Shown: piece after piece, positions 1 through 38,728 of the stretch | Position numbering within the stretch: position 1 is the first letter of the stretch | Layout: each line of letters opens with the position of its first letter | NCBI GenBank assembly: GCA_947088675.1 | Contig: CAMUHN010000028.1 | Coordinates: 1-38,728 of the forward strand | DNA length: 38,728 nt | DNA from: an uncultured Roseburia sp. | GTDB taxonomy: Bacteria; Bacillota; Clostridia; Lachnospirales; Lachnospiraceae | Reading direction: 5' to 3' | Made by a program: the position numbers and the translations under genes | Notes under the pieces: generated by a model | Databases searched by the model: none | The model's input: only the letters and a program-made list of their open reading frames with translations | What the model was told of the DNA's origin: nothing

Positions 1-53
1 AGAGCACCTGACTCTTAATCAGGGTGTCCAGGGTTCGAACCCCTGGTGGCGCA
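1..53 (+). tRNA. tRNA-Lys(CTT), 5' end cut by window
   Basis: The 3' two thirds of a tRNA. The anticodon stem is CCTGA/TCAGG with loop CTCTTAA (anticodon CTT, lysine). It is followed by a 5-nt variable loop, a T arm CAGGG-TTCGAAC-CCCTG, the acceptor strand GTGGCGC and discriminator A. The D arm and 5' acceptor strand lie outside the window. CCA is not encoded. Confidence 0.95.
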
Positions 54-57
54 CTCG

Positions 58-105
58 AAAGTACCGATTTTGCAGCAGCAGGGCTGTGGGGTTGGTGCTT
101 TTTTT
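58..105 (+). terminator. terminator after tRNA-Lys
   Basis: AAAGTACC at the left pairs with GGTGCTTT at the right (one G-T pair), with a GC-rich inner loop containing CAGC/GCTG. It runs into a T tract at 99-105. It also separates the tRNA from the convergent trmB gene. Confidence 0.6.
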
Positions 106-118
106 GTGTCCGCCGCTT

Positions 119-757
119 CTACCTTGAAGCGACCAGTTTATAGATCGGATTTCCTTTTGAAGAAAATTTTTCCTCATATTCAGTCATAATATTTCCCTGA
201 TTCATCTTTTCGTCATGATGCAGATCATATGTCATCGCATCCAGACGCCAGCCCGCGATCGGAATCTCCTCCGTCGAAAATAAAAACAATTCGCGATTGT
301 CCGTTTTAAACTCAACCTGTCCGTCCTCTTCTAAGATACGGTCATACCGCTCAAAAAACTGGCGCGATGTCAGCCTGCGCTTTGCATGGCGCTCTTTTGG
401 CCATGGATCCGAAAAATTTAAATAAATACGCGATACTTCGTTTTTGTCAAATACTTCCGTAAGATCTGCAGCGTCCATACAGATAAATCTTAAATTGGAC
501 AGCGGAAATTGTTCCATCTTTTGAAGCGCGCGCAAAAGCACGCTGGAATAACGCTCTATTCCAAGATAATTATTTTCCGGGTGCAGCGCCGCAAGTTCCA
601 TCAGAAAACGCCCTTTTCCCATTCCAATTTCAACAGACAGAGGCTGTGTCAGAGGAAACGCATCCTGCCATCTGCCTTTGTATGCATTGGGATCATTGAT
701 ACAGTAAGGACTTGTCATTACGGTTTCTTTTGCAATCGGAATATTTCTTAATCTCAT
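119..757 (-). CDS. trmB: tRNA (guanine-46-N7)-methyltransferase TrmB
   Basis: SAM-dependent enzyme that makes m7G46 in the variable loop of tRNAs, in the cytoplasm. The 212-residue length is normal for bacterial TrmB. Seen in the sequence: the SAM-binding motif EIGMGKG at about 43-49, an acidic residue in GIERY at about 66-70, and the family signature NFSDPWPKERHAKRRL at 114-129, followed by the C-terminal TEYEEKF segment. The ATG is preceded by GGAG at 6 nt. A good promoter lies at 848-876, giving a leader of about 84 nt. The gene is convergent with tRNA-Lys and divergent from the carboxypeptidase. Assignment from motifs is secure. Confidence 0.96.
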   Translation of the reverse strand: MRLRNIPIAKETVMTSPYCINDPNAYKGRWQDAFPLTQPLSVEIGMGKGRFLMELAALHPENNYLGIERYSSVLLRALQKMEQFPLSNLRFICMDAADLTEVFDKNEVSRIYLNFSDPWPKERHAKRRLTSRQFFERYDRILEEDGQVEFKTDNRELFLFSTEEIPIAGWRLDAMTYDLHHDEKMNQGNIMTEYEEKFSSKGNPIYKLVASR

Positions 758-847
758 AGTTTTCTCCGGTTTTTATTCTGTTCAGATAATGATTGCCTGT
801 CCATAAAACGTATGCTATACTTTGGATACCAGCATTTTTGCTTTCTA

Positions 848-876
848 AATATAGCATATCCGAAAGCACGGTGCAA
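848..876 (-). promoter_or_regulatory. sigma-A-type promoter for trmB
   Basis: On the minus strand TTGCAC, a 17-bp spacer and TATATT, about 90 bp upstream of the trmB ATG. The rest of the 256-bp gap to the carboxypeptidase is AT-rich. On the plus strand a weaker TTGAAT-17-TAGATT at 883-911 could serve the carboxypeptidase. Confidence 0.55.
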
Positions 877-1013
877 CAAATTTTGAATCGCAATTGAAAA
901 CAGCATAGATTGATTCACAATAAGAATAATATCCGAAGCAAAAACACAAACTACAGATTGAAAAACAGGAAAATTTTGCGTACCACGCATTCAAATAGAT
1001 TGGAGTAATTTTC

Positions 1014-2489
1014 GTGAAGAAAACACGCAGGAAAAAATTATTATGCCTTGTTCTGGTTTTCACCAGCCTGGCTTTTTTAAAACCGCAGCCCGTATCCGCA
1101 TCCGAATACTGGCCTGAACCGCCGGAGATTGAATCCATGTCGGCAATCGTAATGGAACTTTCGACAGGAACCGTCCTCTATGAAAAAGAAACGCAGCAGG
1201 ATTATTACCCGGCCAGCATTACAAAAATAATGACTACTCTCATTGCGCTGGAAAATTCAGACTTAAATGAAGTCGTCACATTTTCCGACAATGCAATTGA
1301 CAGCACAAGCGGCTCCGGTATTGCAAGAGATTACGGAGAACAGATGAGCATGGAATACTGTCTGTACGGCGTAATGCTGGCATCTGCAAACGAATGCGCA
1401 GCTGCAGTCGCAGAGCATGTCGGAGGCACCATTGACAATTTTGTCGCTATGATGAACAAGAAAGCAAAAGAACTTGGCTGTGTCAATACTCATTTCAATA
1501 ACCCTCACGGACTGCCGGACGAGAATCATTATACCTGCGCTTATGATATGGCGCTGATTGCGCAGGCCGCCTACCAGAACGAAACGTTCCGCATTATTAC
1601 CGGCACGGCGCGCTATACGATTCCGCCTACAAACAAACACAGCGAGCCGACCCCGCTGCAAAACCATAATGAAATGCTCTATCCGTTTAAACATACAAAA
1701 TATGTCTATGAATACTGCACCGGCGGAAAAACCGGCTGGACAAGCGTTGCAAACAGTACGCTTGTTACGTATGCAGAAAAAGACGGAATGTCGCTGGTCT
1801 GTGTCGTTATGAATGTGCAGGCGCCGGGCCACTGGACAGACAGCAGACATCTGTTTGACTACGCCTTTGACAATTTTCAGATTATGAATATTGTGGAAAA
1901 TGAAACCCGATACGATTCTTCGGAGAACATTGCAAAAGGTACACTGAATAATAACGGTGCATTTGTAAAAATTTCGGATGCTTCCAACATTGTACTTCCC
2001 AAAACCGCCGAATTTATGGATACTGCCACCGAAATTTCATTTGACCATGTAAATGAGAACGTAGTCGGAAATATCAGTTATACGTATGCGGGACGCCCGG
2101 TCGGAAAGGCCGACATCGAAAAAGCCGACGTAAAAGCGGAAGAATTTGTTTTTCAAAACAGCACGGCTGCGCAGACAGAAAATGCCCGGGAAGAAGAGAA
2201 AACGCCAGATCAAAAACAGGATACCGCATCCGATCAGCAGAAAAAAACCGAAACGCCAGAGAACGAAACCGACCGCAAACCGGCTCTTCGCATACACATC
2301 AGCCCAATGATCCTTTTATCGGTTCTGGGCGGAATTCTTGCCCTTGCTGTCATTCTGTTTCTGCTGAAAAAATTTATTGACAACTTCTATATTATCCGCC
2401 ACAACAGAAGCGTAAGAAAAATGAGAAAAAAACAGTTTGGCGGAACAAGGCGACTGCGGAGAAGAAACAGAAGATGGCGGAGACGTTAA
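1014..2489 (+). CDS. dacF: D-alanyl-D-alanine carboxypeptidase (PBP5/DacF type)
   Basis: Penicillin-binding protein that trims the terminal D-Ala of peptidoglycan stem peptides outside the membrane. The active-site motifs are intact: SITK (S68-K71), SAN (124-126) and KTG (239-241). A signal peptide covers roughly residues 1-29. A PBP5_C-like beta domain covers about 290-380 and an acidic, Glu/Gln/Thr-rich linker 385-422. Instead of the usual amphipathic anchor there is a full transmembrane helix at about 431-452, with a 35-residue very basic tail (RRLRRRNRRWRRR) that should be cytosolic. The start is GTG with GGAG 8-9 nt upstream. The symbol is by family; DacB or a sporulation-specific role is possible. 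Confidence 0.9.
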   Translation: MKKTRRKKLLCLVLVFTSLAFLKPQPVSASEYWPEPPEIESMSAIVMELSTGTVLYEKETQQDYYPASITKIMTTLIALENSDLNEVVTFSDNAIDSTSGSGIARDYGEQMSMEYCLYGVMLASANECAAAVAEHVGGTIDNFVAMMNKKAKELGCVNTHFNNPHGLPDENHYTCAYDMALIAQAAYQNETFRIITGTARYTIPPTNKHSEPTPLQNHNEMLYPFKHTKYVYEYCTGGKTGWTSVANSTLVTYAEKDGMSLVCVVMNVQAPGHWTDSRHLFDYAFDNFQIMNIVENETRYDSSENIAKGTLNNNGAFVKISDASNIVLPKTAEFMDTATEISFDHVNENVVGNISYTYAGRPVGKADIEKADVKAEEFVFQNSTAAQTENAREEEKTPDQKQDTASDQQKKTETPENETDRKPALRIHISPMILLSVLGGILALAVILFLLKKFIDNFYIIRHNRSVRKMRKKQFGGTRRLRRRNRRWRRR

Positions 2490-2497
2490 ACTGCCCC

Positions 2498-2537
2498 GTC
2501 TGATTCAGCCGTAGATTTTCTCACGGCTGAATCAGAC
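2498..2537. terminator. 15-bp perfect hairpin between convergent genes
   Basis: GTCTGATTCAGCCGT, a 10-nt loop and its exact reverse complement. There is only a short T run (TTT) on the plus side and none on the minus side. Its right arm codes for the last residues and stop of the convergent gene ending at 2521. Probably a shared, bidirectional terminator. Confidence 0.65.
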
Positions 2538-3030
2538 TTTCCAGCAATACCTTAAGCTGCGACGGGCACTCCGTATAAAAAATAATTCCATTGTATGAGA
2601 GTACGGCAGTGACATATTTTTCCCGAAACGCCGGATTTTCCTCCATCGTCTGCAACAGGCACGGCGCGAGATGCGGCGCTGCTTTCAAAAAGAGCGGAAC
2701 ACAGGCGTCCAATGAAACAATCTGTGCATCCGCAAGTGAAAACAGATACTTCATCTGTTTTTCCTGTTCAACCTGCTCTACCGTCTTATTCGGAATAAAA
2801 TACCCCTTTTCATCCCTTGGCATGTTCATGGAACGTATCGCCCGCTGAACCTGTTTTGTAAGGCCGTCAGAAGCAGGATAAAGCGATTCAAAATATGTCA
2901 TAAAGTCGGCAGCGGTTTTAAAATGTTCGTTTTTTCCGGTTTCCAGTATTTCCGTCATCAGAATCCTGCGTATTGTATTTTCGCAGGAAACACGGGACGG
3001 ATTTTTCCGCAGAGAAATGCCTCTCTCCAT
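2521..3030 (-). CDS. small protein with ArgR-like layout
   Basis: 169 residues, not firmly recognised. An open frame continues upstream to a TTG at 3090, but a strong promoter (TTGTCA-17-TATACT, 3062-3090) occupies that DNA, so translation probably starts at the ATG at 3030 (AAGG 6 nt upstream) or at an internal ATG with AGGA about 44 nt downstream. The layout resembles ArgR: a helix around ENTIRRILMTEIL, a possible recognition helix LTKQVQRAIRSMNM followed by DEKGYFIP (compare the ArgR pattern of HTH then YxLP), and a C-terminal beta-alpha-beta segment YVTAVLSYNGIIFY then LKVLLESL, like the ArgR hexamer domain. The usual ArgR Gly-Thr-Ile-Ala-Gly-Asp-Asp arginine-binding stretch is not conserved. 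If related, it senses something else. The relationship is inference from pattern only. Confidence 0.6.
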   Translation of the reverse strand: MERGISLRKNPSRVSCENTIRRILMTEILETGKNEHFKTAADFMTYFESLYPASDGLTKQVQRAIRSMNMPRDEKGYFIPNKTVEQVEQEKQMKYLFSLADAQIVSLDACVPLFLKAAPHLAPCLLQTMEENPAFREKYVTAVLSYNGIIFYTECPSQLKVLLESLIQP

Positions 3031-3061
3031 ACAAAACCTTACCTTCTTTCCGTTTTCTTTT

Positions 3062-3090
3062 AGTATAAATCCATTATTTTTGATTGACAA
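3062..3090 (-). promoter_or_regulatory. promoter for the ArgR-like gene
   Basis: Minus strand TTGTCA, 17 bp, TATACT; about 31 nt from the -10 to the ATG at 3030. It argues against the longer TTG-initiated reading. Confidence 0.65.
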
Positions 3091-3121
3091 GTGAAAAGTG
3101 AAAAAATGAAATAAAAACCAG

Positions 3122-3150
3122 TAGACAAATCATGTCAAATGCTCTATATT
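3122..3150 (+). promoter_or_regulatory. promoter of the AbiE-like/holB/lgt operon
   Basis: TAGACA, 17 bp, TATATT, divergent from the promoter at 3062-3090. The predicted leader is about 110 nt. It ends with a small hairpin, ACACAA-TCTC-TTGTGT (3241-3256), directly before the GGAGG at 3259-3263. This is a candidate operator or translational control site for the AbiEi-like protein, since AbiEi proteins bind inverted repeats at their own promoters. Confidence 0.55.
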
Positions 3151-3267
3151 TATAAAGAGAATATATACCGCAAAAATATTTGAAAAGCGGATAAACAATA
3201 CATATTTTCAGAGAGCTTCACAATCGAACATCGCTTAAACACACAATCTCTTGTGTATGGAGGTTTC

Positions 3268-3897
3268 ATGTCGGATTCCTATGTCATCAATGAAAAAAGA
3301 GAGCTGATCTTAGACCGCGTAAAAGAATTTATCTATCAAAACGGCGGTGTCGTAAAAAAGTCCCAGTTAAAAGAGCTTGACATTGATTACCGCAGAATTC
3401 TCGATTTTGTGGAAAAGGGCGACCTTGTACGAATAAAAAACGGTTATTACACAGTTCGCATCAGCGACTTTTCGGAAGACGAACTGATTGCAAAACTTTT
3501 TCCGGACTGTGTGCTTAATCTGGAGAGCGCGCTCTTTTCTTACGGTTATATCAATAAAAAACCCTATGGCTGGAAATTATCGGTTGACAAAAACACTTCC
3601 AAATCTCGTTTTAAACTCGATTACCCACAGGTCACGCCGCTTTATGCCGAACCTGACACGCTCGAATCCGGCGTCCTTGATATCTCGTTTGGCAGCAGTA
3701 CGATGCACATTTTTGAAAAAGAGCGGCTTGTCTGCGAATGTCTCAAATATGAAGATAAAATGGAACGCGAGATGTTTCAGCAGGGACTGTTTTCCTATAT
3801 TCAGGATCCGCAGAAGGATGCCGCAAAGCTGATGAAATATGCAAGAGAACGTAAAGTAGTAAAAAAAGTGCAGACAATGATAGGTGTATGGCTCTAA
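3268..3897 (+). CDS. AbiEi-like antitoxin/winged-helix regulator
   Basis: 209 residues. The N-terminal 60 residues form a winged-helix of the AbiEi type: a helix ELILDRVKEFIYQNGG, then KKSQLKELDIDYRRILDFVEKGDLVRIKNGYYTV. The rest resembles the AbiEi C-terminal domain, with LNLESALFSYGYI, a beta-rich middle and a basic end (ARERKVVKKVQTMIG). In type IV AbiE toxin-antitoxin systems this protein represses the operon and counters the AbiEii nucleotidyltransferase. The start is the ATG after GGAGG rather than the upstream GTG at 3253, which lies in a leader hairpin. A divergent AbiEii-like gene follows 15 bp downstream. Function beyond the family is not known. Confidence 0.8.
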   Translation: MSDSYVINEKRELILDRVKEFIYQNGGVVKKSQLKELDIDYRRILDFVEKGDLVRIKNGYYTVRISDFSEDELIAKLFPDCVLNLESALFSYGYINKKPYGWKLSVDKNTSKSRFKLDYPQVTPLYAEPDTLESGVLDISFGSSTMHIFEKERLVCECLKYEDKMEREMFQQGLFSYIQDPQKDAAKLMKYARERKVVKKVQTMIGVWL

Positions 3898-3912
3898 AAA
3901 ACAGGGGGACGG

Positions 3913-4821
3913 ATGTTACGAAAAAAAATAGAAAAAAATACGCTGAAGGCAAAAAGCGATGAGCTGGAAATACCATTTTCAAATCTGCTGGCAGGGTTTG
4001 TGTTAGAAGAACTGTTATATCTGATTGCCGATTCCTCCTTTTCACAGACTCTTGTACTGAAAAATGAAGCTGTTTTTGGAATAGAACAATATCGGAATAA
4101 AAATCTTCTGACACTTGAATTTGCCTACCTGCTGGATGAAGATATGATTCAGAACGGCGAGTTTGGACCGGGAGGAGAGATCTCTCTGAAACTGGCCTAT
4201 TTGATGCTGTCCTCTTTTCTACAGAAAGAAAAAGTGCCGGAAATCAGATGGCGCGGCAAATCCTCCATAGAAAACAATCGGATCGAGATGCGGATAAACG
4301 GAGAATTTGAGGAGATGACTGTGCCGATCCGCATCTTTATCAATCCTTTGCCAAAAACCGAAATAACGCCGGAACAGGGCGTACTGATCCCATTTATGCG
4401 CGAAAATCAAAAGATTAAATACCTCTGTTATCCGTCGGAATATGCACTTTCAGAAAACCTTTATCTGATTATTAAGGATATGGAGCTGATCCCGGATCTG
4501 CTCCCCTATGACAGGGTTTTTGAAATCCTTCGCCTGCAGCTTGTGGACGGACGCCATATTCAGGAGCATATGCTGCAGTATTGTAAAAGAGATCAGATCG
4601 AACCGGATCCCGACCGCATGGAAGAAATACTTTCGTACCGCGAATACAGTTATATGCGAAAACGCTGGAATAAATACAGAAAACGGCACCACCCGGACGG
4701 CCCGAACTGGGAGGATGTAATGGACGCGATCCAAAACTTTCTAAAACCCATATGGCAGGCATCCTGCCGGGATGAAATCTTTTTTGGGGACTGGATGCCG
4801 GAACTGTCCCGTTTTCTGTGA
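3913..4821 (+). CDS. AbiEii-like protein, nucleotidyltransferase motifs eroded
   Basis: 302 residues, the usual length of AbiEii/AbiGii nucleotidyltransferase-fold toxins, and in the usual place after AbiEi. The ATG is preceded by AGGGGG. The overall order fits: helix LEELLYLIADSSF, a core strand TLVLKNEAVF, a second strand around LLTLEFAYLL, a central beta section, and a helical half ending GPNWEDVMDAIQNFLKPI. However, the KGG.xL loop is KNEAVF here, the R.T.DID metal-binding motif reads RNKNLLTLEF, and the later AEKL...RDLYDL region reads SENL...LPYDRVFEI. The Mg-binding acidic pair appears lost. It is either a catalytically dead or domesticated relative or an unrelated partner with a similar shape. 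The next gene starts 20 bp on. Confidence 0.65.
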   Translation: MLRKKIEKNTLKAKSDELEIPFSNLLAGFVLEELLYLIADSSFSQTLVLKNEAVFGIEQYRNKNLLTLEFAYLLDEDMIQNGEFGPGGEISLKLAYLMLSSFLQKEKVPEIRWRGKSSIENNRIEMRINGEFEEMTVPIRIFINPLPKTEITPEQGVLIPFMRENQKIKYLCYPSEYALSENLYLIIKDMELIPDLLPYDRVFEILRLQLVDGRHIQEHMLQYCKRDQIEPDPDRMEEILSYREYSYMRKRWNKYRKRHHPDGPNWEDVMDAIQNFLKPIWQASCRDEIFFGDWMPELSRFL

Positions 4822-4841
4822 CAACAAAAAAGGGGGAAACG

Positions 4842-6272
4842 ATGGAATACCTAGACGAAAAATTAAATTCATACCGGGAAACGGACATTTACCCGTTTCA
4901 TATGCCCGGACACAAACGAAACCCTTTCCCCTTTCCGAATCCTTTCAGTATAGATATCACTGAAATAGACGGTTTTGACAATCTGCACCATGCGACCGGT
5001 ATTCTGAAAACGGCACAGGAGAGAGCCGCCGCTTTGTATAACGCCAGACATACCTTTTATCTGGTCAACGGCAGTACCTGCGGCATACTGGCGGCCGTCT
5101 GTGCATCAGTGCCAAAACGCGGAAAAATCCTGATTGCGCGCAACAGCCACAGCTGCGTTTACCACGCATGCTGCCTGAACGAACTTTCTGTCGAATACCT
5201 CTACCCCGTTGTCACAGAACACGGTATTTTCGGCCAGATTACGCCGCAGCAGGTTGAAAAAGCACTGTCGGAATCACCGGATATCGGGGCAGTCGTCATT
5301 ACATCCCCGACTTATGAGGGCATCGTGTCCGATATCACCGGCATTGCAAAAATTACGCATATGCATCGGATTCCGCTGATCGTGGACGAAGCGCATGGAG
5401 CGCACTTCGGTTTTGGAGGCGGATTTCCGGAAAATGCGACAAAACTCGGTGCGGATGCGGTGGTGATGAGCCTGCACAAGACGCTTTTATCCTTTACACA
5501 GACAGCTCTGCTGCACCTTTGCTCCGACCGGATCTCTTTGAGAAAAATTCAAAAATACCTGGATATCTTTGAGACCAGCTCTCCCTCCTACCTCTTTATG
5601 GCGGGGATGGAATCGTGTATCCGCACGGTGGAGCAGCAAAAAAAGAGTCTGTTTTTAAATTTCCGTATGCGTCTGGAAGACTTCTATCTGGACTGTATGG
5701 ATCTTAGCGCGCTTCATCTGCTGCGCAGAGAAGACCTGACGCCGCAGGAATGCTATGACTGGGATGATTCCAAACTGGTTATCTTTACCAAAGACGCATC
5801 CTGCAGCGGTCAGACGCTGTACGATCTCCTTTTGCACCGTTACCGCCTGCAGCCGGAAATGGCGGGAACGGACTACTGCCTTGCTTTGACAAGCATTGCC
5901 GATACCTCAGACGGTTTTTCCCGTCTTTGCACGGCTCTGCACGAGATAGACGCCTGTCTTAAGAATAAAACGGAAACATTGACACCAGACAAATTCAATG
6001 CCGGACAGTTATACAAAAAAAATCCCAGAAATATGCAGATGTATGAGGCGGATTCCGCCGATATAACTGAAGTAAGCTTAGATCAGGCACAGGGACTTAC
6101 CTCGGCGGCATCCGTCTGCCTTTATCCGCCCGGCGTCCCGCTGATCGTGCCGGGCGAAGTAATCACGGCGGATCTGATTCTTGCGATACGGTCCTGTCTG
6201 CAGGCAGGGCTTACCTTACAGGGCTGTTCGACAGGAGGCCCCACGGTCAAAATCGAAGTCGTCGCGATGTAA
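4842..6272 (+). CDS. Orn/Lys/Arg decarboxylase family PLP enzyme (YaaO-like)
   Basis: 476-residue fold-type I PLP enzyme of the short, cytoplasmic Orn/Lys/Arg decarboxylase group. Seen: the N-terminal FHMPGHKRN signature, DNLHHATGI, NGSTCGILAAV (PLP phosphate site), DEAHGAHFGF (Asp on the PLP ring) and SLHKTLLSFTQ with the Schiff-base lysine. The C-terminal decarboxylase domain ends near YPPGVPLIVPGE. Substrate cannot be read from the sequence; arginine, lysine or ornithine are possible, and some members are annotated as aminotransferases. The ATG at 4842 follows AGGGGGAAACG; an earlier in-frame ATG at 4818 overlaps the upstream stop. Bacillus has yaaO in the same place, ahead of tmk, yaaR and holB. 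Confidence 0.88.
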   Translation: MEYLDEKLNSYRETDIYPFHMPGHKRNPFPFPNPFSIDITEIDGFDNLHHATGILKTAQERAAALYNARHTFYLVNGSTCGILAAVCASVPKRGKILIARNSHSCVYHACCLNELSVEYLYPVVTEHGIFGQITPQQVEKALSESPDIGAVVITSPTYEGIVSDITGIAKITHMHRIPLIVDEAHGAHFGFGGGFPENATKLGADAVVMSLHKTLLSFTQTALLHLCSDRISLRKIQKYLDIFETSSPSYLFMAGMESCIRTVEQQKKSLFLNFRMRLEDFYLDCMDLSALHLLRREDLTPQECYDWDDSKLVIFTKDASCSGQTLYDLLLHRYRLQPEMAGTDYCLALTSIADTSDGFSRLCTALHEIDACLKNKTETLTPDKFNAGQLYKKNPRNMQMYEADSADITEVSLDQAQGLTSAASVCLYPPGVPLIVPGEVITADLILAIRSCLQAGLTLQGCSTGGPTVKIEVVAM

Positions 6273-6302
6273 CTGTTCTGATCAGAAAAGAGGATATAAA
6301 AA

Positions 6303-6743
6303 TTGGAAATCAAAATTAATAATCTGTCGCAGTTAAGCCAGACTCCCGAAACAGGCCATGTGGAAAAAGGCGACGGAACCTTTAAATTTTCACTTGCAAG
6401 CGCAATTACAGACGCCGCGCTTCAGGAAAAAATTGACGCGCTGCTGTCCGACATTACATTTCAGGGCAGCCGTCTTGCCGAGCATATGGATATCCGCGAT
6501 ATGAAGCGTTATCGCGAACTGATTCGCGAATTTATGAATGAAGTCGTATTTCGGTCCCATAAGTTTTCAAGGGAAAATTTTCTTGACCGGAAAGGACGTC
6601 ACCGCGTATACGGGCTGATCAGACTGATTGACGAAAATCTCGACGAACTGGCGCAGGAACTTGTAAAAGATGAAAAAGACCATATTAAAATTTTAAGCGT
6701 AATCGGGGAAATTCGCGGACTGCTTCTTGATATTTTAACATAG
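6303..6743 (+). CDS. yaaR: YaaR family protein (DUF327)
   Basis: 146-residue, mostly helical cytoplasmic protein of the YaaR/DUF327 family, whose role is not settled. Seen: a disordered polar N-terminus, then helices AITDAALQEKIDALLSDI and MKRYRELIREFMNEVV, a family-typical block around FSRENFLDRKGRHRVYGLIRLIDENLDELA, and a final hydrophobic helix. The start is TTG, with GAGGAT about 10 nt upstream. It sits between the decarboxylase and holB exactly as in Bacillus, although tmk and yaaQ are missing. Translational coupling with holB is likely (35-bp gap). Confidence 0.88.
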   Translation: MEIKINNLSQLSQTPETGHVEKGDGTFKFSLASAITDAALQEKIDALLSDITFQGSRLAEHMDIRDMKRYRELIREFMNEVVFRSHKFSRENFLDRKGRHRVYGLIRLIDENLDELAQELVKDEKDHIKILSVIGEIRGLLLDILT

Positions 6744-6778
6744 AATATAGGATAAAAGAAAGGCATGGTGCATGGCAT

Positions 6779-7771
6779 ATGACAGGTTTTCGAGATATTA
6801 TAGGGCATGAGCAAATCATAGAACATTTGCAGAATGCAATCAAACTGGATAAGGTATCGCATGCCTATATCTTTAACGGGCCGGACAAATCCGGCAAAAT
6901 GATGCTTGCGGAGGCGTTTGCGGCCGCGCTCCAATGCGAAACAGGAGGCGTTGATCCCTGTATGGAATGCCGTTCCTGCAGACAGGCAGCCGGCAGAAAC
7001 CAGCCGGATATTATTTATCTTGTGCATGATAAGCCAAATACCATCTCGGTTGACGACATCCGCACACAGATCAATAACGATATTCTGTTAAAACCATACA
7101 GCAGCAAAAGAAAAATCTATCTGATCGACGAAGCGGAAAAGATGAATATCCAGGCACAAAACGCGCTGCTGAAAACAATTGAGGAACCGCCTTCCTATGC
7201 CGTCATCCTGCTTATCACATCCAATTCGGATGCATTTTTGCCGACGATACTCTCGCGCTGCGTCTCGCTGAACTTAAAAGCCGTATCCGATGATAAAATC
7301 AGACGCTATCTGATGAGCCAATACATGATCCCGGATTATCAGGCAAAAATCTGCGTCTCATTTGCACAGGGGGTTGTGGGAAAAGCAATCCAGCTTGCAT
7401 CCTCGGATGATTTTAACGGACTGAAATCGTCTGCGCTGCAATTGATCAAACGACTGTCCGAAATCAACCTCTACGAAATGGAAGCAGCTGTAAAACAGAT
7501 TGGCGAATACAAACTCTCCATACAGGATTATTTTGATCTGATGATGGTGTGGTTTCGGGATGTGCTTTTATTTAAGGCCACAAAAGACGTCAACCGTATT
7601 CTTTTTAAAGACGAATTTTATGAGATTAAACGTCAGGCAGAACACTCTTCCTACCAGGGACTGGAGGAAATCCTGCATTCACTGCAGAAAGCGCAGACAC
7701 GCCTGAATGCAAATGTCAATTTTGAACTGACGATAGAACTTTTGCTGATGACAATCAAAGAAAATCTCTGA
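6779..7771 (+). CDS. holB: DNA polymerase III subunit delta'
   Basis: 330-residue clamp-loader subunit of the AAA+ family, part of the delta-tau-delta' complex that loads the beta clamp. Seen: the N-terminal box GFRDIIGHEQIIEHL, a Walker-A-like GPDKSGK at about 35-41, a four-cysteine zinc knuckle (C58, C66, C69, C72 by count), the Walker B region IYLIDEAEKM, then ALLKTIEEPP and the SRC motif (LSRC) that supplies the arginine finger. Its C-terminal domain is the short type found in Firmicutes. It has the conserved YaaR-HolB-RicT context. Several ATGs precede 6779 but are out of frame. Essential in bacteria studied. Confidence 0.95.
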   Translation: MTGFRDIIGHEQIIEHLQNAIKLDKVSHAYIFNGPDKSGKMMLAEAFAAALQCETGGVDPCMECRSCRQAAGRNQPDIIYLVHDKPNTISVDDIRTQINNDILLKPYSSKRKIYLIDEAEKMNIQAQNALLKTIEEPPSYAVILLITSNSDAFLPTILSRCVSLNLKAVSDDKIRRYLMSQYMIPDYQAKICVSFAQGVVGKAIQLASSDDFNGLKSSALQLIKRLSEINLYEMEAAVKQIGEYKLSIQDYFDLMMVWFRDVLLFKATKDVNRILFKDEFYEIKRQAEHSSYQGLEEILHSLQKAQTRLNANVNFELTIELLLMTIKENL

Positions 7772-7815
7772 CAACCTGTTTTTATGCAAAAAGAAGTTTA
7801 GAAATGGAGAAAAGT

Positions 7816-8694
7816 ATGAATAAAATAGTCGGGGTGCGTTTTCGCACCGCGGGAAAAATGTATTATTATGAAACGGGAGATCTTGAAGTTTCTCCTGGAA
7901 TCCACGTAATCGTCGAGACGGCGCGCGGCGTTGAGATGGGCACGATAGTAATGGGGCCAAAGGAAATGGAACATGTTGAAACGCCTACGCCTTTGAGACA
8001 GCTTATGCGCATTGCGACGGAAGCAGACGAAAAAGTAGTGGAAAAGAACCATCAGAAAGAAAAAGATGCATTCCGTATCTGTCTCGAAAAAATTGCAAAA
8101 CATAAACTGGATATGAAACTGATTGAAGCAGAATATACATTCGACAACAATAAACTTCTGTTTTATTTCACATCAGACGGACGTGTCGATTTTCGGGAGC
8201 TGGTCAAAGATCTTGCAGCCGTATTCCGCACCAGAATTGAACTGAGGCAGATTGGCGTGCGCGATGAGACAAAAATGATCGGCGGGATCGGGATCTGCGG
8301 CAGACCGCTCTGCTGTAACACTTATCTGTCCGAATTTGCCCCTGTGTCAATCAAAATGGCAAAAGAACAGAATCTCTCCCTGAATCCTGCAAAAATATCG
8401 GGAGTCTGCGGCAGGCTGATGTGCTGCCTGAAAAATGAAGAAGAGACATACGAATATTTAAACAGCCGCCTGCCGAATATAGGCGACCACGTGAAAACGG
8501 AAGACGGACTAAGAGGCGTTGTAACCGTTGTCAACGTACTCCGTCAGACCGTGAAAGTTCTGGTGGATGTCGATGACGAAAAGGAACTGCGGGAACTGAA
8601 AGTCGAACAGCTCAAATTCCGTCCAAGACGCAGGAAAGAACATGTAAAGCTGTCACAGGAAGAATTAAAAGAACTTGCAGCATTGGAAGATTAG
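7816..8694 (+). CDS. ricT: PSP1/YaaT protein RicT
   Basis: 292 residues, PSP1 domain. Homologue of Bacillus YaaT (RicT), part of the Fe-S RicA-RicF-RicT complex that influences RNase Y-dependent mRNA maturation and Spo0A/competence phosphorelay output. Seen: MNKIVGVRFRTAGKMYYY at the start, the PSP1 core GVEMGTIV...KHKLDMKLIEAEYTFDNNKLLFYF, and two cysteine clusters, CGRPLCC and CGRLMCC, which in RicT ligate 4Fe-4S clusters. The C-terminus is charged. The ATG at 7816 follows GGAGAAAAG and matches the family N-terminus better than the ATG at 7804. RicA and RicF are not in the window. Confidence 0.94.
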   Translation: MNKIVGVRFRTAGKMYYYETGDLEVSPGIHVIVETARGVEMGTIVMGPKEMEHVETPTPLRQLMRIATEADEKVVEKNHQKEKDAFRICLEKIAKHKLDMKLIEAEYTFDNNKLLFYFTSDGRVDFRELVKDLAAVFRTRIELRQIGVRDETKMIGGIGICGRPLCCNTYLSEFAPVSIKMAKEQNLSLNPAKISGVCGRLMCCLKNEEETYEYLNSRLPNIGDHVKTEDGLRGVVTVVNVLRQTVKVLVDVDDEKELRELKVEQLKFRPRRRKEHVKLSQEELKELAALED

Positions 8695-8709
8695 GAGGCT
8701 CGTCTTACA

Positions 8710-9456
8710 TTGTCAATGCAACACAGTTTGGTTTATGAAAACGAGAGACTGGATGAACTGCACAGAAACGGCTATTTTATTATTCAGAATCCCGCAAGGT
8801 TTTGTTTCGGCATGGACGCCGTTCTGCTTTCCGGTTTCGCCAGGGCAAAAGACGGTGAACGCGTATTGGACCTTGGAACCGGGACAGGCATTATACCGAT
8901 CCTGATGGAGGCAAAAACAAAGGCCAGCCATTTTACCGCGCTGGAAATCCAGGAGGAAAGTGCAGATATGGCCCGCAGAAGTGTATTATATAACCGACTG
9001 GAGGATAAAATAGAAGTAATAACCGGCGATATTAAAGATGCCTCAGCTATTTTTGGGGCGTCTTCTTTTGAAGTGATTACAACAAATCCGCCCTATATGA
9101 TCGGAAATCACGGCATCCAGAGCGAATCGACTTCAAAAGCAATTGCAAGACACGAGATTCTCTGCACGCTTGACGACATCCTTACACAGAGCGCCAGACT
9201 GCTGTGTCCAAACGGCAGATTTTATATGATACACAGACCATTCCGCCTTGCCGAAATTTTCTGTAAAATGAGCGCCTGCCGGATTGAACCAAAGCGGATG
9301 AAACTGGTATACCCCTATGTGGACAAAGAACCGAATATGGTTCTGATTGAAGGACTTCTGGGCGGAAAACCGAGGCTGACCGTGGAAAAACCCCTGATTG
9401 TATATCAGAAGCCCGGCGTTTATACAGACGAAATCTATGATATTTACGGATATTAG
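8710..9456 (+). CDS. tRNA1(Val) A37-N6-methyltransferase family (TrmN6/YabB-like)
   Basis: 248-residue class I SAM methyltransferase. Seen: the N-terminal QNPARFCFGMDAVLLSGFA (the family's RFxxGxDAVLL), SAM loop VLDLGTGTGIIPI, acidic ALEIQ, a GDIKD motif, and the catalytic NPPY in TTNPPYMIG, which marks amino-group N-methyltransferases. The family modifies tRNA, typically m6A37 of tRNA-Val. The start is TTG at 8710 with AGGAGG 11 nt upstream, in contact with the ricT stop; an in-frame ATG two codons later is an alternative. It matches yabB downstream of yaaT/yabA in Bacillus, with yabA absent here. Confidence 0.88.
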   Translation: MSMQHSLVYENERLDELHRNGYFIIQNPARFCFGMDAVLLSGFARAKDGERVLDLGTGTGIIPILMEAKTKASHFTALEIQEESADMARRSVLYNRLEDKIEVITGDIKDASAIFGASSFEVITTNPPYMIGNHGIQSESTSKAIARHEILCTLDDILTQSARLLCPNGRFYMIHRPFRLAEIFCKMSACRIEPKRMKLVYPYVDKEPNMVLIEGLLGGKPRLTVEKPLIVYQKPGVYTDEIYDIYGY

Positions 9457-9485
9457 CAACACAATAACAGAAAGGAACACACTGC

Positions 9486-10241
9486 ATGTATAACGAACTG
9501 TTTTCTATCGGGCCGGTTACTGTCACGGTCTATGGCCTTATGATTATCGCAGGCTATCTGTGTGCGCTTGCACTCTCGGTACGGCGCGGCGCAAAAAGAA
9601 ACCTCAATGAAGATTATATCTGGGGCATTTTTTTCTGCGCGCTGATCGGCGGAATGGCAGGCACAAAAATCCTGTACTACCTGACGATACTACCTGCCAT
9701 AATCGATGATCCGTCTCTGATCTGGCGTCAGTTTGCAGCCGGTCATGTTGTCTACGGCGGTATTATCTTCGGCGTTTTAACAAGTTACATTTATATCCGT
9801 ATGAAAAAAGAAAAATTTCTCCCTTATTTTGATCTGGTGATGCCGGCCGTCGCGCTTGCACAGGGAATTGGCAGGATCGGATGTTTTTTTGCAGGATGCT
9901 GCTATGGAAGAGAGACAGATGCATGGTACGGTATTGCATTCCGCCATTCCAGTTATGCCCCGAACGGAGTCAGCCTGATCCCGACACAGCTCATTTCGGC
10001 GGCAGGAGATTTTATTATTTTCGGCCTTTTGATCCTTTATGAAAACAGACGCCCGACAACCGGACGGGTCAGCGCTGCATATTTGATTTTATATGGAATC
10101 GGAAGATTTCTGGTCGAATTTCTGCGCAATGATTACAGAGGAAGCGTGGGCATTTTATCGACGTCGCAGTTTATTTCCATCGGCATTGTCGCCGCAGGTA
10201 TCGTACTGTTCGCAGCTGTAAAAAACAACAGAGAAAGATAA
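9486..10241 (+). CDS. lgt: prolipoprotein diacylglyceryl transferase, clostridial variant
   Basis: 251-residue polytopic membrane enzyme that transfers diacylglycerol from phosphatidylglycerol to the lipobox cysteine of prelipoproteins. Seen: about seven hydrophobic segments, the Lgt core GIGRIGCFFAGCCYGRET (G129-R130 being the conserved pair) and a C-terminal YGIGRFLVEFLR. It differs from the classical enzyme: the catalytic-loop HGG of E. coli is VVYGGIIFG here, and GNFxN is replaced by a Cys-rich GCFFAGCC. Such YGG/GCCYG forms are familiar in clostridia and usually called Lgt; orthology is inferred. Last gene of the block. A lipoprotein substrate is encoded at 37049-38275. Confidence 0.85.
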   Translation: MYNELFSIGPVTVTVYGLMIIAGYLCALALSVRRGAKRNLNEDYIWGIFFCALIGGMAGTKILYYLTILPAIIDDPSLIWRQFAAGHVVYGGIIFGVLTSYIYIRMKKEKFLPYFDLVMPAVALAQGIGRIGCFFAGCCYGRETDAWYGIAFRHSSYAPNGVSLIPTQLISAAGDFIIFGLLILYENRRPTTGRVSAAYLILYGIGRFLVEFLRNDYRGSVGILSTSQFISIGIVAAGIVLFAAVKNNRER

Positions 10242-10244
10242 CAG

Positions 10245-10272
10245 AAAAAACGGAGAGTGCGCCGCACTCTCC
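10245..10272 (-). terminator. terminator of tRNA-fMet
   Basis: A 9-bp perfect stem GGAGAGTGC/GCACTCTCC with a GCC loop. On the minus strand it is followed by a run of six T (10245-10250). It begins right behind the lgt stop, so it may also slow read-through from lgt. Confidence 0.8.
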
Positions 10273-10276
10273 CAAA

Positions 10277-10350
10277 TTGCGGGAACAGGATTTGAACCTG
10301 TGACCTTCGGGTTATGAGCCCGACGAGCTTCCAGACTGCTCCATCCCGCG
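10277..10350 (-). tRNA. initiator tRNA-Met (CAT)
   Basis: 74 nt. Anticodon loop CTCATAA in a stem TCGGG/CCCGA with three consecutive G-C pairs, and position 1 (C) unpaired against A72, both hallmarks of the initiator. Acceptor GCGGGA/TCCCGC; T arm ACAGG-TTCAAAT-CCTGT. CCA not encoded. Confidence 0.95.
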
Positions 10351-10362
10351 ATAAATAATATT

Positions 10363-10392
10363 CTGATACTATATTCTATGCTTTCCTGACAA
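10363..10392 (-). promoter_or_regulatory. promoter for tRNA-fMet
   Basis: Minus strand TTGTCA, 18 bp, TATCAG, just upstream of the tRNA; the -10 is imperfect and overlapping hexamers are possible. The rest of the 230-bp stretch to spmB (10393-10580) shows no gene or strong structure. Confidence 0.4.
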
Positions 10393-10580
10393 AATATATT
10401 CCAAAAAAATACCATTCAAACGATCAGATTTCATACCATCATATTTTTTCCTGTAAGGAACAAAGCGAACCAGTCCGCTTCAACTCCCGGACCAGCTTCG
10501 CCGGCTTTCCTCAATTTTAAGGGACCTGGAAAATTTGACGCATAACAGGACTTTCAAACGTTAATGGAACAGGGTCTTTC

Positions 10581-11099
10581 CTATAAGACAAGAAAAACGC
10601 TTGCTGCTGTTCCCGCAAGTGTCGCAAGCAATGCCCCGGGAAGTATATATCTGCTCTTTTTCACTTTCACACTCATCAGATATACCGACATCGTATAAAA
10701 AATCGTCTCCGTACTGCTCATCATTAAAGACGCCATTTTGCCGATCACAGAATCCGCCCCATGTTCTTTGAAGATATCAAGCAGCAAACCTGTCGCTGCC
10801 GATGAAGAAAACATTTTTACAATTGTAACAGGCAAAAGCTCGGATGGAAATCCGATACGGTCTGTCACATGCGCGCAGAGCGAAGAAAAAAAATCAAGAA
10901 AACCGGATGCACGCAGCACACCGACTGCAACCATCAGCCCGACCAGCGTCGGCAGAATGCCGATCACCGTCTGCAGACCGGATTTTGCTCCTTCGATAAA
11001 CTCCTCATAGACATTGCGGCGGTTTAACAGCCCATACCCTACGATACTAAAAATTAACAGCGGAATTGTAACTTCCGACAGGAACAACAGAACGCTCAT
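10581..11099 (-). CDS. spmB: spore maturation protein B family (nucleoside-recognition domain)
   Basis: 172-residue integral membrane protein of the SpmB/Gate family. In Bacillus SpmA and SpmB are needed for spore-core dehydration. Seen: an N-terminal helix SEVTIPLLIFSIVGYGLL, a conserved amphipathic EGAKSGLQTVIGILPTLVGLMVAVGVLRASG, the block LLPVTIVKMFSSSAATGLLLDIFKEHGADS, SSTETIFYTMSVYLMSV and a final hydrophobic helix. The ATG at 11099 is chosen because the promoter at 11151-11179 lies inside the longer open frame, and because SpmB proteins begin this way. No spmA is next to it. Substrate unknown. Confidence 0.87.
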   Translation of the reverse strand: MSVLLFLSEVTIPLLIFSIVGYGLLNRRNVYEEFIEGAKSGLQTVIGILPTLVGLMVAVGVLRASGFLDFFSSLCAHVTDRIGFPSELLPVTIVKMFSSSAATGLLLDIFKEHGADSVIGKMASLMMSSTETIFYTMSVYLMSVKVKKSRYILPGALLATLAGTAASVFLVL

Positions 11100-11150
11100 A
11101 TTATCTTTTCCATCACATCTTTTAATACAATATATCGCACTGTTCATACT

Positions 11151-11179
11151 TTTATACTCTGTCTGCAATTTTTTGTCAA
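11151..11179 (-). promoter_or_regulatory. promoter for spmB
   Basis: Minus strand TTGACA, 17 bp, TATAAA; about 45 nt leader to the ATG at 11099. This is a consensus vegetative-type promoter rather than a recognisable sporulation sigma site. On the plus strand TGATACAAT (extended -10, 11197-11205) may begin the AIM24 transcript. Confidence 0.65.
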
Positions 11180-11218
11180 CATTTTTACAAAGTTATGATA
11201 CAATAGATTACGAAACAA

Positions 11219-11390
11219 GTTATTATTCACGAGTCAGGAATGCGCATAAACTGCGCATTCCGTGAGAACATGATTCAGGAGTGAGGGGCGATTTTTGCGC
11301 AGCAAAATTAAACGTAAACGCATTTATGCGTTTACGATATATCGCCCCGAATCGTTGCTATGAACGGCTCCCGAGCCGTGAATAGTAACC
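11219..11390. repeat. nested palindromic element with terminal inverted repeats (MITE/REP-like)
   Basis: The ends are GTTATTATTCACG (left) and the inverse of GTTACTATTCACG (right), 12 of 13 matching. Inside are nested hairpins: GGAATGCGC/GCGCATTCC around 11237-11261, GGGGCGAT/ATCGCCCC (11284-11291 with 11340-11347) enclosing a perfect CGTAAACGCA/TGCGTTTACG, and ACGGCTC/GAGCCGT near the right end. No ORF is needed to explain it. It lies in the leader of the AIM24 gene. Confidence 0.6.
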
Positions 11391-11425
11391 GAAACAATTC
11401 TAATGCAGAAAGAGAGGAAAAACGG

Positions 11426-12265
11426 ATGAAATCCGCAATCGGAACAAGAGAAAACATAAAAATCCTGGAACAATTTGAAAACGGCGGGCTTCGCGTAGAA
11501 ATCCTGCAGTATGACAAGCTGCTCGGTCTGACCAACGCGCAGATGGCAGAACAGATTTATTTTATGGAGCAGCAAAACATACACGTCAGACAGATTGCGC
11601 TCTACTTAAACAATGACAAAGTAACCATTGAAAAAGGAGCCATGAGCTACTTTCAGGGCAATATTGAGATGGTAAGCGGTGTGACGCTTGGAAACGCGCT
11701 CGGACGCCTCGTACGGGGCGCTGTGACAGGCGAACATATGGCGCAGCCGGAATATACCGGAACCGGCCTTTTAGTACTCGAACCGTCTTTCAAACATTTT
11801 CTGGTGCTCCGGCTTGATAAAGGCGAATCGGTCATCGTCGACGACGGCATGTTTTACTGTGCGCAGGGAAGCGTCACTGTCAAAGCTGTCTCCCAGCGCA
11901 ATATTTCCTCTGCCGTAGCAGGCGGAGAAACCTTAATCCAGCAGCAGCTGACCGGCCCCGGCATTATTATACTGGAATCCACAGTACCGCAGGATGAAAT
12001 TGATATCATTGAAATGCAGAATGATACTTTGAAAGTAGACGGCAATTTTGCCGTACTTCGCAGCTCTTCTCTCGAATTTACAGTGGAACGGAGCGCTAAA
12101 ACACTTGTCGGCTCCGCCGTCAGCGGAGAGGGACTTGTAAACGTGTACCGCGGAACCGGGCAGGTATGGCTGGCGCCGACCTTAAAAGTCTATAAGACAT
12201 TGCAGCGGGCAAGCGCACTGGGCGTCGGCGTAAATAAAATCAATATGAATACAAGCAAGGCCTGA
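11426..12265 (+). CDS. AIM24 family protein (DUF124)
   Basis: 279 residues, beta-rich, with no signal peptide or membrane helix. It matches the AIM24/DUF124 family, named after a mitochondrial inner-membrane biogenesis protein; the bacterial role is unknown. Seen: alternating short strands with Gly turns, SYFQGNIEM, GNALGRLVRGAVTGE, the strongly family-like TGTGLLVLEPSFKHFLVLRL and DDGMFYCAQGSVTV, and the closing GEGLVNVYRGTGQVWLAPT. The ATG at 11426 follows AGAGAGGA; an in-frame ATG at 11360 would put coding sequence inside the palindromic element and is not favoured. The gene stands alone, bracketed by two palindromic elements. Confidence 0.85.
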   Translation: MKSAIGTRENIKILEQFENGGLRVEILQYDKLLGLTNAQMAEQIYFMEQQNIHVRQIALYLNNDKVTIEKGAMSYFQGNIEMVSGVTLGNALGRLVRGAVTGEHMAQPEYTGTGLLVLEPSFKHFLVLRLDKGESVIVDDGMFYCAQGSVTVKAVSQRNISSAVAGGETLIQQQLTGPGIIILESTVPQDEIDIIEMQNDTLKVDGNFAVLRSSSLEFTVERSAKTLVGSAVSGEGLVNVYRGTGQVWLAPTLKVYKTLQRASALGVGVNKINMNTSKA

Positions 12266-12278
12266 ACAGGAATCATTC

Positions 12279-12421
12279 CGTGATTCTGTGCCATTTTCCT
12301 TTTGGATCTCTGAGATTCCGCAGAGGGGCAGTGTGAGAAGAACTTCTAACGTTCGCAGCAAAGACGCTAACGCGAAACAAGTTCGCACGCTAAGAAGTTC
12401 TTCTCACGCCAGAGAATCACG
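12279..12421. repeat. long inverted-repeat element between convergent genes
   Basis: Outer arms CGTGATTCT (12279-12287) and AGAATCACG (12413-12421). Inner arms GTGAGAAGAACTTCT (12333-12347) and its exact complement (12393-12407). A further TTCGC/GCGAA pair lies in the loop, and a small CTCTG/CAGAG hairpin at 12309-12324. There is no T tract, so it is not a typical terminator, although it sits between two convergent genes and may act as one. Confidence 0.55.
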
Positions 12422-12439
12422 TTGGCTATATGGAGATTT

Positions 12440-13498
12440 TTATGCATCGGCCATCTTTTTTATAATTCCGCATGTCTTATAGTGCATCAGCGGATAATAT
12501 GCAACCGGAACATTCTTTTCTTTCGCAAGCTGCAAAATCGGAAAAAGTGAAGGGTCATTTTCATATTGCTCTGCCACCAGAATTTTCCAGGGAACCCGCC
12601 GCAGCAGGACGCGTGTTGTCTCCCCAATACCAGGTTTGATCAGATTTATATCGCCAACATCAAAATCTTTCGCTATTTTTTCCACTTCCTGTAAACCTGT
12701 CAGTTTCTGTGCTGTTGGCCTGCTTATATCATGTTCCCGCTTCAGATCAAAATTGCGCTCAATCTCTTCGATAAACGGATAGGTCAGATCGGACTCCGCC
12801 AGTTCACCATAATAGACGGCTCCGTGAAAATCATCTTTTCCAATGACGTCCTCCCGCAGAAACGTCCTGCTGATTAACCCTGTGACCGTACAGTTTAAAC
12901 AGGAACTCGGAATCAGAATATCCTCCGTTGTTCCGCATAAGGCGCCTATTTTCGCAGGATCTGCGACAACCGCAAGATCTGCAGATACACCGGGATACAA
13001 AGCGACATCCTGTTTCAGCTGAGTCCAGATTGCCCCTTTCCCAATCCAGCCGTCTACAAACAGCAGATCTTTCGGCGGATACCGATCTAACAGATACTGC
13101 ATGGCATTCTGATCAATTCCTCTGCCCCGGATAATGGAGATGGAGTAGTGCGGCGCATTCAGATGAAATTTTAACCGCAGATAACGTTTCAACAGTACGC
13201 CGATCGGCGTTCCGGCTCTTGCCAGTGATACAAGCACAACATCTCCCGCTTTTTCGGCCATGATCCGGTCGGCCAGAACTTCGATGGCTTCCGCGGTCGG
13301 TTTTGCAAAACAGGAAAGCGCATTCTCATAGATACGCATATATGGCTCAGTTGGCACATATTCCACCGGAAGCATCTCACTGTAATGTTTTCCCTGCTGA
13401 ATCAGGCATTCCCTCTCTTTCGCCTCCTGCGGTTCTACCAGACCGGTAATATCTTTCAACAGCAAAATAACATCGTCATCCCGAAATGAACTTTTCAT
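12440..13498 (-). CDS. StiP-type phosphoribosyltransferase with C-terminal PELOTA-like domain
   Basis: 352 residues. Residues 1-250 match the StiP family (also described as a PRTase in Ter stress systems): SFRDDDVILLLKDITG, HYSEMLPVEY, VLVSLARAGTPIGVLLKR, APHYSISIIRGRGID, DLLFVDGWIGKGAI, DILIPSSCLNCTVTGLISRT and KDDFHGAVYYGEL. Residues about 285-350 match the PELOTA-type RNA-binding-like domain: LIKPGIGETTRVLLRRVPWKILVA and ending YKTCGIIK. These families were proposed by comparative genomics to build a nucleoside-like metabolite in tellurite/stress clusters; the product is undetermined. The start follows AGAGGATTT, 14 bp after the upstream stop. StiP has also been labelled a cysteine protease, which the motifs here do not decide. 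Confidence 0.87.
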   Translation of the reverse strand: MKSSFRDDDVILLLKDITGLVEPQEAKERECLIQQGKHYSEMLPVEYVPTEPYMRIYENALSCFAKPTAEAIEVLADRIMAEKAGDVVLVSLARAGTPIGVLLKRYLRLKFHLNAPHYSISIIRGRGIDQNAMQYLLDRYPPKDLLFVDGWIGKGAIWTQLKQDVALYPGVSADLAVVADPAKIGALCGTTEDILIPSSCLNCTVTGLISRTFLREDVIGKDDFHGAVYYGELAESDLTYPFIEEIERNFDLKREHDISRPTAQKLTGLQEVEKIAKDFDVGDINLIKPGIGETTRVLLRRVPWKILVAEQYENDPSLFPILQLAKEKNVPVAYYPLMHYKTCGIIKKMADA

Positions 13499-13512
13499 AA
13501 ATCCTCTTTTCC

Positions 13513-15483
13513 TTACACACACCAGCGAATCAGCGTAATATCCTTATTCTGACATGAAACGAGCGCATTCACCAGCGAATTTATCCCTTCTGCTCTGATT
13601 TCGGGCGCATCTGATAAAATAAGAACCTGATCGTAAGTCCCGATCTCATAAAGGAAGGTCTTTCGGCCCGAATCGTAAAAACTCGCAAGCTCATATCTGA
13701 CATGAAGCGGATATTCCGGCTCGCTGCTGACTGCAATCGGATTTCTGCCTGTCGCATGGAAGCGAACCGCACAGCCCGATTTTTCAATCTGTTCCGCCAC
13801 ATACAATGCAGGAAACATAAATTCTTCTGTTCCAAGCACAAGCACGCAATTGCCCGGAGTAAACGAAATCTGCGCTGCGACCTGCTGCCAGAGCCGTTCA
13901 CAGGACTTTACGTACGCTGTTCCGTTAACAAGACGTCTTGCATTCATATATTTGTCTGCCGACAAAATGCGGTATTCACATGCAGGCTGATTCACATCCA
14001 TTTCCCTGTACTGCCCGTCCCCCTGATATGCGTCCGCAATCGCCGTATAGCCGCTCTGATCTGTTTTCATCAAATAGTGCAGTTCAATCTTTTCTTCCAA
14101 AAAGCGCTGTTGTGATGCTTCGTCCATACCATTGACAAATACTGCTGCCGAAAAGAGGATTTCATTTCCGTATTCTTTCCTCATAAGCGAAACGATATTA
14201 CGTATTGTTTTTCCGGTGGTAAGCTCATCGTCAATGAACAGAATACGGTCCACATATTTCATCGCCTGATCCATATCCTCTTTTACAATCTTTTGTTCTG
14301 TTGCGTGGCTGTGCGCCTCCGTAAACTCCAGAAATGTTACGCCATTTAACGACTCCCGTGTCGTTTGAATATAATCCGCCCCAAGTTCCACTGCAACAGC
14401 TGCGCCGATTGCTGTTGCCGTCTCGGCAAATCCAACGACAAGCAGCTTTTCTTCCTTATATTTCTGCGGCAGCTGCGCTGCCAGCCTGCGGCACAATGCA
14501 TGCGCTTTTACGGGTGCGGCCGGTATATATTTCCCCTGAAAACGATTTACCAACAGATAGCTGCGATTTTTATTATTTTCTCTTTTTGCGATTGAAATCA
14601 TCGGCAATTCCGTTTCTTCTTTTTTTCTCTGAAACAGAGAGATCATCCCTTTCTTCTTTTTATTCCAATTTTCTTTCCAACGTATCTTTCGTTCTTCTTT
14701 TTTCAGTAATTTCTGCTGTCGCCGGATTAATCTGTTTTCTTCTTTTGACCTTATTTTCCGATTTCTGCGCACTGCCTTTTTTGCCGCCTGATCAAGCTCT
14801 CTTAAATCGCTCTTTGCTTCTTTTATTTTTCTGGTCAGACAGCGGTACGGATTGTAAAAAAACCACGCGCATGTCGCGAGTACAAGAATCAACGCACTGG
14901 CCTGTACAAATACAGGAAGCAGCATTTCGTATTCTTCCAGTTCCATCTCATAGCAGACAAACAAAATCAGCATGGCCGGAACAATCAGAAGATACAGGAT
15001 TTTACAGAGAAAATCAAGACACGCTCCTCTTTTTTCCCTCTGCGGCAGAAGAGCGCCCTCAATAGCAGTACAGGCCAGCATAAATAACGTGATTTCCACA
15101 TCAAATCCATACAGGGAACCGCATAACGCCACCATAGCAGCCGAAATCAAAAACAGCGCCAGCGCAATTCCCTGATAATATGCATTTTTATACTGCTTCG
15201 CCGCCTCCATCTGATCGGTTGTGATATTGTGCATCGCATATACCTGCCTGTTCAGCTCCTCTTCACATTCTGCATGATAACGCTTTAGCTGCTTTATATG
15301 AGCCATATCCTGCGCAATCGACTGGCTGCGCTCGTCCAGAATCCTCTGTTCTTCAAAAAGAGCTTCTCTCTTCAGATCTTCCGCTTCCCGCTGTCTTGCC
15401 ACCTGCTCTTTGATCCACTCTGCTTTCTGCACACGCAGATTAAATTCTCTGGTATTTTCGCCCTCTGCCATAGTCTCCCACAT
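13513..15483 (-). CDS. coiled-coil/4-TM module fused to PRTase_2 and TRSP domains
   Basis: About 656 residues. 1-100 are highly charged helices (coiled coil) with no signal peptide. Four hydrophobic helices follow at about 103-121, 129-146, 158-178 and 188-210. Then comes a very basic coiled coil, 215-290. From about 300 lies a phosphoribosyltransferase of the PRTase_2 type: GFAETATAIGAAVA and the PRPP loop FIDDELTTGKT at 416-426. The last 150 residues fit the TRSP domain (HATGRNPIAVSSEPEYPL, RTFLYEIGTYDQVLILSDAP). Its partner at 12440-13498 completes a two-enzyme module. The start is uncertain: ATGs at 15504, 15483 and 15471 are possible. The ATG at 15579 overlaps the promoter -35 and is rejected. 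In other genomes I know the PRTase-TRSP part without this membrane front, so the fusion is the odd feature. Confidence 0.82.
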   Translation of the reverse strand: MWETMAEGENTREFNLRVQKAEWIKEQVARQREAEDLKREALFEEQRILDERSQSIAQDMAHIKQLKRYHAECEEELNRQVYAMHNITTDQMEAAKQYKNAYYQGIALALFLISAAMVALCGSLYGFDVEITLFMLACTAIEGALLPQREKRGACLDFLCKILYLLIVPAMLILFVCYEMELEEYEMLLPVFVQASALILVLATCAWFFYNPYRCLTRKIKEAKSDLRELDQAAKKAVRRNRKIRSKEENRLIRRQQKLLKKEERKIRWKENWNKKKKGMISLFQRKKEETELPMISIAKRENNKNRSYLLVNRFQGKYIPAAPVKAHALCRRLAAQLPQKYKEEKLLVVGFAETATAIGAAVAVELGADYIQTTRESLNGVTFLEFTEAHSHATEQKIVKEDMDQAMKYVDRILFIDDELTTGKTIRNIVSLMRKEYGNEILFSAAVFVNGMDEASQQRFLEEKIELHYLMKTDQSGYTAIADAYQGDGQYREMDVNQPACEYRILSADKYMNARRLVNGTAYVKSCERLWQQVAAQISFTPGNCVLVLGTEEFMFPALYVAEQIEKSGCAVRFHATGRNPIAVSSEPEYPLHVRYELASFYDSGRKTFLYEIGTYDQVLILSDAPEIRAEGINSLVNALVSCQNKDITLIRWCV

Positions 15484-15550
15484 CTTTCTTCGCCTGTGAT
15501 CCATTGTAATTTTTTTGAAAGTCGCGCCGCAACAAACATGCCTGAAAAAA

Positions 15551-15579
15551 ATGATAATCCATGCAATGAAAAAATGCAA
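15551..15579 (-). promoter_or_regulatory. promoter for the PRTase/StiP operon
   Basis: Minus strand TTGCAT, 17 bp, TATCAT. The predicted start point near 15544 means the hydrophobic N-terminal extension possible from 15579 is not translated. A separate plus-strand -10 TATAAT at 15624-15629 probably serves ybaK. Confidence 0.55.
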
Positions 15580-15684
15580 GTTTCACACCGTAATTTTTTC
15601 TTTTCATTTCGGCCTGTATTGATTATAATGAGAAAGCATTGTAAAAACAGTCAGATGCAAGTAACGCAGAAATGAGGGAAAAAC

Positions 15685-16152
15685 ATGGCTATTGACAAAG
15701 TAAAAACTTATTTTAAAAATTTCGGAATGGAAGACCGCATCCGGGAATTTGAAGTCTCCAGCGCCACGGTAGAACTTGCCGCCCAGGCTTTGTGCTGCGA
15801 ACAGCAGAGAATTGCAAAAACTCTCTCCTTTACAGCAAACGGCCGTATCATACTGGTCGTGGCAGCCGGGGATGCAAAAATCGACAATCAAAAATATAAG
15901 GCGCAGTTTGGCGCAAAAGCTAAGATGCTCTCACCGGAAGAGACAGAAACGCTCGTCGGCCACGCCGTAGGAGGCGTATGTCCGTTTGCGATAAACGACG
16001 GTGTAGAAGTATTTCTCGATCTGTCGCTGAAACGATTTGAGACGGTATTTCCCGCCTGCGGAAGTTCCAACAGCGCAATTGAACTTACCATCTCTGAATT
16101 GGAGACATATTCCGGATCAAAAAACTGGGTGGACGTCTGTAAGGGATACTGA
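15685..16152 (+). CDS. ybaK: YbaK/EbsC family aminoacyl-tRNA deacylase
   Basis: 155-residue single-domain editing protein. YbaK members hydrolyse Cys-tRNA(Pro), and relatives clear other mischarged tRNAs. Seen: the N-terminal helix, STVEL-like EVSSATVELAAQALCC, RIAKTLSFTANGRIILVVAAGDAKID with the conserved lysine K45, and the loop GHAVGGVCPFAI with the family's GGxxPF. The ATG sits 9-10 nt after GAGGG. Divergent from the PRTase operon, and 125 bp upstream of the GGDEF gene. Which mischarged tRNA is cleared cannot be told. Confidence 0.9.
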   Translation: MAIDKVKTYFKNFGMEDRIREFEVSSATVELAAQALCCEQQRIAKTLSFTANGRIILVVAAGDAKIDNQKYKAQFGAKAKMLSPEETETLVGHAVGGVCPFAINDGVEVFLDLSLKRFETVFPACGSSNSAIELTISELETYSGSKNWVDVCKGY

Positions 16153-16206
16153 CCCAAAAGCGCTCCTTTTTGTATGGCATATTCTAAAATCCGACTCTTA
16201 AAATCG

Positions 16207-16235
16207 TTGAATTATTCAGATAAAAAGAATATAAT
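16207..16235 (+). promoter_or_regulatory. promoter for the GGDEF gene
   Basis: TTGAAT, 17 bp, TATAAT, with about 42 nt to the GTG start at 16278. Confidence 0.65.
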
Positions 16236-16277
16236 TGAGATAACATACTGAATGTGTCAGATGAGAGGGGGATTGCT

Positions 16278-18161
16278 GTGGATCAGCCCAAAAAAATTGC
16301 TTTAATTACAAATGCATCCAATTTTGAACGCCAGAAAAATATTGTTCTCTCCGTACACAAAACATTAAAAGCGATGGGCGGATATGTTTTGTATGTCATA
16401 TCGAACTACGGTATTTTTCCTGAGGAGGGTCCCTGTTCGTACGGGGAATCCGGCATTTACGATTTTTTGGATTACGCCGCGTTCGACGGCTGTATTATTG
16501 AGGGAAACATCGGCAGCCACCGCCTTTTGGACACACTCGCCTCAAAATTAAAAAAGAAAGGCATCCCGTTTGTCACAATCAATATCGCAGCCCCGGATGC
16601 TCCGTTTTTAACATTCAGCACCTACAACGCAGCATACGAACTGACGGATCATCTGACAAACGTACATAAATGCCGCAAAATAAATCTGGTTTTGACTACA
16701 GAGAAAGAACTGATTTCAAAACAAACGCTTCTGGCATACAAAGAAGTGCTGAAAAGGGACAATATACCATTTGATCCCAACCGGGTAGTTTATCAGACGG
16801 TATCCACAAAAAACGGCCGCGATCTGTACCGGATTTTCCGGGAGAAAAAAATCGACGATGCACAGGCCACAATCTGTGTTCACGATGTACTCGCTATTGG
16901 GTTATGCCTTGAGCTGGAGAGCCGCGGCAAAAAAGTACCGGACGATATGCTGCTCTGCTCGCTTAACCGCAGCATGAACAGCGCTGTCTTCCGCCCTGAA
17001 ATTACAGGAGCAGACCGGATGGACGCACGCCTTGCAGAACGGGCCTGCTATCTTGTCACGGAATTGATGAACGGAGAAAACGTTCCGCTTGAAAATTATG
17101 AAACAGCCGTCATCCACTACGGTGAAAGCTGCGGCTGCAAAAAAATTTTATCTTCCGACTCAGCAAAATGGTACCAGCAGCTGATTGTCTCCAAAGTGGA
17201 AGCAGGCGGACAGATCAGTCAGATTATGCAATTTAACGATGCGCTCGAAACAGTCGATTCTTTAGATGAGCTGGGCGAAAATATCCGCCATATGCTGCTT
17301 GGAATCCAATGCAGGGAATTTTTCTGCTGTATTAACCAGCGCGACCTGAAATATATCATCAATGACTCCGCCTACCAGCCGCTTCCAAAAGAAAAACCGT
17401 TCGATGATACCATGGTTGCACTGACCGGAACTGCCAAAAGGTGCGGCACACTGCACAGGCATGCGTTTCCGCTGAAAGAAATCGCGCCGGTCAAAGGAGA
17501 AGAAGGAGATATCTTTATTCTGTATCCGCTTCATCATAAAGACATCCTGCACGGTTATATGATTTTTTTAAATGAATATTTTCCGGTAGAAGTTTACAAC
17601 TACCGCATCTGTCATGAGGGAATCTGCAGCAGTATGGAAAATCTGCATCGGCAGATGATTCTGCGCAGCAGTATCAAAGAACTGGATGAATTACATATGC
17701 GCGATCAGATGACAGGATTGTACAATCGTTTTGCCATCAGCCGTTTTTCCAAAGATTTTGTAAACAGCGGTGAATTTTCCATTGCAATGATCGATATGGA
17801 CGGGTTAAAAACCATTAACGACAATTATGGCCATCTGTCCGGCAACCACGCGATCTGCAACACAGCGGACGCGATTCTGGAAACCGCTTCAAAAGGCGAT
17901 CTCGTTGTGCGGTATGGCGGAGACGAGTTCCAGATCCTTTCGCGCAATTTAGATCCGGATTACTGGAAAATGCTGCACACGCAGATCAACACGCTCCTCA
18001 CAGAAAAGACGATTCAGCAAAAACTGCCGTACCATCTTGGCATCAGCCTTGGCTTTGCCATCAGTACGGCAGCGAAACCTCTCGCTTATGCACAGAGCTG
18101 CGAAATAGCGGACCGCGCAATGTACGAGAACAAAAAACTGCGGAAAAAAGAAAGAAAATAA
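16278..18161 (+). CDS. diguanylate cyclase with LacI-type ligand-binding sensor
   Basis: 627 residues, soluble: no signal peptide or membrane helix. Residues 1-285 have the periplasmic-binding/LacI sensor fold without a DNA-binding head: KKIALITNASNFERQKNIVLSVH, FDGCIIEGNI, PFVTINIAAPD, the TFSTYNAAYELTDHL segment and ATICVHDVLAIGLCLELESRGKKVPDDM. A middle region (about 300-440) resembles a GAF-like or linker domain. Then a coiled helix and the GGDEF domain: DQMTGLYNRFAI, DMDGLKTINDNYGHLSG and RYGGDEF (GGDEF at 547-551). The active site is intact, so it should make c-di-GMP from GTP in response to a cytoplasmic ligand. The allosteric I-site RxxD is SKGD here. The GTG start follows GAGAGGGGG. 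Ligand unknown. Confidence 0.87.
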   Translation: MDQPKKIALITNASNFERQKNIVLSVHKTLKAMGGYVLYVISNYGIFPEEGPCSYGESGIYDFLDYAAFDGCIIEGNIGSHRLLDTLASKLKKKGIPFVTINIAAPDAPFLTFSTYNAAYELTDHLTNVHKCRKINLVLTTEKELISKQTLLAYKEVLKRDNIPFDPNRVVYQTVSTKNGRDLYRIFREKKIDDAQATICVHDVLAIGLCLELESRGKKVPDDMLLCSLNRSMNSAVFRPEITGADRMDARLAERACYLVTELMNGENVPLENYETAVIHYGESCGCKKILSSDSAKWYQQLIVSKVEAGGQISQIMQFNDALETVDSLDELGENIRHMLLGIQCREFFCCINQRDLKYIINDSAYQPLPKEKPFDDTMVALTGTAKRCGTLHRHAFPLKEIAPVKGEEGDIFILYPLHHKDILHGYMIFLNEYFPVEVYNYRICHEGICSSMENLHRQMILRSSIKELDELHMRDQMTGLYNRFAISRFSKDFVNSGEFSIAMIDMDGLKTINDNYGHLSGNHAICNTADAILETASKGDLVVRYGGDEFQILSRNLDPDYWKMLHTQINTLLTEKTIQQKLPYHLGISLGFAISTAAKPLAYAQSCEIADRAMYENKKLRKKERK

Positions 18162-18164
18162 CGG

Positions 18165-20621
18165 TTATTCACTGAACCGGATCCGTTCAATCAGCGATTC
18201 CTTTCTGACCGAACTGCCAAGCGCAAGAGCCAGTATCATTTGTACCAGAACCATAACGGCCGTGACCAGTACGGCTGCCGCCAGCGGATAGTGATACTGG
18301 CTGATATTAAACATTCCGTTTTCTTTTGCCCAGAGAAATACGGGATAACCCAGAATGCTTCCCAGCCCTACCGATACGATCAGCGTACCGAGCGTATAGA
18401 AAAGGCCCTCCATCTGCAACATCAATATCAGCTGCCGGTTTGTCATGCCGACTGCCTGCATCATACCGATCTCTTTACGCCGCGCATGCAGGCTGTGCAC
18501 CATGGTATTGACCAGATTCATAATACTGATCGCGCCAAGGATTGCGAGAAAGGAATAACAGCCGGCGTTTGTCATGGATAACGCTGATTTCCATGTCTCA
18601 TATTCATTCTGCCAGGTGCTTAAATTTAAAAGATCCGATGTTTCACTCATGATACTCCTGATCTGCTGCTCTACTGTCTCATCGTATTGTCTGTCGGCAT
18701 AAATCTCAAAATCACCGCTTCCATTGTTCTTGATCAGAGAATCCGCACCTTCTTTCGCCATCAGAAAATATTCATAGATGCTAAATCCATGCGGGTAGTC
18801 TCCAATCGCAGCAATCTCAATCTCTTTTTGATAGGAACTGTCGCCGTCCTGTATGGTCATCAGCAGCTTATCGCCTACAGAAAGATCCGGATGCCAGTGA
18901 AGCAGATTTTTGTCAATCACAACTTTATCGCCGGACTTTAATTCCTCATAAGTCACGCTTCCCTCAATAATGCCCTGCTCCAGTTCTTTTGCATATGATT
19001 CTGGTATCCCGCGTATCTGCTCACTCCACGCAAGCTCGTCTGCATCGACGGTTATCCTGGTAAAACATTCCACTCTGTCCACCCCGTCAATGGCCAGGAT
19101 TCTGTCCTTTAAATCATCAGACAACGGATTATTTTTTACAATCTCACTCCATTCCCGCTCCGGATGCTCCTTATTTCCCGATTCCGACTCAACCGTAACA
19201 CGGTATTGTCCGAGTATGGAACTGTTTGCACTCTCAACCGGATTTGCACAAGAAAGTACGGTTGCAACTACCATTAAGAATGTTCCGGTAATGCCCATCG
19301 AGCAGATCGTAATCAGATTTTTCCGCTTATTTCCGGCCAGATTAATTCTCGCAAGATATGGAACGGAAAACTGCTGCCGGCTCTTCCTGCTTTTTTTGCT
19401 GTTCTTTGTTCCCTCCTGGTAACGAATTGCCTCAATTTCTGATACTTTCGCTGCAATACGCATCGGCCGGAGCAATGACAGGTAAACTGTCACAAGCAGA
19501 ATTACAACTGCAAGCAGATAAATCCACCAGTGATACATGACAAATCCGTTATTGTCAATCATCGCACGCATCGTTTCCATCATCAGGTTTCCATCGCCTG
19601 TATAGTCTGTCATAAGCCGCATCACTGCCCTGACCAGAACTGTCCCCAGTAAAAGTCCGATCGGAACGGCAAACAGAGCCACACAATAACTTTCTCTCAG
19701 TACAATCTGTCTCAGCTGACGTTTTGTCGTGCCGATTGCTTTTAGTTTGCCGTATTCTTTGATACTGTCATTCATTGTAATATAATAGATACTGTAGATT
19801 GTAATCATACCGGCTATGACAATAACAAGCATAATCGCTGCTATGCCCGGTACAAAAGCCGGATCTACATAATTTGCCGCCAGATACTCTGTGTTGATAT
19901 TGGTATCATTTTCCGAAATCCCAAACTGCGCTGCAATCTGTTTGATGGCCTCCTCAATCTGATCCGTCGTAGAGCGCTCATTTCCGTCTATCTGAAACAG
20001 AAAACGATATGCGATCTGATCTTTCGGTACCTCCTGAAACAGAAATTCCTTTGACACAATTGCTACATACTGCCTTGCTTCTATACTCGCTTCGGTATCC
20101 GGAAGAAATCCTGTAATGATAAACTGTTTCTCCTGGGTAAAATCAAGACCCCCGTCGCGATATACCTGATAAGGGATTTTAACTGTACTGCCGATTTCTC
20201 CTGATATGCCAAGTTCATCCAGTATGCCTTTTGATACCACAATCTCATTTTCTTTCTGCGGCAGCGTTCCCTCTGTCAAATCCATTTTATAGAGAAATAA
20301 CCCTTCCTGATCGAGATACATCATCGAAATATCTGCGCCGGCAACGGGCACAGCGCCGGTATCGCTGCGCAGACCAGACCTGCTGATATCCCGGTGCATG
20401 GAAAGACGATCCGCCGTATCCTGATCTATGCCGCGGTAGAGCGCATGCCAGGTCGGATAGAGTTCATTGACCACCGCAAACTGCCCGTTTACCATACCCA
20501 TTCCAACGCTCGGAACCAAAAATAACAGCAGCGTTGTGAGTATCATGGCAACTCCGATTAATATATTTCTGCTTCTGTGATATTTCATATTTGCAAATGC
20601 AATCTGTGTCACCATTTTCAT
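18165..20621 (-). CDS. ABC transporter permease with two FtsX domains
   Basis: 818 residues. Eight predicted membrane helices: about 19-44, then three around 253-386, one at 435-458 and three around 690-803, bracketing two large extracytoplasmic domains (about 45-250 and 460-690). Both FtsX blocks are visible: IYYITMNDSIKEYGKLKAIGTTKRQLRQIV and MVHSLHARRKEIGMMQAVGMTNRQLILM. This is the MacB/lipoprotein-release-like layout often used for antimicrobial peptide export or resistance, or for moving lipids or lipoproteins; no substrate is evident. It overlaps the ATPase gene by 4 nt and belongs with the kinase/regulator pair upstream. It ends 3 bp from the GGDEF stop, with no room for a separate terminator. 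Confidence 0.92.
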   Translation of the reverse strand: MKMVTQIAFANMKYHRSRNILIGVAMILTTLLLFLVPSVGMGMVNGQFAVVNELYPTWHALYRGIDQDTADRLSMHRDISRSGLRSDTGAVPVAGADISMMYLDQEGLFLYKMDLTEGTLPQKENEIVVSKGILDELGISGEIGSTVKIPYQVYRDGGLDFTQEKQFIITGFLPDTEASIEARQYVAIVSKEFLFQEVPKDQIAYRFLFQIDGNERSTTDQIEEAIKQIAAQFGISENDTNINTEYLAANYVDPAFVPGIAAIMLVIVIAGMITIYSIYYITMNDSIKEYGKLKAIGTTKRQLRQIVLRESYCVALFAVPIGLLLGTVLVRAVMRLMTDYTGDGNLMMETMRAMIDNNGFVMYHWWIYLLAVVILLVTVYLSLLRPMRIAAKVSEIEAIRYQEGTKNSKKSRKSRQQFSVPYLARINLAGNKRKNLITICSMGITGTFLMVVATVLSCANPVESANSSILGQYRVTVESESGNKEHPEREWSEIVKNNPLSDDLKDRILAIDGVDRVECFTRITVDADELAWSEQIRGIPESYAKELEQGIIEGSVTYEELKSGDKVVIDKNLLHWHPDLSVGDKLLMTIQDGDSSYQKEIEIAAIGDYPHGFSIYEYFLMAKEGADSLIKNNGSGDFEIYADRQYDETVEQQIRSIMSETSDLLNLSTWQNEYETWKSALSMTNAGCYSFLAILGAISIMNLVNTMVHSLHARRKEIGMMQAVGMTNRQLILMLQMEGLFYTLGTLIVSVGLGSILGYPVFLWAKENGMFNISQYHYPLAAAVLVTAVMVLVQMILALALGSSVRKESLIERIRFSE

Positions 20622-21292
20622 GAATGATTCACCACCTTACCATCTTCAATCATGATGATTTCATCCGCCATCTGTGCGACTGTCTCGTCATGTGTAATCA
20701 TAACAAGCGTCTGACCATACTCTTTCACACAGTTTTTTAACAGAGCCATTACCTCAAGTTCGGTCTGGGAATCGAGATTACCAGTCGGTTCGTCTGCAAG
20801 GATAATTGCCGGTTTGCTCGCAAGCGCCCGTGCAATGGCTGTCCGCTGTTTCTGACCTCCGGAAAGCGTATTTGGCATAGCGTCTTTCTTCTGCAGCAGA
20901 TCAATATGATTTAATATTTCAAGTACTTCCTCCGGATTGATTTTTCTGCCGTCAAGCCCCATCGGCAGTACCACATTTTCCCATACGGTGAGCGACGGAA
21001 TCAGGTTAAAGTCCTGAAAAATAAACCCGATCTTCTTTCTGCGAAACTTTGCCAGCATATCGCTTCCAAGGGAATAAATATCCTTGTCCTCAATGATTAC
21101 TTTCCCGGAATCCGGCCGGTCAAGTCCGCCGAGTAAATGAAGCAGCGTTGATTTGCCCGAACCGGAACGGCCTACAATCGCCGTAAATTTTCCGCACTCT
21201 ATGGACAGGTTTGTATGATCTACCGCCTTTACTGTCTCGCTGCCCATCCTGTAATGTTTTACCAGATCCTTTACTTCCAATATAATACTCAT
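20618..21292 (-). CDS. ABC transporter ATP-binding protein (LolD/MacB type)
   Basis: 224-residue ATPase. Walker A GRSGSGKS (41-48), Q-loop FIFQDFNLIPSLTVWENV, signature LSGGQKQR (143-150), Walker B IILADEP (163-169) followed by TGNLDSQT, and the switch histidine in MITHDE. All residues needed for ATP hydrolysis are present. It pairs with the FtsX permease through a 4-nt stop/start overlap. AAAGGGG lies 10 nt before the ATG. The 146-bp upstream gap carries the triple repeat described separately, so this gene starts its own promoter-controlled unit within the kinase/transporter cluster. Confidence 0.95.
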   Translation of the reverse strand: MSIILEVKDLVKHYRMGSETVKAVDHTNLSIECGKFTAIVGRSGSGKSTLLHLLGGLDRPDSGKVIIEDKDIYSLGSDMLAKFRRKKIGFIFQDFNLIPSLTVWENVVLPMGLDGRKINPEEVLEILNHIDLLQKKDAMPNTLSGGQKQRTAIARALASKPAIILADEPTGNLDSQTELEVMALLKNCVKEYGQTLVMITHDETVAQMADEIIMIEDGKVVNHS

Positions 21293-21341
21293 CTGTATTG
21301 CCCCTTTCCCTGTTTCTATAAGGATATCCTACGCCCCCCGG

Positions 21342-21380
21342 CTTACAGATTACTTACAAAAACAATTACAGTTTTGTAAG
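21342..21380 (-). promoter_or_regulatory. triple direct repeat, likely response-regulator site
   Basis: Plus-strand TTACA occurs at 21343, 21354 and 21366, spaced 11 and 12 bp, so all lie on one helix face. The outer sequence also forms CTTACAAAA/TTTTGTAAG. Downstream in the sense of the ABC genes (minus strand) CTGTAA-16-TATCCT is a possible promoter whose -35 overlaps a repeat. Helically phased direct repeats are typical for OmpR-family regulators; the link to the regulator at 22683-23360 is inference. Confidence 0.5.
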
Positions 21381-21438
21381 AATATACTTTTTTAGTATCA
21401 GAACTCCACACTAAATCCGTCGCGCAGTTTTTTTAAAA

Positions 21439-22713
21439 TTACAGCGGCAGCGTAATGAGAAATTTTGTTCCTTTGTTGCGACGCTTTTTTGCAGTGATCG
21501 TACCTCCCTGGCGTTCTAAAATACTCCGCGTCAGATAAAGCCCCACGCCTGAACCTTCTCTGGCAAGTACCCTTGCCCGCTCCCCACGGTAAAAGCGCTG
21601 ATAAATTTTATGTAATTCACCTGTCTTTATCCCAATTCCCTGATCCTTGATCACAATCAGCATATTTTTCGGTAATTTTGTCATCTGAATTTCGATCGTG
21701 GTATGTTCGTCCGAATATTTCACAGCATTTTCCAGCACATTGACCAATGATTCTTTCGTCCATTTCGGGTCATGCCGCACCATGGGCCGTTGCTCCAAAA
21801 ACTGAGGATCCGTTTCTAATTTGACCTCAATTGATTTCTCATGCGCTTTCATATAGACCTGACTGACAGCCTCCGTCAGCGTATGAAGCAAATCAGCCGT
21901 TTCCGGCCTGACTTCGATCATACCGCATTCCAGATGTGACAGGCGCAGCAATTCTTTGAGCAGAACTTCCAGACGCTCCACCTCCTGTCCCGCCGACTGC
22001 ACAAATTCCGCCCGCTCGCTCTCACTTAAATGTTCTGCCGCAATGAGTTCATAACTGATATGCAGGGAAGAAATCGGCGTTTTTAACTGATGCGAAAGGT
22101 CTGTAACCAATGCTTTGGTATGATTCTCCTCCTGCTTTACGCGCTCTTTCAAATCACCAAAATAAACGCCCGTTTCTCTTAATTTTTCCCACGCAGAATA
22201 CAGCATATTCCGCCAGGCAGTATCCGCATTTCCAAAAGCGTCAGCCTGATTTATCCGTTCTCTGCCGGCTTGTGTAAGTGTAAATTCTTCCCGTTTAAAT
22301 TTTTCCAATTGTTCTATGATCTCGTTTAATTGATCGGTTTTCTTCTGTTCCTCCCGTCTGTTTATCCACATATCGCGGTACAATAAGAAAACCATTAAAA
22401 TCAGAAATACGCCCCACAGATACCAGACCGGATTGTGGAAAACATCATAATAAAAATCATAACCATATTTTTCCTGCAAAAGATCAATGGCATGATTTTC
22501 AGTAATTCCACTTTCCTGTTCCGGCTCTTTTATAAAAATTTCAACTGCATCGGCTTCCATCTGCGGATGCATGGCAAGAAATTTCGCCGCCCGATTTCGG
22601 TTTGTCTGTTCTATTTGCCATGAAATACAAAATACGGCCACAAACAATACAATGGCCGTACCTGTCCAAATTGCAAGATATGTTATGATTGATCTGTTAT
22701 TTTTCCTGTCCAT
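21439..22713 (-). CDS. two-component sensor histidine kinase
   Basis: 424 residues. Two membrane helices (about 10-32 and 95-112) flank an extracellular loop of about 60 residues. A coiled linker follows, then HisKA with the phospho-accepting H208 in DLSHQLKTPI, the N box VLENAVKYS, G1 DQGIGIK and G2 GSGVGLYLTRSIL. All ATPase motifs are intact. The loop is far longer than in BceS-type intramembrane kinases, so direct ligand sensing is plausible. Its ATG lies inside the regulator gene (31-nt overlap), showing translational coupling. Probable target: the ABC genes 146 bp downstream. Confidence 0.93.
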   Translation of the reverse strand: MDRKNNRSIITYLAIWTGTAIVLFVAVFCISWQIEQTNRNRAAKFLAMHPQMEADAVEIFIKEPEQESGITENHAIDLLQEKYGYDFYYDVFHNPVWYLWGVFLILMVFLLYRDMWINRREEQKKTDQLNEIIEQLEKFKREEFTLTQAGRERINQADAFGNADTAWRNMLYSAWEKLRETGVYFGDLKERVKQEENHTKALVTDLSHQLKTPISSLHISYELIAAEHLSESERAEFVQSAGQEVERLEVLLKELLRLSHLECGMIEVRPETADLLHTLTEAVSQVYMKAHEKSIEVKLETDPQFLEQRPMVRHDPKWTKESLVNVLENAVKYSDEHTTIEIQMTKLPKNMLIVIKDQGIGIKTGELHKIYQRFYRGERARVLAREGSGVGLYLTRSILERQGGTITAKKRRNKGTKFLITLPL

Positions 22714-23360
22714 ATATAACCCAGTCCCCTTGCGTTTACAATATGATCTGTCGCAAGTTTGGTTTTCAGTCTGCTGATGTTGACCGCCACTGTATTATCG
22801 TCCACAAACCTGCCGTCCAGACCCCATACAGAATCTAATATCTGCTCCCTGGAGACAATCTGTCCCGCATTGCGCATAAGATAAATCAAAAGCATAATTT
22901 CTGTCTTACTGAGCATAACCTGACTGCCAGCTTTCATTACTGTCATCTGCTCAAGCGATACGCTGATGTCACCGGAAACCAGCGCCTTTCTGCCTGTATC
23001 GGAAAGGCGCCGCATCAGGGCGTTTACCTTTGAAGTCAATACCATGAGCGAGAACGGTTTTGTCACATAATCATCCGCCCCCGTATCATAACCATTTACA
23101 ATGTCAACCTCCTGGTCCAGCGCTGTCAGATATACCAGATACGCATTGCCATTATCACGCACAAATTTCCCAAAATCAAGTCCGCTACCGTCAGGCAGCG
23201 TGATATCGCTGATTACCATATCGATTGTTTCCGTCTGAAACATCTCTCTGGCCTGTGCAATCGTAACTGCAGAGTATACCTCATACCCCTCTTTTTCCAA
23301 TTTCAGTGAAATTCCCCTGTTTAAATTTTTATCGTCTTCCAACAATAAGATTGTTCTCAT
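22683..23360 (-). CDS. OmpR-family response regulator
   Basis: 225 residues. Receiver domain with the acidic pocket ED(D) at 8-10, phospho-acceptor D52 (MVISDITLPDGSG), T79 and K101 (YVTKPFS). A winged-helix DNA-binding domain follows (about 125-222) with LSKTEIMLLIYLMRNAGQIVSREQIL and VDDNTVAVNISRLKTKL. Complete and likely functional. The ATG is preceded by GGAGG. It is first in the regulator-kinase-ATPase-permease set; the 88-bp gap to the HAD gene upstream has no clear promoter or terminator, so partial co-transcription is possible. Confidence 0.94.
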   Translation of the reverse strand: MRTILLLEDDKNLNRGISLKLEKEGYEVYSAVTIAQAREMFQTETIDMVISDITLPDGSGLDFGKFVRDNGNAYLVYLTALDQEVDIVNGYDTGADDYVTKPFSLMVLTSKVNALMRRLSDTGRKALVSGDISVSLEQMTVMKAGSQVMLSKTEIMLLIYLMRNAGQIVSREQILDSVWGLDGRFVDDNTVAVNISRLKTKLATDHIVNARGLGYIWTGKITDQS

Positions 23361-23448
23361 ACCAGCCTCCAGATTACAGTTTCTCAGTGACTCAAATCCA
23401 GAACGAAAACTTTGTCCCCGTTACTCCCATAACACCCCGTCTGCTCTT

Positions 23449-24267
23449 CTACAATAGAGAAAGCTTCTCAAATGCTTTGATCAGTCCGTCATTGTGAATG
23501 GAATCGGTCACAAGATCTGCGCGGGATTTTACACTGTCCAGCGCGTTTCCCATTGCAACGCCAACGCCGGCATATTCCATCATCGGAAGGTCATTCGGTC
23601 CGTCGCCGACTGCAATGCAGTCCGCCCGTGAAATGCCAACCGCCCTAAGATAGCGCTCCATTCCCGTTGCCTTGTGAATGCCCCCTATTCCGATTTCTCC
23701 TGCAAAATCATCCATTCCTTCCAGACTGATCGCAACTGTATCAAAATACGGCGCCAGATCCCTGTTCACTGCTGCAACGGGAAACGGCGCTTCATAATAA
23801 ATAATTTTTTCGTTTTTCGGATTGTCCCACGGACGATCCGTCAGATGCATTTTCCCGATCAGGCGGTTTAAACGCCTCTCGTTCATCCTGCGTTCCCGAA
23901 AAAATCGAATCATTCCGTCGCTGCTGCGCTGATTGATCATAATACCGTCATCTGCCTGATAACAGAACAAAAAGCCGTTTTTCTCAAGATATTCAAAACT
24001 GCTCTTTAAATGTACCTCATCAATATATGCATGAAAAATTTCTTTTCCGTCCACATCCACAAATGCCCCTGCTGCCCCCACAATACCGGAAAAACCAAGC
24101 GACAGCAATTCGTCATAGATCTGAAAACGGCTTCTTCCGGTGCATATTACCATTTTATGTCCGTTTTTCTTTGCCCTCCTCACAGCCTCTTTCGTGGAGT
24201 CTGGCACTCTCCCGTTTTCGTCTACTGTTGTACCGTCAATATCCAAAAAAACTGCTTTTGTATTCAA
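23449..24267 (-). CDS. Cof-type HAD-IIB phosphatase
   Basis: 272-residue HAD-superfamily hydrolase with a C2B cap, as in Cof/YwpJ-like sugar-phosphate and FMN phosphatases. Motif I FLDIDGTTV (nucleophile D9, acid D11), motif II VICTGRS, cap region residues about 85-185, a lysine motif (HKATGMERYLRAVG) and motif IV GDGPNDLPMMEYAG. All catalytic residues are present. Substrate not predictable. Start ATG with AGAGGAGAG upstream; a TATAAT at about 24302 is a possible -10 but no good -35 was found. Confidence 0.93.
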   Translation of the reverse strand: MNTKAVFLDIDGTTVDENGRVPDSTKEAVRRAKKNGHKMVICTGRSRFQIYDELLSLGFSGIVGAAGAFVDVDGKEIFHAYIDEVHLKSSFEYLEKNGFLFCYQADDGIMINQRSSDGMIRFFRERRMNERRLNRLIGKMHLTDRPWDNPKNEKIIYYEAPFPVAAVNRDLAPYFDTVAISLEGMDDFAGEIGIGGIHKATGMERYLRAVGISRADCIAVGDGPNDLPMMEYAGVGVAMGNALDSVKSRADLVTDSIHNDGLIKAFEKLSLL

Positions 24268-24376
24268 AATCTCTCCTCTTTTCCAAACATAATCTTTTTT
24301 ATTATAACTGATTTCTTTCTCGGATACCAGAGCGACTTTGAAAAATACTACACAGTAACATGTTCTTTCCTGTCAG

Positions 24377-24427
24377 AAAAAAAACAGATTTTCCGAACAC
24401 GACAGGTGTAAGGAAAATCTGTTTTTT
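24377..24427 (-). terminator. strong bidirectional terminator
   Basis: AAAACAGATTTTCC pairs with GGAAAATCTGTTTT around a 17-nt loop; A-rich on the left and T-rich on the right, so it has a U tract in either direction. It lies immediately behind the stop of the ferritin-like gene. Confidence 0.85.
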
Positions 24428-24431
24428 GCTG

Positions 24432-24890
24432 TTATGACATACTGTTTACTGTCTTGTACTTATAGAGCATCTCCGCATGATTCTGTTCTTCGATCTGGAT
24501 ATCCGCAAGCAGTTTACGCACATCCGGATCGCCAAATACAAATACGTCCGTATTATACTCGGAGGAAACAAGCTTCTCTGTTCCGATGCAGTCAGTGGCA
24601 AGATAACAATCCGATTTTTTATCCTCGGAATTGTCCATCGGCTTGTAGGTTGCTGTCGGATTATAATTTTTTCCGTGGCAGTCGTTACAGTCTGCTTTCG
24701 GTACGCTGCCCGTCAGTACCTGTCCTAAAGAATTGTAATGTTTCTGCTCGTCTTTGTGCAGATGCTGAAACAAATCAACAAGTACCGGATCTTTTGCTTC
24801 GCTGCTGTATTTCTGATATTTGTCAATACAGCTCTGTTCCTGCGTCTGGAGATCTTTGATTGCCGCTGATTCTTTTTCTGATAATACCAT
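24432..24890 (-). CDS. ferritin-like / spore-coat (CotF-like) protein with Cys insert
   Basis: 152 residues, predicted four-helix ferritin-like fold. The di-metal pattern is kept: E18, E48xxH51, E105 and E135xxH138 (DEQKHY and EEQNHAE). Between helices 2 and 3 lies an unusual 40-residue insert with C68xxC71-H72 and C95...C101. Without a signal peptide the CxxCH is unlikely to hold heme; a bound metal or disulphide is possible. Related clostridial proteins are called spore coat or rubrerythrin-like. Start ATG with AGAGAGG upstream; its own terminator follows. Oxidative-stress or spore role is inference. Confidence 0.75.
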   Translation of the reverse strand: MVLSEKESAAIKDLQTQEQSCIDKYQKYSSEAKDPVLVDLFQHLHKDEQKHYNSLGQVLTGSVPKADCNDCHGKNYNPTATYKPMDNSEDKKSDCYLATDCIGTEKLVSSEYNTDVFVFGDPDVRKLLADIQIEEQNHAEMLYKYKTVNSMS

Positions 24891-24984
24891 GACATTTACC
24901 TCTCTTTTTATTTTAATACAGAACTATTATCGGAAAATGCCATTCACTTTATACATCAAAATTATAAAACAGAGAGAAAAACCG

Positions 24985-27900
24985 TTATCCTTTTTTTATC
25001 TTTTGCGTTTTCACATAACCGGCTTTCTTTGCCGAAAGCAGTTTTTTATATACATTGTATTTCTTTTTGGGTACTTTATAAGTTGCCTTTTTATGGATTT
25101 TTCCAAATGCGCTGCTGCCTACTTTTTTTAATGATTTTGCTTTTATCGTTACGCTTTTTAATTTTTTACAGCCATAAAACGCCTTTTTTCCAATTGTGGT
25201 TACGTTTGTGCCAATTGTAACGCTTTGCAGTTTCTTCGCGTTTTGGAATGCGCCTGTATGGATCGCTGTCACTTTATATCTCACACCATTTGAAGTAACG
25301 ACCGACGGAATAGTTATATTTTTCACTGTTGCTTTTTTCTGATGTTTCAATACTGTAACCGTTGCTGTCTTTCCCGGGTTACTGGTAACTTTATACCGCA
25401 GATTGCCTGCATTAAATGCGGTTCCTTTTGCCGGTACAGTTACCGGAGGATTCGTACCTGGCTTTTGTACGGCAACCGCTTTTGTTACAACAACAGATAC
25501 TGCAGCTGTTTTCCCCTCATAGGAAATGAGAATCTGATATGTCCCCTCTGCCGCCATATTCACTGCATTCATATCAATGACTGCATCTGCAGTTACGTTT
25601 GACTGGCTGCCGTCAGAGTAGTTTCCGAATACTGCAAGATCGTTTAATATTAACGTTTCTCCTGCAGTATAATCTGTTTTTCCAAGACTCGCCGTAATAC
25701 CGGTCAATATCCGGCCGCTTACTTCTTTGTTATCGGTAAGCGCTACAAAGTCTTCGTTATTTCCGGCATTTTTGTCCGTATCCGGCACTTCCGCCACTAC
25801 ATAATACATGGTATCTTTTTCAAACGGTACTGCGTCAAATGCAATAGAGACCTTATTTTGCGCCTCTGCTTTTGTAATGACGGCACTTTGCACAAGATCG
25901 CCGCCGGCGCTGCCCTTTCGCAGATTTACTTTTATATTTTCTGCATGTTCAAACCCGTTGTTCATAACGTCTGCAAGAATCGTTACCGTTCCATCCCCGT
26001 CATACGCCCAGTAAGCATAATCCACTGCAATATCTTCATAAGAAAGTCCGATGTCCACACGGCCGTCCGGCGATGTCATGCTGCTGCCTGTCGGCATCAC
26101 ATGTATGGATACTGTTTTTCCGATTTGCTCCGTCGGCACAATCATCGGAAAGAGAATCTCAGCAGTTTCGCCTGCCTGCAGCGTATGCTGTATCTCACTT
26201 TCCTGCAGAGTCCGACCGTCCGCATCGGTGACGGCAACATGCAGGCCTGCCACTTTTTCCAGAGAAGCGTTTTTCACTGAAAGCGCGACTTCCATCAGTC
26301 CTTCCGCAATTTCCTCCGAATCGCAGACTGCATCCAGTATGCTCACAGACTTGCCTGGCCTGTACTCTGTCAGCACAAGATCGGTCTGTCCATAAAGCTC
26401 TGCAGCCGAATGTTCATAATCCATTTCTCCTTTGATATTCACCCTGTTGCAAAGCATCTGCAATGCGCCTTCTGACCAGCAGGCAGAAAAATCTGTGATT
26501 TCCGTACTGTCTTTGGGATCGGATATCTGAACCGGCTCACTCCAGCCATCATCTGTTTTTATTACGCCCATAATACTGTTTTTCATTCCATCCGGCGCCA
26601 AAAACAGCACAGCTTCCGTACTGCCATCACAGACAACCCTGTAATCCGTAAAAGGAAATGTTTGTTCCCCTAATACGCGCTCTGTCTGCGGCGATGTGAT
26701 ATCTTTCCTGTAAACGATGTCGCCCCCCTGGCTCCAATACAGCACATGGTTCTCAAATGTTACATTTCTGTCTGATACATCGTTGTCTGTGATCTTTTCC
26801 CCATTGACACAGATCTCCTGATCGAAAACAGTGCCGAAATCTCTGTCTGCATCTAAGGCATATGCCAGAGAATGCACCGACCCGTTCGTATCGGATGCCA
26901 GAGAAAGTACCGCTCCCTCTAACCCATCATAAGAGACAACCGGCTCGCTCCACTGCCCGCCGCTGTATGTACTTGTCAGAATGGAATTGACTCCTTTGAT
27001 TCCAAACCAGTCCATCGCTGAATTTTCTACCCAGGAAACATGTATCATACCGCCGTCGCCGGAAATGACAGGCATAAAAGGCAATGCCTGCGGATTCCTG
27101 CTGAGCGGAACAGCTTCTGAAAAACGGGCATTGGCAAAATCAAACTCTGCTGCCTGAATTTCTACCTGAGAAAGTTCGTTAAGACTGCCTTTGGCACTAC
27201 TGAAAGCTTCCCTGGTATCTTCCCATACTACCATGCAGGTATCGCTGCCAGAGACATATAACTGCGCGTCAAGATCCGGCGTACCATCCTGCTCCACCGC
27301 AGCAGGCTCACTCCAGCCTTTCCCGTCAAAATAGGAATAGTATAAAGTTACCGCATTTACGTCCGCCTCCGGAGCATGGAGCCAGATTGCAATTTTCTTT
27401 CCATCCCCAAATTCTCTGATCTGAGGAGACGTCTCTGATAACGCGTTTTCCTGTACCATCAAAACATCCTGTGCATATTCGCTTTTTGTATTGGAAACAG
27501 GAATTACCTGCATAGAAGCACCGGCTTCATCCAAATATGAGAGATCAGCAATTTCATAATCCTGTGCCCGATACAGCTCTTTTGTATCAAATGCTTCTTC
27601 CATCACAAGTCCGATGCTTTCCACACCGTTATCAATCGTCCACTCTTTTTTCAGCCCATCCGGCTCCCAGGTATGTTCGTAAATGCCCAATGCAGTCAGC
27701 TTAAAATACGCGTTGATTGCCAGCGTTGCAGCAAAGTAGTTTTCTTTTGCGTAATTAAATTTGATCTGGGGAGAAATGCTTGCCTTTCCTCCACCGCCAA
27801 TTGTCGCAATATTTGTATTTCCCAGTCCGCCGCCTACCGAGCCTTCCAGTTTTGCGGAAAGTTCCCCGTTGGGCACATATTTCTTTTTGCCTGCGTCATA

Positions 27901-30207
27901 GCTCATATTGAATCCGGCTTTTGCCTCGCCGCCAATGCTTGCTTCCCAGTATACCGGGACAGGAACCACCACGACCATAACGGACATATTGCCGCTCCAG
28001 TCCGCTTTTGCGCTGATCACCAGATACAATCCCGCTTCCGTGATCCGGATCTTCCTGTTTCCGTCCAGATATCCCTCGGCATAGCCCAGTATCTGAATAT
28101 CCGATTCGACTCCGAAAGAGCCTTTCTTTTTGGCAATGTCATTGCCATATTTTTTCCTGATATTGCTCCATATATTCGATGCAGAACCGGGCTTTGCGTT
28201 TTTTAAATTCTTCACGGATTTGATAAAATCACTGACATTACGTTTCAGATTTTTGTACTGATCCCCAACATTTGTAGAATCCCATTCGCCCTTTTTCTTT
28301 CCGTCACTGTCCGTTGTACTGTCATAAGAAATTTTATCAAGATCAATCCCAAGGGCAGCTTTTACTTTCCCGTCTTCCACCGACACAGTGACAGGAAGAA
28401 TTTCATTTTGTAAAATATCAAGGCTTAATTCTGACCCTCCCAGAAAAGGAACCGCATCCGGAATTGTGAGCTTGATATCATCCCCAAATGACACCTCAAA
28501 TCCTTCCATGCCGGCCGACGCCGAATCCAGCATAAATGCCAGCTGGCGTTTTACCGTGTTTCCTTTCGCATTCTTTGCGATCAGGTAGATCTCTTTGCTC
28601 ACATCAAATGCGTCATGGATCTGAAGAGACATTGTTGTTTTTCCTGTCGGAAAATTCACAAATACCGCTTCCTGTCCCAGCTGCAGTGTTCCGGAATCCG
28701 CATCTCCCCAATCTACATCCACGCTTATCGAAATTGGCCCTGCTTCCGATCCCACAGGATAATCCTCAGAAAGCACATCAATGCTATTGACCCACACCGC
28801 GTGAATCGATGGATTGTCCGATGTTTTCTGCAGATATATTTTCTGATTGTTCGTCAGGTTCGCACAGGCAATTGATCTGGTCTTAAACCCTTCCTTGGAC
28901 ACCTGAATTTCTCCCGTTTTATATTTCGGGACGGCAACCTGGCCATTGGAATCCGCTTTGTATTCCACGCCGTCATACGTGACAATGGCATAGGACGCCT
29001 TTTTATAATTGTCTTTTTCCCTGCTCTGGTCATTTTCATTCTGCAGGATGTTAAGCTTTAATGTTCCGGATGGTTTTTCTTTTGTAACAGTCACCCTGCA
29101 TACCGCCGTATATCCTCCCACAGACGCCGTGATTTCTGCAGTTCCCTCCCGAACAGCCGTAACGGTTCCATTTGCATTCACAACCGCAACTGCCTGATTT
29201 TTTGAACTCCATGTCACCTCCCTGTCTTTGGACGTATATGCGTCAGAAAACACAACGGATAACCCTCTCTTTTCATTTGGCTTTAACGCCAGCGAACTGA
29301 CAGACATAGATACCATGTCCGAATTAATATGATCCGCAAGACCTTCAAAGGAAAACGTGATCTGATCCGCATTACTTACTTCGATATATCCGTTATTTTG
29401 AATATCATTCATAAATGTGGCGGCAAATTGTTTTTCCGTTCCTCTCAGAGAATGAAAATATCCCAGCGAATAGATAATATATTCACTTTCGATCCCATGA
29501 AAAGTGTTATAAACTGCGCTGCAGTAAGGAGAACTGCTATGGGAAAACGCATTTCCGTTTGGATCTGTATATTCTGTTCCCCCGTACCGCGCGTCAGGAC
29601 CGTTGTAAGCGGTTCCTTCGTTTGGCATACCATCAGCCATCACAATCAGATACTGCTGCGCGGCTTCGCCGTAAGTCTGCAGCACATTGTCTCCTTCCGC
29701 CAGTCCGGCATTCATAGCCGTGCCGCCCAATGGGCTTAAGCTGCGGATTACGCTCCTTAAGTCACTGCGGCTGTTGGTAAAATACTCCCCGTCAAATGTA
29801 TAGGTTCTTACCCTGCTTTCAAATGCGACAATGCCGATGCCAACATCCGGATCTTCTGCCAGAATATCGTCTACAAAATTATAGCAGGCTTTTTTCAGCT
29901 GGCTTAAAGGCGTTCCGCTCATACTGCCGGAAACGTCCAGAACAAGCACAATTTCATTGTTCCGCGTCTTTTGGGCGGCGTCCGTTTTTCCCTTTTCCGA
30001 TACCACCCAGTCAACCGTTTCATACGCCACATCAAGCGAATCAATCGTTACGTCTTCCTTTCCTGCTTTCTCTATGGTTTCCCGATCCGGCTCCTCCTCT
30101 GCAAAACATGTTTCAGCGGCGCTGGTCAGGCAGCCGTTTCCAAGCAGCAGAAGAAAACACATACATCCTGCAAGCCAGGCAGATACGATCCTTTTTCCTG
30201 TTTTCAT
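24985..30207 (-). CDS. giant secreted VWA / Ig-like / BspA-type LRR protein
   Basis: 1740 residues. Signal peptide (1-31). VWA domain about 85-295 with a complete MIDAS site (D91-x-S93-x-S95 in LVLDVSGSMSG, T162, D191). Big_2 Ig-like domain about 299-375 ending in the ITASVGGYTAVCRVTV pattern, then a carboxypeptidase-regulatory-like domain. The long centre is beta-rich and includes a stretch like a beta-propeller or sialidase-type (repeated WSEPV motifs). Then a CARDB-like module (VTILADVMNNGFEHAENIKV), a Big_3/4-like domain, and a C-terminal LRR_5 region of the BspA type (about 1583-1740) ending in a Lys-rich cap. No LPXTG or membrane anchor. Probably an adhesin or matrix-binding surface protein. 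14 bp behind the BspA-like gene, with GAGAGGGGAGAG before its ATG. Confidence 0.88.
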   Translation of the reverse strand: MKTGKRIVSAWLAGCMCFLLLLGNGCLTSAAETCFAEEEPDRETIEKAGKEDVTIDSLDVAYETVDWVVSEKGKTDAAQKTRNNEIVLVLDVSGSMSGTPLSQLKKACYNFVDDILAEDPDVGIGIVAFESRVRTYTFDGEYFTNSRSDLRSVIRSLSPLGGTAMNAGLAEGDNVLQTYGEAAQQYLIVMADGMPNEGTAYNGPDARYGGTEYTDPNGNAFSHSSSPYCSAVYNTFHGIESEYIIYSLGYFHSLRGTEKQFAATFMNDIQNNGYIEVSNADQITFSFEGLADHINSDMVSMSVSSLALKPNEKRGLSVVFSDAYTSKDREVTWSSKNQAVAVVNANGTVTAVREGTAEITASVGGYTAVCRVTVTKEKPSGTLKLNILQNENDQSREKDNYKKASYAIVTYDGVEYKADSNGQVAVPKYKTGEIQVSKEGFKTRSIACANLTNNQKIYLQKTSDNPSIHAVWVNSIDVLSEDYPVGSEAGPISISVDVDWGDADSGTLQLGQEAVFVNFPTGKTTMSLQIHDAFDVSKEIYLIAKNAKGNTVKRQLAFMLDSASAGMEGFEVSFGDDIKLTIPDAVPFLGGSELSLDILQNEILPVTVSVEDGKVKAALGIDLDKISYDSTTDSDGKKKGEWDSTNVGDQYKNLKRNVSDFIKSVKNLKNAKPGSASNIWSNIRKKYGNDIAKKKGSFGVESDIQILGYAEGYLDGNRKIRITEAGLYLVISAKADWSGNMSVMVVVVPVPVYWEASIGGEAKAGFNMSYDAGKKKYVPNGELSAKLEGSVGGGLGNTNIATIGGGGKASISPQIKFNYAKENYFAATLAINAYFKLTALGIYEHTWEPDGLKKEWTIDNGVESIGLVMEEAFDTKELYRAQDYEIADLSYLDEAGASMQVIPVSNTKSEYAQDVLMVQENALSETSPQIREFGDGKKIAIWLHAPEADVNAVTLYYSYFDGKGWSEPAAVEQDGTPDLDAQLYVSGSDTCMVVWEDTREAFSSAKGSLNELSQVEIQAAEFDFANARFSEAVPLSRNPQALPFMPVISGDGGMIHVSWVENSAMDWFGIKGVNSILTSTYSGGQWSEPVVSYDGLEGAVLSLASDTNGSVHSLAYALDADRDFGTVFDQEICVNGEKITDNDVSDRNVTFENHVLYWSQGGDIVYRKDITSPQTERVLGEQTFPFTDYRVVCDGSTEAVLFLAPDGMKNSIMGVIKTDDGWSEPVQISDPKDSTEITDFSACWSEGALQMLCNRVNIKGEMDYEHSAAELYGQTDLVLTEYRPGKSVSILDAVCDSEEIAEGLMEVALSVKNASLEKVAGLHVAVTDADGRTLQESEIQHTLQAGETAEILFPMIVPTEQIGKTVSIHVMPTGSSMTSPDGRVDIGLSYEDIAVDYAYWAYDGDGTVTILADVMNNGFEHAENIKVNLRKGSAGGDLVQSAVITKAEAQNKVSIAFDAVPFEKDTMYYVVAEVPDTDKNAGNNEDFVALTDNKEVSGRILTGITASLGKTDYTAGETLILNDLAVFGNYSDGSQSNVTADAVIDMNAVNMAAEGTYQILISYEGKTAAVSVVVTKAVAVQKPGTNPPVTVPAKGTAFNAGNLRYKVTSNPGKTATVTVLKHQKKATVKNITIPSVVTSNGVRYKVTAIHTGAFQNAKKLQSVTIGTNVTTIGKKAFYGCKKLKSVTIKAKSLKKVGSSAFGKIHKKATYKVPKKKYNVYKKLLSAKKAGYVKTQKIKKG

Positions 30208-30221
30208 AGTCTCTCCCCTCT

Positions 30222-33200
30222 CTATTTTGTCTTTTTACCTGCCACTTTACTCCATGGTCCGTAATACCTTTCTCCTTTTACCGTTTTATAGGCTCTGATT
30301 CTGATATAGTATTTTTTCTTTGCTTTCAGTTTTGTGATATTTTTGCTTGTTGTCTTTGACGATTTTATCCACACAGTCTTTTTTCCGGAAAAATTCTTTT
30401 TCAACGCAAGCTGAATCTGATAACCGGTTATACCGCTTTGTTTTTTCCATTTGAGTTTCAGACTCTTTTTCTTCGGCGTTATTTTCTGAATTACGGCTCT
30501 TTTGATCACCGGAGCTTTCGTTGCCGGAGTATCCGGCGCGTCGGGTCTGCCTGTCGTATTTTGCGAATCGTCCGGTTTTGGCGTCACGCCCGGTGTTTCT
30601 GTGCCGGGTGTTTCTTGCGAACGATCCGTCACGGATACGTTGCACACGGCAACAATATTTGTCCCATCTGTAGAACGGCACTTGATATCTGCTTTTCCTG
30701 CCGCTGCTGCCGTTACAAGGCCATGTTCATCCACCGTCGCCACACGGGAATTTGTCGTATACCATTCTACAGACGGCGTTGTGATAAAAGCAGGTTCAAA
30801 GACCACTGACACTGATTTTGACTCTCCTGGTTTTAATTCCATTTTGTTGACAGCAAATGAGATATCCGTCAGCTGGTAAGAGACGACTACATAGCATTCT
30901 GCCGTATATCCGCCTTCTAATGTCTTTACTGTAATTGCAGCCGTTCCGCTGTTTTTAGCCGTTACCCTGCCGTTTTCATCTACGGACGCTACGTTTTCAT
31001 CGCTGCTTTTAAAAGAAACATCTTTCAAATCCGCATTTTCCGGATAAACAGCCGCCGTAAGCTGCGCCGTTTCCCCTGGCCGCCTCAGATAAACTGTCCG
31101 CTGATCCAGAGTAACATGTTCCACATGAATGTCTACGTTTCGCACTGTCACAATACATTCCGCATAATAGACAACATCTTCGGGCGTCTCGGGAACATTG
31201 CTGACAGTAATTTTCGCTGTCCCGCTGTTTACTGCCGTGACATATCCGTTTTCATCTACAACAGCCACGCTCTCGTCCGAGGAACTCCATTTCAGCTCCT
31301 GCTCTTTACATCCCTCCGGCAAAATTTTTGCTGTCAGGGCCGCCCCCTCCGAAGTCAGAAAAAGAGCGGAATCTGATAGCTCGATGCCTGTCATCTCCAT
31401 TTTGGTATCGACATTGACAAAACAGTATGCCCGCATGGAGCCGTCTTTCAGCATCGCTGTAATTCGCGCAACACCTTTTCCTATCGCCGTCACGGTACCG
31501 TCTTCATCTACCGTTGCAATTGTTTTATCCGATGTTTTCCATACCAGGGCAGCATTGTCGGCATCGTAAGGGCTGATCCGGACTTTTAACTGTTTCTTCT
31601 CCCCAGGCTCTGTCAGGTAAAGATAACTTTCGTCAAATGACAGGCTCGTCACCAGATTTTCCGATGTTACAGCAATAGTCTGAGAAACTGCTCCTGCTTT
31701 CACCGTGATAACAGCCGCGCCTTCATTCTGCGAAGTGACAATCGCCTCCGTGGGGTTATCCCCATCCGCTTTTACTGATATCGTTTCTGCATCACTGCTT
31801 TCCCACACAATGGCATCCGTCATTGTCTCCGGCATGACGTCAATGCGAATTGTCCTGTTTTGCCAGTTAGCCAATGTTAAGGATGTCTGCTTGACTGTAA
31901 TCGCTTCCGCCGCAATTCCTTTTTGGCTGTCAAACACAATGCCGTTCTCACCCGCAAACGTTTCCGCATAGCTTCCGGCCGCGCCTCCGATTGTCAGAGA
32001 CGGAATATCTGCAAACGCATCTGGCGCAATAGAAGAGGTAACTGCAGGAATCGTAATCAGTTCCAGAGATGCATTCCCTGCAAACGCGTTCTTTTTAATA
32101 CGCTTTACTTTACAGGGCAGGTTTACCTCTTTCAGATCGCAGGACAGAAATGCCGTATCCGGAATTTCTGTGAGATCCGAACCAAACGTCACAGTTTTCA
32201 GCCCCGTACAATTTTCAAATGCCCCGTTCCCCAATGTCTGTAAATCCTTTGGCAGGCTGACCGCTCCTATTCCGACGCAGCCGTAAAACGCGCCCGCGCC
32301 AATCGTTTCTATCTGTTCCGGCAATACTGTATCCTGCAGCGCCGCACATTCAGAAAATGCTCTGTCTCCGATAAAACTCACAGTATCCGGAAATATAAGT
32401 TCCCTTAATGATGTGCAGCCCAAAAACGCAGAATCTTCAATTTCGGAAAGAGTATCCGGCAGGCTTACCTCTTCTAAGCCGGTGCAGCCATAAAACAGGT
32501 TTGCCGCTATCGTTCTTGTTTTTTCTGCAAATGTCGCTTTCTGCAATGACGGGCCGAAAGGTCCCGCATTATTGTATACGCTTACCGTTGTCAGACTCCG
32601 CGGTATCCTGACTGAGATCAGGCTTTCGCAATCAGCAAACGCTCCCCCGTCCAGGGACACAATCCCTTCGGAAAACCGGATCGTATTTAACTTTTCACAG
32701 GAAGCAAACGCTCCCCTTGCAATACGTTTCACAGATGAAGGAACAGAAAGCGTCCGAAGCGCGCTGCATCCCTCAAATGCATGATTGGAAATTGTATCCA
32801 GAAAAGCGCATTCGATATTAACCGTCCCCACTGACGTACAACCATAAAACGCTTTCTCTCCCAGATTTGTAAGCCCTTTTGGCAATGTTACCTGCTGCAG
32901 AGCAGTACAGCCGCTAAACGCATTCGATCCGATTGTGCTTACCATATCCGGAAATGCAAAACGTGTCAGCGCCGTGCATTCATGAAAAGCATAACCGCCA
33001 ATTTCAGTCAGTTCCTCCGGAACCTGAATCTGCGATAAGCCGGTACAGCCGCTGAAAGCGTAATTTCCAATCCCAGTAAATGTTTTGGGGAAAATCACAG
33101 CCGTAATTCCTGTCATCTGATAGAAACTGTAAGTACCCAGATATGTAATGCCATCCTGTATTAGAACCGTTGTAAACGAATCGTTTTTCCAGGGCTGGTT

Positions 33201-36098
33201 ATTTCTCGAATAATCACAGGACGGCCCGTTCCCCCGTATCAATAGTGTTTCATCTTTTACATAAGCCAGAGCCGTATCCGTCAGTTTATAAATGACAGTT
33301 TCCGTATCCAAAATCCGATTGTCGCCTTCCCAGTCATAATCCGCCGCGGCGGTATTTTCCGATTCCAACAGAAAAGTAAGGGGATCCGGCAAATAAAACG
33401 CGTGCGTTCCGATGGATTTTACATCCGATCCAATTACGATATAATCCAGGCGCCTGTTATTGGCAAAGGCATACTCGCCAATCGTTTCCAGAGAAACACA
33501 GTCTCTTAGCCAAAGATCCGTAAGAGCGCTCCCGTCAAATGAATGTGCTCCGATCTGCGTTATATTGCTTCCGATAAACAGATACTGCATTTCTGCCAGA
33601 TATTCCCGCCAGGGAAGCTCGTCTGCGCTGGCATAATCTGCCATCGCCCCGCTTCCGACAATTGCCAGAAACCCGTTTTCAAACGCCAGAACCCTGCCGT
33701 TTTCCCCTGTCTCATAGCTGTTTACTGCATATAAAGGCGTGATATTGGAATTTGACCAGTCGTAATTCTCACGCAGCCAGGTATTTTCTGTCTCTACCAT
33801 CAGTTCCGACCGGGCAGAACGATAAAATACATTGCTGTTTAACGTATCAGCCGTCAATTGATTTCCTAACGATACAATGCGAAGCGCGTTGCAATTGGCA
33901 AAAGCTCTGCTTCCAATTTGTCCTACGCTCTCCGGAACCACAATATCCCGCAGACTGCTGCAGCCGGAAAATGCTTCGCTGCCAATTGACGCCAGGCTAT
34001 CCGGCAAAGCAATGGTAAGCAATCCGGAACAATTGGAAAAAGCATAGTTTCCAATTGACGTAACGGCAGCAATTCCGTCTTTGCTGCTCTCAAATTCCAC
34101 CGTTGTAAGTTTATTCATATTTCGGCAGGCATTCGCCGGTACTGTCTGTATTCCGGAAGAAAATACTACACGCTGCAAGAGATCGCAGTCCGCAAATGCG
34201 CCGCTGCTTCCCATAGCTGTAACGGAAGCCGGAATCGTGACAGATGCTAATGCATCGCAATTTCCAAACGCGTTGTTCTCTAATGTCTCCACATTACGTA
34301 AATCCAGATTTTTCAGCGCCATACAACCGTAAAATGCATTTGATCTTACTATCGCTACCTGGTTTAAATCAATGTTATCTAGTATTTTACAGTTCTGGAA
34401 TGCGCTTCTGCCAATCTCTGTTACGCTGTCCGGTATTATAATTTCTGCAAGTCCGCCGCAGTAATAAAACGTATATTCCCCCAGAGATGACAGCCCTGTC
34501 GGCAATTTCACTTCCGCAAGCAGCGTGCACCCCTCAAACGCATGATTTCCAAGGGTGATCAATCCGTCCGGCAATTCTATTGTTCTCAATGATGTACAAT
34601 TTCGGAACGCATAATCCCCAACCTCTTCCACTTCGCAAACACCGTCCGCATTTTTTTCAAATACGACATCTGTAAGATAACTTATTCCGGTACAGGCATA
34701 GGGCAGTATATTTTTCGTTCCCGCCGTAAAAACCACCTGTGTCAGCTTCCTGCAGTTGGTAAATACGCCGGCTGTCCCAACAGTCGTAACTGTCGGCGGA
34801 AACTCTATGGACTCCAATGCGTCACAGCCGGAAAATGCGCTGTTTTCCAGCTCATTCACGCTCTTTAAATCGATTTCTGACAATGTGGCGCAGCCGTTAA
34901 ATGCATTTGCCCTCACTGTATTAATCCGATTTAAATCTATGCGTTCCAAAGCCGCACAATTTTGGAATGCCCCCCTGGAAATCTCTGTAATTTCATCCGG
35001 CAGGCTGATTTCTTTCAGCGCACTGCAATTGCGAAATGCATATTCCCCAAGGGACGCAAGACCTGTCGGCAAATCCGCTTTCACAAGCAGGCTGCATCCC
35101 TCAAATACATTGTTTCCAAGCGTCTTCAGTCCGGCTGGCAGATCAATCTCCTGCAATGACGTGCAGTTTCGGAACGCGTAATTCCCAATCTCAGCAACTT
35201 CGCAAATACTTTCTGTATTTGTTTCAAATATCAGTGTTGTAAGATTATTCATACCTGCGCAGATATAGGATGGTATCGCTTTTGTACCTGCCGCAAAAAC
35301 CACCTGCGTCAGTTTTTTGCAACTGGTGAAAGCCCCGCTCGTACCAACTTCCGTAACTGTTGACGGAATCTTAACGGACTCCAATGCATCGCAGTGAAAA
35401 AAAGCATTATTTTCCAGTACCTTAACGTTCTTCAAATCAACGATCGACAATACAATACAGCTGTTAAACGCGTTGGATTTCACCGTAATAACCTGATTCA
35501 GATCTATGCGCTCCAGGGCTGTACAATTTTGAAATGTGCCTCTGGCAATTTCCGTTATTCCATCTGGCAGATTAATTTCTGGCAGCATGCTGCAATTGTT
35601 AAATGCATATTCTCCTAAAGATACCAGTCCCGTCGGCAAATCCGCTTTCGCAAGCATCTTACAGCCCTCAAACGCATTGTTTCCAAGCGTCTTCAGTCCG
35701 TCTGGCAGAACGATTTCCGGCAATGCCGCACAATTTCGGAACGCATAATCCCCCATAGATTCCAGTTCAGAGGGAAGATTTACCTCAATCAGCGCATTAC
35801 AATTATAAAAGGCATATGTTCCAACCGACACCACGCCTGATTCAATCACTACTTTTTGGATTGAATTTCTCTCTTTGTACCACGGGCTGCCGGAGCCGCT
35901 CCAGTTCTTCATTTCTCCTGCGCCGCGGATCGTCAATACCCCATCCTCTGTCAGTTCCGCCTGCAGTCCTTCTCCTACCTGTTCAGACGGATAAGTCGCC
36001 GCCATAGTTTCTGCTGCCTGTGCCGGCTGTGGCATTCCGAATACATAGATCCCACATACGACCAGAAATAACCAGCATAGATTTTTCCATTTTTTCAC
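30222..36098 (-). CDS. giant secreted BspA-like LRR protein with Ig-like and Fn3 domains
   Basis: 1958 residues from a GTG that follows AGGGAGAGGAAAT; the upstream in-frame ATG at 36140 lacks this. Signal peptide 1-29 (ends PAQAA). LRR_5 (BspA/Treponema) repeats of about 23 residues fill roughly 60-1395, with the recurring pattern AFxxCxxLxxIxLPxxLxxLGxx. Residues 116-682 are three copies of one 189-residue block. Five Big_2 Ig-like domains lie at about 1400-1825, each with a SSDExxAxVDExGxVTAxxxGxAxIT-like core. A Pro/Thr-rich linker follows, then a Lys-rich Fn3 domain (about 1866-1958). No sortase signal. Likely a host- or matrix-binding surface protein; target unknown. First gene of a two-gene operon. 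Confidence 0.92.
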   Translation of the reverse strand: MKKWKNLCWLFLVVCGIYVFGMPQPAQAAETMAATYPSEQVGEGLQAELTEDGVLTIRGAGEMKNWSGSGSPWYKERNSIQKVVIESGVVSVGTYAFYNCNALIEVNLPSELESMGDYAFRNCAALPEIVLPDGLKTLGNNAFEGCKMLAKADLPTGLVSLGEYAFNNCSMLPEINLPDGITEIARGTFQNCTALERIDLNQVITVKSNAFNSCIVLSIVDLKNVKVLENNAFFHCDALESVKIPSTVTEVGTSGAFTSCKKLTQVVFAAGTKAIPSYICAGMNNLTTLIFETNTESICEVAEIGNYAFRNCTSLQEIDLPAGLKTLGNNVFEGCSLLVKADLPTGLASLGEYAFRNCSALKEISLPDEITEISRGAFQNCAALERIDLNRINTVRANAFNGCATLSEIDLKSVNELENSAFSGCDALESIEFPPTVTTVGTAGVFTNCRKLTQVVFTAGTKNILPYACTGISYLTDVVFEKNADGVCEVEEVGDYAFRNCTSLRTIELPDGLITLGNHAFEGCTLLAEVKLPTGLSSLGEYTFYYCGGLAEIIIPDSVTEIGRSAFQNCKILDNIDLNQVAIVRSNAFYGCMALKNLDLRNVETLENNAFGNCDALASVTIPASVTAMGSSGAFADCDLLQRVVFSSGIQTVPANACRNMNKLTTVEFESSKDGIAAVTSIGNYAFSNCSGLLTIALPDSLASIGSEAFSGCSSLRDIVVPESVGQIGSRAFANCNALRIVSLGNQLTADTLNSNVFYRSARSELMVETENTWLRENYDWSNSNITPLYAVNSYETGENGRVLAFENGFLAIVGSGAMADYASADELPWREYLAEMQYLFIGSNITQIGAHSFDGSALTDLWLRDCVSLETIGEYAFANNRRLDYIVIGSDVKSIGTHAFYLPDPLTFLLESENTAAADYDWEGDNRILDTETVIYKLTDTALAYVKDETLLIRGNGPSCDYSRNNQPWKNDSFTTVLIQDGITYLGTYSFYQMTGITAVIFPKTFTGIGNYAFSGCTGLSQIQVPEELTEIGGYAFHECTALTRFAFPDMVSTIGSNAFSGCTALQQVTLPKGLTNLGEKAFYGCTSVGTVNIECAFLDTISNHAFEGCSALRTLSVPSSVKRIARGAFASCEKLNTIRFSEGIVSLDGGAFADCESLISVRIPRSLTTVSVYNNAGPFGPSLQKATFAEKTRTIAANLFYGCTGLEEVSLPDTLSEIEDSAFLGCTSLRELIFPDTVSFIGDRAFSECAALQDTVLPEQIETIGAGAFYGCVGIGAVSLPKDLQTLGNGAFENCTGLKTVTFGSDLTEIPDTAFLSCDLKEVNLPCKVKRIKKNAFAGNASLELITIPAVTSSIAPDAFADIPSLTIGGAAGSYAETFAGENGIVFDSQKGIAAEAITVKQTSLTLANWQNRTIRIDVMPETMTDAIVWESSDAETISVKADGDNPTEAIVTSQNEGAAVITVKAGAVSQTIAVTSENLVTSLSFDESYLYLTEPGEKKQLKVRISPYDADNAALVWKTSDKTIATVDEDGTVTAIGKGVARITAMLKDGSMRAYCFVNVDTKMEMTGIELSDSALFLTSEGAALTAKILPEGCKEQELKWSSSDESVAVVDENGYVTAVNSGTAKITVSNVPETPEDVVYYAECIVTVRNVDIHVEHVTLDQRTVYLRRPGETAQLTAAVYPENADLKDVSFKSSDENVASVDENGRVTAKNSGTAAITVKTLEGGYTAECYVVVSYQLTDISFAVNKMELKPGESKSVSVVFEPAFITTPSVEWYTTNSRVATVDEHGLVTAAAAGKADIKCRSTDGTNIVAVCNVSVTDRSQETPGTETPGVTPKPDDSQNTTGRPDAPDTPATKAPVIKRAVIQKITPKKKSLKLKWKKQSGITGYQIQLALKKNFSGKKTVWIKSSKTTSKNITKLKAKKKYYIRIRAYKTVKGERYYGPWSKVAGKKTK
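34053..35753 (-). repeat. 567-bp tandem triplication within the BspA-like gene
   Basis: The landmark G(D/N)YAFRNC recurs at residues 130, 319, 508 and 697 (numbered from the 36140 ATG), always 189 residues apart. This gives three units: 35187-35753, 34620-35186 and 34053-34619. Copies share near-identical segments such as LKTLGNN.FEGC, LGEYAF.NCS and ALERIDLN but have drifted at many positions. Confidence 0.85.
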
Positions 36099-36185
36099 AT
36101 TTCCTCTCCCTTCATAGACGCAAGCATGTCTCAAACACACTCTGTAACAACAGGTACACGTTCTACGTTTGTTTCAAACAGGCTT

Positions 36186-36214
36186 ATTATAGCAAAATAT
36201 GAAAAAAATAGCAA
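36186..36214 (-). promoter_or_regulatory. promoter of the giant-protein operon
   Basis: Minus strand TTGCTA, 17 bp, TATAAT, about 88 bp ahead of the GTG at 36098. The 312-bp gap 36099-36410 holds this and the plus-strand promoter for the NADAR gene; GTTTG-AAA-CAAAC in the leader is a small hairpin. Confidence 0.6.
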
Positions 36215-36262
36215 TTATACTGTAGATTGGGACGCTCCCGTATTACTTATCATAGCAATTTT

Positions 36263-36292
36263 TTATCACTTTTCTCTGGTTTGTGGTATAAT
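36263..36292 (+). promoter_or_regulatory. promoter for the NADAR-like gene
   Basis: TTATCA, 18 bp, TATAAT with a GTGG just upstream of the -10; about 118-nt leader to the ATG. The leader shows no clear riboswitch. Confidence 0.45.
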
Positions 36293-36410
36293 AAACAAAA
36301 TAACAAGCCCGTTTCAACTCCCTTGTCTCCATTCATGAGGGATTGATTCCTGTTACAGATACAATATCTGTTTTTCACCTGATTCATCACACTTTGAAAG
36401 GATACATATT

Positions 36411-37052
36411 ATGGCGGAACGTCCTGCATTTTTTATCCGAAATGAAAAAGTTGTCAGTGAAATCTATTCATTTGAATGGTTTCCCGGTTTTGCCGTCTCT
36501 CAAAAACAAAAATGCATTGAGAGTTTACATCATGCAATCAAAAAAACAGATGAAAGCGCCAAACCTCTGGAAATCAGCACGAAGAGCAAAGAAACGATCG
36601 GAACCAGATTGAGCGCATTCCATCTGAAATTAAATAACTATGCCCTTGAAAATATTTTTCAGAGCGCTAAAGTGTTCGAGCATGGCGTCCCCTATCCTGA
36701 TTTACTGGATGTGCTGCCAAGAGAAGCCAAACGGGACGAAAGACTGCGCAATTCCGGAGAATTGAAAGCATTCCGTTTTGAAAACGAGGACTTCCCCTTA
36801 ATTCCTAAAACGGTATTCTATGATTTCATCTATTTTACCGCTGTAAAAAATACATTTGCGGCAAATGAAATCAATACTATTTTGCAATATAATTATTTTA
36901 CCGATATTGAATTTAATCCCGCTAAAAGTATCAATACCCAGGCAAGATCCGCTGCAATGATCAAACTGCTCTTAGACAGCTATGGATATCTACCGGATTT
37001 TCAAAAAAACGATTTCATTCAATATCACAGAGAACATATCCTTTCCTGTTAG
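36411..37052 (+). CDS. DarT1-associated NADAR antitoxin-like protein
   Basis: 213 residues, cytoplasmic. It fits the NADAR-related antitoxin family found beside DarT1-type ADP-ribosyltransferase toxins: an N-terminal FEWFPGFAVSQKQKCIESLHHA, then PLEISTKSKETIGTRLSAFHLKL, ENIFQSAKVFEHGVPYPDLL, PREAKRDERLRNSGELKAFRF, the Pro/Tyr-rich PLIPKTVFYDFIYF, and the closing YFTDIEFNPAKSINTQARSAA. NADAR enzymes remove ADP-ribose from modified guanine or DNA. The expected toxin is not beside it: upstream is the divergent giant-protein operon, downstream a convergent lipoprotein whose stop overlaps. Family recognised from memory of the pattern. Start ATG with GAAAGGA upstream. Confidence 0.75.
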   Translation: MAERPAFFIRNEKVVSEIYSFEWFPGFAVSQKQKCIESLHHAIKKTDESAKPLEISTKSKETIGTRLSAFHLKLNNYALENIFQSAKVFEHGVPYPDLLDVLPREAKRDERLRNSGELKAFRFENEDFPLIPKTVFYDFIYFTAVKNTFAANEINTILQYNYFTDIEFNPAKSINTQARSAAMIKLLLDSYGYLPDFQKNDFIQYHREHILSC

Positions 37053-38275
37053 AGATATCGCACCATATCAGCAGTTGCATAGCCTCCGCCATAATCGACG
37101 ACCAGACGATACTTTGGTTTTTCCCGTGTATCACTATAAATATAATAGTTTTCCAGCTCTCCGTGAGTGATATATCCGCTCTCATATACGACTCGGCCGC
37201 TTTCATCATAATAACTTTCCAGCGTGCCGAGTGTTGAACCAAATATGTAAGGATTATGGGTATAATCCCGATAATATAAAGTTCCGTCGTCACGATATAC
37301 ATAATCCAGCTCCAGAACGGTGACAGGCGCAAGCTCCAACTCCCCATCTTCGTCCCGTCTGCGTTCCATAAGCCCTCTGGATTTATAAGAATCCATCATC
37401 CCGTTCCGCGTATATTCGATAATCTCCTCAAACTCTTCCACTGCGTTCGATCCGTCTGAACCGGTTACGGATTTTATAGAGAAAGCAGTATCCTTTTCCC
37501 ATTCACGCACTTCCACCCTGTCTATCGTAAATCCATATCCTTCCATGCATTTTTTGCGGTCACTGTTAAAATAATAACGATATACAATCCCACAGAACCT
37601 TTCTTTCGAATCATCCGAATACAATTCCAGTCTCAGATTATGAAATCTGTCATAATATTCATATACAGGCGCATTGTTTTGAAATCCTGCCTCCGACAAA
37701 AAATCCTCCGGATTTTCGTAATTTCCCACACACGCCTGCCCTTCCGATAAATCTCCGTCTCTCCATGCCACAATAGATGTTTCTTCTCTGTAATCAGAAA
37801 TCCGGTACAGGTCATCCCATAAAAGCTTATCGTAATATTTTTTATTTACCAGGACCCCGTCTTCATCCAGACGCACTGTCCCTTTAAAAATACTCTGCTT
37901 TTCCAGATCATCCCATATTTCAAGCTGTCCTGTCTTCTTTTGAAGACTACACCACCTCGTTTCCTCCATGGATTCCTTTGGTGCACTGACCTGATACAGC
38001 CTCTTTACCTGGTATGTACCGTTATCTTCCTCAATAAGCGCCGACTGTCCGTCAGGAGAGTACAATTCGTCAGCATTCGGATCAAACGGCTGCACTGTCT
38101 CTGGCATACCCGCTTCCCCGGATTCCAACGGCTGCACCGTCTCTGGCATATCGACATTTGAAAAACGGTCTGTTTTACCGTTACACCCTGTCATACAGGA
38201 AAGCAACACTGACACAAGCAGTATCGCTGCAAATAGCTTCTTATTTTTCATCATCCATTTCCAATATTGAACCAT
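37049..38275 (-). CDS. lipoprotein of unknown function
   Basis: 408 residues. N-terminal lipoprotein signal peptide MKNKKLFAAILLVSVLLSCMTGC; the likely lipidated Cys is the second (MTGC), or the first (LLSC). After it comes a low-complexity spacer with a duplicated MPETVQP motif and acidic residues. The remainder is beta-rich with many Tyr/Asp motifs (YRDYTHNPYIFGS, YYDESGRVVYESGYI), reminiscent of YD/MORN-like repeats but with no clear match. The start at 38275 (GGAGAAAAA before ATG) is favoured over the two ATGs closer to the signal peptide. Convergent with the NADAR gene, stops overlapping by 4 nt. Not recognised further. Confidence 0.72.
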   Translation of the reverse strand: MVQYWKWMMKNKKLFAAILLVSVLLSCMTGCNGKTDRFSNVDMPETVQPLESGEAGMPETVQPFDPNADELYSPDGQSALIEEDNGTYQVKRLYQVSAPKESMEETRWCSLQKKTGQLEIWDDLEKQSIFKGTVRLDEDGVLVNKKYYDKLLWDDLYRISDYREETSIVAWRDGDLSEGQACVGNYENPEDFLSEAGFQNNAPVYEYYDRFHNLRLELYSDDSKERFCGIVYRYYFNSDRKKCMEGYGFTIDRVEVREWEKDTAFSIKSVTGSDGSNAVEEFEEIIEYTRNGMMDSYKSRGLMERRRDEDGELELAPVTVLELDYVYRDDGTLYYRDYTHNPYIFGSTLGTLESYYDESGRVVYESGYITHGELENYYIYSDTREKPKYRLVVDYGGGYATADMVRYL

Positions 38276-38355
38276 TTTTTCTCCAACGGGATGCAGACAC
38301 CTTTTTGACAACCACATCATCTGTAAAAAAAATTTGTTGTCTCTTTCTATAACAG

Positions 38356-38390
38356 ATAAAAAAAGAACCTTTTACAATATAAATGTAAAA
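38356..38390 (-). terminator. terminator of the tRNA-Asn/Cys transcript
   Basis: On the minus strand CTTTTACA-TTTATAT-TGTAAAAG, 8-bp perfect stem, followed by GTTC and a run of seven T. Confidence 0.65.
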
Positions 38391-38438
38391 GATCCCTCAA
38401 ATAAAATTGCAAAAAAACATTGTTAAAAAATTGTTAAG

Positions 38439-38510
38439 AGGCGCAGACCGGATTTGAACCGGTGAATAACGGTGTTGCAGACCGGTGCCTTACCACTTGG
38501 CTACTGCGCC
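38439..38510 (-). tRNA. tRNA-Cys (GCA)
   Basis: Acceptor GGCGCAG/CTGCGCC with discriminator T; anticodon loop CTGCAAC (GCA); T arm ACCGG-TTCAAAT-CCGGT. CCA not encoded. Confidence 0.97.
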
Positions 38511-38527
38511 ACAACTATTATTACAAA

Positions 38528-38600
38528 CTCCCCGAGTAGGACTCGAACCTACGACAGCGCGGTTAACAGCCGCGTGCTCTACCGACTGAGCTATCGAGGA
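38528..38600 (-). tRNA. tRNA-Asn (GTT)
   Basis: Acceptor TCCTCGA/TCGGGGA, discriminator G; anticodon loop CTGTTAA (GTT) in stem CGCGG/CCGCG; T arm GTAGG-TTCGAGT-CCTAC. It is 17 bp upstream of tRNA-Cys, so both probably share a transcript. Confidence 0.97.
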
Positions 38601-38624
38601 TTATATTTTTATTATATGATACAA

Positions 38625-38653
38625 ATTATAATATAGAACTATTGTACCCTCAA
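38625..38653 (-). promoter_or_regulatory. promoter for tRNA-Asn/tRNA-Cys
   Basis: Minus strand TTGAGG, 17 bp, TATAAT, 25 bp upstream of tRNA-Asn. The -35 overlaps the stop codon of the open frame entering from the right edge. Confidence 0.75.
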
Positions 38654-38728
38654 AATTCCATACAGATAACTGCTCCGTCTCTTCTTTCATCCATCCCGGA
38701 TTCGCCCTCCGGCTCCTCCTCTTCCCTC
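38650..38728 (-). CDS. possible C-terminal tail of a gene beyond the window
   Basis: The minus strand has 25 codons open from the right edge to a TGA at 38650-38652: an acidic run REEEEPEGESG followed by MDERRDGAVICMEF. It is too short to judge. It could be a real acidic C-terminus or chance. Confidence 0.3.
   Translation of the reverse strand, partial: REEEEPEGESGMDERRDGAVICMEF

Follow-up and report, generated by a model that had tools for sequence, protein, structure and literature searches.

The two-gene locus described here is probably a displaced and reduced nucleotide-making arm of the host's stress-response (Ter) system, membrane-anchored in this species, and its product may be altered. 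It was found in a window of 38,728 nucleotides, the whole stretch analysed, from contig CAMUHN010000028.1 of a gut bacterium, an uncultured Roseburia sp. (assembly GCA_947088675.1), as a minus-strand operon encoding a StiP-PELOTA protein and a PRTase_2-TRSP protein, the latter joined in frame to a membrane domain. The fusion seems to represent a known pathway in an uncommon form and not a new pathway.

Domains, folds and gene starts

The 360-aa ORF matched the Pfam profiles StiP (PF11202, E 5.7e-96, 321 bits) and PELOTA_1 (PF15608, E 8.5e-30, 102.8 bits), which cover most of the protein. The 688-aa ORF matched PRTase_2 (PF15609, E 1.1e-40) at residues 328-494, with 139.6 bits for a gathering score of 28.8, and TRSP (PF12500, E 6.8e-19) at residues 565-672, with 68.4 for 25 bits. 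The profiles bear out the two genes that an earlier note had read from the letters as an operon, and a failure to find the PRTase or TRSP domains, which would have undone that reading, is ruled out. The roughly 300 extra residues it had described on the PRTase_2-TRSP protein (coil, four membrane helices, basic coil) were recovered as about 290 N-terminal residues. The features are:

12440..13498, minus strand: StiP-PELOTA_1 protein, 352 aa from ATG 13498, stop 12440-12442 (Pfam; start as in the sister species, L073:7331)
13513..15504, minus strand: fusion of membrane domain, PRTase_2 and TRSP, start at ATG 15504, 15483 or 15471 (Pfam, sister comparison)
14854..15471, minus strand: residues 37-242, a charged coil followed by four membrane helices, with homologues in a standalone membrane-protein family
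14602..14853, minus strand: basic coiled-coil linker, residues 243-326, the portion surviving as a relic in the sister
14599..14601, minus strand: in-frame ATG (MISIAKREN), a possible internal start, near the starts of the sister's separate PRTase and of other standalone PRTases
13516..14601, minus strand: PRTase_2-TRSP part, residues 327-688 (Pfam, fold)
14206..14238, minus strand: PRPP-binding loop FIDDELTTGKT, residues 448-458 (sequence; APRT-like fold)
13735..13752, minus strand: TGRNPI, which is TTRSPI in relatives (alignment)
15542..15581, minus strand: block upstream of the gene, matched in the sister at 92.5% identity; its weak TTGCAT-17-TATCAT is a possible promoter (by eye)
11360..12265, plus strand: AIM24-family gene (PF01987), convergent with StiP (Pfam)

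As nucleotides 15542-15581 are conserved upstream of the sister's gene, translation of the fusion gene probably begins downstream of the listed TTG at 15579, and the three ATG codons are probably better starts. The promoter of its own with which the operon had been credited did not hold up: the consensus scan gives no promoter on the minus strand ahead of the fusion gene, and the candidate inside the conserved block is weak and was picked by eye.

The PRTase_2-TRSP protein retains the PRPP loop and has a type I PRTase fold, APRT-like, the structural-alignment rows (VIA-align) lying mostly on residues 289-479 and barely covering the TRSP and membrane parts. By sequence, no solved relative was found at E 0.001. 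Comparison of the two PRTase_2-TRSP halves of A1 by hhalign gave an E of 3e-4 but a probability of 38%, and TRSP may perhaps be a decayed second PRTase domain. The structure modelled for StiP-PELOTA is similar to phosphoribosyltransferases of the HGPRT/PyrR type and partly to L7Ae. The fold matches of StiP are weak; that the best of them are PRTases suggests that the name "cysteine protease StiP" used in databases could be misleading. Cysteine chemistry is still possible, with C200 present in 28 of 29 rows and C343, H38, H117 and H225 in all 29. As to a defence-system label, PADLOC returned weak matches only, to PRTase_III-A (E 2e-4, fused protein) and PDC-S09 (E 8e-4, TelA).

The membrane domain and the sister species locus

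The four hydrophobic segments of the fusion protein span residues 138-156, 161-179, 190-208 and 219-237, and the 82 residues 245-326 hold 31 K/R versus 12 D/E. AlphaFold predicts the N-terminus as helices, with the membrane part at low confidence. This part represents an independent membrane family, which stands alone in 29 of the 481 genomes searched, a count that leaves out 21 genomes with weak matches only (E 1e-5 to 1e-3, residues 313-516), taken as other PRTases. In the genus it was found in 20 genomes (E 2.3e-76 to 9.4e-41, within residues 33-347). Sixteen standalone Lachnospiraceae relatives (L030, L061 and others) are 31-44% identical to it over 231-292 aligned residues and share the layout of coil, four transmembrane helices and basic coil; unlike the fusion, they measure 298-437 aa and lack a PRTase. 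No Ter genes were detected around standalone members in the stretches fetched. From their ORF starts, by eye, neighbours of these membrane genes looked like a glutamate synthase and an M3 peptidase, a reading on which no argument here depends. Pfam scans of three of these members gave no family above the cut-off or near it, and the candidates considered, XpaC-like or other named families, were dropped. The membrane family is present in 5 of 12 StiP genomes versus 16 of 50 others (p 0.52), and the lack of co-occurrence rules it out as a regular Ter partner.

A search for the same fusion recovered it only in this genome among the 481. As that search scored no more than two candidates in each genome and sampled the family, further fusions may exist. 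Among the loci read, the membrane domain adjoins PRTase_2 only here and in the sister's relic. A mobile-element origin was set aside, since a scan against viral contigs matched none of its patterns; in none of the 1441 matching plasmid records or 5 matching phage records does any one place span 80% of the length of the fused protein.

In the sister species (locus L073 of the MAG CAMUGE010000042.1, an uncultured Roseburia sp.), synteny, genes and the TGRNP motif are the same. Whereas the fusion is whole here, the sister has deleted the membrane part; in the same syntenic position, directly upstream of an intact PRTase, it keeps a coil relic interrupted by stops and a frameshift. Because this relic is kept at the same locus, the fusion is no frame error merging two genes, a possibility the earlier note had raised, and it probably predates the split of the two species. 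In the sister, where the membrane part is gone, purifying selection acts on PRTase_2-TRSP and StiP; the dN/dS of the pair is higher than in the five neighbours measured (0.03-0.12), which points to a weaker constraint on the pair. Since the sister deleted the anchor and kept the PRTases, the anchor is dispensable for retention of the enzymes. Action at the membrane, as proposed earlier, is therefore possible in this species but not needed.

It is possible, if doubtful, that the fusion is neutral, i.e. that a lost stop codon merged two neighbours, that an internal start at ATG 14601 yields a soluble PRTase and that an irrelevant anchor drifts to loss. The position of the MISIAKREN start, the loss of the anchor in the sister and the membrane family's lack of a phyletic link to StiP are consistent with this. 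However, the fused frame has neither stop nor frameshift, 22 of the 25 conserved positions of the membrane family are kept in the fused domain, and the internal ATG is preceded by just a weak GGAA, seen by eye.

Relation to the Ter system

TerD matches lie on three contigs of this genome. The Ter core is on contig C11 (a cluster of P-ATPase, TerD, TerD, TelA, YceG, rhomboid and trypsin/YceG), without physical linkage to the pair on C28, and in both species pair and core are separate. Within the genus, TerD occurs in 11 of 12 StiP-bearing genomes and in 0 of 50 others. A Ter cluster, which if complete and sharing these genes would have refuted the earlier note, does exist elsewhere in the genome, but the one StiP and the one PRTase_2-TRSP gene found in this genome's searches are both in this locus.

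The Ter-type HAD and C-C lyase were found neither in this genome (G000) nor in the sister (G477), an absence that is provisional, both being drafts (87.6% and about 90% complete) in whose gaps the genes could lie; the HAD search left out G004 and G478. The description of the module as reduced agrees with this. In five other PRTase_2 genomes the lyase is undetected (G075, G299) or only weakly and partly matched (G170, G228, G369), and it is also undetected in G478 (61% complete). The Ter-type ATP-grasp model gave two hits only, inside frames of 1079 and 1080 aa that, by size, we take to be perhaps carbamoyl-phosphate synthase; as it also matches 13 of 14 control genomes, these hits are background-like and give no sure sign of a dedicated ATP-grasp partner. 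Of the partners surveyed, TerD and TelA are present. The housekeeping surroundings attributed to the pair hold only in part, the convergent neighbour being AIM24, of a family reported to be often found next to TerD (PMC5822837). A 78% identical AIM24-family gene stands beside the Ter lyase in locus L082.

The Ter pair of plasmid NZ_CP097104.1 (L143) has the same two families close together, with the PRPP loop kept and PRTase-type folds. Its neighbours, annotated as ATP-grasp, trypsin-like proteins, HAD-type phosphatases, lyase and TerD, form one run. Here, by contrast, the pair is accompanied by AIM24 alone, the genome searches found neither HAD nor lyase, TGRNP replaces the usual motif and a membrane domain is fused to PRTase_2. 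HAD-PRTase_2-TRSP (G228, L065/L149) and lyase-PRTase_2-TRSP (G244, L146) are likewise N-terminal fusions at about the same boundary; their partners are pathway enzymes, whereas here the partner is a membrane family for which no Ter link was found.

The TRSP family is presumably named for its T-R-S-P motif, which reads TTRSP in relatives and TGRNP in this protein and its sister. All 84 other loci read, some of which overlap the same gene, have T-x-S-P (82 TRSP, 1 TCSP, 1 TLSP); T575G and S577N, numbered along the 652-aa chain, are common to both lineage members and occur in no other locus with a readable motif. The TGRNP protein is a variant within PRTase_2-TRSP, its membership being set by the profile.

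These substitutions, the HAD and lyase found in neither lineage genome, the purifying selection on the pair and the conserved positions of the fused membrane domain would fit a lineage that repurposed its two PRTases for a different, still phosphorylated product, with the anchor siting synthesis at the membrane. We consider this unlikely. The sister threw away the anchor, and departures at conserved positions are within the range of the others, both for PRTase_2-TRSP (3 and 4 of 51 in the lineage, 0 to 4 in the other 36 rows) and for StiP (2 and 3 of 119 versus 0 to 14). The lyase is undetected or poorly matched in the five other PRTase_2 genomes and in G478 as well, and far relatives also vary in the motif, with SRSP on a Pseudomonas plasmid and a degenerate form in phage ME3. 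The different product suggested earlier is possible and gains some support from the shared HAD/lyase absence and the TGRNP change.

That the pair is a self-contained membrane pathway independent of Ter, as first proposed, is very improbable: its distance from the Ter core in both species speaks for it, as does the unfused pair of G170 (L147), around which the 18 kb fetched, the only part covered for TerD, hold neither Ter genes nor a lyase, but StiP tracks TerD across the genus, a Ter core is in the same genome and the AIM24 neighbour is reported with Ter. An assembly or frame artefact, for which a draft genome and a fusion seen in one genome only might argue, can safely be dismissed, given the relic of the same coil in the sister and the unbroken frame of 652 codons.

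Proposed explanation and meaning

For the displaced and reduced Ter arm, we infer catalysis, product, signalling role, membrane localisation and order of events as follows. The nucleotide-making arm would have moved away from the Ter core and shrunk to its two phosphoribosyltransferases. The APRT-like PRTase_2-TRSP would move phosphoribose from PRPP to a base-like acceptor, and a second step would be catalysed or controlled by StiP-PELOTA, an HGPRT/PyrR-like PRTase with an L7Ae-like domain. The target of the product would be the TerD/TelA/YceG machinery, whose genes lie elsewhere in the genome; both this product and the TerD link of the PRTases are predictions from comparative genomics, and our literature searches found no report identifying the product of the Ter PRTases. 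In the common ancestor, the PRTase_2 gene was probably joined in frame to an unrelated four-helix membrane-family gene, whose domain would, in this species, anchor the enzyme to the membrane on its cytoplasmic face. The sister would have lost the anchor afterwards, keeping the enzymes.

A bolder and decidedly unlikely version makes the locus a Ter-derived signal synthase, remade for a phosphorylated product that differs from the standard pathway (no HAD, no lyase, an altered TRSP site) and anchored by a captured membrane domain; its product would be set free at the membrane, the presumed site of action of sub-membrane structures of the TelA type. If this were true, the sister would be the natural anchor-less control.

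The sister pair, with and without the anchor, offers a natural test of whether membrane location matters. A lineage that keeps the two PRTases, seemingly without HAD and lyase, shows which steps of the Ter pathway may be dispensable.

The gene pair and the start of the fused gene

The two ORFs described in the earlier note are present where it placed them, on the minus strand, and a Pfam scan found StiP and PELOTA_1 in the first and PRTase_2 and TRSP in the second, all above the curated Pfam cut-offs. A gap of 14 bases (13499-13512) separates them. The second ORF has about 290 residues ahead of PRTase_2, in which a charged coil is followed by four hydrophobic segments and then a second, strongly basic coil. 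The TTG at 15579 listed as the start of this fused gene lies inside a block conserved upstream of the gene of the sister species (an uncultured Roseburia MAG, G477, locus L073), so that ATG 15504, 15483 or 15471 is the more likely start. The consensus promoter scan listed none upstream of the fused gene on the minus strand; a weak TTGCAT-17-TATCAT was found by eye within the conserved upstream block. The module observed earlier is confirmed, while its start, promoter and neighbourhood needed correcting.

Where AIM24 and StiP converge, the DNA between them holds a 15-nt perfect inverted repeat (12333-12407) whose arms are 45 nt apart; it may be a small repeat element or serve as a bidirectional terminator. 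For the minus strand at 12320-12440 the folding energy is -40.7 kcal/mol (z -4.6 versus shuffles), and the alignment to the sister's DNA is interrupted around the repeat, at 12273-12431. Elsewhere in the window, two neighbouring very long ORFs of 1740 and 1972 aa occupy 24985-36140 on the minus strand.

The membrane part and the sister locus

Searching 481 genomes (G000-G480, from the genus, a family sample and the order) with the whole 688-aa protein gave two distinct classes of strong match. PRTase_2-TRSP matches began at about residue 290-328, mostly in frames of 370-460 aa, and the membrane matches ended at residue 287-347, in frames of about 300-450 aa. Counted from the search tables, and leaving out 21 family-sample genomes with weak matches alone, PRTase_2-TRSP occurs in 42 genomes (11 of the genus, including that of the window, 30 of the family sample and 1 of the order); the membrane gene stands alone, without PRTase, in 29 (20 of the genus, 9 of the family sample). 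Among all genomes searched, both were found in one frame only in that of the window.

Of 25 positions with at least 90% conservation across 16 standalone relatives, the fused membrane part retains 22, and the relatives themselves miss 0 to 8; the fused part is therefore a maintained domain without sign of decay. By sequence, the membrane link proposed for the module holds. Three standalone membrane proteins gave no Pfam family above cut-off, no Ter genes turned up in the flanking DNA retrieved for the standalone genes, and across 62 genus genomes the membrane family showed no co-occurrence with StiP (5/12 StiP genomes versus 16/50 others, p 0.52).

The sister locus and the window have a common neighbourhood (Gate-domain gene, AIM24, StiP, PRTase_2-TRSP, tRNA_edit, GGDEF and ABC permease), with long blocks at 86-91% DNA identity. 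The sister lacks the DNA that encodes the first coil and the four helices; its PRTase ORF is intact and 84% identical to that of the window, and ahead of it remain the conserved block and a basic-coil relic carrying stop codons and a frameshift. As the stretch from the last relic segment to the PRTase is free of stops, the simplest history would be a fusion in the ancestor followed by loss of the anchor (the first coil and four-helix part) in the sister; two neighbouring unfused genes in the ancestor of both species are a conceivable, less simple alternative. The sister's relic argues against the fusion having arisen from a local frame error and, beside an intact PRTase, shows that the anchor is dispensable for retention of the enzymes. 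Between the two species, dN/dS (scripted counting method) was 0.14 for PRTase_2, 0.16 for StiP-PELOTA and 0.27 for TRSP, the last with a low dS (0.20); all three are constrained, but less than the five neighbours AIM24, tRNA_edit, GGDEF, Gate and ABC permease (0.03-0.12).

Ter context, missing enzymes and the TRSP motif

We read 45 loci, namely 41 PRTase_2 loci and L026, L027, L028 and L035 (L026 and L088 are one contig). StiP follows PRTase_2-TRSP in 41 of them, and the flanks, whose length of a few bases to about 12 kb makes these counts lower bounds, hold C-C lyase in at least 31, HAD in at least 19, TerD in at least 12, YceG in at least 9 and TelA in at least 8. One plasmid (L143) carries in a single run ATP-grasp, trypsin-like, PRTase, sugar-phosphatase-type HAD, StiP, lyase, HAD and TerD genes. 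Among the 62 genus genomes StiP occurs in 12, TerD in 11 and both in 11 (Fisher p 2e-11, relatedness ignored); the lone StiP genome without TerD, G004, has StiP (C113:1476-2207) and lyase (C113:175-1110) near a contig end. The window's genome itself has a Ter core on another contig, with further TerD matches on C5 and C29:

C11: P-ATPase, two TerD, TelA, YceG, rhomboid and trypsin/YceG genes

This core is also present in the sister, where most of its proteins are 95-98% identical to those of the window's genome; the product of the trypsin/YceG gene is less similar, at 85%. In this last gene (L024:14652-16256 in the window's genome) a trypsin-like peptidase domain is joined to a YceG-like part, and a trypsin-like gene is also present in the plasmid cluster. 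The co-occurrence of StiP with TerD and the core in the same genome indicate that the pair, although unlinked from that core, very probably belongs to a Ter system, which speaks against the earlier reading of a self-contained pathway.

AIM24, the convergent neighbour of StiP, fits this assignment, as one passage citing the 2012 Ter paper describes it as often adjoining TerD (PMC5822837), and in L082 an AIM24 78% identical to that of the window adjoins the lyase. AIM24 matches occur in 44/62 genus genomes, more distant ones (40-48% or about 30% identical) with or without StiP, so that AIM24 in itself is not Ter-specific.

The earlier description of the module as reduced holds: in both draft genomes, of the window and of the sister, neither the C-C lyase profile nor a Ter-type HAD (genus query) gave a match. 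The HAD query did match in all 8 further genomes searched, each of which has lyase (G004 and G478 were outside this search). The same two absences in both drafts make assembly gaps a less likely cause. Across 33 PRTase_2-bearing genomes the lyase passes E 0.001 in 29, three of them weak and partial (G170, G228, G369), and is unmatched in four (G000, G477, G075, G299); G478, 61% complete, also gave none. Lyase absence is thus not unique to this lineage. In G170 (L147) the pair is unfused, with no Ter genes or lyase within the fetched 18 kb.

The TRSP domain reads TGRNP in the window and the sister, and TTRSP or T-x-S-P in other loci. Among 89 loci in which it was read, some of them sharing a gene, the motif is TRSP in 82, TCSP in 1, TLSP in 1 and GRNP in 5, all five from these two genomes. 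Distant members vary (SRSP in L144, a degenerate motif in phage L145), so the motif is not strictly necessary. Departures at conserved positions were counted as a control: the two lineage members have 3 and 4 of 51 in PRTase_2-TRSP (0 to 4 of 48-51 in the other 36 rows) and 2 and 3 of 119 in StiP (0 to 14 in other rows). Their number is ordinary, and it is the location of the change, in the TRSP motif, that is unusual. A profile alignment of the PRTase_2 and TRSP halves (window 13516-14601) pairs the PRTase motif TTRE with TTRSP (E 3e-4, probability 38%), a hint that TRSP could be a degenerate second domain of the PRTase kind.

A proposed role

In a passage of PMC7824862, PRTases and HAD enzymes are described as the part of Ter systems that makes the signal. 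In the mechanism that we propose, both PRTases would be made from one transcript and would build from PRPP a phosphoribosylated compound, which would feed, or signal to, the Ter machinery. In the window species PRTase_2-TRSP is probably held at the membrane by the four-helix domain, both ends of which are predicted to be cytoplasmic because the helices are even in number and the last is followed by the basic coil; the in-frame ATG 14601 could additionally yield a soluble form.

PRTase_2-TRSP has N-terminal fusions elsewhere: a natural C-C lyase fusion in one 729-aa frame (G244, L146, 3477-5609) and a natural HAD fusion in a 662-aa frame within a Ter cluster (G228, L065/L149). Their partners are pathway enzymes, whereas the membrane partner in the window has no such pathway link, and we therefore consider a neutral or weakly useful fusion more likely than a purposeful one. 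Of most interest are the sister pair with and without the anchor and their common lack of HAD and lyase together with the altered TRSP site.
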